From Planococcus lenghuensis (GTDB taxonomy: Bacteria > Bacillota > Bacilli > Bacillales_A > Planococcaceae), in assembly GCF_001999905.1 (NCBI RefSeq), contig NZ_CP019640.1:2584001-2648000 (forward strand): a stretch of 64,000 nt of DNA, written 5' to 3'. The position numbers and the translations under genes are program-made. Numbering within the stretch: position 1 is the first letter of the stretch; each line of letters opens with the position of its first letter. Shown here piece after piece: positions 1-64,000 of the stretch. The notes under the pieces were generated by a model. It saw only the letters and a list, made by a program, of their open reading frames with translations, did not search any database and had not been told where the DNA came from.

Positions 1-416
1 ATTCCTTTTAATATACTTAATGGATACTTGTTTGCCTTTCCCATCCACAGGCATACATCCAATTTTTGAAAATGGGTGCCTCCTTCTGCTGTTACCCCCA
101 ATTCAACAACTTGCTGCAATTGCTGGCAGTCTTTCTCTTTCTGAAGCCAGCTACTTACCTCTGCTGTCATCCCTTCCTCCAACACTACAATTAACTGGAA
201 CCGGCACTGTCTGGACAACAGAATTCGAGCGACTTTAAAGATAGTCAGAATAGCATCGGTTTCTAACCGGTCATGAACCGATCCGATCCTGAACCGGTTA
301 ACCTGCTGCTCAACGCCGGCCTTGCCACTTTCTACGACAATGGATTGAAGCAGTTGATCCGGCGGTTTAATCATTTCCGGAATATTACCTTTTCCATTGA
401 TCACTGCAGCTGCCAT
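1..416 (-). CDS. hypothetical protein, C-terminus beyond the left edge
   Basis: Read on the minus strand, an open frame starts with ATG at 416 (protein begins MAAAVINGKGN) and stays open for about 138 codons to the window edge with no stop. A purine-rich stretch (GGAAAGGG) lies upstream at ribosome-binding distance. The protein is soluble-looking, with no signal peptide, membrane segment or recognised motif. It follows two small paralogous genes in the same direction (502-1252) and could be the last visible member of that operon. I do not recognise the family. Codon use is AT-rich like its neighbours, unlike the roughly 50% GC genes from 2451 onward. That it is a real gene is inferred from the long open frame and start context. 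Confidence 0.5.
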   Translation of the reverse strand, partial: MAAAVINGKGNIPEMIKPPDQLLQSIVVESGKAGVEQQVNRFRIGSVHDRLETDAILTIFKVARILLSRQCRFQLIVVLEEGMTAEVSSWLQKEKDCQQLQQVVELGVTAEGGTHFQKLDVCLWMGKANKYPLSILKG

Positions 417-501
417 AATTACCAGCCCTTTCCGCTTAGATGAAATTATAAAAACCTGCAGTCCGCCCGATGATCAATGGCATATAAATTATTCCGCCTT
501 T

Positions 502-738
502 TCATAAACGGATTGTCTCTAATTCCTTCACTGCTCTATCAAACAATTGCTGTTTTGGCTCCAGTCTGTAATAACGTCGCCAGGCGATAAAAATCTCTTT
601 TACCACGCCAAGCTTCTTTGCGCCTTCCACAGCGTTTTTTTGTTCAATTACACAAGTTTCATACATGATTTGCTTGAGTGGTTTGTCAAAATTCCGTTCT
701 ACGACTCCTTTATACTGTACATAGCGCACGTTTTTCAC
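502..738 (-). CDS. small hypothetical protein with HTH-like segment (paralogue of next gene)
   Basis: A 78-residue basic protein. Its first 70 residues align closely with the first 70 of the 153-residue product at 791-1252; both share a block reading roughly EGAKxLGVxKEIFIxWRxxYRLEPKQ. Alternating helix-forming residues and the LGV turn make this block resemble a helix-turn-helix, so DNA binding is possible (inference). The start used is GTG at 738 with only a weak purine-rich site; a later start cannot be excluded. It is shorter than its paralogue and lacks the C-terminal half, so it may be a truncated duplicate. Family not recognised. Confidence 0.55.
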   Translation of the reverse strand: MKNVRYVQYKGVVERNFDKPLKQIMYETCVIEQKNAVEGAKKLGVVKEIFIAWRRYYRLEPKQQLFDRAVKELETIRL

Positions 739-790
739 CCGCTTTCAATTTTTAGCAGATTCATTTCCCCCGTCGCTGATTTCTCTCTGT

Positions 791-1252
791 CTATTTATTC
801 TCCGGATCATCCGTCGCCTTTTTCCGATACTCGTCCACAAGCTCCGCTGTGAATTCATAGAACGGCAAAAGTCCTGCTTCCGGGTCCAACCCTTCACTTT
901 GATAATGGACTGATTTACAGCAAGCAATTCTGCGGTCAATCATTTCAGCAAACCCGCGAAGAGATACTTCATCTCCATATTGAAGCGGCCGGTCCAAGTT
1001 CTCCTCCTGCAGGTCCTGGCTGAATTTCTCTTTCCGACCGGTCAATTCATCTACCGCTTCATCAAAAGCAATTTGCTTAGGTTCCAATCTGTAGTGATGA
1101 CGCCAATATATAAATATTTCCTTTGGAACTCCCAGTCGCTTTGCGCCTTCTAAAGCACTGACTTTTTCTTCTTTGCATAGTTTATACATCAATTCTCCCA
1201 GGGATTGTTCATATTCCCGTTCCACTACTTTTCTGTACTGTCCATACTTCAT
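791..1252 (-). CDS. hypothetical protein with HTH-like segment
   Basis: A 153-residue protein with a good ribosome binding site (GGAGGG) just before its ATG. The N-terminal half (about residues 1-70) carries the segment shared with the shorter downstream gene and resembles a small DNA-binding helix-turn-helix. The C-terminal half (about 75-153) is acidic and unique, with a CC pair and an acidic end. No signal peptide or membrane helix. It is first in a row of three same-strand AT-rich genes with small gaps, probably one transcript. The tandem relation to the next gene is visible directly; function is unknown to me. A phage or mobile-island origin is possible but unproven. Confidence 0.65.
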   Translation of the reverse strand: MKYGQYRKVVEREYEQSLGELMYKLCKEEKVSALEGAKRLGVPKEIFIYWRHHYRLEPKQIAFDEAVDELTGRKEKFSQDLQEENLDRPLQYGDEVSLRGFAEMIDRRIACCKSVHYQSEGLDPEAGLLPFYEFTAELVDEYRKKATDDPENK

Positions 1253-1511
1253 CGCTACCCTCCTTGCTGACGCAGGATGATAATAAAATTCAGTTTAAAA
1301 GTACTAAATTTTTAGAATAGTTTATCACAAAAACCGTGATTTAAAAAGCCTTAATAGCAGTGTTTCAAGTACGTTTTATCTATAAAAAAATCTAAAAAGG
1401 TATTTTAAATGAATTAAAAGACCGTACTGACGCTTCATTTACTAGGAATAAAGGTATTTTTAATTATATGTAACGAATACATTTATATTTAAAAAATGAA
1501 TAATTTGAACT
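1253..1511. other. AT-rich intergenic stretch, no gene seen
   Basis: This stretch between the hypothetical gene at 791-1252 and the terminator at 1512 is very AT-rich with frequent stops in all frames. It should hold the promoter of the minus-strand gene at 1252, but I could not single out a convincing -35/-10 pair. No RNA gene or repeat was recognised. Confidence 0.4.
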
Positions 1512-1550
1512 AAAAAAAGAACTCGGAAGCTATAGCTTCCGAGTTCTTTT
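1512..1550 (-). terminator. intrinsic terminator of the wHTH gene
   Basis: A near-perfect hairpin (arms 1518-1530 and 1534-1547, GAACTCGGAAGC type) is followed, on the minus strand, by a run of seven T. It lies 11 bases past the stop of the winged-helix gene at 1561. Confidence 0.85.
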
Positions 1551-1560
1551 ATGCATCTCC

Positions 1561-1860
1561 TTACTTCTTCCATAAACCGATGATTCCATTTCTGCGATAG
1601 ATCAATTCATTATTCTCAAGCACTTTCAAAATTTTGGTCAATGTCTGATGGGGCATATTCAATTCTCGGGTCAATTCCTGGATAGTCCGGAACAATACTC
1701 CTTCTTTCGTCGAGTTTGACTGGAAGTATTCAAGGAACCGTTCTCCTTTATCATTTAAAGACGGAGAAGCAGTTTTCAAACAATTCCTGCATTCCTGAAT
1801 AATCAGCTGCTCCGGGTAATAATTTTTTTCATTATTTTTGTAGCTCGTGGAAGACGCCAT
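1561..1860 (-). CDS. winged helix-turn-helix protein
   Basis: A 99-residue protein starting at the ATG at 1860, chosen because AGGAGG stands 7 bases upstream; an upstream in-frame start would add six residues but lacks such a site. Residues about 45-99 have the pattern of a winged HTH: an LTRELNMPHQTLTKILKVLE helix-turn-helix followed by a short basic wing and a GLWKK end, as in RepL-like or MarR/Crp-type domains. Two cysteines (CRNC) lie near residues 26-29. Probably a small DNA-binding regulator or a plasmid/phage-type replication-control protein; which one cannot be told. It ends in its own terminator and stands alone in an AT-rich region. Confidence 0.7.
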   Translation of the reverse strand: MASSTSYKNNEKNYYPEQLIIQECRNCLKTASPSLNDKGERFLEYFQSNSTKEGVLFRTIQELTRELNMPHQTLTKILKVLENNELIYRRNGIIGLWKK

Positions 1861-2309
1861 GCAAAAACCTCCTAACAAAGTGAGAGTAATTCTCCCTTCT
1901 TACTAAACATTATACCCATTTCAGTGCTAACTGCTCAATGAATTTTCAAATTTTTTGATAGTTCTATTTAATTATTCTTCTTCAAGTATTTTTCGTATTT
2001 TTTTGAAGACCCGATATATGTGTGAGAATCTTAACAGGAAGAGGAGGCAAAAAGGAGCATTTTTAGGCCCCTCTTTATGCTTACAGGAATTTATCGATCA
2101 TTAATTCAAAGAAGTTCTTTTCCAAAAGAACCAAGAGTTGCCGACTCACCAAAAAGAATCCATTGCCCTGCAAGCACTAAAAGTGAGCTGTTCCGAAAGT
2201 GTCTATTGTGACCGATTGGGATAGCTTTGATTGTTTCAAGTGTTATTTTCTGTTTTTACTGACCGCATTCCTTTTTTTAGAAAAGTTCACTTATTTCTGA
2301 AGAAATAAA
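1861..2309. other. intergenic stretch without recognisable genes
   Basis: About 450 bases upstream of the winged-helix gene. It is AT-rich on the left and more mixed to the right, and carries short purine-rich blocks (around 2038-2060) but no open frame with a matching start. No RNA gene, repeat or convincing promoter was seen. Confidence 0.4.
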
Positions 2310-2351
2310 GAAAACCATCCGGCAAATTTAATCCTGCGGATGGTTTTCTCC
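2310..2351 (-). terminator. probable terminator of the M20 amidohydrolase
   Basis: Inverted arms 2310-2321 and 2337-2348 (GAAAACCATCCG type) form a hairpin with a T-rich tail on the minus strand. It lies about 100 bases beyond the stop of the hydrolase at 2451, so assignment to that gene is by position and orientation. Confidence 0.65.
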
Positions 2352-2450
2352 TAATTGTTTTGTTTTGTCGGATTCATACAAATGCCAACAGAAGAATCAG
2401 CTTCTGCTCTACTGAACCTGTCAGTCGCTGAGCGAGGCTGCGTCTGTCCA

Positions 2451-3749
2451 TTAACCGGCAGTAGCCGATTGCTGTTGCTCAATAAAGTCTTTTAAAATAT
2501 GCGCTGCCGTGACACAATCATTCAGCGAGGTCCATTCCCGCGGATTATGGCTAATTCCATCTCTGCTACGGGCAAATAGCATGGCTACTGCAATATGGCG
2601 CCCAAGGATCATTGCGTCATGTCCGGCCCCGCTGGGTATGCGAATCGGAGTGATATTAAACTTTCTCAGTGATTCCGAAAGCTGGGACTGCCATTTTTCT
2701 TCAACGGGGATTGGCTTGATTTTTGTTTTTTGGCTAAGTTTTGCTGCAACGCCGCTCGATTTACTGATCCGATTTGCTTCCTGTCTGACTGCCTCCAGCA
2801 GCTGATCCCTTGGTTCTTCATGGATATCCCGCAGATCAACAATCAATTTCACTTCCTGCGGAATAACGTTCGTTCCATTCGGAGACACATCCAGTTTTCC
2901 AACGGTCGCCACCGCAGTATCGCTTATCGTAGCCGGCAATTCGGCAACGCGTTGAATGAAGGCAGCGGCCGCTACAAGAGGATCCTTCCTTCCTCTCATC
3001 GGTGTATTGCCTGCATGACCTGCTTCTCCTGTAAAAACCACTTCCAACCAGGCAGGTCCTGCGATGCCGCTCACAATGCCGACCGGCTGCTGTTCCTGTT
3101 CCAGTTTCTTCCCTTGTTCGATATGCAACTCCACAAACAATTCAAGTTCCTCTGTGATATCCCGTTTCGCCTTCCGATAGCCCTCCAGGCTGCTGCCGTA
3201 TTCAGTCAGCACCTGTTCAAAAGACGTACCATTGAAATCTGTCAGTGCTGTGAATTCGTCCAAATCCGCTTCACCGGTCATAGCCATACTGCCGCTCAGG
3301 CCACTGTTGAAACGGGATCCTTCTTCATCTGAAAAGATCAGTAATTCATATGGTTTTTCAGGCTGATACCCAGTCTCCCGCCAGGCTTCTGCCACTTCCA
3401 AGGCCGCAAGTACGCCAAGCGGACCATCGAAATGGCCGCCATTCGGCACGCTGTCCACGTGCGATCCGGAAGCGATCGCTTTCGCCTCCGCATTTTTCCC
3501 TTCCAAACGTCCGATTACATTTCCCGCGCCATCTTCCCGCACGTGGAATCCCGCTTCCCGCATCCATTCCTTCACCAGTTCTTTTGCCTTCTTCTCATCT
3601 GCTGAATAGCCCGGTCGCCAAAATCGCTGTTCCGACACACCGATTTCTGCAAGTGAAGCAAACCGTTTAGCCAACCGTTCTCCGTTCACACCGTCTTTAT
3701 TTAGGTTCTGATCATATCCATCCACCAGCTGTGCATAAAAATCCTTCAT
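2451..3749 (-). CDS. Zn-dependent hydrolase, M20 family (N-carbamoyl-amino acid / allantoate amidohydrolase type)
   Basis: A 432-residue cytoplasmic enzyme of the AmaB/HyuC/AllC branch of M20, which hydrolyses N-carbamoyl amino acids, allantoate or ureidoglycolate and releases ammonia. Metal-binding motifs are clear: GSHVDSV (H97), the FDG aspartate (D108) and SDEEGSRF (E142/E143), followed by HIEQG and the GHAGNTPM lid-domain motif, with a GAGHDAM histidine near the C-terminus. Length is normal for the family. It is transcribed alone, divergently from the alcohol dehydrogenase at 4268. No transporter or hydantoinase gene is adjacent, so the exact substrate is open. The start is the ATG at 3749; family membership is firm, the substrate is not. 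Confidence 0.88.
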   Translation of the reverse strand: MKDFYAQLVDGYDQNLNKDGVNGERLAKRFASLAEIGVSEQRFWRPGYSADEKKAKELVKEWMREAGFHVREDGAGNVIGRLEGKNAEAKAIASGSHVDSVPNGGHFDGPLGVLAALEVAEAWRETGYQPEKPYELLIFSDEEGSRFNSGLSGSMAMTGEADLDEFTALTDFNGTSFEQVLTEYGSSLEGYRKAKRDITEELELFVELHIEQGKKLEQEQQPVGIVSGIAGPAWLEVVFTGEAGHAGNTPMRGRKDPLVAAAAFIQRVAELPATISDTAVATVGKLDVSPNGTNVIPQEVKLIVDLRDIHEEPRDQLLEAVRQEANRISKSSGVAAKLSQKTKIKPIPVEEKWQSQLSESLRKFNITPIRIPSGAGHDAMILGRHIAVAMLFARSRDGISHNPREWTSLNDCVTAAHILKDFIEQQQSATAG

Positions 3750-4267
3750 TTTTTACTCATCCTTTCTCTTTAGCTGCTCAATTCTCCGACACAGTTCAAC
3801 ACAATGAAGAATCCATACGGAATCGGACTTTTACACGAACAGCAGCAATCTTCCTGCCGCCATGCAGGATTACTGACAGCCGGCATTTGAGCTATGGCTC
3901 TTTTGCCTGCCCTCCCTCCTCTTTCTGAATCGACCTTCCGTCCATTCTCCATTATCATACTGCGATGTCTTCTACTTTAGCATAGTGAATTGCATGAAAA
4001 CATAATTTATTGATAGAAAAGATTTGGGCTTTCCCGCCAAGTTCTTTCTATATAAAATTATCAGAGTATTGGAACTGACAGGACCATCATGCTATTCTAT
4101 CAGCAAGGAAGAGGAATAGAGTGATTGTTATACATAATCTGCAGAACTATGAACATTCCTGTAATCCTATGAAATCAGCTGTTCTGTTTAATGCAGGTAT
4201 GATACCGGGCAGTCCCGGAACTGCCATTGACCAATCAACAATCATCTTGAAAAAAAGGAGTGACCGC
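3750..4267. other. divergent intergenic region
   Basis: Roughly 500 bases between the minus-strand M20 hydrolase and the plus-strand alcohol dehydrogenase, so it must contain both promoters. A frame in phase with the dehydrogenase is open from 4121, but the good ribosome binding site is at 4268. I saw no RNA gene, repeat or distinct operator. Confidence 0.45.
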
Positions 4268-5449
4268 ATGACCGTTTCAAAACTCGTATTTGTTCCACTC
4301 AGTTACACCGGATGGGGCGCACTTGATCACTTGATTCCTGAAACAAAAAAGCATTCTCCCCGGAAAATACTGATCGTGACCGATCCGATGCTCGAGAAAC
4401 TTGGATTAACGAAACAAGTGACTGAACCGCTTCAAAATGAGGGTTATGAAGTCATCCTCTATACAGAGGTGGTGCCGGAACCGCCGATCGCCATCGGGGA
4501 AAAACTCGCGAAATTTACGCGCAGCGGCGGTTTTGATATGGTGATTGGCTTCGGTGGCGGCAGCGCACTCGATTTGGCGAAAGTCGCTTCTGCAATGGCT
4601 GCCCATGAAGGAAACGTGGCCGATTACTTGAACCTTAGCGGAACAAAGAAAATTTCCAAAAAGGGGCTGCCGATGATCTTGATTCCGACAACTTCAGGTA
4701 CGGGATCTGAAGTGACGAACATCGCCGTATTATCGCTTGAAACGACGAAAGATGTCATCACCCATGATTATTTGCTGGCGGATGCAGCGATCGTCGATCC
4801 GGTCCTGACTGTTTCCGTGCCGGCAAAAGTGACGGCCGCCACCGGCATTGATGCGCTGACTCATGCGGTTGAAGCTTACGTTTCGGTCAATGCCAGCCCG
4901 GCGACGGATGCGCTTGCGCTCCAGGCGATTCGCCTGATCGCCGGTTCCCTTAGACAGGCGGTTAATAACGGCGAAGATAAACAGGCCCGGACCGATATGA
5001 GCCTCGGTAGTTACTTGGCCGGCCTTGCGTTTTTTAATGCCGGTGTCGCCGGCGTACATGCCCTCGCCTATCCGCTCGGGGGCCAATTCCATATTGCCCA
5101 CGGTGACTCGAACGCTGTGTTGCTGCCGTACGTGATAGGATATATCCGCAAAAGCTGCATGTCACGCATGGCGGATATTTTAGAAGCGCTCGATGGGAAC
5201 TCCGCGTATCTGTCTGACGAACAAGCATCGCGCCGCTGTGTGGAAGAACTGGTCCGGATTGTGAATGACGTCGGTATCCCGCAGACACTTCAAGGCTTTG
5301 ATGTGCCGGAAAGCGCGCTGGAGCCACTGACTGCAGACGCCGTCAAACAAAAACGCCTGCTGGCCCGAAGCCCCATGGAACTTGCGGAAGATGACATTCG
5401 GAAAATTTACCGGTCGGCCTTTGATGGAATTGTGACAGAACCAACCTGA
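4268..5449 (+). CDS. iron-containing alcohol dehydrogenase (group III)
   Basis: A 393-residue NAD(P)-dependent dehydrogenase of the iron-activated family. It shows the nucleotide-binding GGGSALDLAK stretch, the PTTSGTGSE motif and metal-ligand motifs DALTHAVEAY and HGDSNAVLLP. The frame is open 49 codons further upstream, but the ATG at 4268 has an ideal AAAGGAGTG site and gives the usual family length, so it is preferred. Members oxidise or reduce butanol, 1,3-propanediol, lactaldehyde and similar alcohols; substrate cannot be read from sequence. It stands alone, followed by a small hydrophilic gene at 5563. Confidence 0.88.
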   Translation: MTVSKLVFVPLSYTGWGALDHLIPETKKHSPRKILIVTDPMLEKLGLTKQVTEPLQNEGYEVILYTEVVPEPPIAIGEKLAKFTRSGGFDMVIGFGGGSALDLAKVASAMAAHEGNVADYLNLSGTKKISKKGLPMILIPTTSGTGSEVTNIAVLSLETTKDVITHDYLLADAAIVDPVLTVSVPAKVTAATGIDALTHAVEAYVSVNASPATDALALQAIRLIAGSLRQAVNNGEDKQARTDMSLGSYLAGLAFFNAGVAGVHALAYPLGGQFHIAHGDSNAVLLPYVIGYIRKSCMSRMADILEALDGNSAYLSDEQASRRCVEELVRIVNDVGIPQTLQGFDVPESALEPLTADAVKQKRLLARSPMELAEDDIRKIYRSAFDGIVTEPT

Positions 5450-5562
5450 TGGAACTTGTCTTGCCCGGCCGGCCCCCTAAGCTGTTCAAATTATCTGCAG
5501 ACGTTTGCCAAACATGCTCGGCGGGAAAACAATACTAACCAAACATCCGGGAGGGATCGCAT

Positions 5563-5781
5563 ATGTCTGATAATCAGGAAAAAGACGTACTGAAGGACAA
5601 TCAGGAGAAGATGCGCGAACTGATAGACGAGAAGGAACAAGAAGACGGCAACAACGCCGTCAATCCCGAACAGCAGAAACGCGAGAACCAGTCGCTTGAG
5701 GACCAAGCGCGCGTACCGGATCGGAACAATGCCATGAAACCGACTGTCGCCAACCGGAAAGCACCCGGATACGACGATTAA
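5563..5781 (+). CDS. small hydrophilic protein, paralogue of the protein at 13694
   Basis: A 72-residue, highly charged protein rich in E, Q, N and D, with no hydrophobic core, preceded by GGGAGGG seven bases before the ATG. The segment ENQSLEDQARVPDRNNAMKP is closely matched in the 46-residue protein at 13694-13834. Composition suggests an intrinsically disordered, possibly stress- or desiccation-related protein (inference); the family is not recognised. An IS1182 element begins about 8 bases after the stop codon, probably in or in place of this gene's terminator, and the transposase frame runs antisense through the gene's second half. Confidence 0.7.
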   Translation: MSDNQEKDVLKDNQEKMRELIDEKEQEDGNNAVNPEQQKRENQSLEDQARVPDRNNAMKPTVANRKAPGYDD

Positions 5782-7576
5782 AACGAAAGGGGCTGTCCAA
5801 AAAGCCCCCTAAATTAAAAACAGGGAGAGAATAACCAATCGGTTGTTCTCTCCCTGTTTTTTTAAAGTTCGCTTTTTCGGAAAGTGACCGGAGGAAACCG
5901 GCCACTTTCCGAAAATTATGCGCCATGGCGATAAGTCCAAATTCGATGTGCACTTTCTGAAGCCCCCGGAGATGGAACCGGCGGAACGCCAAATTGCCCT
6001 TGATATCGCCGAAACCGGTTTCCACCTCGATTTTTCTTCGGGCATATACCGATTTTCGGTCCTCACATTCAAGGGCTTCTTTCGCTTTCATTTTCAATTC
6101 CTCATAGACCGGGTTCCAATGAACCTGACGGTTCCCCTTTGCCTTGGTACACGATTCTTTCAGCGGACATCCGGTACAGTCTTCACATTCGTAGATTCTA
6201 TAGGACTGAACAAAGCCCGATGCATTTTTCTTCTCCTGATATTTTTTGAAAACGACGCGGCGGCCGTTTGGACAGATGAATCGGTCATCCGCTTCTTCAT
6301 ACGTCCAGTTTTTCGCGTTCCATTCATTGTTTTTAAACTTCTTCGTCTGCTCTTTCAGATAGGTGCCATACGGGATCAGGAAGCCGGCAAGCGGTTCTTT
6401 TTCATCCCCGATCAGGTAGAGGTAGTTCTCTTCGCTTCCATAGCCGGCATCCGCGACGATGGTCTTCGGCATAGGCAGGGCAGATGCCTGCAGCTCTTCC
6501 AGATGTGGAATCAGGCAGCGAGCATCTCCTGGGCGCTGATGAATGGTATAGAACAGTACAAATTGATTCTCGGTCGCCATCTGGATATTGTATCCGGGTT
6601 TCAGCTGGCCATTCTTCATATGATCTTCCTTCATCCGCATGAATGTGGCGTCCGGGTCCGTCTTCGAGAAGCTGTTGCGCTCTCCACAGACGGCGAGCTG
6701 TTCCGCATACGTTTCTTGGCGGGGAATGAAGTTTTCACGAATCAGTTTCACTTTCTTTTTCAGGAGACTGTGCCGTTTGCGGAGTCCTTTTCTGTTTTCC
6801 ACGAGCTTTTCCTCAGCGATGAGATCCGTCAGGATATCCACTTGGTCTTCCAGCCGGTTCGCAACTGAAGCCAATTCCACAGCCGCCGGCTCCTCGGCCA
6901 GCTGGCCCAGTTCCAATCCCTCCGCCTTGGCAATCTCCTGGATTTCCTGAAGCGTTTCCTGGATTCTGATTTTCAGTTTCGCTTCCCGCCCCGTCACCGC
7001 CTTACGGAAGACAAAGCTATACTTATTGGCGTCCGCTTCCATCTTCGTCCCGTCCAGGAAGTAGTTCTCAAACTCGACAAACCCTTGCCGGTGAAGTTCC
7101 AAAACAGTGAACTCGAATAACTGATCGATGACCGCTCCCATTCGGACGCTCCGGAAATGGTTGATGGTCCGGAAATCCGGTTTCTGCATCGCCGCCAGCC
7201 AGATCGCCGGAAGATCCTCGTGCAGCATCGTGGCGATGCCCCGGCAGGAATAAACTTTTTGGGAATAGGCATAGAGAATAACCTTGAGCATCAGTTTCGG
7301 GTGAAAGGGTGGCCGCCCGCCGCCAGGGTAGCAGGCGGTCAACACTTCCTCAGGGTAAGCCTCAACCAACTGATCCACCACACGAGCCACATGATGGTCG
7401 GGAATCAGGGCGCCAATATCAGGAATGGATAAGGCCTGGGTCGGATCATACGGTTTGAATGCGGGCGCCGGCCGGCGCCCTTGGGTGGAGACTACGATTT
7501 CATGTTCAAGTAATTTACCTGACGGAAGAGCCGGTTGCATGGTATAATCGGTAGAAGCAATCGTTGGATTGCGCAT
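5660..7576 (-). CDS. IS1182-family transposase
   Basis: A 638-residue DDE transposase. The N-terminal part (about 30-140) has the zinc-free helical domain typical of IS1182/IS5-like enzymes (GGRPPFHPKLMLK, YSQKVYSCRGI). The catalytic core shows aspartates in FLDGTKM and VADAGYG and a glutamate in VETGFGDIKGN; a cysteine cluster (CEDCTGCPLKESC) lies near residue 480. The ORF appears intact. Oddly, the frame does not stop inside the element: about 42 residues at the C-terminus are encoded beyond the GGGGCTGTCC border at 5789, antisense to the host gene at 5563. The core family length would end about residue 595. Confidence 0.9.
   Translation of the reverse strand: MRNPTIASTDYTMQPALPSGKLLEHEIVVSTQGRRPAPAFKPYDPTQALSIPDIGALIPDHHVARVVDQLVEAYPEEVLTACYPGGGRPPFHPKLMLKVILYAYSQKVYSCRGIATMLHEDLPAIWLAAMQKPDFRTINHFRSVRMGAVIDQLFEFTVLELHRQGFVEFENYFLDGTKMEADANKYSFVFRKAVTGREAKLKIRIQETLQEIQEIAKAEGLELGQLAEEPAAVELASVANRLEDQVDILTDLIAEEKLVENRKGLRKRHSLLKKKVKLIRENFIPRQETYAEQLAVCGERNSFSKTDPDATFMRMKEDHMKNGQLKPGYNIQMATENQFVLFYTIHQRPGDARCLIPHLEELQASALPMPKTIVADAGYGSEENYLYLIGDEKEPLAGFLIPYGTYLKEQTKKFKNNEWNAKNWTYEEADDRFICPNGRRVVFKKYQEKKNASGFVQSYRIYECEDCTGCPLKESCTKAKGNRQVHWNPVYEELKMKAKEALECEDRKSVYARRKIEVETGFGDIKGNLAFRRFHLRGLQKVHIEFGLIAMAHNFRKVAGFLRSLSEKANFKKTGREQPIGYSLPVFNLGGFLDSPFRFNRRIRVLSGWRQSVSWHCSDPVRALGPQATGSRVSAVRD
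5816..5863. terminator. hairpin at the left end of the IS1182 element
   Basis: A strong hairpin (arms ACAGGGAGAGAA / TTCTCTCCCTGT) is flanked by A-run and T-run, so it could stop transcription from either side. It lies inside the transposase reading frame near its 3' end and may insulate the element from host transcription arriving from the gene at 5563. Confidence 0.65.
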
Positions 7577-7577
7577 A

Positions 7578-7639
7578 AAAATCGTCCTTTCTGAGTGGTT
7601 GTGTGGTAACTCCCATTTTACAGAAACGGACGATTTTTG
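7578..7639. other. inverted repeat before the transposase start
   Basis: Inverted arms AAAAATCGTCC and GGACGATTTTT flank about 40 bases just upstream of the transposase ATG. A hairpin here could block read-through transcription or hide the ribosome binding site in long transcripts, as known for several IS elements. The pairing is seen; the role is inferred. Confidence 0.5.
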
Positions 7640-7667
7640 TATGCATTGATGACTTGACTAGCGGGAA

Positions 7668-7772
7668 GGCCGGCGGCGACTCCTGCGGGACCAGCACGAG
7701 CTGAAGACCCTGGACCGAGTATAGCGAGGGAAGCGTCTGAAGCCGTGCCCGCGGAAAGCGTCCGCCGGGCCG
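7668..7772. repeat. long imperfect palindrome of a Bacillales-type intergenic repeat
   Basis: About 105 bases begin GGCCGGCGG and end CCGCCGGGCC. Inner arms pair in order (CTCCTGCGGG with CCCGCGGAAAGCG; CAGCACGAGCT with AGCCGTGC). The block TCCTGCGGGA...CACGAG...CCCGCGGAAAGCGTCCG is one I remember as widespread in intergenic regions of Bacillus and Planococcaceae genomes. It has no coding potential of its own. It may be a mobile palindromic unit or part of the adjoining IS1182 element. Confidence 0.6.
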
Positions 7773-7800
7773 AACCCCAGCTACTTCTTTACGAATAGAA

Positions 7801-7858
7801 AAAAGGGGCTGCCCCTCGAGGTCATTTTTCATGACCTTTCGGGACAGCCCCTTTTTTT
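7801..7858 (-). terminator. terminator of the aminotransferase gene / IS right end
   Basis: A long hairpin with arms AAAAAGGGGCTG and CAGCCCCTTTTTTT and an inner GGTCAT/ATGACC stem lies just past the stop of the aminotransferase at 7865. Symmetric A/T runs make it usable in both directions. Its right arm supplies the GGGGCTGTCC end of the IS1182 element. Confidence 0.75.
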
Positions 7859-7864
7859 TACGCC

Positions 7865-9022
7865 TTATGAAACTGTCTGTATGAATTTCTCCATCCGCTT
7901 CATGCCTTCTTCAAGCACAGGCAGACTGTAAGCATAGGAAATGCGCAAGAACCCTTCACCGTATTCCGTAAATGCGGATCCCGGCACCGCCCCAACGCCC
8001 CCTTCTTTCAGCAGTCGCTCTGCAAATTCAGCGGAAGACAAGCCGAACTTCTTAATGGACGGAAAAATATAAAAAGCGCCGGTCGGCAGCACGACGTCAA
8101 GCCCCATGGCTGTCAGTTTCCTGTATACAAAATCCCGCCGTTCGATGTAAGCTTCATTCATCGTTGCCGGGACATGCCGCTGGGTCGTCAGCGCTTCAAT
8201 GGCTGCATGCTGACTTGGCAACGATGCGCATGTCGCATTGTATTGATGAACCTTTAACACGTGTTGCATGACCCAAGCCGGCCCCAGGACGAATCCGAGC
8301 CGCCAGCCGGTCATTGCATGTGACTTCGACAGCCCATGCACGATGAACATCCGGTCGCGCAAATGTGCGAACCGGGCAAATGACCGGTGCTGATCGTCAA
8401 AGGAATTCTCGCTGTACACCTCGTCCGATACGATAAACACTTCGTGCCGGTTTAGCACGTCAGCCAATTGCTGCAGTGTTGTTTCATCCAATGTAACGCC
8501 CGTCGGATTGGACGGGAAATTCATGAGGACCGCTTTCGTTTTGTCAGTGATCAATGCCTCCAACCGCTCAGGGTCCGGCTGGAAATCCGTATCCGACGTA
8601 TCGAGATAAACCGCTTTCGCTCCCGACAGCCGAATGAGCGGTGCGTAACCCGGATAAGCCGGCGCCGGAATGATCACTTCATCCCCTTCTTCCAAAATCG
8701 TCCGAAAAATGGAATCGAGTCCTTCACTTGAGCCGTTTGTTGCGATGATTTCGTTTGCCGCACTGTATGTAAGGCCGTGGATGTCCTTGAAGAATGACTG
8801 GATGGCGAGCCGCAATTCCATCAGCCCGGCATTATGCGAATAGCCGGTCTGGTTGGCTTGAATCGCCCGCATGCCTGCTTCTTTCACTGCTTCCGGCGTC
8901 GCAAAGTCTGGCTGCCCGACCGTCAGTCCGACAGCGTCCGGATAATCTGCCAATAGATTGAAAAACTGCCGGATGCCCGAAATCGCGATTTCTTCCGTCC
9001 AGCGGTTGATTGAAATCCCCAT
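7865..9022 (-). CDS. class I/II pyridoxal-phosphate aminotransferase (PatA/aspartate aminotransferase type)
   Basis: A 385-residue fold-type I aminotransferase. The start at 9022 gives MGISINRWTEEIAISGIRQF, matching the usual beginning of PatA-type enzymes, with GAGAAGG upstream; an upstream start would add 18 residues. The PLP-binding lysine is in HGLSKSHAMTGWRLGF, with NFPSNPTG and VSDEVYSE supporting cofactor binding, and a C-terminal arginine in FLRISYA for the substrate carboxylate. PatA makes N-acetyl-LL-diaminopimelate in lysine and cell-wall synthesis; aspartate or aromatic aminotransferase activity is possible. It is monocistronic, ending in the terminator at 7801. Confidence 0.85.
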   Translation of the reverse strand: MGISINRWTEEIAISGIRQFFNLLADYPDAVGLTVGQPDFATPEAVKEAGMRAIQANQTGYSHNAGLMELRLAIQSFFKDIHGLTYSAANEIIATNGSSEGLDSIFRTILEEGDEVIIPAPAYPGYAPLIRLSGAKAVYLDTSDTDFQPDPERLEALITDKTKAVLMNFPSNPTGVTLDETTLQQLADVLNRHEVFIVSDEVYSENSFDDQHRSFARFAHLRDRMFIVHGLSKSHAMTGWRLGFVLGPAWVMQHVLKVHQYNATCASLPSQHAAIEALTTQRHVPATMNEAYIERRDFVYRKLTAMGLDVVLPTGAFYIFPSIKKFGLSSAEFAERLLKEGGVGAVPGSAFTEYGEGFLRISYAYSLPVLEEGMKRMEKFIQTVS

Positions 9023-9088
9023 GAATGCAAAACCTTCTCTCTTGTGTTTCCTTTCATTATCACACAGAACTTCCAATGGAAGAAACCC

Positions 9089-9727
9089 TTAAAATCCAAG
9101 CCGCTTCCGGACGTCCGCTGTATAATTCTGACTGACCGGCAGCAGTGCCTCATCCTTCAGCTTTAATAGGAAACCCGAAGAAATATCCCGGGTGATTTCA
9201 CGGATGCAGCGGATATTGACGATGTATGATCGGTGGACAGCCAGGAAGGTATCCGGCAGCAGCTCCCGAAGCTGCTTCAATGTATAGGCCGTACTATAGG
9301 TGCCTTCTTCTGTGTAAAACCAAGTTTTTTTATGCTGGCTTTCAATGTAGAGGATGTCTTCCACCGGCACCGGATGCCATGTATCCTCCGTTTTTCCTGT
9401 CAGGAATGCAACCGGTTCTTTCTGCTTCATTATGTAAGCGGATGACAGCAGCACCACAACCGCCCCGCCCGTGATCGGATAGCCGATGCCGAAACAGGTC
9501 TCGCCCGGGAGGAAATCCGTCACTTGCCGTTCCACCCGTTGGCCTGATTCCATGACTTGGCTGGCAATGCTCCCCCTCTCCACAGGCTGGCCGATCCGGA
9601 TAGATGCGTTAAGTGCACCGGAGCGGAAATACACATAATCCCCGTCTCGCGCCACCGCAATCGCCGCTTCCGCCGGCATCCAGTCCATCCAAAACGTTTC
9701 AAACTTCAATACATCCTTCAATTCCAT
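9089..9727 (-). CDS. LytTR-domain transcriptional regulator
   Basis: A 212-residue regulator. Residues about 110-212 form a LytTR DNA-binding domain ([50 protein letters not shown]). Residues 1-100 look like a GAF/PAS-type sensor ([23 protein letters not shown]) rather than a phosphorylatable receiver, so it probably binds a ligand or senses redox state. The ATG at 9727 is preferred because GGAAGGGG lies upstream. It is divergent from aceA with about 158 bases between, an arrangement that suggests control of the glyoxylate shunt. That link is inference. Confidence 0.82.
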
Positions 9728-9802
9728 TATACATACCCCTTCCATCCATCCATATTGGCTTTCATCCCGTAAAAACCGTCTTTTGTCGGAAAATTGTTTC
9801 AA

Positions 9803-9857
9803 ACAGAACATTCTGTACTATATTAATAAACAAGATAACACACTGTTATAAAACAGT
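9803..9857. promoter_or_regulatory. two inverted repeats in the regulator-aceA intergenic region
   Basis: ACAGAA-CA-TTCTGT at 9803-9816 and ACTGTT-ATAA-AACAGT at 9842-9857 are perfect inverted repeats within the short region shared by the LytTR gene and aceA; the second lies 28 bases before the aceA start. They are candidate operators. LytTR proteins usually bind direct repeats about 21 bases apart, so binding by this regulator is not assured. Confidence 0.45.
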
Positions 9858-9885
9858 AAATCATTTTCGAAAGGTGAGGATTAAT

Positions 9886-11178
9886 TTGACGACAAAACAA
9901 CAGCAAATCGATGAACTGAACAGCAAATGGGCAACGGATGCGAGATGGCAAGGGATTGAACGGCCGTATACAGCAGAAGACGTCGTGAAACTGCGCGGTT
10001 CTGTAATGATAGAACATACATTGGCGAAACGGGGTGCCGAGCGCCTGTTCCGTTCGCTGCATGAAGAGGAATTCGTGAATGCGCTTGGGGCGCTGACCGG
10101 CAACCAGGCGATCCAGCAAGTGAAAGCGGGACTGAAAGCCATTTACTTGAGCGGCTGGCAAGTGGCAGCGGATGCGAACGTCGCCGGCCAAATGTACCCG
10201 GATCAGTCGCTATACCCGGTCAATTCCGTTCCGCAAGTCGTCAAACGCATCAACCAGGCACTGGAACGGGCGGATCAGATTGACCAATCCGAAAACCGGG
10301 CCGATGGGTTTGACTGGTTCGCACCGATCGTCGCGGATGCGGAAGCCGGTTTCGGCGGACCGCTGAACGTATTTGAATTAATGAAAGCGATGATTGAAGC
10401 AGGTGCTGCAGGCGTCCATTTTGAGGACCAGCTCGCCTCTGAAAAAAAATGCGGTCATCTTGGCGGAAAAGTATTGCTTCCAACTCAGAATGCGGTACGG
10501 AACCTCATTGCCGCCCGGCTGGCAGCAGACGTGCTCGGCGTGCCGACCATCCTGATCGCCCGGACCGATGCCGATGCAGCGGATCTCATCACAAGTGATA
10601 TCGATCCGGCAGATCACCCCTTCATCACCGGAGAGCGCACACCGGAAGGTTTTTACCGGACGACTCCCGGCATCGATCAGGCGATTGCGAGAGGACTCGC
10701 TTACGCACCGTATGCAGATCTTGTCTGGTGTGAGACTTCGCACCCGAATCTGGAAGAAGCGAAACAATTTGCAGATGCCATACACGCTCAATTCCCGGAC
10801 AAAATGCTTGCTTACAATTGCTCGCCTTCGTTCAACTGGCAGGCGAAGCTCGACCAGGAGACGATTGCAAAATACCAGGTTGAGCTCGGCAAGATGGGCT
10901 ATAAATTCCAATTTGTCACTCTCGCCGGCTTCCATGCGCTGAACCATAGCATGTTCGAACTGGCACACGATTACCGGGATCACGGTATGGCGGCGTACTC
11001 GAAACTGCAGCAGGCAGAATTTGCAAGCGAAGCAAAAGGCTATACCGCAACACGCCATCAGCGTGAAGTCGGTACCGGCTATTTCGACGAAGTTTCACAG
11101 GTAATCTCAGGTGGTACTTCATCCACTGTTGCGATGAAAGGCTCAACGGAAACGGCACAATTCGTGCCGACAACATGA
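9886..11178 (+). CDS. aceA: isocitrate lyase
   Basis: A 430-residue isocitrate lyase that splits isocitrate into glyoxylate and succinate, the first step of the glyoxylate shunt. The signature KKCGHLGGK (residues 187-195, catalytic Cys189) is intact, along with the metal-binding [11 protein letters not shown] segment and the NCSPSFNW motif. The start is a TTG at 9886 behind AAGGTGAGG, giving [11 protein letters not shown]; the frame is open far upstream but has no site there. Malate synthase follows at 11192 in the same transcript. Needed for growth on acetate and fatty acids, consistent with the acyl-CoA ligases in this window. Confidence 0.97.
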
Positions 11179-11191
11179 GAGGGGGATGCAA

Positions 11192-12796
11192 ATGACCACA
11201 AATCAGACTTCTGTTGAACGCATAACCGTCACAGGCGGCCCGGTGACAGGAAGCGATACAGTCCTGACACCGGCGGCACTGGAATTTTTGATCGGCTTGC
11301 ATGACCGCTTCGATAAGCGGAGGAAAGAGCTGCTCCACAACCGGCAGGAGCGGCAGCGGGAAATCGACGATGGCAAACTCCCTGACTTTCTGCCGGAAAC
11401 AGCGCATATCCGGACGGGCGACTGGACAGTTGCTCCACTCCCGCCGGATATGCAGGACCGGCGGGTGGAAATCACCGGACCGGTCAACAGGAAAATGATC
11501 ATCAATGCCTTGAATTCCGGAGCAAAAATGTTCATGGCGGATCTTGAAGATGCCAACTCCCCCACTTGGAACAATGTTATTGAAGGACAGCGCAACTTGC
11601 AGGACGCCGTCCGCCGGGAGATCCGCTTCACAGATCCGAAAAGTGGAAAAGCCTATGAACTGAATGACGAAACAGCTGTGCTGATGGTGCGACCGCGCGG
11701 CTGGCACCTGGAAGAGAAGCACATCCAGATTGACGGGCAACCGGCTTCAGCAAGCCTGATCGATTTCGGCCTTTACTTCTTCCATAACGCACAGGAGCTG
11801 ATCGACCGCGGCACCGGCCCTTATTTTTACTTGCCGAAGCTTGAGAGCCACCTGGAAGCCCGGCTCTGGAATGAAGTTTTCATACACGCACAAGAAGCAC
11901 TCAGCATCCCGCAAGGCACAATCCGGGCGACTGTCCTGATCGAAACGATTCTGGCCGCGTTTGAAATGGATGAAATTTTGTACGAGCTCCGGGACCATTC
12001 CGCCGGCCTCAATTGCGGCCGCTGGGATTATATTTTCAGCGTTTTGAAACGGCTGCGTAACCGGCCGAAAACCATCTTCCCGGACCGGGCCCAAGTGACG
12101 ATGACCGTGCCGTTCATGCGCGCATATACCCAGCTGGCGATTAAGACTTGCCATAAACGGAATGCCCCGTCAATCGGCGGCATGGCGGCACAGATTCCTG
12201 TAAAGAATGATCCGGAGGCAAATGCTGCTGCGTTTGAGAAAGTACGGCTCGACAAGGAGCGGGAAGTGACAGATGGACACGACGGTACATGGGTTGCCCA
12301 TCCCGGACTTGTAGCTATTGCAAAAGCGGAATTTGATAAACACATGCCTGAACCGAATCAGATTCACCGCAGGCGGGACGACGTGAATGCGACAGCGGAT
12401 GAGCTGCTGGCCGTTCCCCGCGGCATGATCACCGAAGCTGGACTCCGGGAAAACATTTCAGTTGGTGTACAATACCTGGCCGCCTGGCTGAACGGCAGCG
12501 GGGCTGTCCCGATCAATAACCTGATGGAAGATGCTGCAACAGCGGAAATCTCCCGCGCTCAGGTCTGGCAATGGATCCGTCATCCGCAAGGCTGCCTGTC
12601 GGACGGACGGAAAGTGAGTGTCCGGCTGTTTCAGGAAGTGCTGGCGGAAGAGTTGGCAACAATCCGGGAAACCATCGGTGAAGAAGCATTCGAACGGGGA
12701 AATTTTCAAGAAGGTGCTGATTTGTTTTCATCGCTGATTCTGGAACGGGATTTCGTGGAATTCCTGACGATACCTGGCTATAAAAAACTCTCATAA
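11192..12796 (+). CDS. aceB: malate synthase A
   Basis: A 534-residue malate synthase A that condenses glyoxylate with acetyl-CoA to malate. Typical segments include [33 protein letters not shown] and MIVRPRG-type (here [10 protein letters not shown]), the [19 protein letters not shown] stretch and GMAAQIP. The start at 11192 is chosen since AGAGGGGG is 6-7 bases upstream; an ATG two codons earlier overlaps that site. Length is normal. It lies 13 bases after aceA and is followed by yhfH before a shared terminator at 12951, so the three form one operon. Confidence 0.96.
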
Positions 12797-12817
12797 AAAA
12801 TTAGGAGGCGATTTATC

Positions 12818-12949
12818 ATGATGGAAACACTCGAATTTTACCGGAACTTGCCGAAAAAGGTCTGTGTCGAATGTGGACAGGAAATCGAAGAACAGCATGA
12901 ATCGTATCTATATGAATGTGAGCGTTGCATTGGACATGGCAATGATTAA
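12818..12949 (+). CDS. yhfH: YhfH-family zinc-ribbon-like small protein
   Basis: A 43-residue protein, MMETLEFYRNLPKK then VCVECG and CERC, preceded by TTAGGAGG. The FYRNLPKK...CxxC...CxxC pattern is that of the YhfH family found in Bacillales; the four cysteines probably bind zinc. Translation may begin at the second ATG (12821). It sits between aceB and the terminator at 12951, so it is the last gene of the glyoxylate operon here. Function unknown. Confidence 0.85.
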   Translation: MMETLEFYRNLPKKVCVECGQEIEEQHESYLYECERCIGHGND

Positions 12950-12950
12950 A

Positions 12951-12988
12951 CACAAGGAGGCGGACCTTTTAGAGGCCGCCTCCTTGTT
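12951..12988 (+). terminator. terminator of the aceA-aceB-yhfH operon
   Basis: GC-rich hairpin (AAGGAGGCGG ... CCGCCTCCTT) followed by TTGTTTATT immediately after the yhfH stop. Confidence 0.85.
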
Positions 12989-13107
12989 TATTCGCAGCAA
13001 TGCGCCGTGTTTATAGATGATCGGCATATGATGGGTGAGTTACTTGCGAGCCTCACTTATCCGGCACTTTATCCGCTGCATGGTTGTGTATTGCCCAAAT
13101 TCCACGG

Positions 13108-13602
13108 TTACTTCCATGCTTCAAACAGCGGCCCGTCCTCTCCGTAAATCGGGTCCTGCATCGGCAACGGCACACTGGCGATTTCTTCGAGCGCATATGG
13201 GCGTTCTTCCGGCTTGCCCAGTTTTTTGTTCGGATTGATGCCGCTCGGGTATGCGCCCACCACTTGGAAATCGTCGGACGCCTCTAATTTCTTATGACCG
13301 GTTCCTGCCGGAAGCACGGCGACATCGCCCGCTTCTACCGTTACGGTTTTCCCTTGTTCACCGCCGAGCCGGATTGCCGCTGAACCGGACCGCACGCCGA
13401 GCACCTCATGCGTGTTACTGTGGTAATGGTGGTAATCAAATACGCCGCCTTGCCAGCTGTTCGTCCAATCGTGTTTATTGAACGTCTTTTCAATCGCGGA
13501 GGGATTTTCACTGAATGCCCCTTTATACAAAAGCACAGGCAGGTTCGGGTTATTCGGGATATTGCCATCATCCTGGAAATTCAGTTTCTGGATTGAGTCC
13601 AT
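13108..13602 (-). CDS. cupin-domain protein (YjlB type)
   Basis: A 164-residue single-cupin protein. The metal-binding pattern is visible in YHHYHSNTHEVLGVRSG (histidines and glutamate of motif 1) and GDVAVLPAGTGHKKL (motif 2 histidine). It resembles B. subtilis YjlB, a cupin of unknown role sometimes linked to sugar or stress metabolism. AAGGAGATGATTTGAA lies before the ATG. Monocistronic and convergent with yhfH. Substrate unknown. Confidence 0.8.
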   Translation of the reverse strand: MDSIQKLNFQDDGNIPNNPNLPVLLYKGAFSENPSAIEKTFNKHDWTNSWQGGVFDYHHYHSNTHEVLGVRSGSAAIRLGGEQGKTVTVEAGDVAVLPAGTGHKKLEASDDFQVVGAYPSGINPNKKLGKPEERPYALEEIASVPLPMQDPIYGEDGPLFEAWK

Positions 13603-13693
13603 TTCAAATCATCTCCTTTTTCCTTAATTACCCGGCAGCCGTCCGTTTAATTCGGAAAACAGACGGGAAAACGATAACCAGGAGGGATTTTTG

Positions 13694-13834
13694 ATGAGTG
13701 AGAAAAAAGACTACTTTAAAAATGAAAACGGTGAAAACACCGAACAGCAGCAGGAGAACCAGTCCACCAAGGATCAGGCACGTAAACCCGACCAGCAGAA
13801 CAATATGAAACCGCAGGAAAATCAGCGGAGATGA
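13694..13834 (+). CDS. small hydrophilic protein, paralogue of the protein at 5563
   Basis: A 46-residue charged protein (MSEKKDYFKNENGENTEQ..., ending QENQRR) with AGGAGGG upstream and its own terminator at 13839. ENQSTKDQARKPDQQNNMKP aligns almost residue for residue with the centre of the 72-residue protein at 5563. No hydrophobic segment; probably disordered. Function unknown; two copies in 8 kb suggest a small family in this genome. Confidence 0.7.
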   Translation: MSEKKDYFKNENGENTEQQQENQSTKDQARKPDQQNNMKPQENQRR

Positions 13835-13838
13835 ATCG

Positions 13839-13867
13839 GAAGCCGCCCATCATCGGGCGGCTTTTGG
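13839..13867 (+). terminator. terminator after the small hydrophilic gene
   Basis: Hairpin AGCCGCCC-ATCATC-GGGCGGCT followed by TTT, five bases after the stop codon. Confidence 0.75.
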
Positions 13868-13893
13868 TATGATACACCAAAGGAGTGAATACA

Positions 13894-14553
13894 ATGCGCG
13901 CAGCCATATTCGATTTCGACGGCACGTTATATGCCGGAGAAACGTTTGATCTTTTGATGAATCATTTAAAGTACCATCCCACCCACAAAAACCGCTATCA
14001 AAAATTCTACAGAGCCATCATGCCACCCTATATCGGTTATAAACTGAAACTGGTACCTGAAGCCGTCATGCGGGAAAAATCCATGCAGGCCTACCTGTCC
14101 GCGTTTCATCAGCTTTCTGAAACGGAATTGACCGACTACTTCCGTGAAGTCGCTGACAAAATGAAGGATAATTTAAATCAGGAAGTTAAGAAACGAATGG
14201 AGAAACACGCCGAACAAGGCGATTTCGTCATGCTTGTATCCGGTGCCTTCACCCCGCTGTTGGATGCTGTAACAGCAGACTTGCCGGTCGACCGGGTCAT
14301 CGGTACGCAGGTCTCCTATCCGAATGGCATATTGGATAAGCGTTCCCCCGTCCGGCATATTCAATCGGAACGAAAAATCGAGGAGATTAAAGCCGCTCTC
14401 GGCGATCGTGAAATCGATTGGAATGATAGCTTTGCCTACAGTGACAGTGTGTCTGATTTGCCGATTCTCGAACTTGCCGGTAATGCAGTTGCCGTTCAGC
14501 CGGACGAACGATTACGGACCATCGCCTCGAAGCGCGGATGGGAAATCCTGTGA
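13894..14553 (+). CDS. HAD-superfamily phosphatase (subfamily IB)
   Basis: A 219-residue hydrolase with all HAD motifs: FDFDGTLY (nucleophile and acid aspartates), LVSGAF (Ser), a lysine near KRSPVRHIQSERKIEEIK and YSDSVSDLPIL (metal-binding aspartates). This IB layout is shared with phosphoserine phosphatase and SerB-like enzymes. ATG at 13894 is preferred over the GTG at 13885 as AAAGGAG lies 8 bases ahead. It stands alone, ending in the bidirectional terminator at 14556. Substrate is not identifiable; phosphoserine or another small phosphate ester is likely. Confidence 0.85.
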   Translation: MRAAIFDFDGTLYAGETFDLLMNHLKYHPTHKNRYQKFYRAIMPPYIGYKLKLVPEAVMREKSMQAYLSAFHQLSETELTDYFREVADKMKDNLNQEVKKRMEKHAEQGDFVMLVSGAFTPLLDAVTADLPVDRVIGTQVSYPNGILDKRSPVRHIQSERKIEEIKAALGDREIDWNDSFAYSDSVSDLPILELAGNAVAVQPDERLRTIASKRGWEIL

Positions 14554-14555
14554 AT

Positions 14556-14593
14556 AAGAAATGCCGACCGGTTGCCCAGCCGGCATTTCTTTT
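14556..14593. terminator. bidirectional terminator between convergent genes
   Basis: Hairpin AAGAAATGCCG ... CGGCATTTCTTTT with A/T runs on both sides, between the HAD gene and the acyl-CoA ligase. Confidence 0.85.
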
Positions 14594-14597
14594 GTTA

Positions 14598-16118
14598 TCA
14601 TCCTGTTTTCACTTCATCGCGCAGCACCGTCTTCAGCACTTTTCCACTTGCATTGCGCGGCAGGCTATCGATGAATTCCACTTCCTGAGGTAGTTTATAT
14701 TTGGCGATTTTTCCTTGGCAATAGTCCAGCACTTGTTCTTCCGTCAATCGCTGCCCTTCTTTCAGGACGACGAAGGCTTTCGGCACTTCCCCCATCACTT
14801 CGTGCGGTACCCCGATCACGGCAGCCTCCAACACTTCCGGAATTTCATACAGCACTTCCTCGACTTCCAGTGGATAAATATTTTCGCCTCCGCGGATAAT
14901 CATGTCTTTCTTGCGGTCAACGATATATAAAAACCCTTCCTCATCGAATTTACCAAGATCACCTGAGAACAGCCACCCATCCCGGACTGTCTGATATGTC
15001 GCCTGTTCATTCTTCAGGTACCCCTTCATCACTTGCGGGCCTTTTACGATAATTTCACCGACTTCCCCGACCGGGAGCGCATTTCCTTCTTCATCCGCTA
15101 CCCGGACGCCTGTATACAAGAGCGGCTTGCCGACAGACCCGATTTTCTCCAGCGCTGATTCATCGGTCAGACTGGTGGCGGCCGGTGCGTTCTCCGTCTG
15201 GCCGTACAAGTTCTGGACTTTCACGTCCGGGAACAGCATCTTCACTTTCTTCACGAGTTCATAGGGCATCGGAGAAGCACCGTATGTGAATAAACGAAGG
15301 GATGATAAATCAGTCTTTTCAAGCTGCGGGGTGTTCAGCAATACGCTGTACATCGCCGGCACACCGAAAAAGATGGTGATTTTTTCTTCCTCCATCGTTT
15401 TCAAATTCTTTTCTGCAGCGAATCCCTCTTCGATCACAACTGTGCCGCCCTGGTAAATCAGTGGAATACTGAACACATGACTGGCTGCACAATGGAACAG
15501 CGGCGCCACAATCTGCACGCGATCTTCTGCCGTCATTTCCATCGAGGCAGACCAGATTTCCGCTGCGGCCTCCACATTTTTATTCGACAGCATCACGCCT
15601 TTCGGTTTACCGGTTGTGCCCGATGTGTAAAAGACGACAGACGTATCTTCCGCCATTCGTTCAATTGGAATCGCTTCACCTTCCTTGCCGGTTACAATCG
15701 ATTCCAATGATGGCGCTTCCCCCTCACCCGTTCCCCGTACAATCCGGTCTTCGAGTGCCGGTAGTTTCGGCAGCAGTTTCCCGATGAGTTCACTGTAACT
15801 CTCATTGTAAATAAGGCCGCGCGCTTCCGAATGGGACAGTATGTACTCGATTTCAGAAGCTGCCAATTTCACATTGACCGGCAATACCGTGAATCCGCCG
15901 ATCTGGCAGGCATAATAGCAAACAAGAAAATCATCGCTATTGGGTAGATACAATGCCACGATATCATCTGCCCTATATCCCTTGTCCTGGAAATACCGGG
16001 CAAGCGATGAGGCTTTCCGGTAAAAGTCCCTGTAGTTCGTTTCCGTTCCATTAAACACGGTAATCGCTTTCTCCGGCTGTTTATCAGCTGCTATTTTCAA
16101 CTTTTCTGCAATAAACAT
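14598..16118 (-). CDS. acyl-CoA synthetase (AMP-forming, ANL superfamily)
   Basis: A 506-residue ANL-family ligase that activates a carboxylic acid through an acyl-AMP and transfers it to CoA. Motifs: P-loop-like YTSGTTGKPKG, YGQTENAP, GWLFSGDLG and DRKKDMIIRGGENIYP, and the C-terminal lysine in LPRNASGKVLK. The start at 16118 (MFIAEKLKIA) is chosen for AAAAGGGGATGG upstream; the frame is open 13 codons further. Similar to Bacillus YhfL/LcfB-type long- or medium-chain fatty acyl-CoA ligases. Monocistronic. Substrate chain length is not evident. Confidence 0.88.
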   Translation of the reverse strand: MFIAEKLKIAADKQPEKAITVFNGTETNYRDFYRKASSLARYFQDKGYRADDIVALYLPNSDDFLVCYYACQIGGFTVLPVNVKLAASEIEYILSHSEARGLIYNESYSELIGKLLPKLPALEDRIVRGTGEGEAPSLESIVTGKEGEAIPIERMAEDTSVVFYTSGTTGKPKGVMLSNKNVEAAAEIWSASMEMTAEDRVQIVAPLFHCAASHVFSIPLIYQGGTVVIEEGFAAEKNLKTMEEEKITIFFGVPAMYSVLLNTPQLEKTDLSSLRLFTYGASPMPYELVKKVKMLFPDVKVQNLYGQTENAPAATSLTDESALEKIGSVGKPLLYTGVRVADEEGNALPVGEVGEIIVKGPQVMKGYLKNEQATYQTVRDGWLFSGDLGKFDEEGFLYIVDRKKDMIIRGGENIYPLEVEEVLYEIPEVLEAAVIGVPHEVMGEVPKAFVVLKEGQRLTEEQVLDYCQGKIAKYKLPQEVEFIDSLPRNASGKVLKTVLRDEVKTG

Positions 16119-16242
16119 CTTCCCATCCCCTTTTGAAATCATAAGCTCTTTATTCATTATACCGGAAGCGGTTTTAATTTTGGCAATATTTAATAATGTT
16201 CATGCTATACTTTAAATAAGACTGCAAAAGGAGGGAAAAATC

Positions 16243-17553
16243 ATGTCAGCTGCAAAAGAAACCTTACTCGTTAATGAATATGTAAACGGCGTGCTCGACC
16301 CCGAACTCGATATGCTCGGTCCCTTGAAAGACGGCGGCCATATTATCGCCCACACCGCTCCCGGCTGTTGGGGTCCGATGATCACGCCGTGCATCCGGGG
16401 CGGGCATGAAGTGACACGCCCGGTCTATGTGGAAGGGGCAGAACCGGGTGATGCAATTGCGATCCGCATTAAAACGATCGAAGTCACCTCGCTTGCCACT
16501 TCTTCCGGCAACGACCAGCCGGTTGAAGGCCGATTTCTCGGAGACCCGTTTATTGCAGTGAAATGCCCGGGCTGCGACACGCTGTATCCCGACACCGTCA
16601 TCCAAGGCACAGGAGACGAAGCCATCCGCTGTGCAAATTGCGGAGAAAATGTCACGCCATTCGTTTTCACGAATGGATACACCATGTTCTTTGGTGAAAA
16701 TGGGGATGTTGGTGTCACACTCTCAAAGGAAGCGGCCGAAACGATTGCGCAGGATGGACGTACCTATATGAAAACACCGGAAAATTCCGTACAGAATCCG
16801 ATTGCCACGTTTGCACCGCATGACCTCGTCGGCACCATCGCACGCATGCGGCCGTTTCTCGGTCAGCTTGGTACGACACCTTCCCGTCCGATTCCGGATT
16901 CACATAACGCCGGGGATTTCGGATCTTTTCTGATCGATGCACCGCATGAATATGTCAGCACGCAAGAGGAACTTGATGAGCACCGGACGGACGGCCATAT
17001 GGACATCAGCCGCGTACGTGCAGGCGCCATCCTCCTCTGCCCTGTCAAAGTGCCGGGCGGCGGCATCTATTTGGGGGATATGCATGCAATGCAGGGAGAT
17101 GGTGAAATCGCCGGCCATACAGCGGATGTGGCGGGTGTCTCCCACCTGCAGGTCCATGTATTGAAAGGCGTGAAACTCGACGGCCCGGTTCTCCTGCCGA
17201 ATACAGAAGATTTGCCATACACTGCAAAGCCTTTTACCCGGGCGGAAAAGGAAGCGGCGAAGAAAATTGCGGAACGATGGAACATTGGCGAACCCGAAGA
17301 ATCCCTTCCAGTTTCATTCATCGGTACCGGTCCTACGTTGAATGCCGCAACCGACAATGGTATGCAGCGGGCAGCCGATCTGTTCGGGGTGCCGGTGCCT
17401 GAAATCCTGAACCGGGCAACCATCACCGGGTCCATTGAAATCGGCCGCCATCCAGGCGTCGTGACTGTGACCTTCCTTGCGCCCCGGCATTATCTAGAAA
17501 AAGCAGGTCTATACGAACTGGTCGATAACCAATACCGGGAACGCGAAGAATGA
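16243..17553 (+). CDS. acetamidase/formamidase family protein with a zinc-ribbon-like insert
   Basis: A 436-residue protein of the FmdA/AmdA amidase family, which hydrolyses formamide or acetamide to ammonia and the acid. The typical beta-rich core (GPMITPCIRGGHEVTRPVYVEGAEPGDAI split over residues 44-71, DxHxxxGDGEIAGH-like DMHAMQGDGEIAG) is present. Residues 108-133 carry two cysteine pairs, CPGC and CANC, that look like a zinc ribbon. A good AGGAGGG site precedes the ATG. It is divergent from the acyl-CoA ligase. An extended -10-like TGCTATACT lies near 16202. The exact amide substrate is unknown. Confidence 0.85.
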   Translation: MSAAKETLLVNEYVNGVLDPELDMLGPLKDGGHIIAHTAPGCWGPMITPCIRGGHEVTRPVYVEGAEPGDAIAIRIKTIEVTSLATSSGNDQPVEGRFLGDPFIAVKCPGCDTLYPDTVIQGTGDEAIRCANCGENVTPFVFTNGYTMFFGENGDVGVTLSKEAAETIAQDGRTYMKTPENSVQNPIATFAPHDLVGTIARMRPFLGQLGTTPSRPIPDSHNAGDFGSFLIDAPHEYVSTQEELDEHRTDGHMDISRVRAGAILLCPVKVPGGGIYLGDMHAMQGDGEIAGHTADVAGVSHLQVHVLKGVKLDGPVLLPNTEDLPYTAKPFTRAEKEAAKKIAERWNIGEPEESLPVSFIGTGPTLNAATDNGMQRAADLFGVPVPEILNRATITGSIEIGRHPGVVTVTFLAPRHYLEKAGLYELVDNQYREREE

Positions 17554-17663
17554 CCGGTGCAGGAAGGCGGCTCTGAAGTGCTGTCTTCCTGTTGCTCAGT
17601 TACATAATTATTCACATTTTTTATACCAAAATTTAAAATAGCTTTTCTCCCGTATATTTTTCT

Positions 17664-17697
17664 GGTAAAATTCGTTTTATCGAATATTTATTCAAGA
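17664..17697 (+). promoter_or_regulatory. extended -10 promoter and ArgR/AhrC-like box of the first binding-protein gene
   Basis: TGGTAAAAT (17664-17672, an extended -10) is followed by TATCGAATATTTATTCA (17679-17694). The latter matches the ArgR box pattern TGAAT-N4-ATTCA with one mismatch and would overlap the transcript start, a repressor position. The same arrangement recurs before the second binding-protein gene. The AhrC link is inference from the motif. Confidence 0.6.
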
Positions 17698-17712
17698 ATG
17701 GAGGATTTATTC

Positions 17713-18516
17713 ATGTTTAAAAATAAATTGGTTTTTGCCGGATTTGCTTCGGTTTCTCTCGCACTCGGCGCATGTGGCGCGGAAGAAGCGGCAGAGGTTG
17801 AAGAAGCGGATGCAGGAGCCGGAGAAGTCACGGAGGAAATGGAAGTTCTGGAAGTGGCGACGTCTGCTGATTTCCCTCCATTTGAATCGCGCAACACCGA
17901 AGGGGACTTTGTCGGTTTTGACATTGACCTTGCAAACTACATTGCCGATGAACTCGGTTATGACCTCGAAATCACGGACATGAAGTTTGACGGGCTGATC
18001 GGTGCGCTACAGAGCGAGCGGGTCGATATGGTCATCTCCGGCATGAGTGCGACCGATGAGCGCAAAGAGAATGTCGATTTCTCCACCGCCTACCATCATT
18101 CCGGTGAAATGTTCCTGACGCAGGCCGGGTCCGATATCGACACACTGGAGGATCTTGAAGGAACAGTGGTCGGCGTCCAGCTCGGTACGATTCAGGAAGA
18201 CGGCGCACAAAAACTGCTTGAAGAAGAAGATCTTAATTTCGAGCTGAAAGCACTTGATAATGCCGGGCTGCTCATCCAGGAACTGATGAGCGGGCGCATT
18301 GATGTCGTGTATATGGACGAGTCGGTTGCTACCGGCTATATCGAGGAACAGGGACTTGAAGGATTTGCAGACCCGACAACGAGCTCGCCAGGCATGGCGG
18401 TCGCTTTCCCGAAAGGCAGCGAATTGGTTGATGAAGTGAACGCTGTCCTTGCAGAAGCGGAAGAAAGCGGCTATTTGGCTGAATTAGAAGAAAAATGGCT
18501 GTCAGAAGAAGAGTAA
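17713..18516 (+). CDS. amino-acid ABC transporter substrate-binding lipoprotein (copy 1)
   Basis: A 267-residue lipoprotein: short basic start MFKNKL, hydrophobic segment, and lipobox LALGAC with lipid-bearing Cys near residue 20, then an acidic linker. The mature part is a periplasmic-binding-protein type 2 domain (family 3): ATSADFPPFES, GFDIDLANYIAD, KFDGLIGALQSERVDM, GVQLGTIQ and a C-terminal EKW. Start at 17713 follows TGGAGG; the longer frame has no site. It ends in its own terminator (18529). Closely similar to the next gene. The ArgR-like box suggests arginine or a related basic amino acid as ligand. Confidence 0.9.
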   Translation: MFKNKLVFAGFASVSLALGACGAEEAAEVEEADAGAGEVTEEMEVLEVATSADFPPFESRNTEGDFVGFDIDLANYIADELGYDLEITDMKFDGLIGALQSERVDMVISGMSATDERKENVDFSTAYHHSGEMFLTQAGSDIDTLEDLEGTVVGVQLGTIQEDGAQKLLEEEDLNFELKALDNAGLLIQELMSGRIDVVYMDESVATGYIEEQGLEGFADPTTSSPGMAVAFPKGSELVDEVNAVLAEAEESGYLAELEEKWLSEEE

Positions 18517-18528
18517 CCACTGATACTT

Positions 18529-18566
18529 CCGGGCAAAGTCACCGCGCTTTGCCCGTCTTATTTTTG
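18529..18566 (+). terminator. terminator between the two binding-protein genes
   Basis: CGGGCAAAG ... CTTTGCCCG hairpin followed by TCTTATTTTT, 13 bases after the stop, so copy 1 can be transcribed alone. Confidence 0.8.
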
Positions 18567-18631
18567 ATTGCAAGACCGTATGTCTTTTGACGGCCTTTTA
18601 TAAACAGGACTTTTCTAACCAGGATTATTCT

Positions 18632-18662
18632 GTTAAAATCCGTTTTATTGAATAAACATTCA
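18632..18662 (+). promoter_or_regulatory. extended -10 promoter and ArgR/AhrC-like box of the ABC transporter operon
   Basis: TGTTAAAAT (18632-18640) forms an extended -10; TTGAATAAACATTCA (18648-18662) contains the perfect palindrome TGAAT-AAAC-ATTCA, an excellent ArgR/AhrC half-site pair. Spacing between -10 and box equals that at 17664-17694, and the bases between (CGTTTTAT) are the same, showing the whole promoter was duplicated with the gene. Confidence 0.7.
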
Positions 18663-18681
18663 CACAGGAGGTTTTTATTAA

Positions 18682-19467
18682 ATGCTGAAAAATAAATGGA
18701 TGTTAACAGGAATGGCTTCACTCACCCTGGCACTTGGTGCCTGCGGTGCAGAAGAGGCAGGACCGGCAGAAGAAGGCGCAGCAGAATCTGAAGAAGCTGA
18801 AGTACTTGAAATGGCGACATCTGCAGATTATCCGCCGTATGAATCACGCAATGCAGAAGGTGAATTCGTCGGTTTTGATATTGAACTGGCCGAGTATATC
18901 GCCGATGAACTTGGCCGTGAACTTGAAATCACCGACATGAAGTTTGATGGACTGGTCGGTGCCTTACAAGCTGGCCGGGTGGATATGGTGCTGGCCGGCA
19001 TGAACGCAACTGAAGAACGGAAAGAGAATGTTGAGTTTTCAACCGTCTACCATAATTCCGGCGAAACATTCCTGACACTTCCGGATGCCGGCATCTCGTC
19101 GATTGAAGATTTGGAAGGACGCACAGTCGCCGTTCAGCTTGGCACAATGCAGCAAAATACGATCGAAGCGCTGGTCGAGGAAGAAGGTATGGACATCGAA
19201 ATCAAAGCGATCGATGATGCCGGCCTCATGATCCAGGAGTTGATGTCCGGACGCGTGGATGCCGCTTATCTTGATACAACCGCTGCAACCGGGTTTATTG
19301 AAGAACAGGGTCTGGCCGGGTTTGAAGATCCGACTGTCGAATCCCCTGGTGTCGCTATCGCTTTTCCGAAAGACAGCGAGCTGGTCGATGACGTGAATGA
19401 AATTTTGGCGGAAGCGGAAGAAAGCGGCTACCTCGAGGAATTGCGAAACGAATGGCTCGTCGAATAG
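18682..19467 (+). CDS. amino-acid ABC transporter substrate-binding lipoprotein (copy 2)
   Basis: A 261-residue lipoprotein with signal peptide MLKNKWMLTGMASLTLALGAC (lipobox LALGAC) and a family-3 binding domain: ATSADYPPYESRN, GFDIELAEYIAD, KFDGLVGALQAGRVDM, VAVQLGTMQ, and GFEDPTVESPGVAIAFPK. It is a tandem paralogue of copy 1, differing mostly in conservative changes, so ligand specificity is probably close but not identical. It heads the operon with permease and ATPase. AGGAGG lies ahead of the ATG. Confidence 0.92.
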   Translation: MLKNKWMLTGMASLTLALGACGAEEAGPAEEGAAESEEAEVLEMATSADYPPYESRNAEGEFVGFDIELAEYIADELGRELEITDMKFDGLVGALQAGRVDMVLAGMNATEERKENVEFSTVYHNSGETFLTLPDAGISSIEDLEGRTVAVQLGTMQQNTIEALVEEEGMDIEIKAIDDAGLMIQELMSGRVDAAYLDTTAATGFIEEQGLAGFEDPTVESPGVAIAFPKDSELVDDVNEILAEAEESGYLEELRNEWLVE

Positions 19468-19505
19468 AAAGCCGGGTAAATCCATTGCTAAAGGTGTGTG
19501 ACTAA

Positions 19506-20165
19506 ATGAATCTCGATTTTACGCAGCTTGTTCCCTATCTCCCATTTATCCTTGAAGGGATATGGGCAACCCTGAAATTCGTAGCCGTCGCGCTCGTGTT
19601 CGGCTCAATACTCGGCGTTCTGCTGGCGCTATGCAAAATCGGCAGTATCATGTTTCTCCGGTGGTTTGCAGATGCCTATACATCCGTATTCCGCGGCACG
19701 CCGCTCATCCTGCAGCTGATGATCATTTATTTCGCGGTGCCGCAACTGACCGGTTATGATATTACTGCATTTACATCAGCTGTTCTTGCGTTCGGCCTGA
19801 ACTCGGCGGCCTACATTTCCGAGATTATCCGGGCCGGCATCAATGCGGTCGATAAAGGACAAGTCGAAGCCGCCCAAGCGCTTGGAATTCCGTATAAAGC
19901 CATGATGAAAGATATCATTCTGCCGCAGGCGTTCAAAAACATCCTTCCTGCCCTGATGAACGAATTTATCACGTTAACAAAGGAATCGGCACTCGTTTCC
20001 GTCATCGGGTATCTCGACCTGATGCGGCGCGCACAGGTGGTCGGCGCTGAATTGTACCGCAATTTCGAACCGCTTCTGTTTGTCGGACTCATTTACTGGC
20101 TGATGGTGATGGGCTTGACGCTCATTGGCAGACAAGTCGAACGGAGGATGAGAGCAAGTGATTAA
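19506..20165 (+). CDS. amino-acid ABC transporter permease (HisM/ArtQ type)
   Basis: A 219-residue membrane protein with about five helices. The EAA loop that contacts the ATPase is present as [28 protein letters not shown] (residues ~120-147). The N-terminal [12 protein letters not shown] is typical of family-3 polar amino-acid permeases, which act as homodimers. It lies 38 bases after the binding protein and overlaps the ATPase start by 8 bases, indicating translational coupling. Confidence 0.93.
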
Positions 20166-20880
20166 GACCGAAAAACTTTTCAAGCAGTTCGGGAAAAACG
20201 TTGTCCTGAAAGATATCAATACGGAAGTGGTCCAAGGTGAGGTAGTCGCAGTCGTCGGTCCGTCGGGCTCCGGCAAATCGACATTCCTCCGCTGCCTGAA
20301 TATGCTCGAAGTGCCCACTTCCGGAAAAATTACGTTCCGTGATCAGGAACTCACCAATCCAAAAACGAATATCCAGAAAGTCCGGGCGCAGATTGGCATG
20401 GTGTTCCAGCATTTCTACCTGTTTCCGCATTTGACGATACTCGACAACCTTTCATATGCACCACAAAAAGTGAAGGGCGAATCAAAAGCTGATGCAGAAA
20501 AAAAATCGAAACAGTTGCTCGAACGGGTTGGCCTCTCCGATAAAGCGGAGGCCTATCCTTCCAGCCTGTCCGGTGGTCAGAAACAGCGGGTTGCGATTGC
20601 GCGGGCACTTGCCATGGAACCGGATCTCATGCTGTTTGACGAGCCGACCTCCGCACTTGATCCCGAGATGGTGAAAGAAGTGCTCGATGTTATGAAAGAC
20701 CTGGCAAAATCCGGCATGACGATGCTTGTCGTCACCCATGAAATGGGCTTCGCCCGGGAAGTGGCGGATCGCGTGCTGTTTTTGGATCACGGTGTCCTCA
20801 TTGAAGAAGGCACGCCCGATGAATTCTTCGGCAATCCGAAGACGGAGCGCGCACAGGATTTCCTGGAAAAAGTTTTATAA
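20158..20880 (+). CDS. amino-acid ABC transporter ATP-binding protein (GlnQ/ArtR type)
   Basis: A 240-residue ATPase: Walker [11 protein letters not shown]-loop ([12 protein letters not shown]), signature LSGGQKQR, Walker [14 protein letters not shown] and H-loop VTHEMGFA. It starts with GTG at 20158 inside the permease gene, behind CGGAGG. It powers the transporter encoded upstream; the box before 18682 suggests arginine control. The operon ends at the terminator at 20889. Confidence 0.95.
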
Positions 20881-20888
20881 TGAACGCA

Positions 20889-20925
20889 GAAACCCCGCGA
20901 GGCAGAAAATGCCTCGCGGGGTTTT
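20889..20925 (+). terminator. terminator of the amino-acid ABC transporter operon
   Basis: Perfect GC-rich hairpin AACCCCGCGAGGC ... GCCTCGCGGGGTTTT eight bases after the ATPase stop. It could also stop trp transcripts, though it lies about 85 bases beyond trpA. Confidence 0.85.
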
Positions 20926-21008
20926 ATCGTCCTGGTCTGTATGACAAATTGCAGTAAATCGGTCTGAACGCGGATTAGCGGCTAATCTCGATCCGCCGCT
21001 CCAGCTCT

Positions 21009-21791
21009 CTAGCCTTTATTCACCGCTAAGCCCGTCACGCCTTGCACGAGTTCACGGATATCGTCTTCCCGGCCTTCATGGAATGCCTGGACGATCGTTG
21101 AGCCGACGATGAAGCCGTCACACGAGGCAACGAGCCCCGCAGCTTGTTCCGCACTCGAAATGCCGAAACCGGCCATGACCGGCACCGGGCTTTTCGAACG
21201 GATCTTCTTGAGGAATGGCGCTACGCTGTCCGAAAATTCCGTGCGGCCCCCGGTGACACCTTTCACCGTCACAGCATACACAAAGCCTTCCGCCTGTGCC
21301 AAGATCGCTTCAAGCCGTTCGTCGGTCGTCGTCAGCGTCACGAGTTGCACAAGCGGCACTTCCGCTTCCGACAACGCCGGCTGTACGAGATCCTGATGCT
21401 CAAACGGCAGATCCGGGATGATAACACCGGCAATACCGGCTTCCCGGCAGCTTTCAGCGAATGCTTCCGCCCCGTACTGCAGCACTGGATTCAAATACGT
21501 CATAATGACGAGCGGCACTTCAGGCGTATGCTTAAAACCGCGTACTGTCGCAAATACATCGCGAAGCGTCACGCCTTCCCGAAGCGCCCGCACACCGGCA
21601 TCCTGAATGACCGGTCCATCCGCCACCGGGTCGGAAAACGGAATGCCGAGTTCAATTGCGGTCACGCCAGCTTCCTCGAGAACTTCAATCCGGTTTTCCA
21701 GCGTTTCCAGTCCGCCGTCCCCTGCCATGATATAAGCAACGAATGCCGGATTTTGTTTTTCAATCGATTCCTGCAAAAAGCGTCCCATCAT
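21009..21791 (-). CDS. trpA: tryptophan synthase alpha subunit
   Basis: A 260-residue TIM barrel that cleaves indole-3-glycerol phosphate to indole and passes it to TrpB. Seen: [17 protein letters not shown] with the catalytic aspartate, [11 protein letters not shown], and [19 protein letters not shown] and [10 protein letters not shown] in the phosphate site. Last gene of trpDCFBA, overlapping trpB by 4 bases (ATGA), so coupled. Confidence 0.96.
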
Positions 21792-22978
21792 TCCACCTCC
21801 ACGTGCTTGCGGATTGTTTCCATATCTTTATCACCGCGGCCGGACAGGCAGACGACGAGCACAGAACCTTTGTCCATCTTCTTCGCCTGGCGCTCTGCCT
21901 CTGCCAAGGCATGCGCCGATTCGAGCGCCGGGATAATTCCTTCAAGGCGCGACAATTTCTTCAGCGCATCGAGCGCTTCATCGTCGGTGATCGCCGTGTA
22001 TTTCACCCGGCCGATCTCGTGCAGATAGGCATGTTCCGGACCGATTCCCGGGTAATCAAGACCTGCTGAAATCGAGTGAGCTTCCTGAATCTGGCCGTCT
22101 TCTGTCTGCAGCACTTTCATGAACGCGCCATGCAGCACGCCGAGCTTGCCGCCTGTCAGTGTTGCCGCATGCTTCCCGGAATCAATACCGGAGCCTGCCG
22201 CTTCCACGCCGATCAATTCCACGCTTTCATCGTCCACAAACGGATAGAACATCCCGATTGCATTGCTGCCGCCCCCGACACAGGCCACAATGGCATCCGG
22301 CAGTTTCCCGGTTTTTTCTTTCACTTGCCGCTTTGTTTCGTCGCCGATGACGCGCTGGAAATCGCGCACCATCTCCGGAAACGGATGCGGCCCGAGCGCA
22401 GAGCCGATCAAATAATGCGTGTCTTCCACGTTTGCCACCCAATGGCGCAACGCTTCATTCACTGCGTCTTTCAACGTCGCGCTGCCGGCACTCACACCGC
22501 GCACTTCCGCGCCGAGAAGTTCCATCCGGAACACGTTCAGCTGCTGACGCCGGATATCCTCGTCACCCATGTAAACAATGCATTCCAAACCGAACAGCGC
22601 GCATACCGTTGCTGTCGCAACACCGTGCTGACCGGCGCCGGTTTCAGCGACGATTTTTTGTTTGCCCATCCGTTTTGCGAGCAGTACCTGCCCGAGCGCA
22701 TTATTGATTTTATGGGCACCGGTATGGTTCAAATCTTCCCGTTTCAGATAAATTTCAGGACCGTCGAATGCTTCTGTAAGCCGTTTTGCATACGTGAGCG
22801 GCTGTTCGCGTCCCACATACTCCTTCAAATAATAATCGAGCTCTTTCTGAAATTCCGGATCCGCCTTGACTTCCGTATAGGCCGCTTCCAGTTCTTTTAC
22901 TGCTTTCATTAACGTTTCCGGTACAAATTGGCCGCCGTAGCGCCCGAAAAAGCCCGGCCGTTCTTTCGCTGACGTCAT
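21788..22978 (-). CDS. trpB: tryptophan synthase beta subunit
   Basis: A 396-residue PLP enzyme joining indole and serine to tryptophan. The PLP lysine is in [19 protein letters not shown] and the glycine-rich GGGSNAIG phosphate-binding loop are intact, as are RFYGGQF-like start ([10 protein letters not shown]) and [11 protein letters not shown]. Overlaps trpF upstream and trpA downstream by 4 bases each. Confidence 0.97.
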
Positions 22979-23592
22979 CCCTTTTCCACTCCTTTTGCTG
23001 CCTCGATGAATGCCCGGATTTTCGCCGGGTCTTTTCTGCCGTCTGTCTCCACGCCGCTCGAGACGTCAACCATGACAGGTTTCAGTATCCTGATCGCTTC
23101 CGCTACGTTGTCTGTATGCAATCCGCCTGCAACTGCCAGCCGGTTCTCCGTTTCCGAGAAGCCTTTCAGCACGTCCCATTTAAACGTTTCGCCGCTGCCT
23201 CCGCGGTACTCCACGCCGGGCGCATCCGCCAGCACGACCGCCGCTTCGGAAGCGGCCAATTTCGCTCCATCTTCTTCTGTCCGGATCGATACCGCCCGGA
23301 TGACCGGGACCGGCAGTTCTTTCAGCACATCATCCGGTTCATCGCCGTGCAGCTGAATAAAATCCAGTCCCACTTTGCGGGCGATGCGCGTCATTTCCTC
23401 CGGCGTTTCATTGACAAACACCCCGACTTTCTTGATGTGGGGCGGTATTTGCGCAGCCAGTTTTTTTGCTTCGTCAACTGTCACCTGCCGTTTGCTCGGC
23501 GCAAAGACGAATCCGATCAGATCAGCACCTGCCTCCATCGCCGCCTGCACGTGCTGCTCTTCTTTCAGTCCGCAGATCTTCACCTGGGTCAT
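22975..23592 (-). CDS. trpF: phosphoribosylanthranilate isomerase
   Basis: A 205-residue TIM barrel. It shows the MTQVKICGL start with catalytic cysteine, [24 protein letters not shown] (catalytic Asp region) and [15 protein letters not shown] near the phosphate site, then DVSSGVET. It converts N-phosphoribosylanthranilate to CdRP in tryptophan synthesis. Overlaps trpC and trpB by 4 bases. Confidence 0.95.
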
Positions 23593-24359
23593 CGTGCTTC
23601 CTCCTGACGGAACAGCGAGTCGAGGAATGCTCCCGGATCATTGGCACGCATGAGCGATTCACCAATCAGCAGGCCTTTGACACCGGTTTTCACAGCCCGT
23701 TGTGCATCTGCCGGTGAATGAATGCCGCTTTCGCTGATGAAGAGCTGTTCGTCTGTGAAGAATGAAGCGAGTTTTTCGGTATTCTCAAGACTTACTTCAA
23801 ACGTCGACAAATTACGGTTATTGATGCCGATCAATTCCGCACCAAGCGCCAACGCGCGTTTCATTTCTTCTTCATCATGCACTTCAACGAGCGCTTCCAG
23901 TCCGCGTTCTTCTGTATAGGCAAACAACTCGTGCAATTTCTCATCGTCAAGTGCTGCCACGATAAGCAATACGACTGTTGCACCGGCATTTTTCGCCCGG
24001 TCAATCTGCTTTTTATCGACAATGAAGTCTTTATTCAGTACCGGAACGGCCACTTGTTTGGCGACTTCATGCAAATCGTCGATCGAGCCATTGAAATATG
24101 ACTCATCCGTCAGCACGGAAATCGCGGATGCACCTGCCTGTTCATAGCGTTTCGCCTGGCCGATGACATCCACTTCCGCGCGGATAACCCCTTTTGACGG
24201 GGACGACCGTTTGATCTCCGCGATGACGCCAGCTGGTTTTGCGAGGCGCAATAAATCCGCAAGCCGCGGTTTTGCCGGGTAATCTGTTTCCGGAAAATCC
24301 GTTCTCAAACCGGCCAATTCCTGCTTTTTTGTTTCAAGTATTTTCGTCAAAATTGTCAT
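23589..24359 (-). CDS. trpC: indole-3-glycerol-phosphate synthase
   Basis: A 256-residue enzyme; motifs IAEIKRSSPSKG (catalytic Glu and Lys), VLTDESYFNGS, NKDFIVDKKQI, VEVHDEEEM, GINNRNLSTFEV and SESGI are all present. Start at 24359 (MTILTKILETKK) follows AGGAGG and overlaps the trpD stop by ATGA; the longer frame extending into trpD is rejected. Converts CdRP to indoleglycerol phosphate. Confidence 0.96.
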   Translation of the reverse strand: MTILTKILETKKQELAGLRTDFPETDYPAKPRLADLLRLAKPAGVIAEIKRSSPSKGVIRAEVDVIGQAKRYEQAGASAISVLTDESYFNGSIDDLHEVAKQVAVPVLNKDFIVDKKQIDRAKNAGATVVLLIVAALDDEKLHELFAYTEERGLEALVEVHDEEEMKRALALGAELIGINNRNLSTFEVSLENTEKLASFFTDEQLFISESGIHSPADAQRAVKTGVKGLLIGESLMRANDPGAFLDSLFRQEEAR

Positions 24360-25366
24360 TGAGATACCTCCTGGGCTACAAGCTTCCGGTACACCGCTTC
24401 GACACGGCCGGAAGAAAGACTCCTCTTCGCTTCTTTTACACCTTCTGCCACGCACGAAACCCGGCCGGCCACATAAAGTGCAAGTCCGGCATTCAATGCA
24501 ACCACGTCCTGATAAGCGCTTTCCTTTCCGGCAATCAGCTCCCGGAAGATTTCTGCATTGCGCTGGGCGTCCCCGCCGCGAAGCGCTTCTATCGGCTGTA
24601 CATTCAGCCCGACATCATGCGGATGGATTATCATGTCCGTCAGTCCGTTTTCATCAAATAAAATCACGTGATTGTCACCTGCCAGAGACAATTCGTCCAT
24701 CCCGCCAGCCCCGTGCAGTACCGCTCCTCGCTTCCGCCCGAGTTTCACAAGCGCTTCCGCCATCGGCCGCATCTTATCTTTGCGGTATACACCGGTTACT
24801 TGGTACGTCACCGGAATCGGATTCGCAAGCGGTCCGGCCAGATTAAAAATAGTCGGCGTATCGATTGATTTCCGCACATCCCGCAAGCGTCCGATCGCCG
24901 GGTGGATCGCCGGTGCGAATAAAAACGCGAGACCCGTTTCTTCGATCACTTCGTTGAATCGCTCTGCGGCCACATTCACATCCACACCGATCGCTTCCAG
25001 CAGATCGGAACTTCCCGCTTTACTCGATACGCTCCGGTTGCCGTGTTTCGCCACTTTAACATCAAGAGAAGCCAAGACAAACGCGACCGCTGTGCTGATG
25101 TTGAAACTATGCGATTTATCGCCGCCGGTTCCGCAGACATCCATCAATTCGTAATCACCGGCATCGATATTCGCCGTCCGGCTCAACAATTCACCCACAA
25201 GTCCTGCAATTTCCGGTGCTGCCTCACCGCGCGTATGGAGAGCGATCAAAAATTCCCGGATCTCCTCGGGTTTCGTTTCTTCTGCGAGCATCTGCTGCCC
25301 CGCCTGTCTCATCTCGTCTTCCGAAAGAATGCTTCCGCTGTTCACCTGTGCTGTATATTCTCTCAT
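24356..25366 (-). CDS. trpD: anthranilate phosphoribosyltransferase
   Basis: A 336-residue enzyme that transfers phosphoribose to anthranilate. The PRPP loop DVCGTGGDKSHSFNIST, KHGNRSVSS and VHGAGGMDELS are intact. Start at 25366 (MREYTAQVN) follows AGAGGAGA; the frame stays open into the T-box leader but there is no site. First gene of the trpDCFBA transcript. trpE and trpG are not here; they sit at 40456-42401 with a similar leader. Confidence 0.95.
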   Translation of the reverse strand: MREYTAQVNSGSILSEDEMRQAGQQMLAEETKPEEIREFLIALHTRGEAAPEIAGLVGELLSRTANIDAGDYELMDVCGTGGDKSHSFNISTAVAFVLASLDVKVAKHGNRSVSSKAGSSDLLEAIGVDVNVAAERFNEVIEETGLAFLFAPAIHPAIGRLRDVRKSIDTPTIFNLAGPLANPIPVTYQVTGVYRKDKMRPMAEALVKLGRKRGAVLHGAGGMDELSLAGDNHVILFDENGLTDMIIHPHDVGLNVQPIEALRGGDAQRNAEIFRELIAGKESAYQDVVALNAGLALYVAGRVSCVAEGVKEAKRSLSSGRVEAVYRKLVAQEVSQ

Positions 25367-25409
25367 GTTCTCTTCTCCTCTCAGCTCTTTTGATTTCTGA
25401 TGGCTCCTG

Positions 25410-25764
25410 GACAACAAAAAAACCGCAGCTGAACGCAAATCGCATTCTGCTGCGGAGGACGGGTCAACCCCGCGGTGCCACCTCACGTTGATGCCGGATT
25501 CCGGTCATCATCTCAAATGCCCGTTAACGCCAGGCATACGTCTCCCCTACAAGCCGCGTCTTTCCTGCCGCATTCGGGTAAGCTCTCGAAAGTCCATTCG
25601 TGCAGGTGCCGCTCTCCGGCTTCCACCAGCCGCCGGTTCTCTATGCAGCGCACACTGCCTACTCTTCTTCGTCTCCGATTTATCTCTTCTCTGCTCTAAG
25701 GTCTTGCTCTCAACTGGTCTCTTGCTCTGAATGAACTTGTTATCCGTACAACAAGTTGTGTCCA
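25410..25764 (-). promoter_or_regulatory. tryptophan T-box leader of trpDCFBA
   Basis: On the minus strand the leader contains the conserved T-box sequence GAGGTGGCACCGCGG (25484-25470), a terminator hairpin CCGCAGC...GCTGCGG followed by seven T (about 25421-25454), and stem I with the specifier TGG at 25596-25594 in the context GAATGGACTTTCGAGAG. TGG is the tryptophan codon, so uncharged tRNA-Trp should stabilise the antiterminator and switch the operon on. The same specifier context occurs in the trpE leader. Confidence 0.93.
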
Positions 25765-25793
25765 ATCATATAAGGTTTCAACTATTCTGTCAA
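25765..25793 (-). promoter_or_regulatory. sigma-A promoter of trpDCFBA
   Basis: TTGACA (25793-25788), a 17-base spacer and TATGAT (25770-25765) on the minus strand: a near-consensus housekeeping promoter feeding the T-box leader. Confidence 0.9.
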
Positions 25794-25864
25794 GTGACCG
25801 GATTTTCAGCGGATGGATATGTTTTTTATCTGGAACTGACACATCTTGAGTAATGAATGCAAGC

Positions 25865-26085
25865 TTACTTGCGGATTTAGTTTAAACGCGTGCAAAACTT
25901 CGGTTATTACTTGCGGATTTATCATAGATACTTGCGAAATAATTCCGTTTGCTTGCGAATCTTGGGCTGTTATTTGCGGATTCACTGGTTTTATTTGCGA
26001 AATCGGATTTACTCGCGACGTCCCTTGTTTACTTGCGAATCCGGAGCTGTTACTTGCGAATTCACTGATTTTACTTGCGAATCCA
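25865..26085. repeat. 21-bp tandem repeat array upstream of the trpD promoter
   Basis: A motif close to TTACTTGCGAATC recurs with TTGCGA/TTGCGG cores at 25869, (degenerate 25890), 25911, 25932, 25953, 25974, 25995, about 26013, 26033, 26054 and 26075. The spacing is 21 bases except around 26013, where four bases are missing across two units. Six to eight bases between cores vary. The unit gives weak open frames on both strands but no start context. It lies between the terminator of the acyl-CoA ligase gene and the trpD promoter. It is not CRISPR: spacers are too short. Confidence 0.8.
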
Positions 26086-26158
26086 TTAATTTTTCTCACA
26101 AAATCTCATTAAATACTTACAAAGAATTCAAAACCTTATCCAACCACCAAATTGCCAA

Positions 26159-26201
26159 TAAAAAAGGGAATCCACGCTCCCTGTCCGGAGCGCGGATTCC
26201 C
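26159..26201 (-). terminator. terminator of the acyl-CoA ligase gene
   Basis: Hairpin GGGAATCC-GCGCTCC / GGGAGCG-TGGATTCCC with TTTTTT following on the minus strand, just past the stop at 26213. Confidence 0.88.
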
Positions 26202-26212
26202 GCTTGAGTTCG

Positions 26213-27808
26213 TCAATTCACATACCGACCGGGCTGTTTACCTTTCTCATTCCAGTACGCGTTCCGCAAATGTACTTTCTGAATTTTCCCGGATGCTGTC
26301 TTTGGCAATTCATCAACAAATGCCACACTTGTGACAGCTTTGAAGTGCGCCAGTTTTTCACGGGAAAATTGAATAATATCTTCCGCAGACGCCTCGGCGC
26401 CATCACGGAGCACGACATAGGCATGCGGAGTTTCGCCCCATTTTTCGTGTGGCACGGCGATGACTGCCGCCTCCAGGACTGCTGGATGGTCGTACAGAAC
26501 ACCTTCCACTTCAATGGATGAAATGTTCTCACCGCCGCTGATAATGATGTCTTTCTTGCGGTCGGTGATTTCAACATAACCGTATTCATCAACTGTCCCC
26601 ATGTCCCCGGTATGCAGCCAGCCATTCTGAATGGCTTCCTTCGTCGCTTCTTCATTCTTCCAGTAACCATGCATAACACCGTGTCCCCGCACGACGACTT
26701 CGCCCACTTCCTGTCCGTCCGCCGCAACTTCTTCTCCTGTCTCATCCACGACGCGCACATTAGAGCCGATCATCGGATACCCGGCTTTCGCTTTGATACG
26801 CGTCTGCGTCTCTGCCGGCAGTTCATGATGCTCGGAGCGAATCGTCGATACAAGACTGAGTGGTGACGATTCAGTCATGCCGTATACCTGGATGAATTCC
26901 CAGCCCAATTCTTGTTCAACCCGCCGCACAAACGCAGGCGGCGGTGCCGAGCCGGCAATAACGACACGGACATTCTCACCTGACGCCGGTGCATGTTCTT
27001 CAAAGTACTGCAACAGAGCATTCAGAACCGTCGGCGCCATATGCAGGACCGTGACTCCGTGTTCATTGATCGCCCTGAAAATCGCTTCCGGTGTCGCTTT
27101 TCGCAAACAGACATGAGTTGCGCCATTCGCCGTGTAATAAAACGGAGAGCCCCAGCCGTTTACATGGAACATCGGCAGCACATGCAAATACACATCCGTA
27201 TCCGTCACCCGCAAATGATGCATCGTTGTCAGCGCATGCAGGTAATTGTTGCGATGCGTCAGCATCACACCTTTTGGATTGCCCGTTGTGCCGCTCGTGT
27301 ACAGCAGACTGCAAACATCGTTCTCATCAAGTTCGGCCCGGTTAAATGGAATTGCCGGAAACGCGGAAAGCCATTTATCATACGCCAAGTCCTCGGTTTC
27401 GCCGGTCTTGTAATGAACGATAATTTTCTGCACGGTTTCCAGCCGGTCGCGGATCAGCTCGATAAGCGGCAGCAGATCTTCATCTGCAAATAGCACTTTG
27501 GATTCACTGTGGTTCAGGATAAATAAATAATCATCCGGTTTCAACCGGATATTCAGCGGCACCATCACAGCGCCCAGCTGGAAAATGCCGTAGAACCCTT
27601 CAAGCATCTCAGGTGTGTTCGGTGCAAGATAAGCGACCCGATCCCCTTTTTCCACACCTAGATTTTTGAGTCCGTGCGATAGCTTATTCACCCGATCGTT
27701 CAGTTCATGGTATGTAAGTGTCCGGTCTCCTCCGATAACGGCTTGTTTATCACCGTAAAGCCGTACGGCTCTGTCCAGAAATTCCGGAAGCACCAACGGT
27801 ATATTCAT
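26213..27808 (-). CDS. acyl-CoA synthetase (AMP-forming, medium/long-chain type)
   Basis: A 531-residue ANL-superfamily ligase. Motifs: LYTSGTTGNPKGV, the MYHVNGWG-type stretch (here PMFHVNGWGSPFY), VYGMTESSP, GWLHTGDMG, DRKKDIIISGGENIS and the catalytic lysine in PKTASGKIQK. The VNGW and EVEGVLYDHPAV segments resemble AlkK/medium-chain acyl-CoA ligases. AAGTGGGG precedes the ATG. Monocistronic. Together with the ligase at 14598 and the glyoxylate shunt it points to growth on fatty acids; exact substrate unknown. Confidence 0.87.
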   Translation of the reverse strand: MNIPLVLPEFLDRAVRLYGDKQAVIGGDRTLTYHELNDRVNKLSHGLKNLGVEKGDRVAYLAPNTPEMLEGFYGIFQLGAVMVPLNIRLKPDDYLFILNHSESKVLFADEDLLPLIELIRDRLETVQKIIVHYKTGETEDLAYDKWLSAFPAIPFNRAELDENDVCSLLYTSGTTGNPKGVMLTHRNNYLHALTTMHHLRVTDTDVYLHVLPMFHVNGWGSPFYYTANGATHVCLRKATPEAIFRAINEHGVTVLHMAPTVLNALLQYFEEHAPASGENVRVVIAGSAPPPAFVRRVEQELGWEFIQVYGMTESSPLSLVSTIRSEHHELPAETQTRIKAKAGYPMIGSNVRVVDETGEEVAADGQEVGEVVVRGHGVMHGYWKNEEATKEAIQNGWLHTGDMGTVDEYGYVEITDRKKDIIISGGENISSIEVEGVLYDHPAVLEAAVIAVPHEKWGETPHAYVVLRDGAEASAEDIIQFSREKLAHFKAVTSVAFVDELPKTASGKIQKVHLRNAYWNEKGKQPGRYVN

Positions 27809-27936
27809 ACGATCACCCCACTTCTAGTATATGAATCAGTATACCACTGACTCTTTTCCATTTCTATACTATTCACACTTGTCAGACTTGTAAGCGTGCA
27901 GCAGCGAGACGAGTGTTTTAAGCGAATGCTTCCCGC

Positions 27937-27961
27937 AAAAAAAGCGGGCAGCAGCCCGCTT
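27937..27961 (-). terminator. terminator of the DUF3221 lipoprotein gene
   Basis: GCGGGC-TGCT-GCCCGC hairpin followed by seven T on the minus strand, directly at the stop codon. Confidence 0.85.
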
Positions 27962-29199
27962 CATTGTTCATCCGGTATAATCTGTTCCTTTTCTGTTCCA
28001 TTAAGTTGCAGAACAACCGTCCAGTTATCCGCCTCTGCATTGTATGCGACCGACTGGATTGCAGGGACTTCAAATGATTCTCCACTCATTCCTTCAAGTG
28101 CCGTCCGCACGGCTTCTGCCTCAGTCAGATCCGCTCCTTCCGGTTGATATGCCGGCAGTACTTCTACGAATACTGCTGTCCCCTGTCCTGGATAGGATTC
28201 CATGATCGGCCCGGCTGCTTCCACCTGCACTCGCTGGCCGACTTCCAGCTGCTCTGCTGCTTGAGGGAAATCATACCAAATGGCGGAGTAAAATTCCTCC
28301 TGTCCGCCATTTTCACTGAAATCCTGCGCCTTGGCAGCAATAGCGAGGATACGGTCATCTTCCACGTCCACCAAGTAAGCGCCTTTATCCGACGGTTCTG
28401 GTACCGTCGCCGGTTCAGGGTATGCGACTGCCGCTTCTCCCGGCAGCGGCACCATCATGCCGGACTGTTCAATGACCACTTCCTGATCCGGCAGCATGGC
28501 AGCCAGCTCCTGTTCCTGCTCTTTCGCAAGAAAATTATGGCCCACTTGGATTTCCCCGGTCTTCACATCAGGTGCGACACTGAATGAGGCTGCGCCATTC
28601 GGATGGGCCGTTGCTAATTCATTTAATTTTTCGCCAAGCTCGTTTGCTGCCGCGTTCAAGTCTGCTTCCGCATAAGCACTATCAAAAATGTGAATCGGTG
28701 CTGCCAGTATTTCTCCCGCATCCACCTGCTCCTGCAGCATGGAAACAAGCTCATCGACACGCTCATCCGGTTCTTCAATGCCGACCCACACCCCGGGCTC
28801 TGCTGCACCGGACTGCGGTGTTTCAATATACAGCACACCAGCTTCACTAAAGTTTCCATATACATCCATTACTGCTTCATGAACAGCTTGTGCCTCGATT
28901 TGCTGTACAGCGAGCCCTTCCGCAAGTTCATCCGTCGGTTCCCCAAACGCGCCCGATGTGAATTCTTCCATTTCCCTCACAGCCGCTGCCGCTTCATTCC
29001 GCGCTGTCGGCTCTGCCGTCTGCTCAAGCGTCGCAATGATTTCATGGCCACCTTCTGCGGCCGGTTCTTCAGAAGATACCGATTCATCCCCCGGCGTCGT
29101 CTCTGGTTGCTCTGTCGGTTCCTCGGAGGATAACTCCCCTTCGGTACCGCATGCCGCCAGAACGAACGCAAAGCTGATTGGCAATACAAGCTTTTTCAT
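27961..29199 (-). CDS. lipoprotein with C-terminal DUF3221-like domain
   Basis: A 412-residue secreted lipoprotein: MKKLVLPISFAFVLAACG (lipobox LAAC), then a long acidic, Glu/Ser/Pro-rich low-complexity linker to about residue 60. The middle (about 100-260) repeats an alpha/beta pattern with VWVGIEEPDERVDELVSMLQ, not recognised. Residues about 275-355 (AYLVDVEDDRILAIA ... YSAIWYDFPQAAEQLEVGQRVQVEA) match the DUF3221 type seen in Bacillus YobA-like lipoproteins. GGAGGCGGAAAG precedes the ATG. It probably sits on the outer face of the membrane; role unknown. Confidence 0.75.
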   Translation of the reverse strand: MKKLVLPISFAFVLAACGTEGELSSEEPTEQPETTPGDESVSSEEPAAEGGHEIIATLEQTAEPTARNEAAAAVREMEEFTSGAFGEPTDELAEGLAVQQIEAQAVHEAVMDVYGNFSEAGVLYIETPQSGAAEPGVWVGIEEPDERVDELVSMLQEQVDAGEILAAPIHIFDSAYAEADLNAAANELGEKLNELATAHPNGAASFSVAPDVKTGEIQVGHNFLAKEQEQELAAMLPDQEVVIEQSGMMVPLPGEAAVAYPEPATVPEPSDKGAYLVDVEDDRILAIAAKAQDFSENGGQEEFYSAIWYDFPQAAEQLEVGQRVQVEAAGPIMESYPGQGTAVFVEVLPAYQPEGADLTEAEAVRTALEGMSGESFEVPAIQSVAYNAEADNWTVVLQLNGTEKEQIIPDEQ

Positions 29200-29292
29200 T
29201 CTTTCCGCCTCCTTTATTGAATCAGACGGATAATGCAGAAAAAAGTCACAGAATTGCCTGAGCTGGAACCTACCGCTTCAGCGGTAGAAGTA

Positions 29293-30417
29293 TCAGACAG
29301 CAATGAAATCGCCAAACACGGAAATCAGCACAAGGCTCACCGCACCAACAGCAAATGCTGCGGTAAATCCGATGGCGAATGGTTTCATGCCGAGCCCTTT
29401 AAATACATTGAAACTGGTCGATAACCCGATACCGGCCATTGCAATACCGAATAGATAAGTGGAGCCGAATGTGCTGACAGCTACAGCTGCCTGTTCCCAT
29501 GTCCCAGGAGCCAGCAGACCGAATGCTTCCCCTGAAGCTGTTGCTGTCGCATCTCCGATTGTCCGGAGGAGTGCCATGGCAAAAAATCCGATGATGAACA
29601 GCGGAACAAGCTGATGCCATTTCGGCAGCACGGCGGATTCCTTATCCCGCTTCCATAACAGCACGCTGACGAATGGAATCACAGCAATCAGGAACAGGTT
29701 ACGGATCAGCTTCGTGACAGTTGCCACATCGACGACTTGGGCAGAGTTGATCAAATCGCCGTAAATCAGTGCAGCACCGGTCACTTGTGCAGTATCATGA
29801 ATGGCGGTTCCGAGGAACAGACCGGCTTTCACAGGGTCATCCGAAAAAAAGAATACAATTATGTATGGATAAATCAACATGCCGGTAAGACCGAATATCG
29901 TAATATTGGCCACTGCATACGCCACTTCATTTTCCTTCGCCTTGATCACTGGCGCTGTCGCCATAATGGCTGTTAAGCCGCAGATGCTTGTTCCTGAAGC
30001 GATCAATGTGCCAAGCCTTGCCGATTGTCCCAGTTTTTTTGTACAGAACAGCGTAACACCTAAGGCGACAGAAATGCAGGCAATGATCAGCGGAATGCCC
30101 CATGCACCGAGCGCAAGGGCTTCCAGCAGACTGAGCCGAAGACCCAGCAGCACAATACCCGCTTTCAATACCATTTGTACAGAAAAAGTCACGCCTTTTA
30201 CAAAGCGGGAATTTAGTCCGATGGTATTGCGGATGAGAATGCCGAGTAAAATAATAATAAAAATCTCCGATACCGGGTTCACTCCGTCTTCAGGAAGCAC
30301 ACCGGTTGTCTTCAGCAATACACCCAGCGCTTCTGCACCAAAAATACCTGCAAGCATCAGCAGCAGGCACAGGAAGAGCCCCGGTGCGATTTCCTGGCAG
30401 TTACGCAGTCTTCCCAA
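29293..30417 (-). CDS. YeiH-family (UPF0324) putative sulfate/anion exporter
   Basis: An integral membrane protein of about 374 residues with some ten helices. ILLGILIRNT, VLLGLRLSLLEAL, ASGTSICGLTAIMATAPVI and GTAIHDTAQVTGAA are hallmarks of the YeiH/UPF0324 family, some members of which are called putative sulfate exporters. An ATG at 30426 directly abuts AGTAGGAG with no spacing, while the TTG at 30417 lies 9 bases from it, so the TTG is preferred. Monocistronic, transported substrate unknown. Confidence 0.85.
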   Translation of the reverse strand: MGRLRNCQEIAPGLFLCLLLMLAGIFGAEALGVLLKTTGVLPEDGVNPVSEIFIIILLGILIRNTIGLNSRFVKGVTFSVQMVLKAGIVLLGLRLSLLEALALGAWGIPLIIACISVALGVTLFCTKKLGQSARLGTLIASGTSICGLTAIMATAPVIKAKENEVAYAVANITIFGLTGMLIYPYIIVFFFSDDPVKAGLFLGTAIHDTAQVTGAALIYGDLINSAQVVDVATVTKLIRNLFLIAVIPFVSVLLWKRDKESAVLPKWHQLVPLFIIGFFAMALLRTIGDATATASGEAFGLLAPGTWEQAAVAVSTFGSTYLFGIAMAGIGLSTSFNVFKGLGMKPFAIGFTAAFAVGAVSLVLISVFGDFIAV

Positions 30418-30480
30418 TTTGCTCATCTCCTACTAAATTTGATTGTACTCTTCAGTATAACAAGAAATACGTGAAATCGA

Positions 30481-30513
30481 AAAACTGCATCCGGTACGGC
30501 CGGATGCAGTTTT
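30481..30513 (-). terminator. terminator of the malic enzyme gene
   Basis: Perfect hairpin AAACTGCATCCGG ... CCGGATGCAGTTT with T-run on the minus strand, 9 bases beyond the malic enzyme stop. Confidence 0.88.
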
Positions 30514-30521
30514 GAGTCTAT

Positions 30522-31718
30522 TTAATGTTCATCAGTTGCCAGCAGGGCGGTAACACCGCTTTTCCTGGCTGTTTCAGCAACTGCAGCAGCAACAGCTGGT
30601 GCTACCCGACGATCAAATGGTGCCGGAATCACGTAATCGGCGTGAAGTTCTTCTATAGCCAGCAGGCCGGCAATCGCTTCGACGGCGGCAATTTTCATCG
30701 TTTCATTGATCTCTGTTGCCCGCACATCGAGGGCTCCCCGGAAAATGCCGGGAAACGCCAGAACATTATTGACCTGATTCGGAAAATCCGAACGGCCGGT
30801 TCCGATAACTTTCGCTCCTGCTTCTTTAGCAAGGTGTGGGAGAATTTCAGGATTCGGGTTTGCCATTGCAAAAATAATCGAGTCCGGCGCCATTGAGCGG
30901 ACCATATCCTGTGTCAGCGCCCCTTCTGCAGACACGCCAATGAACACATCGGCTCCTCTGATTACATCTTTCAATAACCCTTCCGTCCGGTCACGATTCG
31001 TGAATGAACCAATCTCTTCTTTATAAGAATTCATTCCGTATAGCCGGCCCTCAAATATGGCACCTTTTGTATCACACATGACGATATCGGTAAATCCGCT
31101 GGCATGCAGCAGTTTGACGATTGCAATTCCGGCAGCACCCGCGCCATTAACTACAACTTTTGTTCCTTCTTTTGTCCGGCCGGTAAGCTGCATGGCATTC
31201 AGAAGACCTGCAAGCGTGACAATCGCCGTGCCATGCTGATCATCATGAAATACCGGAATATCCAGTTCCTCTTTCAGCCGCTCCTCAATTACGAAGCAGG
31301 CAGGTGCAGCAATATCTTCCAGGTTAATCCCACCGAAACCGGCATCCAGCAGCTTGACCGTTCTCACTATTTCGTCCGTATCGGTCGTCTTCAACGTGAT
31401 CGGAAACGCATCCACTCCTGCAAATTCCTTGAAGAGTACCGCTTTTCCTTCCATGACCGGCAGGGAAGCAGCGGAACCGATATTGCCAAGTCCGAGTACA
31501 GCTGTCCCGTTCGTTACAACCGCTACTGTATTGCCTTTCATCGTATATTCGTAAATTTTCGTGCCATCCTGAGCAATTTCCAGGCACGGAGCAGCAACGC
31601 CCGGTGAATAGGCAAGACTAAGATCTTCTTTATTCGCCACCTTCACTTTGGACCGGACTTCCAGTTTCCCTTGATGTTCCCGGTGCAGCTGTAATGATTC
31701 ATCCCGTAAATCGCCCAC
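30522..31718 (-). CDS. malate dehydrogenase (oxaloacetate-decarboxylating), malic enzyme
   Basis: A 398-residue short-form malic enzyme, converting malate to pyruvate and CO2 with NAD(P). Motifs: YSPGVAAPC with catalytic Tyr, VTNGTAVLGLGNIG, DDQHGTAIV, and the nucleotide-binding VVVNGAGAAGIA. GTG start at 31718 behind AAAAGGAG. Similar to B. subtilis YtsJ/MaeB types. It complements the glyoxylate shunt by draining malate to pyruvate when cells use acetate or fatty acids. Confidence 0.93.
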   Translation of the reverse strand: MGDLRDESLQLHREHQGKLEVRSKVKVANKEDLSLAYSPGVAAPCLEIAQDGTKIYEYTMKGNTVAVVTNGTAVLGLGNIGSAASLPVMEGKAVLFKEFAGVDAFPITLKTTDTDEIVRTVKLLDAGFGGINLEDIAAPACFVIEERLKEELDIPVFHDDQHGTAIVTLAGLLNAMQLTGRTKEGTKVVVNGAGAAGIAIVKLLHASGFTDIVMCDTKGAIFEGRLYGMNSYKEEIGSFTNRDRTEGLLKDVIRGADVFIGVSAEGALTQDMVRSMAPDSIIFAMANPNPEILPHLAKEAGAKVIGTGRSDFPNQVNNVLAFPGIFRGALDVRATEINETMKIAAVEAIAGLLAIEELHADYVIPAPFDRRVAPAVAAAVAETARKSGVTALLATDEH

Positions 31719-31828
31719 TCCATCATCTCCTTTTCAATTCGCAGCCTTCTTTGTGGCGGCTATCCGTTATCCATTCCCGAAATATGACCGGGTTAAGAGT
31801 TTAATTTGAATGAACTATTTATTTTCAT

Positions 31829-31857
31829 AAAAAAACCGTCCTTCGACGGTTTTTTTC
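31829..31857 (-). terminator. terminator of the 109-residue hypothetical gene
   Basis: AAACCGTC-CTTC-GACGGTTT hairpin with T-tails on both strands, at the stop of the hypothetical gene at 31857. Confidence 0.85.
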
Positions 31858-32186
31858 TACAAATGAAACGATTCATCGTATAATGGCTTCACATGCAGAT
31901 CATATGCTTCTTTTACTTCTTCGATATCATAGATTCCACCGGGCACTGCTTCGTCTTCAAGCTGTTCGATATGCTTGGCCACTTGATCGGCAAAGAATTT
32001 GCCGGCTGCCACTTCATTCGGATAGAGATTGCGGGCGTCAGCCAGCAGTTCTTCATCCAGCATGCGATTGAATGCATAATACACCGCCGCATTGACAACC
32101 GTTACATTATCGCCGTTCACGTTGGTAGCCAAATAATAATTGCCATACTCGTCTTTAATCAGGTCCCGTTCTGCTACGATTTTCAT
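31857..32186 (-). CDS. hypothetical protein
   Basis: A 109-residue soluble acidic protein (MKIVAERDLIKDEYGNYYLA...) with a perfect AAGGAGG site and its own terminator, so surely expressed. The first 35 residues look like a beta-hairpin, the rest is helical (NRMLDEELLADARNLYPNEVAAGKFFADQVAKHIEQLE). No known motif. Family not recognised. Confidence 0.7.
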   Translation of the reverse strand: MKIVAERDLIKDEYGNYYLATNVNGDNVTVVNAAVYYAFNRMLDEELLADARNLYPNEVAAGKFFADQVAKHIEQLEDEAVPGGIYDIEEVKEAYDLHVKPLYDESFHL

Positions 32187-32235
32187 GCAAATCGCCTCCT
32201 TACTTCTTGTTTTTCTATACCCTTTCCCGGTTCAG

Positions 32236-32268
32236 AAAAAACAGGGTGAGCCAGCTGGCTCACCCTGC
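32236..32268 (-). terminator. terminator of ggt
   Basis: CAGGGTGAGCCA ... TGGCTCACCCTG hairpin followed by TTTTTTCTG on the minus strand, just beyond the ggt stop. Confidence 0.88.
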
Positions 32269-32273
32269 ACTGA

Positions 32274-34067
32274 TCACTTATCGTCTTTTCCGTTTGGATG
32301 CCCTTTGCCTTTCTTGCTGTACTCAACACCGATAGCAGCTCCATTCCGACTGGAGTCGGCCACGCCCTTAAACAGGCCTAATTCCCGGTCAATCAGGATG
32401 CTCTGAACATTTCCCAGAACTACCGGGGAAGAACCGAAACGGTGCCCCATTCCCTTGAGGACAGTAAGCACCTCAGCCGGCACTCCTTCTTCATAGCGAT
32501 AAGAAGTGATACTGTTTGAATAGATCCGCGGTTCTTCGACGGCTGCTTTCAATTCCATATCGTATTCGATTGCATGGAGAATCGTTTGAAGGACAGATGT
32601 GATAATCGTCGGCCCGCCCGGTGAACCTACGGTCAGGACCGGTTCGCCATCATCGAACACGATGGTCGGTGTCATGCTGCTGAGCGGCCGCTTGTTCGGC
32701 TGCACTTCGTTTGCGCCGCCTGGGACAGCGTCAAAATCAGTCAGTTCGTTGTTCAGCATGAATCCGTAGTCCGGCACCATGATCCCTGTACCGAATACTT
32801 GTTCAATCGTCGTGGTATACGACACGACATTGCCATATCTGTCCGCTACGGTGAAGTGAGTTGTTTCTCCGTACTGGTCATTCGCCGGCTGTGCAACCGG
32901 TGCCGGACCCGAACCAGATTCAAATGACCACGGGTCGCCTGCTGTCGGGTTGGTGTTGACTGAGTCCAAGCTGATTAGTGCCCGGCGTTTCGCAATATAG
33001 TCGGGATGCAGGAGACCTTCAACAGGTACATCGACAAACTCCGGATCCCCTGCATATGCTGCCCGGTCTGCATAAGCGAGGTGCATGGTTTCCGCTAACA
33101 GATGATATTTTTCCCATGACCGAACGTTATACTGGGACAAGTCGAATCCATCGAGAATTCCGAGCATCTGCAGCAGGAACACGCCGCCCGAACTTGGTGG
33201 AGGCATCGAAGCGATCTCATAGCCCTGATACTCGCCCCATACCGGTTCATCAACTGTCAATTCGTAATTCGCCAAATCTTCAGCAGCCATGGAACCCCCG
33301 AATTCCTGGACCGTTTCTGCAAGGGCGTCGGCAATCGGGCCCTCGTAAAATACATCTGTCCCTTTTGCCCGGATTAACTTTAATGTATCCGCTAAATCCG
33401 GTTGAACGAGGAGTTCCCCTTCCTCGAGCGGTTCACCATTTGGCAGGAATACCTCTGCTGCTGCGCTTCGGCTCAGCTTCTCTTCGTTATCAGCAATCGC
33501 CTCGGCAAGCACCGAGTCGATCGGGAAGCCCTTTTGTGCAAGTTCGATTGCCGGTTTGATCAAGCGCGGCATCGGCAATGTTCCCCAGCGTTCATGCGCT
33601 TCTTCCAGTCCTTTTAGCGTTCCAGGCACCCCTACGGCTGTGCCTAGCATTGAGCGGGTGCCAAATGGAATCGGTTTTCCATTTTCATCGAGGAACATAT
33701 CCGGTGTTGCGCCAGCAGGTGCCCGCTCCCGGCTGTTCACGATTTGGGTTTCACCGGTTTCAGCGTCATACACCATCATAAATCCGCCGCCGCCGATTCC
33801 CGACATCATCGGTTCTGTTACGTTCAAGGCAAACTGAATGGCAATTGCTGCATCAACTGCGTTACCTCCTTTTTCCAATACAGCTGCACCAATTTCCGAA
33901 GCGAGCGGGTGGGCTGTAGCAACCATACCGCCATCCGCCACAGCGACTTGGTCGTATTCCTGATAATTTATGTACCCTTTTTGCGCACTGCCAGAAGCCG
34001 GGAAAACACCGATCACTAATACGGTGCTCAGCATTGTGACAGCAGTTGAATTCAGTAATCCTTTCAT
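32274..34067 (-). CDS. ggt: gamma-glutamyltransferase
   Basis: A 597-residue secreted enzyme made as a proenzyme that cuts itself before the catalytic threonine. The N-terminal MKGLLNSTAVTMLSTVLVIGVFPASGSA looks like a signal peptide split around residue 28. NSRERAPAGA, the GGGGF loop and the autoprocessing site E401-T402-T403-H404 (catalytic T402) are intact; GSPGGPTIITSV occurs in the small subunit. It transfers or hydrolyses gamma-glutamyl groups of glutathione or poly-gamma-glutamate. Monocistronic with a strong AGGAGGAGG site. Confidence 0.94.
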   Translation of the reverse strand: MKGLLNSTAVTMLSTVLVIGVFPASGSAQKGYINYQEYDQVAVADGGMVATAHPLASEIGAAVLEKGGNAVDAAIAIQFALNVTEPMMSGIGGGGFMMVYDAETGETQIVNSRERAPAGATPDMFLDENGKPIPFGTRSMLGTAVGVPGTLKGLEEAHERWGTLPMPRLIKPAIELAQKGFPIDSVLAEAIADNEEKLSRSAAAEVFLPNGEPLEEGELLVQPDLADTLKLIRAKGTDVFYEGPIADALAETVQEFGGSMAAEDLANYELTVDEPVWGEYQGYEIASMPPPSSGGVFLLQMLGILDGFDLSQYNVRSWEKYHLLAETMHLAYADRAAYAGDPEFVDVPVEGLLHPDYIAKRRALISLDSVNTNPTAGDPWSFESGSGPAPVAQPANDQYGETTHFTVADRYGNVVSYTTTIEQVFGTGIMVPDYGFMLNNELTDFDAVPGGANEVQPNKRPLSSMTPTIVFDDGEPVLTVGSPGGPTIITSVLQTILHAIEYDMELKAAVEEPRIYSNSITSYRYEEGVPAEVLTVLKGMGHRFGSSPVVLGNVQSILIDRELGLFKGVADSSRNGAAIGVEYSKKGKGHPNGKDDK

Positions 34068-34290
34068 ATCTTTCCTCCTCCTTTCAACGTTAATTTTAAT
34101 TTAACTGAAAGTATTTGCCTTTTTCAATCAAAATTTTCTAAATATTTTAAAATTAATTATAAAGAACTGAAGATTTTACCGCTCCTCCGTCCTTGGAATG
34201 AGAAAATCTATGGATAAATAATAAAAAATCGTTTTTACTCATAAACCTCGTTGGGAAAACGAACGAGAAGCGGAAGAACTTAAAATAACG

Positions 34291-34323
34291 AAAAAAACCG
34301 CTCCCACTATAAGGAACGGTTTT
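34291..34323 (-). terminator. terminator of the SGNH hydrolase gene
   Basis: AACCGTTCC ... GGAGCGGTT hairpin with seven T following on the minus strand, overlapping the stop at 34322. Confidence 0.8.
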
Positions 34324-35038
34324 AATGGTCGCCAGAGTGAACGGAATAACCCCGATCAGCCAACGTTGTTTTCAAAAGATCATTCATGATTTTATAGCCA
34401 TCCTCGTTCGGGTGAATCGAATCAAGCCAGATGGAGCGGTTCTTCCCCATGGCATTCAGCCGCGCAACAATGATGTCTTTTTCGCCGATTGCCGTATTCC
34501 AAATGGTGATCAGCAAATTGGTGAAACCAAAGTACTGCACTTCTTTCTTCATCGAATTATATAAATTGTTTTGAACAATCATCGCATTGCTGCTGGTATC
34601 CCGGATATACCGGTAAATTTCCAAAAGATTCTTCCGGTAATTGCGTTTCAACTGGCCGAACTGGCGGATAAGTTGTTGCGGACCGCCGGTTTTGAAAGCA
34701 CGCAGCAAATCGTTGCCTCCGATATTCAGGATAACCAGATCTGCCTCCCGGATGGCTTCATCCCATCGATGAAGCTGTAGCCGTTCCACCAGGCCGTCAC
34801 TTGTCAGGCCGTTAATACCGAAATTGGTCACTTCACTGTCAGGAAACGTCTGTTTTAAATAGGTTGCCAGTCCGCCTTGCGTTCCGTAACCATAAGCAAC
34901 AGAGTCACCAAGAAGGACAATCCGTTTAATATACAGGGGTTTCATTGCCTGTTTCAACCGAAGAAACGGCACCCCAGCAAAAAGGGCGCCCGTCCGTGAA
35001 TGCTGTGTCGTTTTCAATACTCCACACGTCCCTTTCAT
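34322..35038 (-). CDS. SGNH/GDSL-family esterase
   Basis: A 238-residue hydrolase. Block I GDSVAYGYG (nucleophile Ser), block III GGND and block V DSIHPNEDGY (catalytic Asp and His) identify an SGNH hydrolase of the TesA/YpmR-like group, likely an acyl ester or thioester hydrolase. The ATG at 35038 has AAGAAG upstream; a start at MKPLYIKRIV (about 31 codons later) would remove a basic leader and is a real alternative. No clear signal peptide. Monocistronic. Confidence 0.82.
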   Translation of the reverse strand: MKGTCGVLKTTQHSRTGALFAGVPFLRLKQAMKPLYIKRIVLLGDSVAYGYGTQGGLATYLKQTFPDSEVTNFGINGLTSDGLVERLQLHRWDEAIREADLVILNIGGNDLLRAFKTGGPQQLIRQFGQLKRNYRKNLLEIYRYIRDTSSNAMIVQNNLYNSMKKEVQYFGFTNLLITIWNTAIGEKDIIVARLNAMGKNRSIWLDSIHPNEDGYKIMNDLLKTTLADRGYSVHSGDH

Positions 35039-35098
35039 ACTAATCTTCTTGTTATTTTAACATAAAATTAGCATTTATTCGATTGGAACGCTTTTATA

Positions 35099-36070
35099 TC
35101 ATGAACGCTTTATGTTGATCGGCTTGATATTTGCTTCAATCGATGCCCGCTGATTTTCTAAAAACGGCGGCAGCGCCAACGATTCGCCAAGCGTTTCGAA
35201 CGGTTCGTCTGTTGCAAAGCCAGGACCGTCTGTTGCGAACTCGAACAAGATACCATTCGGTTCACGGAAATACAGCGACTGGAAATAATAGCGCTCCACC
35301 AGTCCGGAATTCGGCAGACCGGTCCGGTTCAGTACATCGGCCCATTTTGCCAATTCTTCCTCATCATCTACCCGAAATGCGACATGGTGGACACCGCCGC
35401 CTCCCTGCTGTTCAACCGGCAGAAAATCATTCGGTTCAAGATGCACTTCCGCTCCTGAGCCGCCTTCCCCTGTTTCCATGATAATGATTTCGTCCTGGCC
35501 CTCCGCAATCGCCGGAATGCGGGACTTTTCCCGGAAACCGAGCAGCTGGAGCACTTGCTGAGTGGGCTGCGCATAACGGACTGTCAGCTTAACCGGGCCA
35601 AGTCCGAGTATGCCATGCTCAGTTGGAACCGGACTCTGATCCCATGGCTTGCCGCCTGCTACGCCTTCATTGTGCTCATCCGATACGATTGCGAGCTTCT
35701 GCCCTTCCGGATCTTCAAAGAAAATGACATTGCGCCCTGCGAATTCTTCGATCGGTTCATGCTTCACGCCGAATTCTTCAAACCGCTGCCGCCAATAATC
35801 CAGCGCCCGGTCATTCGCCACCCGGAGTGACGTGCCTGAGATACTGCTGACGCCTTCCTTTTTCGGTCCTACACCCACGAAATCGAAAAAAGTCAGTTCT
35901 GTTCCGGGATTTCCCCGCTCGTCTCCATAAAACAAATGATATGCGGTCGTATCATCCTGATTAACGGTTTTCTTTACAAGGCGCATGCCCAGCACTTCCG
36001 TATAGAAATTCACATTATCCTGTGCATCACCGGTGATTGCTGTTAAGTGATGGATTCCTTTAACATTCAT
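35099..36070 (-). CDS. VOC-family ring-cleaving dioxygenase / glyoxalase (MhqO/CatE-like)
   Basis: A 323-residue protein with two vicinal-oxygen-chelate modules: GIHHLTAITGDAQDNVNFYTEVLG (first metal His) and HHVAFRVDDEEE with REPNGILFEFATDGPGF (second His and Glu). This matches MhqO-type ring-cleaving dioxygenases of Bacillus, which are induced by quinones and help remove aromatic electrophiles. AAAAGGATGTG precedes the ATG. A TnpB element ends about 26 bases upstream of its start, so its promoter region may be affected. Confidence 0.87.
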   Translation of the reverse strand: MNVKGIHHLTAITGDAQDNVNFYTEVLGMRLVKKTVNQDDTTAYHLFYGDERGNPGTELTFFDFVGVGPKKEGVSSISGTSLRVANDRALDYWRQRFEEFGVKHEPIEEFAGRNVIFFEDPEGQKLAIVSDEHNEGVAGGKPWDQSPVPTEHGILGLGPVKLTVRYAQPTQQVLQLLGFREKSRIPAIAEGQDEIIIMETGEGGSGAEVHLEPNDFLPVEQQGGGGVHHVAFRVDDEEELAKWADVLNRTGLPNSGLVERYYFQSLYFREPNGILFEFATDGPGFATDEPFETLGESLALPPFLENQRASIEANIKPINIKRS

Positions 36071-36099
36071 CAGCTCACATCCTTTTCTGTAATGTTGAC

Positions 36100-36290
36100 A
36101 CTCCCACAGCTAAAGCAGTGGGATTCTGAAGTGCCCGAACATCCTCGGTCCATTTCTGGTTCGGATGAGCCTTCAGTTCAGGGCGGTGCCATCAGCCCAT
36201 CCCGCACCGTTCGGGAAACCGTCGATTTCCGTGTGCCTGTGCGGGCGTCCCTGCTGTGACCACAGGGATAGGTTGTTTCTATCCTGCTTT
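36100..36290 (-). ncRNA. candidate omega (right-end) guide RNA of the tnpB element
   Basis: The region from the end of tnpB to the right-end hairpin is about 180 bases, GC-rich and able to fold (arms around CCCTGTGGTCACAGCAGGG and CGGTTTCCCGAACGG). In other tnpB elements the RNA covers this region and its guide lies just outside the right end, here toward 36090-36070, i.e. the start of the dioxygenase gene. Seen: position and folding potential; the RNA itself is inferred. Confidence 0.5.
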
Positions 36291-37355
36291 CTTCGTTGCC
36301 GACAGTCCGCTAATCGCCTTGGCGATATTGATGGCGGCGTTCAGGTCGGCGTGCAGCTGGTATCCGCACGTGCGGCAACGGAACACATGCCGCTTCCGGT
36401 TCGCTTTTTCGGCGTGTCCACACTTGCAGGTCTGGGAGGTGTAGTCCGGTTTCACGTATTCCACTTGGATTCCCGCCATGGCCGCTTTGTATGCGATGAA
36501 TTCCTGAAGCTGGTAGTGTGCCCACGAATGCAGGTTCCGTCCCGCTTCCTTCTTCGATTTAGCGGAATGACGGATGCCGGTCAGATCTTCCATTCGTAGC
36601 GTGCGAACACCGTTCGCCACTGCGAAATCGACTAACCGACGGCTGATGAGATGGTTCATCTCCTTCATCCACTGCGCTTCCTTGCCTTTGGACTTTCGAA
36701 TAGCATTTAGTTTCTTCGCCTTGCCGAGTTGCTTTCTGCGGGCGGCGTGGCGTCTTCTGTGGAACGCCACTTCTCTACCAGAGAAGAAACAGGCATGGGT
36801 TCCAATGGAGCCGACTGCGAGAAAGTCCAATCCGACGTCGATGCCCATCATTTTTTTGGCTGTTTCTGCCGGTTTTGGTGTAGCGAACGCAAACGAGACG
36901 GACACGAACCACTTGCCTTTCTTTTCGTGCAACATGGCCGTGCCGATGTTGGCCCCTTCCGACAGGGCGAGTTCCAGCCGTTTCAGCTGGTGCGCCTTCG
37001 CCACGACAGGCACACCGACACGCTTTTCCTGCGTCGGGAATGACACCTTGTACTGCCCGTTCTCGTGTTCAATGCGGAAGTTCTGGTTGTTGTAGACGCA
37101 CCACTGGCGACGGAAGATTTTGGCTTTTTGGTTTTTCTTTTTGGATGTGACTTCCCGAATCGTCTGGTTGACGATGGCGGACGGCAATTTTTCATCCGAG
37201 AACTTCCTGAAATGCGCCGATGTCGCCCTCGCCAATTCCTCATAGCCGAGGAGCCAATTGGCAAATCGGGTATTCAATTCGGTCATCTGGCGGTAGATCG
37301 CCTGTTTGTGTCGGGTCGGTTTCATCAGTTCCAGTTTCATCGTCAATGTCGGCAT
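36279..37355 (-). CDS. tnpB: TnpB RNA-guided nuclease
   Basis: A 358-residue TnpB, the ancestor-type relative of Cas12. Split RuvC residues D173 (GIDVGLDF), E256 (RMEDLTG) and D337 (HADLNAAIN) are all present, with zinc-finger cysteines C310, C312, C327 and C330 and a basic arginine-rich bridge (about 199-220). It should therefore be active, guided by an RNA from its own 3' region to cut DNA at the empty donor site. Near-normal family length. Strong GGGG-type start context is not visible; start ATG at 37355. Confidence 0.9.
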   Translation of the reverse strand: MPTLTMKLELMKPTRHKQAIYRQMTELNTRFANWLLGYEELARATSAHFRKFSDEKLPSAIVNQTIREVTSKKKNQKAKIFRRQWCVYNNQNFRIEHENGQYKVSFPTQEKRVGVPVVAKAHQLKRLELALSEGANIGTAMLHEKKGKWFVSVSFAFATPKPAETAKKMMGIDVGLDFLAVGSIGTHACFFSGREVAFHRRRHAARRKQLGKAKKLNAIRKSKGKEAQWMKEMNHLISRRLVDFAVANGVRTLRMEDLTGIRHSAKSKKEAGRNLHSWAHYQLQEFIAYKAAMAGIQVEYVKPDYTSQTCKCGHAEKANRKRHVFRCRTCGYQLHADLNAAINIAKAISGLSATKKAG

Positions 37356-37635
37356 CCACTCACCCCTTATCGTCGGTTATACCGATAACTTACCAGAAAT
37401 GGGCAATCAAAGATACTTGCTTTCATCCCACCCCTAAAGGAGTGGGCTTTCTCGCTCGTCAATTCTGTAAATTTTCTGTTCGACGCAGAATTTGTTCCGT
37501 CCTCATCATCCCACACTTTTTATCTCGATATCAAGATAAGCAATTGAAAGAAGCGATTTTTCGTTTTCTCTTCCATTTCATGTTATAACCGAATTAAGAA
37601 ATCAGATGTATTCAGTTGGAAAGGAGCTGTCTTTG

Positions 37636-38391
37636 ATGTGTCTTATTAATTTTCAATTCCACAATGACCCGCGCTATAAACTTGTGCTTGCAGCGAATCG
37701 GGATGAGTTCTACGGCAGGCCGACCGCACCTGCTCATTTTTGGGAAGATTCACCGGATTTGCTGGCCGGGCGGGATTTAAAAGAAATGGGTACTTGGATG
37801 GGGGTGACCAGGAATGGCCGGTTTGCGGCGCTTACGAATTTCCGGGACCCCGACCGGGAAACATCCGGAAAGCGGTCCCGCGGTGAGATTGTCCAGAATT
37901 ACTTAACGGGCAATGAGTCATCGGAAGCCTTTCTGCAGAACTTGGATCCGTCTGCTTATAATGGATTCAATATCCTTGCAGGTACACCTGATGCACTCTT
38001 TTATCTCAATAACGTTGAAGGGAATGTGCAGGCTGTCTCCCCCGGCGTCCATGGCGTCAGCAATCATTTCCTGGATACACCCTGGCCGAAAGTTCAAAAG
38101 GGAAAAGCAGGACTACGCGCTGCGCTTGAGGAAGATGACGTAAACATAGAAAAGCTGTTCCAATTGCTGCAGGATGCAGAAGCGGCAGAAGATGTCAGCC
38201 TGCCGGACACAGGTGTGGGAATCGAACTCGAGCGGAAATTATCCCCATTGTTTATCCGCATGCCCGACTACGGAACAAGGGCATCCACTGTTCTGACCAT
38301 CGATCGGCACAATCAAGTGACATTCATCGAACGGATATACGAAGAAGGAATTTTTCAGACCGAAAACCGTTTCACCTTTTCAGCTGGCTAA
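37636..38391 (+). CDS. NRDE-family (TANGO2-like) protein
   Basis: A 251-residue protein. It begins MCLINF at 37636, behind AAGGAG 9 bases away, so cysteine would be exposed as an N-terminal residue after methionine removal, as in Ntn-type hydrolase relatives. The name motif NRDE occurs as AANRDEFYGRPT, followed by WEDSPDLLAGRDLKEMGTWMG and GRFAALTNFRDP. The frame is open 10 codons earlier but that start is poor. The biochemical role of bacterial members is not settled. It lies between two mobile elements. Confidence 0.87.
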   Translation: MCLINFQFHNDPRYKLVLAANRDEFYGRPTAPAHFWEDSPDLLAGRDLKEMGTWMGVTRNGRFAALTNFRDPDRETSGKRSRGEIVQNYLTGNESSEAFLQNLDPSAYNGFNILAGTPDALFYLNNVEGNVQAVSPGVHGVSNHFLDTPWPKVQKGKAGLRAALEEDDVNIEKLFQLLQDAEAAEDVSLPDTGVGIELERKLSPLFIRMPDYGTRASTVLTIDRHNQVTFIERIYEEGIFQTENRFTFSAG

Positions 38392-38463
38392 GTTATATAT
38401 AAGAAAAATGCCAGATGACAGTAGACTGACATAGCGATTTGGAACACATATAAAACACCATCT

Positions 38464-39300
38464 TTAGGTTGCCATGGCCCCGAATTCTTTCGGGGTCAGG
38501 TAGCCTAATTTTTCTAGGATCCGTTCTTCGTTGTAATACTGGATATAGTCCTTCACTTTTGCCGCAACCTCGATATTGCGCAGGGAATTGAACCTGACGA
38601 ACTGGAATTCTTCTGATTTGATGCTGGAATGAAACGATTCAATGACCGCGTTATCCCAACAGTTGCCCCGTCTTGACATACTGCTGACCAAGTGTGCCTG
38701 TTTCACCAGGTCTTGATAGGCGAAGGACGTATAGACACTCCCCTGGTCGGAGTGGATGATGACGCCTTCAGGGTTTCCGCGCGCTTCCAGTGCCGCCTTC
38801 AGTGTGTCCGTCACGAGTGCTGTCTGCTGGTGGTCATCCAACTTGTATGCGACGATTTCGTTATTGAACAGGTCCAAGATCGTCGACAGGTACAGCGTCG
38901 AACTGCCGTACTGAATGTACGTGATGTCCGTCACCCATTTCTCATTCGGTGCGGAAGCCATGAAATTTCGTTGCAGGAGGTCCGGTGCCACGATGACCGA
39001 TTCACCCTGTGATTTCCATTTTCGTTTTGGTTTCACCCGGCACTGCAGGTTGTGTTTCTGCATGATGCGCTGGACGGTGTTGCGATGCCGGTCGATCTTG
39101 TACTCCTTCTTCAGCCGCTTCTTGATTTTCCGGTGGCCAAGCCGGTACTTCGTCTTCTTGCACAGTGCGATAATCGCTTCTTCTTCGAACGTCAGGGCAT
39201 CCGCTACGCCTTCGGCCAGCCAGCGGTAATAGTTGGAGCGTGCCACGCTCAATGCGGACAGGATCGCTGTCACCGTATATGTTTCCCGATACGTTTCCAC
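38464..39300 (-). CDS. IS3-family transposase orfB
   Basis: The 278 residues from the GTG at 39300 form the catalytic half of an IS3 transposase. HTH_21-like region (YRLGHRKIKKRLKKEY) is followed by the DDE core: WVTDITYIQ, IIHSDQGSVYTS and GNCWDNAVIESFHSSIKSE. Normally it is made as a fusion with OrfA by -1 slippage; the shifted frame reads KKVLGDGKGVEKQVVLQLVETYR into this start. The gene itself has no lesion. Confidence 0.88.
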   Translation of the reverse strand: METYRETYTVTAILSALSVARSNYYRWLAEGVADALTFEEEAIIALCKKTKYRLGHRKIKKRLKKEYKIDRHRNTVQRIMQKHNLQCRVKPKRKWKSQGESVIVAPDLLQRNFMASAPNEKWVTDITYIQYGSSTLYLSTILDLFNNEIVAYKLDDHQQTALVTDTLKAALEARGNPEGVIIHSDQGSVYTSFAYQDLVKQAHLVSSMSRRGNCWDNAVIESFHSSIKSEEFQFVRFNSLRNIEVAAKVKDYIQYYNEERILEKLGYLTPKEFGAMAT

Positions 39301-39311
39301 TAATTGGAGAA

Positions 39312-39629
39312 CTACTTGCTTTTCAACTCCTTTGCCATCTCCAAGTACTTTTTTACGATTTCGTTCTCCATTTCCAGGTTTGAAATCCGCTGGTCTTTCC
39401 TCTCCAGCTCACTTGCGAATTCCGGTCCGTGCCCGTAGGTATACTGCTTCCCGATCGGTTGGTCGAACCGGTGGATTTCATTTGCCTTGTATCACTTCAT
39501 CCAGGTATAGATTTGGGCTTTGTTCTTAATGCCGTATTTTTCCATGATTTCTTTGTTTGTCAGTTCGCCACTCATCTTGTCCTTGATGACTGCCCACTTC
39601 GTTTCGCTTGTATACCGGTTTTTGCCCAT
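39312..39629 (-). pseudogene. IS3-family orfA interrupted by a nonsense codon
   Basis: From the ATG at 39629 (GGAGGTG upstream) the frame encodes MGKNRYTSETKWAVIKDKMS..., a leucine-zipper/HTH orfA of the IS150 group, up to ...YTWMK at codon 45. Codon 46 is TGA (39494-39492) where family members usually have a TGG tryptophan; after it the same frame goes on (YKANEIHRFDQPIGKQYTYGHGPE) to a natural TAG at 39312. A single G-to-A change would explain it. Without suppression no full OrfA or OrfAB can be made. Confidence 0.85.
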
Positions 39630-39717
39630 GCAAAAACACCTCCGATTTCAGTACTTCTTGCAAGTGTACCACTCCGAAGGTGTTTTATTGTGTCTCATTT
39701 ATTTATGTTAGTCTACA

Positions 39718-39849
39718 GCTCCCTGGTTGCTTTATCTGATTATCCTGTATTTCCTTGGCGTTACACTGAACAAACGGATCGGCAGGCGCTGGTCCGTTTT
39801 TCTGTTTTCCGGATCATGTTTCCTAAGTGAATGTGGTTCTACAGGCTGA
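39718..39849 (+). pseudogene. possible membrane-protein C-terminal remnant next to IS3
   Basis: Right after the IS3 end a plus-strand frame of 43 codons reads APWLLYLIILYFLGVTLNKR then a basic, hydrophobic tail to TGA. It has the look of the last membrane helix of a protein whose front part is missing; no matching N-terminal part exists left of the element. A deletion between the IS and the vanished gene is possible. Short length makes chance coding plausible. Confidence 0.3.
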
Positions 39850-39940
39850 TTTTTTACCTGCAGCCCGGATTAACGTCCAGTCCGGCATGCGCTACAATAA
39901 TTTGAAGTGTCATCCCTGAATTGGAGAAATGAGGAATAGA

Positions 39941-40459
39941 ATGAAGAAACACTTGCTTATTTTATTCGGCATCATTTTCTTCCTGATGCAGCCATTCTTT
40001 TTATGGCTGTTGGAACCGGAAGAAACACTTGATGTCGCTGTTCTGGATAAAACAGTGCCCCAGGAAAATTACCGGGAGCACCATGGACTCATCTGGCTGC
40101 TGCAGCATTACAAGTATAGAGCGGCAGAGGGTGAACCCTACCGTAACATAGCCGACTACTATGGTTTCATACCGGACGAAGCCGATGAAAGTTATGGAAT
40201 CCGTACGCTTCCGCCTTCCCTGGATGGAACGGACCTTATTTATGTTGCCGATACGTACGGTGTATACAAAGAGGATCTTGCATGGAATGAGGAAATCGCT
40301 TCCGGCGATGCGCTGGAATTGTGCTGGCTGGTCAATACTTTTAAGCTTTATGAAAACAGACTGGCAACTCCGCTGGCCGCATTTCTTTTCCCTGACTCCG
40401 CTGCAAGAAAACAGGCACACCGTCTGCTGCCAGTGTGCCTGTTCCCTGTCTTCACTTAA
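39941..40459 (+). CDS. hypothetical protein with N-terminal membrane anchor, probably truncated
   Basis: A 172-residue product beginning MKKHLLILFGIIFFLMQPFFLWLL, one N-terminal membrane helix, then a soluble part (about 30-120: REHHGLIWLLQHYKYR, DYYGFIPDEAD, DGTDLIYVADTYGVYKEDL). GAGGAAT precedes the ATG. The last 30 residues are encoded by the trpG terminator hairpin and the stop overlaps the trpG stop, which suggests the natural end was lost. The upstream part resembles the beginning of a larger membrane-anchored protein. Family not recognised. Confidence 0.5.
   Translation: MKKHLLILFGIIFFLMQPFFLWLLEPEETLDVAVLDKTVPQENYREHHGLIWLLQHYKYRAAEGEPYRNIADYYGFIPDEADESYGIRTLPPSLDGTDLIYVADTYGVYKEDLAWNEEIASGDALELCWLVNTFKLYENRLATPLAAFLFPDSAARKQAHRLLPVCLFPVFT
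40406..40443 (-). terminator. terminator of trpE-trpG
   Basis: AACAGGCACAC ... GTGTGCCTGTT hairpin with TTTCTT on the minus strand, 13 bases past the trpG stop. Confidence 0.8.
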
Positions 40460-41055
40460 GCATTCGTCGGCTGGACGGAATTCTTCAACTTCGGCACAGC
40501 ATCGAGGAAATTCTGAACGAGCCGGTCGCCATCGGGTGTCCCGATCGATTCCGGATGGAACTGGACGCCGAACAGCGGAAAGCGGTTGTGGCGAATCGCC
40601 ATGACCGTCCCGTCATCCGCTGTAGCCTGCACGTTGAATACATCCGGCAACGAAGTTTTTTCCGCCATCAGGGAATGATAGCGCATGACCGGCAGCGGAT
40701 CAGGAAGGCTTGTAAACAGATCCTGTCCTGTATGCGCGATCTCTGATACTTTCCCGTGCATGATCACAGGCGCTTGGATGACATTTCCGCCGAACGCTGC
40801 AGCCAGGAGCTGATGGCCTAGACAGACCCCGAGAATCGGGATTGATCTATACACAGCTTGAATCAGTTCAATCGATTCCGGCAGGGCATCCGGATGGCCC
40901 GGACCCGGCGACAGGATGATGGCATCCGGTTTCAGTTCGAGCACTTCCTGTGCCGTGATGGCGTCATACCGCACGACTTTTACTTCTGTCCGCCTCGCGA
41001 CTGCCTGATAAATGTTGTAAGTGAATGAATCATAATGATCAATGAGGAGAATCAT
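40456..41055 (-). CDS. trpG: anthranilate/aminodeoxychorismate synthase glutamine amidotransferase
   Basis: A 199-residue class I glutamine amidotransferase: ILSPGPGHP oxyanion strand, GVCLGHQ nucleophile cysteine and the QFHPES catalytic His-Glu pair. It supplies ammonia from glutamine to TrpE, and in Bacillales the same protein often serves PabB in folate synthesis. It overlaps trpE by 4 bases (ATGA) and shares the tryptophan T-box leader. No pabB/pabC follow here. Confidence 0.93.
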   Translation of the reverse strand: MILLIDHYDSFTYNIYQAVARRTEVKVVRYDAITAQEVLELKPDAIILSPGPGHPDALPESIELIQAVYRSIPILGVCLGHQLLAAAFGGNVIQAPVIMHGKVSEIAHTGQDLFTSLPDPLPVMRYHSLMAEKTSLPDVFNVQATADDGTVMAIRHNRFPLFGVQFHPESIGTPDGDRLVQNFLDAVPKLKNSVQPTNA

Positions 41056-42401
41056 CCGAACACCTCCATCAGAGAACGTGCTTTATGCAACGTCTCTTCG
41101 TATTCTGCCTGCGGGTCCGAATCGTATACGATTCCGGCTCCTGCCTGCACATAGACCCGTTCGTCTTTTACGACAAACGTACGGATGGCAAGTGCGACAT
41201 CCAAGTTGCCATTGAAGCCGAGGTATCCGATCGCTCCGCCGTATACTCCGCGCCGCTCGTCTTCAAAATCCCGAATCAGCTGCATCGCCCGGACTTTCGG
41301 TGCGCCGGATACCGTGCCGGCCGGCAGACAGGCGACGAGCGCATCGAGCGGATGCATATCGGTTGCAAGCGTTCCGGTCACTTCCGACACGATATGCATA
41401 ACATGCTGGTATTTCTCGATTTCCATATACTTCGGAATCTGCACCGATCCGACGGCTGCAACCCGGCCGACATCGTTCCGGCTCAAGTCGACAAGCATCT
41501 GATGCTCCGCCCGCTCTTTCGGATCCGCCAGCAATTCTTCCGCCAGTGCATCATCTTCTTCTTCAGTTATCCCCCGTCTGCGCGTGCCGGCGATCGGATT
41601 CGTCTTGATTTCCCCGTTCCGCACGGACAATAAACTTTCCGGTGAGGCGCCGACGATCGCATAGCCGTCAAATTCGATATAGAATTGATACGGTGACGGA
41701 TTCTGTTTCCGGAGTTTCCGGTACAGCGTGAATGCATCGCCTTTATAATCCGCATGCAGCCGCTGGGATAAGACGACCTGGAACACGTCTCCCTGACGGA
41801 TATGCTCTTTTGCCTGTTCAACTTGCGTCCGGAAGGAGTCCCCGGTGATTTCTGAAGAAAAATGCAGCTTTCCCGGTTCTTCTGGAGCCGGTTCATCTTC
41901 CGGTATCTGCAATTGCGCCTGAACAGCATCCAGAGCTGCCTCACCGTGAAGCGACAGCACCGTCACTTCCTGCCGCAAATGGTCAAATACGACGACTGTC
42001 TCGTATTGCTGCATATGGACGGCCGGCATATCGAGCGTATCCTTGCGCGTAGCCCCGATCGGTTCATATGCCCGGATGGCGTCGTAGCCGATATAGCCGG
42101 CGAGCCCGCCTGCAAACGGCACATCAACCGGTGACTCAACGTGCGGCACCCGCTTTTGCAGCAGATCGAGCGGCTTGCCTGTCACTGTGTGTTGTTCACC
42201 TGTCCGGTGATCGATTTCCGTCAACTCATTATCCGTGCCGATAAAACTCTTCGCAGGTTCCGCTCCGATAAACGAATACCGGCCGGAAGCTGTATGCTTC
42301 AATGAACTTTCCAGCAGGCATTTACGCGCGCCTTCAAGCCGTTTAAAGATGGCAATCGGCGTCAGCCGGTCACCTTCCAGTTTTCTCGTGTACATCTCCA
42401 C
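41052..42401 (-). CDS. trpE: anthranilate synthase component I
   Basis: A 449-residue chorismate-using enzyme with PIAGTRRRG, DLSRNDVGRVA, the GTVSGAPKVRAMQLI stretch and the YGGAIGYLGF end. The N-terminal ESSLKHTASGRYSFIG matches the tryptophan feedback site. A GTG at 42401 has AAAGGAG 9 bases upstream, better than the ATG two codons later (42395). A PabB role is unlikely because the leader senses tRNA-Trp. Unlinked from trpDCFBA by about 15 kb. Confidence 0.93.
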   Translation of the reverse strand: MEMYTRKLEGDRLTPIAIFKRLEGARKCLLESSLKHTASGRYSFIGAEPAKSFIGTDNELTEIDHRTGEQHTVTGKPLDLLQKRVPHVESPVDVPFAGGLAGYIGYDAIRAYEPIGATRKDTLDMPAVHMQQYETVVVFDHLRQEVTVLSLHGEAALDAVQAQLQIPEDEPAPEEPGKLHFSSEITGDSFRTQVEQAKEHIRQGDVFQVVLSQRLHADYKGDAFTLYRKLRKQNPSPYQFYIEFDGYAIVGASPESLLSVRNGEIKTNPIAGTRRRGITEEEDDALAEELLADPKERAEHQMLVDLSRNDVGRVAAVGSVQIPKYMEIEKYQHVMHIVSEVTGTLATDMHPLDALVACLPAGTVSGAPKVRAMQLIRDFEDERRGVYGGAIGYLGFNGNLDVALAIRTFVVKDERVYVQAGAGIVYDSDPQAEYEETLHKARSLMEVFG

Positions 42402-42435
42402 TCTGCTCAGCTCCTTTAATTTCACGCAAACAAAA

Positions 42436-42764
42436 AACACCCGCCGAATGGACAGACGAGTCCATTCAGAGGGCGCCAGTATGCGCGGTACCACCTCTTG
42501 CTGAAGCCAGAAACCGGCTTCCTCTCAAGCCCCGTAACGAGGGGGACGGATTCCTCTACTGATCGATCTGTTCAAGGAATCTCTCATAAGTCCATTCATG
42601 CGGAGACCGGTCAGTTTCCACCTGCCACTGACTCTCTGAATTCGGCCGCTCCCGCATTACTTTTCTTATTCAGCGATTTGCTCTGCTATTCTCCGCCTGG
42701 CTCTGCTCAGCTGTACAGCGGCTGCACCGCTCCCGGTACATTCTCCGCGTCCGTACAAAAGGTT
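42436..42764 (-). promoter_or_regulatory. tryptophan T-box leader of trpE-trpG
   Basis: Minus strand: T-box sequence AAGAGGTGGTACCGCGC (42500-42484), specifier TGG at 42594-42592 inside GAATGGACTTATGAGAG, and a terminator hairpin (GAATGGAC ... GTCCATTC with flanking GC pairs) followed by TTTTTT (about 42432-42471). The same specifier context as the trpD leader shows both answer to uncharged tRNA-Trp. Confidence 0.93.
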
Positions 42765-42770
42765 TGGTTC

Positions 42771-42799
42771 ATCATAAGAAATTTTAGCGGAATTGTCAA
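42771..42799 (-). promoter_or_regulatory. sigma-A promoter of trpE-trpG
   Basis: TTGACA (42799-42794), 17-base spacer, TATGAT (42776-42771) on the minus strand; identical -35 and -10 hexamers and spacing to the trpD promoter. Confidence 0.9.
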
Positions 42800-42838
42800 A
42801 CATGGCTGTTTGCATCAATCCCGGTAACCAGCCAGTGA

Positions 42839-43669
42839 TCATTCACCAGCTGACGCTATAGTGAATGGTACGATCAGGGAATCGAGGATTAATCTATATT
42901 CTCCCGCCGGCCACTCATCACTTAACTCGGACAGTTCCAATTCCCACTCGCATTTCTCGTACGACGGGCAGGAAAAGGAATCAGCGGAAATGGTTTTTTC
43001 GTTTTCCTGATATGGCACCCATTCCAGTTGCTCATTTAACTTTTTAATACGAATGGTTTCGACCTGAAACACCTCGGGCTGCCAGTTTTCCACGTTGATC
43101 AACAGAGTGGGCGTGTCAGCGGATAATGCAGCCTGCGGGGAAAAAGCAATGATACCCGCTGGCTGACCTGTTTTCTTCTCCAGCGCCCGGTACAGAATAT
43201 CTTTGATGGCTGCCGTATCCCCATCATCTAAATAGTACCGCCCGTTCAGGTCTCCAGTTTTCTCAAAAGCTCCTCTTATTTCATCAAAAAAGAAAAAGTA
43301 AATCGAATTCAGCGGACCCTCCTTTTGAAAAAGGAGAGTCAGACTTTCGCCGATGGCCGTTACAGGCCCCTCCTTCCGGTCAGCCCGTTCCATAGCGGTG
43401 ATGATCATCAAGATATCTTCTTCATCCGTTAAAACCACTTCATGGGAAACTGAATGCTGCGAGTCATACGTGGTGAAAAACGCACCCGAGCCAATTACTG
43501 ATTCGATGCTGTCCAGATCAATTTCCAGGGGATCAGCAGCAGTCTTCGCTTCATCTGTCTGTTCCTGAGGAACCTGTTCAACCGATGGAACAGGTTCTGC
43601 TCCGGATGCACACCCGCTCAATATCAGGCCCCCACCGAGCAGGCTGCCCAGCAGCGATGACATTTTCAT
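42839..43669 (-). CDS. hypothetical lipoprotein
   Basis: A 276-residue lipoprotein: MKMSSLLGSLLGGGLILSGCAS with lipobox LSGC, followed by an acidic low-complexity linker (to about residue 50). The middle (about 50-165) is mixed alpha/beta with an unusual FFFF run. The C-terminal 90 residues are beta-rich (PTLLINVENWQPE, CPSYEKCEWELELSEL, AGEYRLILDSLIVPFTI), like an immunoglobulin-type domain. GGGGGGAAG lies before the ATG. Family not recognised; extracellular, membrane-anchored. Confidence 0.7.
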   Translation of the reverse strand: MKMSSLLGSLLGGGLILSGCASGAEPVPSVEQVPQEQTDEAKTAADPLEIDLDSIESVIGSGAFFTTYDSQHSVSHEVVLTDEEDILMIITAMERADRKEGPVTAIGESLTLLFQKEGPLNSIYFFFFDEIRGAFEKTGDLNGRYYLDDGDTAAIKDILYRALEKKTGQPAGIIAFSPQAALSADTPTLLINVENWQPEVFQVETIRIKKLNEQLEWVPYQENEKTISADSFSCPSYEKCEWELELSELSDEWPAGEYRLILDSLIVPFTIASAGE

Positions 43670-43762
43670 ATTCTTCCCCCCCGATTCTCTCTCCGGTTCT
43701 CTGCCTGTACTCAGTAGTCGTGCTGCAAGTCAGTAAGTTTCAATAACCCCCTTGTATACTGA

Positions 43763-43990
43763 GAAAAGCGCAAGCGCTCTGAAATAGCGAGGAAGGCAAC
43801 CTAAGAACGCGGCATCGTACCGCAATGGTTGCCTGCGCATCATGGAGATCTCCGACGGGCGCTGAAGGACTGCAGTCGATGGCGCTCTATGCCTTCGTGA
43901 GCAAGTACGAAGCGACCTCGAGGGACTGAGATAAAGGGAAGTGGTGTGAGCAGTGAAAGCCCGATAGCAGATTGGAGGGGCCGACCCGAA
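43763..43990. other. structured non-coding block, candidate repeat element or RNA
   Basis: Between the lipoprotein and the M20 peptidase genes lies a GC-rich stretch starting GAAAAGCGCAAGCGC with no protein frame. It can fold: GGCAACC (43795) pairs with GGTTGCC (about 43825) around an inner GCGG-CATCGTA-CCGC hairpin, and GCGC-TGAAG-GACTGCAGTC-GATG-GCGC forms another palindrome near 43860-43885. The opening AAAAGCGCAAGCGC recalls repeats I have seen between Bacillus genes. Strand is unknown. Confidence 0.5.
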
Positions 43991-44174
43991 AACCTATTTC
44001 CGGCGGGAGGGACGAAATCAGCATACGGTCTGGCGAAACGAAACTGGATATAAAAAACCACAAACATGTTATCCGTGATGCACCGAACTTATATACTTTC
44101 TTGTTCTTGTATAAAAAAGCTGTACGATCTAGTCAATCGCATAGCTTCTCCCCCTCCTCCTTTAAAAACCACCA

Positions 44175-45299
44175 TCAGAGAGAAACAATCAATTTTCCGA
44201 GCAACGCCGTCCGGAACGGAATCTGGTCTTTCAGGATGTGTTCATCTTTTGCGTGCATGCCACTGCCTGCCGCGCCGAGTCCATCTAGCGTCGGAATCCC
44301 CATGCTCGATGTGAAGTTTCCGTCACTGCCTCCGCCGACCGATGCCTCACCGATCTGGATGCCCAGCTCCGCTGCCACTTTTCGGGCACGCTCGAACAAT
44401 TCACCGGTTTCCGCTGTCCGCTGCATCGGCGGCCGCATGATGCCGCCTTCAACTTCAAGTTTTACCCCTTCCGCGTGCGGAGTAAGTTCTTCCATCAAAT
44501 GCGCGATCCGGTCCTGTTCCTCTTCGGTTTCCGTACGTACATCCACTCCAAGCACTGCTGAATCCGCAACGACATTCAAGGCACCACCGCCTTCCATCGC
44601 CCCGACATTTATCGTCGTGCCGGTCTCATAATCCGTCAGCGATTCAAGATACAATATCTGTTCCGCCGCTTCCCGAATGGCGCTGATCCCTTCATCATGA
44701 TGGTTTCCGGAATGCGCCGCTTTTCCGCTGATGCGGACGAAATAGCGGGCAGATCCTTTTCGGCATGTTTTCAGCGCACCTGATTCCTCGACCGGTGGCT
44801 CTGTCACCAGCACGAATGACGCCGTTTTCGCTTCTTCCTTGATCACCGTCCGGGCAGAAGGACTGCCGATCTCTTCGTCACTCGTGCAGATGTGGACAAT
44901 TTTCTTATTTAATGAAATGCCAAGATCGCGGCAGGCTTTAAGTGCCCAGATCGCCTGCACAAGACCACTTTTCATATCGAGGATGCCTGGTCCATAGATG
45001 CGGTTCCCTTCTTCCCGGAACGTAAGCTCCCCTTGATCCCATACCGTATCGAAATGGGACAGCAAGAGCAATTTATTTTCTCCGTTGCCATATTCAAAAC
45101 GAAGATGATTGCCATATTCCTCTTCTTCGATTACGTCCGCTTTGCAGCCGAGCCGTTTTGCGTACAGTTCCTGCACCCGCTTGCCGCACTGGTCTGCCAA
45201 TTGTTTATCCGAAGACGGTGAATCCGCCTCTACAAGAAATTTGATGTCTGCGATAATGCCATCCAGATGTTCTGCTATGTAAGCCTGAATTCGGTCCAT
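44175..45299 (-). CDS. M20 family metallopeptidase (carboxypeptidase G2-like)
   Basis: A 374-residue zinc peptidase. Seen: LLSHFDTVW (metal His and nearby Asp), GILDMKSG (bridging Asp), CTSDEEIGSP (catalytic and metal Glu), VTEPP and the C-terminal GMHAKDEH histidine. The lidding dimer domain includes GKAAHSGNHHDEG. This is the glutamate carboxypeptidase/CPG2 branch, cutting a C-terminal glutamate or similar from peptides or folates. GGAGGAAACG precedes the ATG. Substrate not certain. Confidence 0.88.
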   Translation of the reverse strand: MDRIQAYIAEHLDGIIADIKFLVEADSPSSDKQLADQCGKRVQELYAKRLGCKADVIEEEEYGNHLRFEYGNGENKLLLLSHFDTVWDQGELTFREEGNRIYGPGILDMKSGLVQAIWALKACRDLGISLNKKIVHICTSDEEIGSPSARTVIKEEAKTASFVLVTEPPVEESGALKTCRKGSARYFVRISGKAAHSGNHHDEGISAIREAAEQILYLESLTDYETGTTINVGAMEGGGALNVVADSAVLGVDVRTETEEEQDRIAHLMEELTPHAEGVKLEVEGGIMRPPMQRTAETGELFERARKVAAELGIQIGEASVGGGSDGNFTSSMGIPTLDGLGAAGSGMHAKDEHILKDQIPFRTALLGKLIVSL

Positions 45300-45402
45300 C
45301 TTTCGTTTCCTCCTAAAAGTTCATATCATCAGTATTCCACGAACTGCGACCCAGCACCAGACCTCTTCTAATAAAAATTTGATCAGCCCCTTTTGAAAAA
45401 TC

Positions 45403-45429
45403 AAAAAACCGCCCCAGCAGGAGCGGTTC
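45403..45429 (-). terminator. terminator of the KTSC-protein gene
   Basis: AACCGC-TCCTGCTGGG-GCGGTT hairpin followed by TTTT on the minus strand just beyond the stop at 45433. Confidence 0.8.
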
Positions 45430-45432
45430 CTA

Positions 45433-45645
45433 TCACCATGCCCGGTTATACGGGTAGCGGTCTTTAATCTTTTCGGCAAAGTACTTTCCGTGTGATCCGG
45501 CACTCATGAGTCCGCGGAATACATGCTCCGGCACTCCCTGGTAGTCATAGATGCTGCCATCCTGGAATTCAATCCGCAGGATGCCATCAAACGGGTTGTA
45601 ACCCGCTTCTTTTAAATGGGTTGATAAAAGCTTGAACATATCCAT
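45433..45645 (-). CDS. KTSC-domain protein
   Basis: A 70-residue protein with FDGILRIEFQDGSIYDYQGVPEHVF, SAGSHGKYF and a C-terminal IKDRYPYNR: the KTSC domain, named for its Lys-Thr-Ser-Cys residues (here partly varied: the Lys and Ser remain), linked to RNA or protein-binding roles in other bacteria. GGAGGG stands before the ATG. It starts 3 bases after the EamA gene stop, so both are co-transcribed. Confidence 0.8.
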   Translation of the reverse strand: MDMFKLLSTHLKEAGYNPFDGILRIEFQDGSIYDYQGVPEHVFRGLMSAGSHGKYFAEKIKDRYPYNRAW

Positions 45646-45647
45646 AC

Positions 45648-46565
45648 TCAGCCCTCCTGCCTTGTTTTAATACGCCGCCTTCTGCGTCTGATCAGTTCCT
45701 CTGCCGCGCCCGAGCCAAGAAGCACCCCGGACACGATAAAGATGAACCCGATGAAATGCGCCGGCAACAGTTCCTCCCCTAAAATTACGGCTGCACCGAG
45801 CAATGAGAACAGCGTTGGCAAATTAAGGAAAATTGCTGTCTCTGCCACGCCGACTTTACCGATCATATGGTTATACGTCATATGACCCACGGCTGTTGCA
45901 AGGACCGCTGATATGAAAAATGCCGCCCATACATAGCCCGGTGCATCATCAAATTGCGCAAACCCGCCCGGCTCCATCTGCGTGCCGATCACGAGCAGGA
46001 TCACTGAACCGATAACCAGCATATAGCCTGTCAGCAAGCGGGGATCAAGCGTTTTTGCAATTTTACTGATGATGATGAAACTGAGTGCCTGCGTGAAGAT
46101 GGCAAGGAACATATACAAATCGCCGACTCCGATGCCGGCGATTCCTCCTTCGCCTGCCAGTACCGTAATTGTGATACCGATGGTCCCGAGCAGAAACCCG
46201 ACCGACCGTAAAACCGACGGTACCTGTCGCAAAATGACCGTTGCGAGGAAGGCACTCAGCAGTGGTCCGAGCCCAAGAATCAGTCCACCGTTCGCAGCCG
46301 TTGTGATTTCAAGACCGATCGCCATAAAGAAATGGTGTCCGACCACATTCAGCAGACTTCCGCCGACAATAAAAACAGATTCCCGTTTTGTCGGCAGGCG
46401 CAGCAGCTTCATGAAACTCAAAATCAGAAACACCACAAAGCCCGCTGTCATGACCCGAAGCGCCTGAATCGTTACCGGCGGCAAATACTCGACCAGCAAT
46501 TTTACAATTGATACATTTAGCCCCCATATCACCATGACAGCCAATAAAGTAATATAAATTTTCAA
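45648..46565 (-). CDS. EamA-family drug/metabolite transporter
   Basis: A 305-residue membrane protein with ten predicted helices in two homologous EamA halves (MVIWGLNVSIVKLL at the front, GHMTYNHMIGKVGVAE and LGEELLPAHFIGFIFIVSGV in the second). Such proteins export amino acids or other metabolites. It starts with TTG at 46565 behind GAAGAAGGA. The KTSC gene follows directly. Substrate unknown. Confidence 0.87.
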   Translation of the reverse strand: MKIYITLLAVMVIWGLNVSIVKLLVEYLPPVTIQALRVMTAGFVVFLILSFMKLLRLPTKRESVFIVGGSLLNVVGHHFFMAIGLEITTAANGGLILGLGPLLSAFLATVILRQVPSVLRSVGFLLGTIGITITVLAGEGGIAGIGVGDLYMFLAIFTQALSFIIISKIAKTLDPRLLTGYMLVIGSVILLVIGTQMEPGGFAQFDDAPGYVWAAFFISAVLATAVGHMTYNHMIGKVGVAETAIFLNLPTLFSLLGAAVILGEELLPAHFIGFIFIVSGVLLGSGAAEELIRRRRRRIKTRQEG

Positions 46566-46625
46566 AAGATGATTCCTTCTTCCATCAATCCTGTACTATT
46601 CCCATATTCTACATGAAACAACTGA

Positions 46626-48119
46626 TCAATTGGCGAAATTCGGATTCCCGGCCATGCCGATCCAAAGGTCTGACTGTTCGATCGCCGCTGCCGTCTGCAG
46701 CAGCAATGCTTCATTGCCTTTATTCGCCATGAGCTGGACACCGATTGGAAGGCCGGCCGCCGTTACATGAACCGGTACCGATACGGCCGGCTGTCCCGTC
46801 AGATTTGCGAGCTGCGTAAATGGTGTGCAGGTGAGACTCGGAAGGAACATATCATAAATGAGCGCCTGCTCTTCCTGCCAGGTCTTCGCCCGGGCGAGGC
46901 GTGCAAGCAGCATAGCCCGCGACTCTTCAGAGTGCGTGAGGTCGCCGACTTTCGGTGCAGCTGAAGCAGTTGCCGGTGTGATATATAAATCGTAGGTTTG
47001 GTGAAGGTCCGCCATTTTGGCTGCTGCCCGGTCCCATGATGCAATGCTTGCGGAATAATCAGCAGCCGACACGTTTTTTCCGGCTTCTGCCATCAGCCAG
47101 CCCTCGATCTCCAAATCATCTTTCGTAAGCGGACGGCCGAGCATTTGACCGAGCTGCCGGACAACGAGTGCCATCTCGCCGCTGTTCATGATGTAATAAT
47201 CCTGCATGAGCCGGATGCCGTCCACACCATTCCCTTCCTCTTCTACCCGGTGCCCTTGGCGTTCAAGCCATTTCACCGTTTTCCGCACGGCCTCTTTCGC
47301 CTCAGCCGACACCGGCGTCCCGACCGGCGATTCCAGTGAGAATGCCACTGTTAAGGACTTTGGTGCCTGCTTCAACGTTTCCAGGTAACTGCCGGCGAAT
47401 AACGGCACCTGGAATGCCGCTTCCGGCTGAATGGTCTGCAGCACATCAAGAAGCGCCGCGCTGTCGCGGACCGTTCGGGTCAAAGCGAAATCAATCGAAG
47501 CTCCCTGCCATTGCCGGCCGGTTCCCGGCCCTACCGGTGTCCGTCCGCGTGTCGGCTTCAAGCCGAACAGCCCCGTGAACGAAGCCGGAATCCGAATCGA
47601 TCCGCCGCCGTCACTTGCACCTGCCACCGGCACAATGCCTGATGCGACAGCTGCTGCCGATCCGCCGCTTGAACCGCCCGGTGAATAATCGGGATTCCAT
47701 GGATTGCGTGAAGCTCCATGTGAGGCAGGTTCTGTGATGTTCTTCAATCCGAATTCCGGCGTATTGGTGTGGCCGATGAATGACACCCCGGCGGCCCGGA
47801 GCCGCGCAACGAAATTCGAGTCGCGGTCCGATAAGGCTGATGCCAATAGCTTCGACCCCGACGTCAACGCTTCCCCTTTCAGCGCCTGCGAAATGTTCTT
47901 CAATGCGATCGGCACGCCCATGAACGGACCATCAGGCAGATAGGCAGCTTCCGTTACTGCCTGCGGATGCCGCGTTTTTGTAAAAGCGTTCAGTTCAGGA
48001 TTCACTTGTTGCAGCCGGGTGAAACTCAGCTCCAGCAGCTCAGCCGGCGTCACTTCCCGCTTCTGGACGAGCTCTGCCAGTCCCACCCCATCAGTTTGCA
48101 TGTATGTAGTTAAATCCAC
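46626..48119 (-). CDS. amidase (amidase signature family)
   Basis: A 497-residue amidase. The Ser-cisSer-Lys triad is readable: K in [11 protein letters not shown], the cis-Ser in [14 protein letters not shown] and the nucleophile in the [14 protein letters not shown] stretch. It starts with GTG at 48119 behind GGAGGG. Family relatives hydrolyse acylamides, or act as the GatA subunit; since no gatB/gatC are near and the N-terminus lacks the GatA pattern, a stand-alone amidase is likelier. Monocistronic. Confidence 0.9.
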
Positions 48120-48179
48120 GTCATCCCTCCATCATCATTTCGATTATCTTGTGAAAGAATACCATTTTGTGAACTACCC

Positions 48180-48328
48180 GCCACTTAATTTTCTTCGAAA
48201 ATTTGAAGTGGGGGCTTCGGGAAAGAAAACTTCCCCTCTTTTATTGCTTGGTCACCCACGGAACCCACGTTCCATGTCACAAGCCTTGAATTCGTGGCGT
48301 CCCGACCACTACTCAGCGGGAAAATACG
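48180..48328 (-). ncRNA. candidate omega guide RNA of the second tnpB element
   Basis: About 150 bases between the tnpB stop and the right-end hairpin, with paired stretches (CCACGAATTCAAGGCTTG, GGAACGTGGGTTCC, GGGGAAG...CTTTCCC). Its guide would come from bases just left of 48169, near the amidase start region. Inferred from position relative to tnpB only. Confidence 0.45.
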
Positions 48329-49666
48329 TTAGCTGGAGACGGGGGCGGCTAAGAACCCCAAATCCGACAGCGTGCGGATGCCGTAGTTCTTGAGGTTGAG
48401 GGCTGCGTTATGGTCCCAGTCGATCATGGCTTGGCAATGCGCACACGCATACGTCCGTTCAGAAAGCCGCAAGTTCTCTTTTTTTGTGCCGCAGGCGCTG
48501 CACAGTTTACTGGATGGAAAGAAGCGGTCGGCGACGATGTAGTGTTTCCCTTTTCGTTCCGCTTTGTATTTGAGCATATTACGGAACATGCCGAACCCGT
48601 TGTCGTGCAGTTTCTTGCCGAGTTTCAGGCACTGCGCCAGGTTTGACAGGTCGAGGTCTTCCACCACAATCGCATCGTAATCATTGGTTATCTGGTCACT
48701 TTTCTTGTGGAGAAAGTCTTTCCGCTGATTGACGGCCTTCGCCATCGTCTTCTGGTAGTTCTTGAGCGCTTTCTGGTAGTTCTTCGAATCGATCGGATTT
48801 CCGTCTTTATCCTTCGGCGCCCGTTCCTTCTTCCGTGCCAGCGACTTATTCTGCCGCCGCTGCCGTTTCTCGATGAGGCGGTGGAACCGCGGGTATTCCG
48901 CCTTTTGCCCCTCGCTGTCCATGTACAAATCGGATTGGCTGTAGTCCAATGCGGTAATTTTGGATGTGGCGACCTTTTCCACGAGTTGCAGCTTTTCAAA
49001 TGGGTAATCGACGGAAATGGCCACGATGTAGCGGTCACCTTCCCGTTTGATGGTCGCCTTTTTGATCAGGCCATCGGCGGGAAGCGCGCGATGCAGGCGG
49101 ATCGACACACCCTCGGCGAATTTCGGGATGCGCAGGAACGTCACCCCATCCCGTGATTCGATGCGGATGTTCCCGTTCGTCTGATTGGTCGTATAGCTGA
49201 ACCTGCCCTGCTTTTTACTGTGGAACTTCGGCAGGCCTTCGACATCCTGAAGGGATGGCGCATAGCCGTCCGTCATCTTCTGACGAACCGACTTTTTATA
49301 CTGCAGTGGTCGCTTGCCGTATGTCTCGTTGTACTTTTTGATGGCCGCCTGGAAACGGATCTTGGCATCGTTGTACACAAACGAATCAGTCGACCGATCC
49401 AGGAAATCATAGCGCTGGGTGATCGTCGTATAATTCGGAACCTTGTACGCCAGGAATCCGCCTGAGAAGCTGATGGCCTCAAGGTGCTCGTACAGCCCCG
49501 CCACGTATTCGTTATAGATTTTGCGCTCGCAGCCGAACGCCATCTCGAGGCGCTGTTTCTGTTCGTCCGTGGGGAAAATGGCGAAACGGAAGGCACCCGT
49601 CACCCATCCACCAGGCAATTGTTTTTTCGTGCCTTTGATGTGATGTCCGTTTTTGTCTGTCGCCAT
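48329..49666 (-). CDS. tnpB: TnpB RNA-guided nuclease, long subtype
   Basis: A 444-residue TnpB starting with ATG at 49666 behind AAAGGGGGCGG. RuvC residues in this numbering: D241 (ITALDYSQSD), E336 (VVEDLDLSNL) and D418 (IDWDHNAALN); zinc ribbon cysteines 389, 392, 408, 411 (CSAC, CAHC). The ALDYSQSDLYMDSEG version of motif I marks a distinct Bacillales subgroup. All catalytic residues are kept, so it is probably active. The N-terminal (about 20-120) carries the wedge/REC-like part. Confidence 0.88.
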   Translation of the reverse strand: MATDKNGHHIKGTKKQLPGGWVTGAFRFAIFPTDEQKQRLEMAFGCERKIYNEYVAGLYEHLEAISFSGGFLAYKVPNYTTITQRYDFLDRSTDSFVYNDAKIRFQAAIKKYNETYGKRPLQYKKSVRQKMTDGYAPSLQDVEGLPKFHSKKQGRFSYTTNQTNGNIRIESRDGVTFLRIPKFAEGVSIRLHRALPADGLIKKATIKREGDRYIVAISVDYPFEKLQLVEKVATSKITALDYSQSDLYMDSEGQKAEYPRFHRLIEKRQRRQNKSLARKKERAPKDKDGNPIDSKNYQKALKNYQKTMAKAVNQRKDFLHKKSDQITNDYDAIVVEDLDLSNLAQCLKLGKKLHDNGFGMFRNMLKYKAERKGKHYIVADRFFPSSKLCSACGTKKENLRLSERTYACAHCQAMIDWDHNAALNLKNYGIRTLSDLGFLAAPVSS

Positions 49667-49761
49667 GCCGCCGCCCCCTTTTCCCATTCGTCACAGGTGT
49701 GCCGGAACATGTGTTCTGTTAGTTTAAGTATACACGTCCGCCAAGCGAAAAGAAAACAAAA

Positions 49762-49786
49762 AACTGTCGGCGAACGCCGACCGACA
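49762..49786 (-). terminator. hairpin terminator in the left end of the second tnpB element
   Basis: GTCGGCG-TT-CGCCGAC followed by AGTTTTTTG on the minus strand; it would block transcription entering tnpB from outside. Confidence 0.6.
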
Positions 49787-49885
49787 TTCATCCCCACCCT
49801 GCTCGCTCCGCTCCCCGAGGATGGGGACTTCTTTCGGAATTCGTTAAAACACACTCAGCCGATTTTAAAGTGAGCTCAGTTGAAA

Positions 49886-50110
49886 TCATCCTTCTTCTGC
49901 TGCCACCGAATAGCATTTCAGGCTTATTCCAGACATTTTTTTGCTTGGCACACCAAAATTTTTAAAAGTAAATTTTCTCTGTCCCTCAAATAAAAAAAGA
50001 ATGCCTATTTGGCATTCCCGATCATACAACGGATTTACAATATGAACGACAGCATAAAAATAAAGCTCCAGTAGCAAAAAGCCGCTGAAGCCGCGAATCA
50101 GACTGCTCAT
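49886..50110 (-). CDS. possible small membrane protein downstream of dinB-like gene
   Basis: From the ATG at 50110, with GGAGG 7 bases upstream, the frame gives 74 residues starting MSSLIRGFSGFLLLELYFYAVV, a hydrophobic helix, then a polar tail. It begins 17 bases after the DinB-family stop. However, an intrinsic terminator (49991-50018) falls inside the frame after about 30 codons, so only a truncated message may exist. Either a remnant or a chance frame. Confidence 0.3.
   Translation of the reverse strand: MSSLIRGFSGFLLLELYFYAVVHIVNPLYDRECQIGILFLFEGQRKFTFKNFGVPSKKMSGISLKCYSVAAEEG
49991..50018 (-). terminator. terminator of the DinB-family gene
   Basis: GAATGCC-AAATA-GGCATTC hairpin and seven T on the minus strand, about 110 bases past the DinB gene stop. 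Confidence 0.8.
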
Positions 50111-50127
50111 CACCATTCCTCCAGATC

Positions 50128-50598
50128 CTACAGCGGCAGCGGCCGGACATGTGCATCAATTTCTTTCTGATGTTTCCGGTCGTGAGCCACCATGCCGCTG
50201 AAGTAATCGAGCAACGTAATTTCAGGATTGCCTGGATACGGCTGCAAAAATCGCTCCTCAGGAATCTTATCGATAAAGGTGACAAGCGCATTGCGCACTA
50301 ACACGAATTCATCGATGAGGTCTTCTTTTGAAATGCCTGACCGGGCAAAGTCGCTCGCATGTTTATTGAGCGCATCCACATCCACTTTGAGTTTCGGCGG
50401 TTCATCTCCGCGCAATAGATAGGAGATCCGGTTTTGAATCAGGAACTTATCCCAAGTAATAAAATGTGATATAACATCTGCCGGCCCCCACGCCCCTTCC
50501 CGGAATGGGCGAAACCACAATTCGTCCGGAACCGCCTTCAGTGACTCTGCCCATTCAGCCGTCGCCAATTCTTCTTCCATAATGCGCTTTTTTTCCAT
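50128..50598 (-). CDS. DinB-family protein
   Basis: A 156-residue four-helix-bundle protein starting at the ATG at 50598 (GAGGGG 6 bases ahead; an ATG two codons earlier sits too close). Metal-binding histidines of the DinB/YfiT fold are seen in DVISHFITWD and AHDRKHQKE. Members include metal-dependent thiol-S-transferases (bacillithiol-linked) and uncharacterised stress proteins. It stands alone or with the small frame that follows. Function not defined. Confidence 0.82.
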   Translation of the reverse strand: MEKKRIMEEELATAEWAESLKAVPDELWFRPFREGAWGPADVISHFITWDKFLIQNRISYLLRGDEPPKLKVDVDALNKHASDFARSGISKEDLIDEFVLVRNALVTFIDKIPEERFLQPYPGNPEITLLDYFSGMVAHDRKHQKEIDAHVRPLPL

Positions 50599-50660
50599 AA
50601 ACATCCCCTCATAATAAGTCTGATACTTTCTTTATTCGACAGAATACCGCCTGCTTCCTG

Positions 50661-50704
50661 CAAAAAAACAGCCCGGGCAGAGGGATTTCCTCTTTCCGGG
50701 CTGT
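50661..50704 (-). terminator. terminator of the DUF2188 gene
   Basis: ACAGCCCGG ... CCGGGCTGT hairpin with an inner AGAGGAAATCCCTCT stem and TTTTTTT on the minus strand, 5 bases beyond the stop. Confidence 0.85.
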
Positions 50705-50708
50705 TGCT

Positions 50709-51011
50709 TCAGTCATCATTACCGCTGTTATTGTCATCGTCGTCTTCATCAAAATCAAAATTCTCCTGGCGCTCAATTTGGCCATCGTCATCATGGATGA
50801 TGGCAATCGTGCCGGCATCCTTCGCTTTCTGGATAGCATCATCAATCGCTTTATCGCGGTCGTCGTACGTTTCGACCGGATCATCTTCACCTTCCCGTTT
50901 GATGGCCCATTCGCCGTCACCGTGCGGCACCATGTGGAACCGTGCATCTTCTGTGCCGGCGCGGTCTTCGAAATACTCACTGCGGTTTTTGTTATCGTTG
51001 TTATCAGCCAT
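50709..51011 (-). CDS. DUF2188-family protein
   Basis: A 100-residue, very acidic protein. The centre (FHMVPHGDGEWAIKREGEDDP, then DDRDKAIDDAIQKAKDAGTIAIIHDDDGQI) is the DUF2188 fold, found in small stress-associated bacterial proteins. The last 15 residues are almost all D/N/E. GGAGGCAATAG precedes the ATG. Divergent from the heme-monooxygenase-like gene at 51197. Confidence 0.8.
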   Translation of the reverse strand: MADNNDNKNRSEYFEDRAGTEDARFHMVPHGDGEWAIKREGEDDPVETYDDRDKAIDDAIQKAKDAGTIAIIHDDDGQIERQENFDFDEDDDDNNSGNDD

Positions 51012-51196
51012 TCTATTGCCTCCTTGTAATCACGTCTTATCTTCTATATTACCCGGACAGCATACCGGGAAACGTAGCTTGACCGACAAGATCTCCTGTC
51101 CGCTTTCCAGCCCTCCGATGAGTCCCCAATTCTTCTATTTTAAAGATGCCAATGGTAAACTAAAGGTACTTTTTATGAATCGAGGAGGAATTCCGG

Positions 51197-51502
51197 TTGT
51201 TTATTGTGACATCGACGGTGACTGTTCCACCGGGGAAATCCGGGGAAGTCATCGATATATACAGAAACCGCTCGCGCCGGGTTGATCGTGCTGACGGCTT
51301 CCAGTCATTCCGGCTGCTGCAGAATATGAAAAAGCCGGAGGAACTGACTGTGCAATTGGAATGGGAGTCAAAAGCGGCCTACCTTGCATGGGCGCGGAGT
51401 GACGAGTTCAAAGAGATCCATGATCTTGAAAAAAATTACCCGGACCAGGAATTGGCAGGCATCGTGCCGACTGTCCGGCAATACGAGGTTGTGACTGAAT
51501 GA
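51197..51502 (+). CDS. antibiotic-biosynthesis-monooxygenase/heme-degrading HmoB-IsdG-like protein
   Basis: A 101-residue ferredoxin-like protein starting with TTG at 51197 behind GAGGAGG. FIVTSTVTVPPGKSGEVID at the front, a central GFQSFRLLQNM, LTVQLEWESKAAYLAWARSDEFKE with the W and the conserved SxxF pattern, and a YEVV end match the ABM/IsdG/HmoA-B group, which degrade heme or oxidise small molecules. Its stop overlaps the next start (ATGA at 51499). First gene of a four-gene unit with B12- and STAS-domain proteins. Confidence 0.82.
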   Translation: MFIVTSTVTVPPGKSGEVIDIYRNRSRRVDRADGFQSFRLLQNMKKPEELTVQLEWESKAAYLAWARSDEFKEIHDLEKNYPDQELAGIVPTVRQYEVVTE

Positions 51503-51852
51503 ACGCAGCAGTAAAAGAGCAAATCGCCGATCAAGTGACCGCCGGCATTTATGAAGCCTATCCTGATTTATGGGAACGGTTCGGTGAGCGCGGATATAAG
51601 CATACGAAAGAAGACAATCACCATCACTTGGATCATCTGGAGACCGCCTACGAACTCCGACAGCCCCAGCTGTTTCTGGAGTATACTGACTGGCTTGAGA
51701 CCGTGCTGACAAGCCGAAACGTGGAAACCGGATTAATCATTGATAATTTCGGCCGGCTGATTGATGTAATCCCAGGACAGACAGATCCCGATGAAGAATC
51801 ATTCATGATCAGCTGTCTGCAGGATGCGGTCCGAAAGCTGGAACGGCCATGA
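51499..51852 (+). CDS. all-helical sensor-like protein (RsbRD-N/B12-associated domain type)
   Basis: A 117-residue helical protein. YPDLWERFGERGYKHTKED, HHHLDHLETAYELRQPQLF and YTDWLETVLTSRNVETGLI recall, from memory, the helical domain found in front of B12-binding or STAS domains in other bacteria (RsbRD N-terminal type). Here it is a separate gene, overlapping the genes on both sides. Histidines around 40-46 (NHHHLDH) could bind a metal. It presumably partners the B12-binding protein encoded next. The domain assignment is tentative. Confidence 0.6.
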   Translation: MNAAVKEQIADQVTAGIYEAYPDLWERFGERGYKHTKEDNHHHLDHLETAYELRQPQLFLEYTDWLETVLTSRNVETGLIIDNFGRLIDVIPGQTDPDEESFMISCLQDAVRKLERP

Positions 51853-51869
51853 ACGGAGAGGAGTCATCT

Positions 51870-52529
51870 ATGTTAATTGAGCCAAAAGCGTTGGCCCGGT
51901 TATTCCTTGACGGGGAAGAGACAAAGGCGCTGACAGAAATCCAGGCGTACTTGGCAGAACACTCCAAAAAGGAACTGTATCATGACTTACTGACACCAGC
52001 CATGATTCATATTGGAGAACTTTGGGAACGCAATGAAATCTCGGTTGCCGATGAACATCTGGCGACAGCGATCTGTGATTTTGTCATGTCTGCTGTTGAT
52101 ATCCGGCCCGTTTCACTGCCGTCCGATGGCAGCAAAACAGCCCTCGTGCTCGGCGTTGAAGGCGAACAGCATTACCTTGGACTGAAGATGACCGCATCGC
52201 TTCTGCGGGAGAATGGCTGGAGTGTCCATTATCTGGGACCGGATCTTCCGCTGGATCATGCATTGGCAGCCGCCGAACGCTGGCAGCCGGATGCCATTGG
52301 CTTATCAGCAGCGCTGGCCTACCGGGCGCCTGCTGTCCGCAAATTCGTGGAAGCATTCTTGGAACTTCAGCCGGCCCCCGTCATTTTCATCGGCGGCCGG
52401 GCCGTAAGTGCAGCAGACCTGTCCCACTTGGAACAAGAAGGCGTCCTGCTGTTTGACAATCTGCATCAGCTGGAGCGCTGGATCCGGGAAGAAGGAGGAA
52501 CAGAGCAATATGAAAAATCCGCAATCTGA
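51870..52529 (+). CDS. B12-binding protein with CarH-type photoreceptor motif
   Basis: A 219-residue protein: a helical N-terminal domain (about 1-78, MTR1/CarH cap type) and a Rossmann B12-binding domain (about 85-200). The cap has W52-x9-E62-H63 (LWERNEISVADEH), the Wx9EH pattern that in CarH contacts the upper face of adenosylcobalamin. The lower-ligand motif is E99xH101xxG104 (a DxHxxG variant), followed by LSAALA and FIGGRAV. No DNA-binding domain. ATG at 51870 follows GGAGAGGAG; an ATG at 51849 is weaker. It overlaps the STAS gene by 20 bases. Light or cobalamin sensing is inferred. Confidence 0.82.
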   Translation: MLIEPKALARLFLDGEETKALTEIQAYLAEHSKKELYHDLLTPAMIHIGELWERNEISVADEHLATAICDFVMSAVDIRPVSLPSDGSKTALVLGVEGEQHYLGLKMTASLLRENGWSVHYLGPDLPLDHALAAAERWQPDAIGLSAALAYRAPAVRKFVEAFLELQPAPVIFIGGRAVSAADLSHLEQEGVLLFDNLHQLERWIREEGGTEQYEKSAI

Positions 52530-53256
52530 GGAATGGCCGCTCCCTGTACTGAAAATAACCCGGGATTTCACCATCCAGGACCGGTCATTAGAGGCGGAGA
52601 AAATCCTTGTCCCCGCTGCCTCATTTCTTGATTTACTTGATGAAGACAGCCGGCAAAAGGCAGAAAACCTCCTGCCGAAAGGGCTGCCGGGCAAGGGGAT
52701 TGAACTGAACTTTCTCGGAAGAGGAGAAGAACGGTTTGCTGCTGATGTCCATGTAAACTGGAATGATGAAGAGACCGCTACGCTGGTCATCGTGCCGCAC
52801 GCCGAAAGCCACAGACGCATCGCCGGCCAGTTCACGAGTCTCCGGCAGCGGCTGAACGAGACGAATTACGACCTGCTGCTGGAAAAGATGAAAGTGGATG
52901 AATTGGTGAAACGGGTCCGGGAATTATCAGCTCCGCTCATCCGGCTTGATCGATCGCGCATGCTCATCCCGCTCTTTGGGGATTTGACAGTAGAACAGAT
53001 GGCTGCAGTGCAGGAGAAAGTATTGAGTGATACATACGCATCCGGCGCAACGAAAATCATTCTGGATTTCACCGCTGTCGATCTAATCGATAATTCCGGT
53101 CTCCAGGAATTCAATTCGCTGCTGCAGTCGCTCAGCCTGATGGGCACATCCGTCACGCTGACCGGCCTGCATCCGGATCATGCCCGGCGGCTCAATGAAT
53201 TGGATGTTCACCTGGGCATAACGTATGCTTCCTCGCTTCAGGATATCCTGCAGTAG
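52510..53256 (+). CDS. STAS-domain protein (RsbR-like stressosome component)
   Basis: A 248-residue protein starting at ATG 52510 (GGAGG upstream) inside the B12 gene. Residues 1-115 are a PAS-like or variable sensor part; 118-140 a linker helix; 142-246 a STAS domain. LIRLDRSRMLIPLFGDL and TKIILDFTAVDLIDNSGL match RsbR proteins, with T188 and S196 at positions where RsbR/RsbS and SpoIIAA relatives are phosphorylated. It could bind an RsbT-like kinase. No such kinase is in the window. Terminator at 53272 ends the unit. Confidence 0.8.
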   Translation: MKNPQSEEWPLPVLKITRDFTIQDRSLEAEKILVPAASFLDLLDEDSRQKAENLLPKGLPGKGIELNFLGRGEERFAADVHVNWNDEETATLVIVPHAESHRRIAGQFTSLRQRLNETNYDLLLEKMKVDELVKRVRELSAPLIRLDRSRMLIPLFGDLTVEQMAAVQEKVLSDTYASGATKIILDFTAVDLIDNSGLQEFNSLLQSLSLMGTSVTLTGLHPDHARRLNELDVHLGITYASSLQDILQ

Positions 53257-53271
53257 CAGGGATCGCTATTT

Positions 53272-53308
53272 AAAAAAGCGTGAGACCGGTACCGGTCTCA
53301 CGCTTTTT
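53272..53308. terminator. bidirectional terminator between the STAS gene and glpD
   Basis: Perfect palindrome AAAAAAGCGTGAGACCGGT / ACCGGTCTCACGCTTTTT between the two convergent genes. Confidence 0.9.
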
Positions 53309-53315
53309 CGATTTA

Positions 53316-55013
53316 TTATTTCGCTTCAACCGGTTCTTTCTCTACCCAATTCACGCCATACGGCACCGGCTGGGTCGCTTCAAACAGAAGTTCATCCAGC
53401 TCTTCGCGGTACAGCTGTTTCTGCTCATCCGTCCAGCCAAACGCACCAGCCATGTAATTGAGGACCGGATCCTTATATGTCCGTACCCAATCAATCTGGA
53501 AATAGATGGCCCCGGTCCGTCGGACAAAGAAGTCGACTGGCTTACAAGTCGCTTCATGTTCAATGCCGTACCGCAGCATGGCATACGCAAGCGGATGGAT
53601 GCCGATCTTATCCGCCTCGTCTTTGCCGGATACGTAATACTCCAGCACTTTATCCACATTTGCGCCGTAGCGCTCCGTCAGCTGGCGAAGAGCGCCTTCC
53701 GGCAGACCGAGCGGCTCACCTGCCCGTTCAATATCATCGATGAATTTCTTAAAGCCTTCCGAGCCGCCGACTTCACCGCCTGAAATCGGCAGGTGTTTCG
53801 TGTCACTTTTCGGGAACGTCCGCCCCTCTTCTTCCTTCAGCTGGGAAGCGACGAGATCCGCGATATGCTCCGCCATTTTCCGGTAACCGGTCAACTTGCC
53901 GCCGGCGATTGAAATAAGCCCGGATTCCGAAACGAAAATCTCATCCTTCCGGGAAATTTCAGAAGGATCTTTCCCTTCTTCGTAAATGAGCGGCCGGACA
54001 CCCGCCCAACTCGATTCAACGTCTTCCACAGTCACACCAACTTCCGGAAAGATGAAATCGACAGCCTTCAGCAAATAGTCGCGGTCTTCTTCCGTCATGG
54101 TCGGGTGTGCGATATCCGCTTTGTATACCGTGTCCGTCGTCCCCACATACACTTTGCCTTCGCGCGGGATTGCAAAGGCCATCCGGCCATCCGGCATATC
54201 AAAGTAAATCGCCTGTCGGAGCGGGAACCGGTCTCCGTCAAACACCAAGTGAACCCCTTTCGTTAACTGAAGGGTTTTCCCCTTCTTCGAGCCATCTTTT
54301 TCGCGCAGTTCATCAACCCATGGTCCGGCTGCGTTGACGACTTTCTTGGCACGGATGGAGTGGATGGTGCCGTCGATCTGGTCTTCCGCATTGACACCCA
54401 CGACGCGGCCGTCCTCATAAAGGAACTGGATAACTTTCGCGTAATTGAGTGCATGCGCACCGGTCTCCACAGCCTTTTTCATCACTTCAATCGTCAGCCG
54501 GGCGTCATCCGTCTTGTACTCCACGTAATATCCGGCACCTTTCAATCCGTCCCGCTTCAGCAGCGGTTCCCGTTCGAGTGCTTCGTCAATATTCAGCATG
54601 CGGCGGCGCTCGCCCTTTTTCACACCTGCCAGGAAGTCATAAACGCGCAAGCCGATATTTGTGCTGTACGGGCCAAAATTCCCGCCCTTGTAAAATGGCA
54701 GCATCATCCATTCCGGCGTTGTTACATGCGGGCCGTTCTCATACACGATTTCCCGTTCTTTGCCGACTTCCGCCACCATCTTCACTTCGAATTGCTTCAA
54801 ATAACGCAAGCCGCCATGGACGAGTTTCGTGGAACGGCTGCTGGTGCCCGCCGCAAAATCCTGCATTTCCAAAACGCCGATTTTCATTCCGCGGGTTGCA
54901 GCGTCAAGCGCAATCCCTGCACCTGTGATTCCACCGCCGATGACAAGCAAATCAAGTTGCTGGCTCTCCATCTCTTTGTACGTCGCTGATCGTTCAAAAC
55001 TGGAAAATCCCAT
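53316..55013 (-). CDS. glpD: aerobic glycerol-3-phosphate dehydrogenase
   Basis: A 565-residue FAD enzyme oxidising glycerol-3-phosphate to DHAP and feeding electrons to quinone at the membrane. FAD-binding LLVIGGGITGAGIALDAATRG at the front, TSSRSTKLVHGGLRYL and the C-terminal TGYRKMAEH/ISRKDEIF segments are typical. AGAAGGAGAG precedes the ATG. Length is normal. It has its own extended -10 promoter and GlpP-type leader terminator (55050-55145). Glycerol enters via GlpF and GlpK encoded upstream. Confidence 0.95.
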   Translation of the reverse strand: MGFSSFERSATYKEMESQQLDLLVIGGGITGAGIALDAATRGMKIGVLEMQDFAAGTSSRSTKLVHGGLRYLKQFEVKMVAEVGKEREIVYENGPHVTTPEWMMLPFYKGGNFGPYSTNIGLRVYDFLAGVKKGERRRMLNIDEALEREPLLKRDGLKGAGYYVEYKTDDARLTIEVMKKAVETGAHALNYAKVIQFLYEDGRVVGVNAEDQIDGTIHSIRAKKVVNAAGPWVDELREKDGSKKGKTLQLTKGVHLVFDGDRFPLRQAIYFDMPDGRMAFAIPREGKVYVGTTDTVYKADIAHPTMTEEDRDYLLKAVDFIFPEVGVTVEDVESSWAGVRPLIYEEGKDPSEISRKDEIFVSESGLISIAGGKLTGYRKMAEHIADLVASQLKEEEGRTFPKSDTKHLPISGGEVGGSEGFKKFIDDIERAGEPLGLPEGALRQLTERYGANVDKVLEYYVSGKDEADKIGIHPLAYAMLRYGIEHEATCKPVDFFVRRTGAIYFQIDWVRTYKDPVLNYMAGAFGWTDEQKQLYREELDELLFEATQPVPYGVNWVEKEPVEAK

Positions 55014-55049
55014 AGACCTTATCTCTCCTTCTGTTGACAGAAAATCGAA

Positions 55050-55101
55050 AAGAGACCAGACGGCACCCCTCAGAGTAATTCTGCAGGTGTCGGTGGTCTC
55101 T
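55050..55101 (-). promoter_or_regulatory. GlpP-controlled leader terminator of glpD
   Basis: In the 5' leader of glpD: GAGACCACCGACACC (55100-55086) pairs with GGTGCCGTCTGGTCTC (55067-55052), then TTTTCGATTTT. The same position and style as the B. subtilis glpD leader, where GlpP with glycerol-3-phosphate lets transcription through. Confidence 0.8.
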
Positions 55102-55137
55102 CAAATTCTCCATCCAGTTATTAACTTGTTCTGACAC

Positions 55138-55148
55138 CTATTATAGCA
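55138..55148 (-). promoter_or_regulatory. extended -10 promoter of glpD
   Basis: TGCTATAAT on the minus strand (TATAAT at 55145-55140) forms an extended -10; a -35 is poor (TTGGCT-like at an off-spacing). Confidence 0.7.
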
Positions 55149-55182
55149 TATCAAAAGCCAAATAGCGCCGAATAACCATGTG

Positions 55183-57538
<2,356 letters not shown>

Positions 57539-57587
57539 GGTAAAACACCTCTTTTCTCAGTTTAAGCAAGACTGTCAGGCTGATACA

Positions 57588-57648
57588 GAAAAAGACCCAC
57601 ACCAAACGCACACACTTCCACGGTGAAAGCGGCATTTGATGTGGGTCT
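57588..57648 (-). promoter_or_regulatory. GlpP-controlled leader terminator of glpFK
   Basis: GACCCACATCAAA (57647-57635) pairs with TTTGGTGTGGGTC (57606-57594) on the minus strand, then TTTTTCTG. Lies between the promoter and glpF, as in the B. subtilis antitermination leader. Confidence 0.8.
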
Positions 57649-57683
57649 CCAGATCTCCATCACAATCTTAACTTGTTAACTAC

Positions 57684-57712
57684 AACTTAACGGATTATGA
57701 AAACGCTGTCAA
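57684..57712 (-). promoter_or_regulatory. promoter of glpFK with overlapping cre site
   Basis: TTGACA (57712-57707), a 17-base spacer and TAAGTT (57689-57684). TGACAGCGTTTTCA (57711-57698) is a perfect match to the CcpA cre consensus TGWNANCGNTNWCA and overlaps the -35, so CcpA should repress directly in glucose. Confidence 0.88.
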
Positions 57713-57730
57713 CAGGTTTTTATACTTTTT

Positions 57731-58276
57731 TCATAATTCCCACAGATCACTCTGAGATGTTGAAATGGCGATGGCTCCTCCTTCGAGGGCCCGCTGAATG
57801 TCCGCTTCCGTGCGGATAAGCCCACCTGCGATAACCGGGATTTCGATTTGATCAGCAATTTCCCGGATGACAGAAGGAATAACCCCTGGCAGCACTTCGA
57901 TGTAATCCGGCTGTGCCTGCCGGATGATTTTTAAATTATGATCAAGTGCCTGACTGTCCAGGATGAAGAGACGCTGGATTGCCAGGACCTTGTTCTTCTT
58001 GGCCATTCCGATAACATTGGCCCGAGTGGAGACAATACCGTCCGGTTTGATACTGCGGACCAGAAACTCGATTCCCTGTTCATTTGTCTGCAGTCCTTGA
58101 ACAAGATCGGCGTGCACCAGCACTTTCTTGCCTGCTTTCTTAATTTCACGCACGAGCGGCTTCAGCTGTCCGAGATGGACTTCGAGAATAATGATGTACG
58201 GATAATCACTCGCGAGAAGCCGGTCAAATCCTTTCATGCTCCTGATCGCCGGAAGCACACCTTGCAGTTTGTCCAT
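57731..58276 (-). CDS. glpP: glycerol uptake operon antiterminator
   Basis: A 181-residue TIM-barrel-like antiterminator. ILEVHLGQLKPLVREIK, VHADLVQGLQ, KPDGIVSTRANVI and the C-terminal PVIAGGLIRTEADIQRALEGGAIAISTS glycerol-3-phosphate site are typical. It binds leader mRNAs when glycerol-3-phosphate is present; its targets are the hairpins at 57588 and 55050. It is separately transcribed just upstream of the glpFK promoter. Confidence 0.93.
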   Translation of the reverse strand: MDKLQGVLPAIRSMKGFDRLLASDYPYIIILEVHLGQLKPLVREIKKAGKKVLVHADLVQGLQTNEQGIEFLVRSIKPDGIVSTRANVIGMAKKNKVLAIQRLFILDSQALDHNLKIIRQAQPDYIEVLPGVIPSVIREIADQIEIPVIAGGLIRTEADIQRALEGGAIAISTSQSDLWEL

Positions 58277-58440
58277 GCATTATTCCCTTCCTTCCGTTTG
58301 TCATTTCACTATAATTATGTAAAAAGCATACATCGATTTGCCGCTGCTGTCTTTACGAAACATCCAGCTTATCTTACCAACAGGCTTGGCAATTTGTAAA
58401 TGAACTGCTTTGTGTGAACCATAGGAAAAACATCAAAAAA

Positions 58441-58475
58441 TAAAAAGCACCATAAACATGAAGTCTATGGTGCAA
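58441..58475 (-). terminator. terminator of the DUF4126 gene
   Basis: GCACCATA ... TATGGTGC hairpin followed by TTTTTATTTTTT on the minus strand, 12 bases past the stop. Confidence 0.82.
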
Positions 58476-58486
58476 TAAGGTTTAGG

Positions 58487-59044
58487 TTATGCCATCCGAT
58501 CTTTAAATGTAATCCGTCTGTATGCTTTATAAATCAGGTATCCGGCCACAGCAAGGACGATGACAGCGAGCACCGGCACAAGAAAAATCAGGACCGGACC
58601 GACAATCGCTATGCCATCTTCCATGGCGGATACGACAGGACTTACTGCCGCAGTTTCGCTGACACCTTTGACGATGGAAGTTGTGGCATGGGCAGTCGTC
58701 GCAATTCCGCCTCCCCCGATAATGGCGATGCTCCAGCTGACAAACGGATCCATATCACCGATGAATGAAGCCGTCAGCAAAATCCCGGCGACTGTTGCGG
58801 CCGGAGTGGCAAGCATTTTCAGGAAAGTACCAAGAACCGGCAGGTAATTGACACCGATTTCAAGCAGTGTCGCAACACCGAACGCAATCAGTGCCGGCGT
58901 ACTCCCGATCCATTCAAATCCTTCTGCAAGCGTCACCCATTCCGTGCGCACGAACAATCCGGTTATGAGCAGCGGCGTGAAGATGCGGAACCCTGCCGTC
59001 GCACTGAGTGCTAATCCGACAATCACAGCCAGAATCGCTTCCAT
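58487..59044 (-). CDS. DUF4126-family membrane protein
   Basis: A 185-residue protein with four to five hydrophobic helices and a glycine/alanine-rich character (VGLALSATAGFRIFTPLLITG, GVATLLEIGVNYLPVLGTF, GGIATTAHATTSI). This is the DUF4126 pattern. GGAGGGATATAA precedes the ATG. The last residues are basic. Monocistronic; function unknown. Confidence 0.8.
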   Translation of the reverse strand: MEAILAVIVGLALSATAGFRIFTPLLITGLFVRTEWVTLAEGFEWIGSTPALIAFGVATLLEIGVNYLPVLGTFLKMLATPAATVAGILLTASFIGDMDPFVSWSIAIIGGGGIATTAHATTSIVKGVSETAAVSPVVSAMEDGIAIVGPVLIFLVPVLAVIVLAVAGYLIYKAYRRITFKDRMA

Positions 59045-59103
59045 TTATATCCCTCCAAACAACAGCTTTCATCTTTATTAACCTATACCCCATTCCGGAC
59101 CGA

Positions 59104-60021
59104 TTAAGAGCCCGGCTGGAAACAGAGCGCTGCAGCGCCGATCACACCTTCACTCTGATTCAGTTGGGCCGGTACAACTTGCGTCTGCCGGCCGACAGCA
59201 TCAAGTGCATAGCGGCTGATATGCGTCTGGACCGCTTTGAACAAGGGATCACCAACTTGTGAAACTCCGCCGCCGATTATGATTGCTTCGGGGTCGAACG
59301 TATTGACAAGCGACACGGCAGCAGTGCCCAATGCATGAAACACCCGGTCAACAAACTCCATTATAGCAGCATCCCCCGCCCGGTATAGATCGAATACTTC
59401 TTTCGTTGAAAGTGTCCGACCTGAAATCACCGAGCCATGCTTGGCAATCGACGTACCGGAAGCAATCAACTCCAAGCAGCCATAGAGACCGCAGAAACAG
59501 CGGCCGAATGACGGATCGACCACCATGTGCCCGATTTCACCGGCATTGCCCCGCCGGCCGCTCACAAGCCGGCCATCCGATACGATGCCGGCGCCGATGC
59601 CGGTACTGACAGTTACATAAACAAAGTCATTCAAGCCGCGTGCAGCTCCAAGCCATTTTTCTGCAAGTGCCGCGGCGTTTGCATCGTTCTCCAGTAAGAC
59701 CGGTATGGAAAATCGCTGCGCCATCAATTGCACAACCGGCACATCGATCCACCTCGGCAAATACGGCGGTGAATGGATGGCACCTCTTTTCGTATCAAGC
59801 GGCCCAGGCGCTCCGATACCGATACCGCTTAAGTCGCCTGCCTGAAGGCCAGTCTCCTTGATCAATTTGCTGATGACTCTGCTGATGCGTTCGATCATCT
59901 CCTCCGGCGCCACGGTACCATCTGTCGGAATGACCGTTTTTTTAAGAATCTCCCCCGTTTCCGCCACGACTGCCGCTGCTGCTTTTGTTCCTCCTATGTC
60001 AACGCCAACTGCGTATTTCAT
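59104..60021 (-). CDS. ROK-family sugar kinase (glucokinase-like)
   Basis: A 305-residue kinase. ATP site AVGVDIGGTKAAAAVV, substrate loop IGAPGPLD, LENDANAAALAE (catalytic Asp) and the zinc motif CFCGLYGCLE with GHMVVD. These residues indicate a catalytic ROK kinase rather than a repressor (no HTH). Glucokinase, fructokinase or N-acetylhexosamine kinase are possible. AAAGGAAG precedes the ATG. It stands just downstream of the YciI/threonine aldolase pair but has its own site. Confidence 0.88.
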   Translation of the reverse strand: MKYAVGVDIGGTKAAAAVVAETGEILKKTVIPTDGTVAPEEMIERISRVISKLIKETGLQAGDLSGIGIGAPGPLDTKRGAIHSPPYLPRWIDVPVVQLMAQRFSIPVLLENDANAAALAEKWLGAARGLNDFVYVTVSTGIGAGIVSDGRLVSGRRGNAGEIGHMVVDPSFGRCFCGLYGCLELIASGTSIAKHGSVISGRTLSTKEVFDLYRAGDAAIMEFVDRVFHALGTAAVSLVNTFDPEAIIIGGGVSQVGDPLFKAVQTHISRYALDAVGRQTQVVPAQLNQSEGVIGAAALCFQPGS

Positions 60022-60075
60022 CCCCGTCGTCTTCCTTTCCTGTTGAATCCCGATAGAAATACCTTACCGCATCAA

Positions 60076-60110
60076 TCAAAAAAATGCAGTCCCGGAGACC
60101 GGAACTGCAA
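60076..60110 (-). terminator. terminator of the lta-yciI unit
   Basis: GCAGTTCCGG-TCT-CCGGGACTGC hairpin followed by ATTTTTTTGATT on the minus strand, 9 bases beyond the YciI gene stop. Confidence 0.85.
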
Positions 60111-60118
60111 CGCGGGTG

Positions 60119-60385
60119 TCAGTCTGCCCAGACTGCCTCCCATTCATGGATTTCGCTGTTTCTTGCCCCTTGCCGGATATAAGGATCCTGATCCGCCAGT
60201 GCTGCACAGTCCGCGAGCGATTCAGCCTGGTAGATGATCAGTCCGCCGGAACCATCCGGAAACCGGCCGTTCGCACGCACATGTCCCGCGGTTCGCATTT
60301 GTTCGAGGAATGCCAAATGATCCGAACGATAGCGAACGCTTTTTTCTTCATCAGCCATTCGCAGAAACACCGCAAATGTCTTCAT
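60119..60385 (-). CDS. YciI-like protein
   Basis: An 88-residue dimeric alpha-beta barrel-type protein with the conserved His-Asp of YciI (SDHLAFLEQM) and DPYIRQGARNSEIHEW. YciI relatives can have hydrolase or catabolic roles; many are of unknown function. It overlaps the threonine aldolase gene by 4 bases, so the two are coupled. Confidence 0.8.
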   Translation of the reverse strand: MKTFAVFLRMADEEKSVRYRSDHLAFLEQMRTAGHVRANGRFPDGSGGLIIYQAESLADCAALADQDPYIRQGARNSEIHEWEAVWAD

Positions 60386-61479
60386 GACATCACCTTCTTT
60401 ATTTCTGAATCGAATTGCTGAAACACTTTCCGGACTTCCGCTGCTGACAGATTCGCATATTGATCACCGAGACTCACTTCAAAATAGCAATTGTGGTCGT
60501 CTATTTTCCGCACATAGCCTGTAATTCCGATGCCGGTCTGTTCCTGTGCAGCAGCAATCGCTTCCGCTGCCTGTTCTTCGGGCAGAGCGATATGGACGTG
60601 GAACATATTCGATACCGGCACTTCCGGCAGCGTCGTGACGGCAGGCACATTATTGAAATAACCGGCCAGTTCTGTTGCATCCTCATAATACCGGCGCATC
60701 TGGTTGACCCGCTGATCAAAATAATAGTCGGCACTCACGATGTACGGATACAAGCTGATCAAATCGCCGCCGTGCCTCCGTTTCCACACTTTGGACTGCT
60801 GAATGAACTCTGCGTTCCCCGCAAGTACCGCCCCCGCAATGCCGCCGATGCCTTTATAGACGGAGATATACACACTGTCGAACAATGCGCTTATCTCGGC
60901 TGCCGTTTTTCCGTAATAAGGCAGGACTTCAAGAAGTCGCGCCCCGTCCAAATGAAGCCGGATGCCATGTTCCCGGCAATACGCAGAGATGTCTTCGAGC
61001 GTCTTGTAATCCGGCAATTGACCGCCGATTTCCCGCTGCGGCAATTCAAGCAGGATACAGGCGACTTTTTCCTGCATGTTTACGATATCTTCAAGTGTGA
61101 TAATACTATTGCGGTCCGCCAGCAATATGGATTGGATGCCGTGCAGCTCCTGCAACCCGTTTTCTTCGTGGATCTCCAAATGACTTAACGGGTGGTAGCC
61201 GACTTTCCGGATCCCCTCCTCGTCGCTCCAGATACGCAGGGCTATCTGCTGAGCCATCGTGCCGCTCGGGAAGAACACGGTCTCTTCTTTCCCAAGCAGT
61301 TTCGCCATCTTGTCTTGGAAAGCATCAATTACTTGGCCCTCGCCGTAATGATCACTCTTTAGTCCGTCATCCACTTGGGCAAATGCCTCTTTCAATATGC
61401 GGGCGGTCCGCTTCCCGTGCCCGGCCAGTTGGTATTCGGTCTCTTCGAATGTATCCCGCAGTCGATTTGTATCCTTCAT
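60382..61479 (-). CDS. low-specificity threonine aldolase family (beta-eliminating lyase)
   Basis: A 365-residue PLP enzyme. FPSGTMAQQIAL, HLDGARLLE (the PLP-ring Asp) and the PLP lysine in VYISVYKGIGGIAGAVL mark the aldolase/beta-eliminating lyase family that breaks threonine to glycine and acetaldehyde. Start ATG at 61479 follows GGAGGGGGC; the longer frame (46 codons) has no site. Upstream of yciI. Threonine as substrate is likely but not shown. Confidence 0.85.
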   Translation of the reverse strand: MKDTNRLRDTFEETEYQLAGHGKRTARILKEAFAQVDDGLKSDHYGEGQVIDAFQDKMAKLLGKEETVFFPSGTMAQQIALRIWSDEEGIRKVGYHPLSHLEIHEENGLQELHGIQSILLADRNSIITLEDIVNMQEKVACILLELPQREIGGQLPDYKTLEDISAYCREHGIRLHLDGARLLEVLPYYGKTAAEISALFDSVYISVYKGIGGIAGAVLAGNAEFIQQSKVWKRRHGGDLISLYPYIVSADYYFDQRVNQMRRYYEDATELAGYFNNVPAVTTLPEVPVSNMFHVHIALPEEQAAEAIAAAQEQTGIGITGYVRKIDDHNCYFEVSLGDQYANLSAAEVRKVFQQFDSEIKKVMS

Positions 61480-61603
61480 CCTGGTTCCTGCCCCCTCCGG
61501 TTTCCTTCCCCTTACTATACCATGATTATTCTTTCGCTTTGCACTCGCCAAATCCGTCATTTTCCGGCAAACTGGAGGAAAGAATGTGAAGGAGTGAATA
61601 GCA

Positions 61604-62320
61604 ATGCGGACGACCACAATTGGAACGGTTCATCAATTATCATTCATGCCCGACGCATTTCCTGTGAATTGCTATTTAATCGAAGAACGGGATTCCCTGA
61701 CACTCATCGACACCGCTCTTCCTTACAGCACGGCGGGTATCCTGAAGACAGCAAGAACGATCGGCAAACCAATTACACACATCATTCTGACCCATGCCCA
61801 TATGGATCACGTGGGTTCGCTCGATGAATTGACGGACGCTTTGCCAAATGCCCAAGTCGGTATTTCAGTACGGGATGCCCGCCTGCTTGCCGGTGACAGC
61901 GATTTGCTCGCCGGTGAGCCGCAGAGCCCTGTCAAAGGCGGCTTGCCAAAAAAGATCCGGTCACGACCGGATATTCTCTTGAAAGAGGGAGATCGGATCG
62001 GTTCGTTGGAAGTGATTTTTTCACCCGGCCACACGCCAGGTTCCATTTCACTGATTGATACGCGGAACGGCAGTCTGATTGCAGGCGACGCTTTTCAAAC
62101 TAGAGGCGGCGTTGCGGTATCAGGCCAAGTGAAACCGCTGTTCCCTTTTCCTGCCATGGCCACCTGGCACAAAGGAGCAGCCCTGATCAGCGCCAAGCGC
62201 CTGCGCGCGCTCAATCCGGCACTGCTTGCTGTCGGCCACGGCCGTATACTCGAACAGCCGGCTCGCGCGATGGATAAAGCGATTGCTGTCAGTGAGAAGA
62301 AATTAAAACCTTCAAGATGA
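61604..62320 (+). CDS. MBL-fold metallo-hydrolase
   Basis: A 238-residue metallo-beta-lactamase-fold protein: THAHMDHVGS (HxHxDH), SPGHTPGS (third His), GDAF (bridging Asp) and a final His in VGHGR give a complete two-metal site. Such proteins include lactonases, glyoxalase II and thioesterases. AAGGAGTGAATAGC precedes the ATG. Convergent with the glycosyltransferase gene; substrate unknown. Confidence 0.88.
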   Translation: MRTTTIGTVHQLSFMPDAFPVNCYLIEERDSLTLIDTALPYSTAGILKTARTIGKPITHIILTHAHMDHVGSLDELTDALPNAQVGISVRDARLLAGDSDLLAGEPQSPVKGGLPKKIRSRPDILLKEGDRIGSLEVIFSPGHTPGSISLIDTRNGSLIAGDAFQTRGGVAVSGQVKPLFPFPAMATWHKGAALISAKRLRALNPALLAVGHGRILEQPARAMDKAIAVSEKKLKPSR

Positions 62321-62340
62321 TGATATGCAGCCGGTCAATT

Positions 62341-62386
62341 AAAAAAGGCACAGCCCGGTCCTCTGATCGGCTATGCCTTTCTTTTG
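62341..62386. terminator. bidirectional terminator between MBL hydrolase and glycosyltransferase
   Basis: AAAAAAGGCA ... TGCCTTTCTTTT hairpin with an inner CCGG...CCGATCAG pairing, between two convergent stops. Confidence 0.75.
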
Positions 62387-62399
62387 TTGCAACTGTTCC

Positions 62400-63653
62400 T
62401 TAAAGCGGGTCTTTTTTCAGTTTCTCTTCCAGTTCCGGGCCGAAACGCTGTGTTTTATCCCAAGCGATGGCTTCATTCTGAATCCGACTCCAGACATACA
62501 GCACAAAGCTGCGGAATAACAGCAGGAGAAACAGCTGGGCGTAAGTGAAATACATCGTGAGGGCGAGCAGGACATTTTTCAGGGAAACATTCTTATCAAC
62601 GACAAGCGCGCTCAGCAGCTGACCGACGTACACGACATACGTTAAAAACCACAGCATCAGCACCGGCGTATTCATGTGAGGCAGTTCATACCCCGTGATG
62701 CCGAAGATGAAGAACAGATCCGATAAGAGCAGCATCAGCACAAACACCAAATAAGTAAAGACGTGCTGCAGACTGAAGATGAAACCTTTCCCTTTCCAGA
62801 GCGACCATTCACGAAACGATTTTTCAAGCAGATAAATGTTTCCGGTCAGCCACCGGGTCCGTTGACGGATCAGTGCATTGATGGTTTCCGGTTCCTGTTC
62901 CCATGTACGGGAAGTCGGCACGACCGGGAGCCGGTAACCCGCCGCATTCAGCCGGACCGTCAGCTCGGCATCTTCCGCTAACGCATATACATCATAGCCG
63001 CCCATTTCTTCGATTGCAGAGCGCCGGAGCAGCATGTTCGTGCCGGCGAGTGAACCCAACTTAAAGAGCGCCCAGCGGCCGCATTGCATCAGCAGCTGAA
63101 ATACCTGAAACTCGAGCCCGATCATCCGGGTGAGCACATTCGCGCCGGAATTCCGCGTTTTTACATAGCCGACAGCCCCCGCAGCATCCGGCGTCCGCTC
63201 GGCTGCTTGCACCAGCTTTTCGAGTGCATCCGTTTCCGGCTCATTGTCCGCATCGAATACCATGAAGTAATCCGAAGAGATGAGGCTGATGCCATAATTG
63301 AGCACGCGTGATTTTCCGTTAGGTGCTCCTTCAGGGACAGGTATGTAATGAATCCGGGAAAACACTGCCGCATATTCCTGTGCAATCGCAGCTGTGTCAT
63401 CTTCCGAGCGGTCATCGAGCACATAAACATCCAACCGGCCACTGTACCGAAGCCGGTTCATTGCCTGGAGCGTCGCATCAAGAACCAATCCTTCGTTATG
63501 TGCCGGAATCAGCACGGATACACTTGGGTAGTTCTCTAACTTGGATGAGTCCCCGGTTCGTGCCCGGTACCAGATGCCGGCAATTGTCAGTACGGAGTAA
63601 TACAGCAGCAGCAGCCAGAAGAACCCTAAAATAATCGTGATGGCATGACTCAT
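62400..63653 (-). CDS. processive GT2 glycosyltransferase (membrane)
   Basis: A 417-residue GT2 enzyme with an N-terminal helix (about 5-25), catalytic domain (about 45-290) and three C-terminal helices (300-390). D,D,D and QxxRW residues are seen: VLDDRSEDD, VFDADNEPE, LAEDAEL and RQRTRWLTG. This pattern marks processive polysaccharide synthases such as YdaM, BcsA and HasA-like enzymes. It overlaps the upstream GGDEF-type gene by 4 bases. Likely makes an exopolysaccharide under cyclic-di-GMP control, as YdaKLMN does in B. subtilis (inference). Confidence 0.9.
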   Translation of the reverse strand: MSHAITIILGFFWLLLLYYSVLTIAGIWYRARTGDSSKLENYPSVSVLIPAHNEGLVLDATLQAMNRLRYSGRLDVYVLDDRSEDDTAAIAQEYAAVFSRIHYIPVPEGAPNGKSRVLNYGISLISSDYFMVFDADNEPETDALEKLVQAAERTPDAAGAVGYVKTRNSGANVLTRMIGLEFQVFQLLMQCGRWALFKLGSLAGTNMLLRRSAIEEMGGYDVYALAEDAELTVRLNAAGYRLPVVPTSRTWEQEPETINALIRQRTRWLTGNIYLLEKSFREWSLWKGKGFIFSLQHVFTYLVFVLMLLLSDLFFIFGITGYELPHMNTPVLMLWFLTYVVYVGQLLSALVVDKNVSLKNVLLALTMYFTYAQLFLLLLFRSFVLYVWSRIQNEAIAWDKTQRFGPELEEKLKKDPL

Positions 63654-64000
63654 CCGGCCTCCTCCATGGCGAGCGACAGCTGACTTAGATCCCTCAGTTG
63701 CGCTTTCTTTACTTGGTACGGCGGTTCCAGCAGATTCAATTCCTGCTGCAGGTTTTCCTGAAACCGCTCAACCACCCGCTGGACGCCTGCCGCATTCGTG
63801 TCTTTCAGCAGCAGGTAGAGCGTATCGTCCATACTGGTCGCCAAGTCATATTTTTGCCTGATTGTGTGCTGGATCGTCCGCTCCATCGTGTCCATTACGC
63901 TTCGCTGAGCGCCTGTACCGTCTTGAATTAGAGCCAGCTCCAAAAACCAGATCTCCTCTTGATGGCGCTCGCTTGATTTCATAAGCCAAGCAGCCTGCTC
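63650..64000 (-). CDS. degenerate GGDEF-domain protein, N-terminus beyond the right edge
   Basis: The frame is open to the window edge, giving at least 116 residues; the visible ATG at 63982 is probably internal. The sequence pattern (LELALIQDGTG, IQHTIRQKYDLATSMDDTLYLLLKD, VQRVVERFQENL) follows the alpha/beta layout of a GGDEF domain but the catalytic GGDEF is replaced by SMDDT, so it cannot make cyclic-di-GMP. It overlaps the GT2 gene by ATGA. B. subtilis YdaK is a similar inactive GGDEF receptor beside the GT2 YdaM. Identity as YdaK-like is tentative. Confidence 0.6.
   Translation of the reverse strand, partial: EQAAWLMKSSERHQEEIWFLELALIQDGTGAQRSVMDTMERTIQHTIRQKYDLATSMDDTLYLLLKDTNAAGVQRVVERFQENLQQELNLLEPPYQVKKAQLRDLSQLSLAMEEAG

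Follow-up and report, generated by a model that had tools for sequence, protein, structure and literature searches.

A conserved four-gene unit of bacilli that looks like a photocobilin split into two subunits, with IsdG-like and YtvA-like partners

Four overlapping plus-strand open reading frames (51197-53256), followed by a terminator-like hairpin, form a unit in the 64,000-nucleotide stretch of Planococcus lenghuensis DNA analysed here (the window), and the same unit is common to many bacilli. We think that it probably encodes a two-subunit, photocobilin-like sensor (g2 and g3) together with a probable chromophore enzyme (g1) and an output protein (g4), which would act together in a response to light. 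An earlier note on this DNA had proposed a B12 sensor with its domains divided among subunits and feeding a STAS switch; this general picture fits, but it overlooked the globin of bilin-binding type, and a stressosome output, while plausible, has to accommodate a g4 that lacks the phospho-threonines of RsbR.

Features of the four-gene unit and its flanks, in window positions
Feature	Positions	Strand	Basis
Shine-Dalgarno-like GAGGAGGA, 5' of the g1 TTG	51182..51189	+	direct sequence reading
g1, 101 aa, ABM / IsdG-like haem-monooxygenase-like	51197..51502	+	Pfam ABM 1.1e-17; profile against PDB
g2, 117 aa, stand-alone bilin-binding-type globin (photoglobin/BBAG-2/phycobiliprotein superfamily)	51499..51852	+	profiles, fold model
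g3, 226 aa, CarH/photocobilin-type B12-binding protein	51849..52529	+	Pfam, PDB profile match, residues
g4, PAS-like domain + long linker helix + STAS domain, YtvA-like	52510..53256	+	profile, fold model
Hairpin resembling an intrinsic terminator (16-pair stem); lies between g4 and the convergent glpD-like gene	53273..53308	+

Renewed reading of the frames recovered the single plus-strand unit described earlier, including the ATGA at 51499 through which g1, with its TTG start codon, overlaps g2, and the 20-base overlap of g3 with g4, counted from the g4 ATG at 52510. For g3, two in-frame ATGs are available, one at 51849 within an ATGA overlap with g2 and one at 51870 behind GGAGAGGAG; the latter is better placed and the more likely start, leaving a gap to g2 that we count as 17 bases and not the 18 previously given. 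The region contains one terminator-like site against 2.4 expected in shuffles, its stem lying directly past the g4 stop. Upstream of g1, SigA-like promoters numbered 8 compared with 9.4 in shuffles, and a SigB-type promoter was seen in 0/101 (single-base shuffles, 0.4), for which reason autoregulation of the unit by SigB was dropped.

The third gene, g3, carries the Pfam domains B12-binding (2.5e-15) and B12-binding_2 (1.2e-14), and its best match in the PDB is the photocobilin 8j2w (5.6e-27). Its motifs W59-x9-E69-H70 and E106-x-H108-x-x-G111 are preserved at every named residue, that is, W59, E69, H70, E106, H108 and G111, in all 105 distinct rows of the alignment. Across its 226 residues Pfam and NCBIfam place B12 domains only, and the MerR-type DNA-binding domain of CarH is missing, so that the earlier description of a B12 protein with these two motifs and without DNA-binding domain holds. 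Identification of g3 as a CarH regulator or a corrinoid methyltransferase subunit was discarded, its NCBIfam matches being far under the cutoff (the CarH model scored 75 bits, E 5.6e-21, where 400 bits are required). The genome also encodes two PF01923 adenosyltransferases.

The small protein encoded by g2 had been noted as a helical sensor, which is correct as to its helices but misses its identity, since both profiles and fold point to a globin of the bilin-binding type. The three top PDB matches of a first profile were photocobilin chains, all aligned within the globin domain (8j2x and 8j2w, 0.0043; 8j2y, 0.045), while a broader profile retrieved 8j2x (3.1e-5), phycocyanin alpha 2vjr (5.1e-4) and 8j2y (5.5e-4). 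A fold model (pLDDT 96.3) gave VIA Z scores of 14.9 to allophycocyanin B 4po5_A (rmsd 2.1, 117 aligned) and 14.2 to photocobilin 8j2w_B (rmsd 2.1, 113 aligned), and the 50 matches listed consist of phycobiliproteins, fluorescent-protein relatives, and 8j2w and 8j2x. Foldseek with the same model returned nothing at E <= 0.001 (best 0.013), with ordinary haem globins lower in the list. Pfam gave no match for the g2 of the window; over 28 members the matches were weak and scattered (Phycobilisome in 6/28, best 0.0029; LPD22 in 5/28, 5.4e-5; DUF1858 in 1/28, 4.2e-4), and we therefore take none of them as evidence. A generic helical protein or an RsbR-type globin was dropped as well, the profiles ranking photocobilin and phycocyanin first.

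In the photocobilin SasPcob, biliverdin is contacted by Asp270 and Trp296 (PMC10979010). The aligned residues of g2, Asp39 and Trp65, are invariant in all 58 distinct rows collected around g3 and in all 24 rows from a search of the class. Phycobiliproteins attach bilin covalently at the cysteine of a CXRD-type motif; the window has Thr36 at that position, which sets its g2 apart from phycobiliproteins proper, and Cys occurs there in 9/58 of the g3-anchored and 17/24 of the class-search rows. We conclude that g2 is a globin of the bilin-binding type, predicted from alignment and model to bind a bilin.

Taken together, g2 and g3 resemble a photocobilin divided between two subunits, because photocobilin is the nearest solved relative of g3 and of the g2 profile and the ligand residues are kept: g3 supplies a B12 domain of the CarH type, complete with the W-x-EH and E/DxH motifs, and g2 the globin, in which the biliverdin-holding Asp (and Trp) of photocobilins are present. 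Both cofactors are predicted from these residues. Since the two domains reside on separate genes and not in one chain, we speak of a split, photocobilin-like pair and not of a photocobilin in the strict sense. With the helical protein recognized as such a globin, the whole unit looks like a split dual-chromophore photocobilin accompanied by a probable bilin-making enzyme. The two also occur joined: among Bacilli, 22 genomes have long open frames, and in 4/4 of these loci inspected g2 and g3 are fused into one chain.

Among the 61 genomes with g3 in the taxonomic order of the window, 59 keep the arrangement g1-g2-g3-g4, as do all 80 of the named loci (80 of 127 relatives retained), which bears out the earlier expectation of a conserved arrangement and argues that it did not arise by chance; as the two sets share species, their counts are not additive. 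Frames are broken at two named loci, L148 (g1) and L205 (g1 and g3). The scan of named genomes used one short g2 motif, [TC]x[EK]DNxHH[LM][DNK], which contains Asp39, and motif conservation in these 80 loci is thus partly by construction, a bias that affects neither the rows anchored on g3 nor those of the class search. Genome-wide searches for g2 covered 200 genomes of the family, yielding 38, all with g1, and 398 of the class, yielding 59; the rest of the order was searched beside g3. Left out before counting were G057 (broken g1), G212 (odd g2 and g4 frames), matches to less than 80% of the profile and two partial g2 (L228, L229).

We also looked for a conserved fifth gene and rejected it, the largest neighbour cluster occurring at 29/80 loci, on either side and strand, and the next ones being restricted to few genera. 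Judged by eye, this largest cluster resembles the ABC-ATPase superfamily. Carriage as phage or plasmid cargo was similarly dropped: no phage match was found for g3, and the plasmid matches of g2 are six distant Azospirillum records (26.6-28.4% identity).

The first gene had been called heme-monooxygenase-like, with which its ABM domain and its best PDB matches agree (haem-degrading monooxygenase 8avh, 1.4e-9; TT1380 1iuj, 1.8e-8; then IsdI and IsdG). The residues for haem ruffling and axial ligation in IsdG, Trp65 and His75, are invariant in 91/91 g1 rows, while the catalytic Asn of the Asn-Trp-His triad is replaced by Ser6 in 90/91, and for this reason we do not file g1 as a proven haem oxygenase of the IsdG type. 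The aligned residue, Asn7 of IsdG, is described as critical (PMC6018153), and the product of IsdG enzymes is staphylobilin and not biliverdin (PMC9393634). The distribution of g1 nonetheless suggests that it supplies the bilin of g2: among 261 genomes, it is present in exactly the 59 in which g2 was located beside g3, and both genes are lost together, between kept flanks, from two genomes (G001 and G053) that retain g3 and g4. Alternatively, g1 might be a dead or repurposed ABM protein, such as a haem or bilin carrier or a partner subunit, with a different haem-degrading enzyme in the cell providing the bilin. The serine speaks for this, as do 5/24 class-search loci, including three of the four fused ones, in which g2 has no adjoining g1 (one fused locus has g1 immediately upstream); the invariant Trp and His, the shared presence and loss, and a genome in which the canonical haem oxygenase PF01126, the one further haem-degrading family searched, has no match all weigh against it, and we regard it as somewhat unlikely.

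As to the output, g4 contains a STAS domain (Pfam, 2.8e-11), so that B12-binding and STAS domains alike were placed by Pfam and PDB profiles, as the earlier note had anticipated. The best PDB match of the g4 profile is YtvA 2mwg (4.2e-19, over linker and STAS), followed by RsbR, and a model of moderate quality (pLDDT 78, pTM 0.42) matched full-length YtvA best in Foldseek (2.1e-11, 258 columns). The protein thus has the layout of RsbR and YtvA, with N-terminal sensor, linker helix and C-terminal STAS domain, and by eye its PAS-like domain has no obvious LOV sequence; nor was a LOV motif seen in 9 other STAS loci of the genome. At the positions which we take, from the g4-YtvA-RsbR profile alignment, to be those of RsbRA T171 and T205, the targets of RsbT, Thr occurs in 2/60 and 0/60 g3-anchored rows, and Thr or Ser is rare. 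Hence, of the "RsbR-like residues" claimed previously, the RsbR/YtvA character of the STAS domain stands and the phospho-threonines do not.

The partners of a stressosome are encoded in the cell by an rsbRSTUVW-sigB run (C1:504-509 kb; rsbU by eye), and stressosome output of the unit is plausible. RsbT is found in all 61 g3-bearing genomes; as it also occurs in 251/261 genomes overall, this co-occurrence discriminates little, and we dropped it as proof. A competing account accepts the sensor and has g4 directly regulate another kinase or enzyme outside the stressosome. It would suit the mostly missing phospho-threonines, and some relatives do have other outputs, or no adjacent output gene, the sensor lying beside a hybrid histidine kinase in L224 and beside a CheB-CheR-kinase fusion in L221 and L210. 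Yet all 61 genomes with g3 have RsbT, an RsbR-type STAS gene adjoins g1-g2-g3 in L218, where g4 is missing, and the closest relative, YtvA, is a stressosome-associated member of the RsbR family (PMC3944199); we consider this account unlikely.

In the reading that we prefer, g3 would bind adenosylcobalamin, and light would break the Co-C bond and change the state of g3, as in CarH and photocobilins. The globin g2 would hold a linear tetrapyrrole, made or handed over from haem by g1, and sit against g3, adding red absorption like the fused globin domain of SasPcob. The state of the pair would be received by g4, probably by way of the PAS domain and the linker helix, and relayed through an RsbS/RsbT core to SigB. 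That the same proteins instead report redox, oxygen, haem or corrinoid status, g1 and g2 reading haem or bilin and g3 the state of cobalamin, would suit the haem-handling family of g1, the two redox-active tetrapyrroles that g2 and g3 might hold and the PAS-like domain without recognizable LOV sequence, but is improbable given the CarH/photocobilin residues of g3 in 105/105 rows, among them the Trp and the Glu-His that surround the adenosyl group, and a closest solved homologue of g2 and g3 that is a demonstrated photoreceptor (PMC10979010).

More tentatively, one may picture g1 as a dedicated, Ser-for-Asn pigment-maker of the IsdG type that serves the two-subunit receptor with some bilin different from biliverdin, attached covalently in those lineages that have the Cys, and g4 as a YtvA-like adaptor to the SigB stressosome, such that non-phototrophic Bacilli could register green and red light as a stress. 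Beyond the blue-light-responsive YtvA, the signals sensed by RsbR paralogues are called an open question in PMC9237128; the unit is a concrete candidate input for such proteins (bilin plus B12, green and red light), lies in one operon of culturable bacteria and suggests a path, open to test, by which coloured light could reach bacterial stress responses. Similarly, a review (PMC6018153) describes the roles of bilins in bacteria as largely unknown, on which the close tie between an IsdG-like protein and a bilin-binding-type globin bears. The split subunits could also serve as a dual-colour optogenetic switch.

Among known systems, the IsdG-type haem monooxygenases share their fold family, axial His and Trp with g1, which differs in the catalytic residue and in its link to a photoreceptor-type globin. 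YtvA, a LOV-STAS protein through which the stressosome of B. subtilis receives blue light, is the best match of g4 in sequence and fold and likewise has residues other than Thr at both phospho-threonine positions; it senses through LOV, whereas light would reach g4 in trans from g2-g3. CarH has the Wx9EH and ExHxxG motifs in common with g3, but where CarH binds DNA, g3 has a partner globin and presumably a protein-protein output. Split globin and B12 pairs are already known from Myxococcales (PMC10151467), where, as in the pre-2 clusters, a stand-alone biliverdin-binding BBAG-2 globin adjoins a separate B12-binding protein, as here. Genomes with BBAG-2 and a neighbouring B12 protein also contain haem oxygenase, and the pre-2 clusters a bilin reductase and in some cases haem oxygenase, in place of the IsdG-like protein and STAS output found here; BBAG-2 is described as having no CXRD motif (PMC10151467), unlike the many class-search g2 with Cys at that position. 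The IsdG-like and STAS partners of such a pair look new. A paper on photoglobins may already list B12 or STAS neighbours of these proteins. The closest comparison is with the photocobilins themselves (SasPcob, 8J2W/8J2X; AbDPcob, 8J2Y; PMC10979010), which are described as lacking an attachment Cys, present in many g2 of Bacilli, and which join in one chain the same CarH-type B12 domain and bilin-binding globin, key residues included, that are encoded here by separate genes, in an operon of constant order that also contains genes for an ABM protein and a PAS-STAS protein.

The unit consists of four tightly packed genes, g1 to g4, and ends in a terminator-like hairpin whose stem has 16 pairs. 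The anchor gene, g3, was detected at E ≤ 1e-30 in 61 of 261 genomes from the order, and in 59 of these 61 the genes g1, g2, g3 and g4 are consecutive on one strand. With starts chosen by script, 58 of the 59 four-gene genomes show a g1/g2 overlap of 1 to 22 bases, the remaining one having a broken g1, and g3 overlaps g4 in every one of the 61. Similarly, a g2-profile scan of named genomes, which retained 80 of 127 relatives, returned the identical four-gene order in 80/80 loci (with broken frames in 2), from genera including Planococcus, Sporosarcina, Halobacillus, Pontibacillus, Thalassobacillus, Oceanobacillus, Virgibacillus, Evansella, Geomicrobium, Marinococcus, Salsuginibacillus, Terribacillus and Alkalihalobacillus. 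No fifth conserved gene was found around the unit, the commonest extra neighbor occurring in at most 29 of the 80 named loci. A TnpB gene lies near the unit in the host genome (4.15 Mb, 4 contigs).

Features of the four-gene unit, its surroundings and related loci
Feature	Position	Strand	Remark
Unit g1-g2-g3-g4	51197-53256	+	read from the window
Terminator-like hairpin, 3′ of the unit	53273-53308
TnpB, 452 aa	48329-49687	-	IS200/IS605-type RNA-guided nuclease
Fused globin-B12 chain (photocobilin), then hybrid histidine kinase	L226:5402-8586; L224:5703-8504; L225:6041-8825
g1-g2-g3 without g4	L218:5190-7668		adjoining RsbR-type STAS gene
g1-g2, then CheB-CheR-PAS-histidine-kinase fusion	L210:5506-9862; L221:5433-9714		fusion of ~1200 aa
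L257, host STAS protein	G000:C1:3093882-3094193		long N-terminal region resembling a V4R-type sensor by eye

By sequence comparison, g2 is a bilin-binding-type globin. A Pfam search of the window's protein gave no match. A profile of 28 orthologues compared with all PDB sequences ranked three photocobilin chains first (8j2x and 8j2w, E = 0.0043; 8j2y, 0.045), the match falling in the globin domain; phycocyanin alpha came next (0.29), then an unrelated chain (0.52). With a broader profile of 29 rows, the photocobilin match improved to 3.1e-5, followed by phycocyanin alpha (5.1e-4) and 8j2y (5.5e-4). The predicted model (pLDDT 96.3) resembles allophycocyanin B (Z 14.9 over 117 aligned positions) and photocobilin 8j2w_B (Z 14.2 over 113), each with an rmsd of 2.1. 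However, unrelated helical folds can score Z near 13, and the best Foldseek E value was no better than 0.013, ordinary haem globins appearing lower in the list; the identification of g2 therefore rests on the profile result.

The putative chromophore contacts of g2 are conserved. In SasPcob, biliverdin is reportedly held through Asp270 and Trp296, and in AbPcob, a poor biliverdin binder, His replaces the Asp (PMC10979010). Since the photocobilin chain index in the PDB equals the published residue number minus 6 (His108 being index 102), these two SasPcob residues align with g2 Asp39 and Trp65 in the g2 profile alignments. Both are kept in 58/58 rows from g3-bearing genomes of the order and in 24/24 rows from a wider class search. 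Position 36 of g2 aligns with the Cys of a CARD stretch in phycocyanin, and the Cys of CXRD motifs is described as the bilin-holding residue (PMC10151467). This position is Thr in the window, and Cys in 9/58 and 17/24 of the same two sets of rows, suggesting covalent bilin binding in the Cys-bearing Bacilli proteins. Loci with Cys at this phycobiliprotein attachment position include L116-L120, L122-L128 and L220-L223, mostly as KC..D.

g3 is the B12 half matching this globin. Its best solved relatives are 8j2w/8j2x (5.6e-27), with CarH ranking behind, and W59, E69, H70, E106, H108 and G111 are all kept in 105/105 rows. Two PF01923 adenosyltransferases are encoded in the host genome. In 22 genomes of another Bacilli family, the g2 match lies within a long open frame, and at all four loci examined among these, globin and B12 domains share one chain. 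A hybrid histidine kinase follows the fused chain in three of them (L224 by Pfam, L225 and L226 by eye) and was not seen for the fourth, L227; g1 lies directly upstream in L226 and was not seen in the other three.

The occurrence of g1 follows that of g2. At E ≤ 1e-15, g1 is found in 59 of the 261 genomes, exactly those with g2 beside g3, and these include all 38 genomes in which the family search located g2. In two related genomes, G001 and G053, g3 and g4 are retained but g1 and g2 are both absent from the site, and no g1 was found anywhere in them at E ≤ 1e-15; relative to a sister genome, both flanks align and ~0.6 kb is missing at the g1-g2 position. In the class search, g1 adjoins g2 in 19/24 loci and is not adjacent in 5/24, and some loci have g1-g2 with g3 kilobases off or not seen. 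On this pattern, g1 probably serves g2 as an enzyme of bilin metabolism or as a bilin handler. No PF01126 haem oxygenase was found in the host genome. A simple bilin-enzyme reading is opposed by the alignment, which places Ser-Trp-His at the positions of the IsdG triad, Asn-Trp-His (PMC6018153), and by the product of IsdG enzymes, given as staphylobilin, not biliverdin, in PMC9393634.

g4 would be the output protein. Its profile matched YtvA first (4.2e-19, over linker and STAS), with RsbR chains next. The model, of moderate quality, combines a region of PAS-like topology with a long helix at 99-139 and a STAS domain, and its best structural match is full-length YtvA (258 columns). Thr is rare at the positions aligned with the RsbRA phospho-threonines (2/60 and 0/60 rows from g3-bearing genomes), so that g4, on these alignments, is not an ordinary RsbR. 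The host carries an rsbR-rsbS-rsbT-rsbU-rsbV-rsbW-sigB run, supported by family matches (rsbU by eye) and with gene names inferred from order. No LOV motif was seen in nine other host STAS loci (5 by pattern, 4 by eye); L257 is another unusual RsbR paralogue. The STAS gene at L218, which has DT and AQT at the sites corresponding to the phospho-threonines, gives a second STAS link of the sensor genes. At L210 and L221, g3 lies close by on the opposite strand with a g4-like gene matching only the PAS part of g4.

Beyond the anatomy of the unit, which alone is observed, we infer a chain from haem to SigB. g1 would convert haem to a bilin, which would then pass onto g2, and g3 would load AdoCbl; light absorbed by either chromophore might, by analogy with photocobilins, shift the state of g3. 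In photocobilins, biliverdin lets red light drive B12 photochemistry (PMC11796333). The PAS/linker region of g4 would sense the change in g3, and g4 might alter RsbT release from the stressosome and hence SigB.

The published photocobilins are fused proteins, for which a STAS/SpoIIE link has been predicted in Saccharothrix (PMC10979010), and split globin and B12 pairs in haem-oxygenase-bearing genomes were published for Myxococcales (PMC10151467). The words 'Firmicutes' and 'Bacillus' are absent from the text of the latter, as are 'STAS' and 'Bacill' from that of SignatureFinder (PMC11796333). A literature search, judged by listing-level information and with the photoglobin paper outside its scope, yielded no description of the four-gene operon. 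Three features of this system are thus apparently new: the linkage of an ABM partner to the globin, an output protein resembling YtvA, and the lineage-specific Cys.
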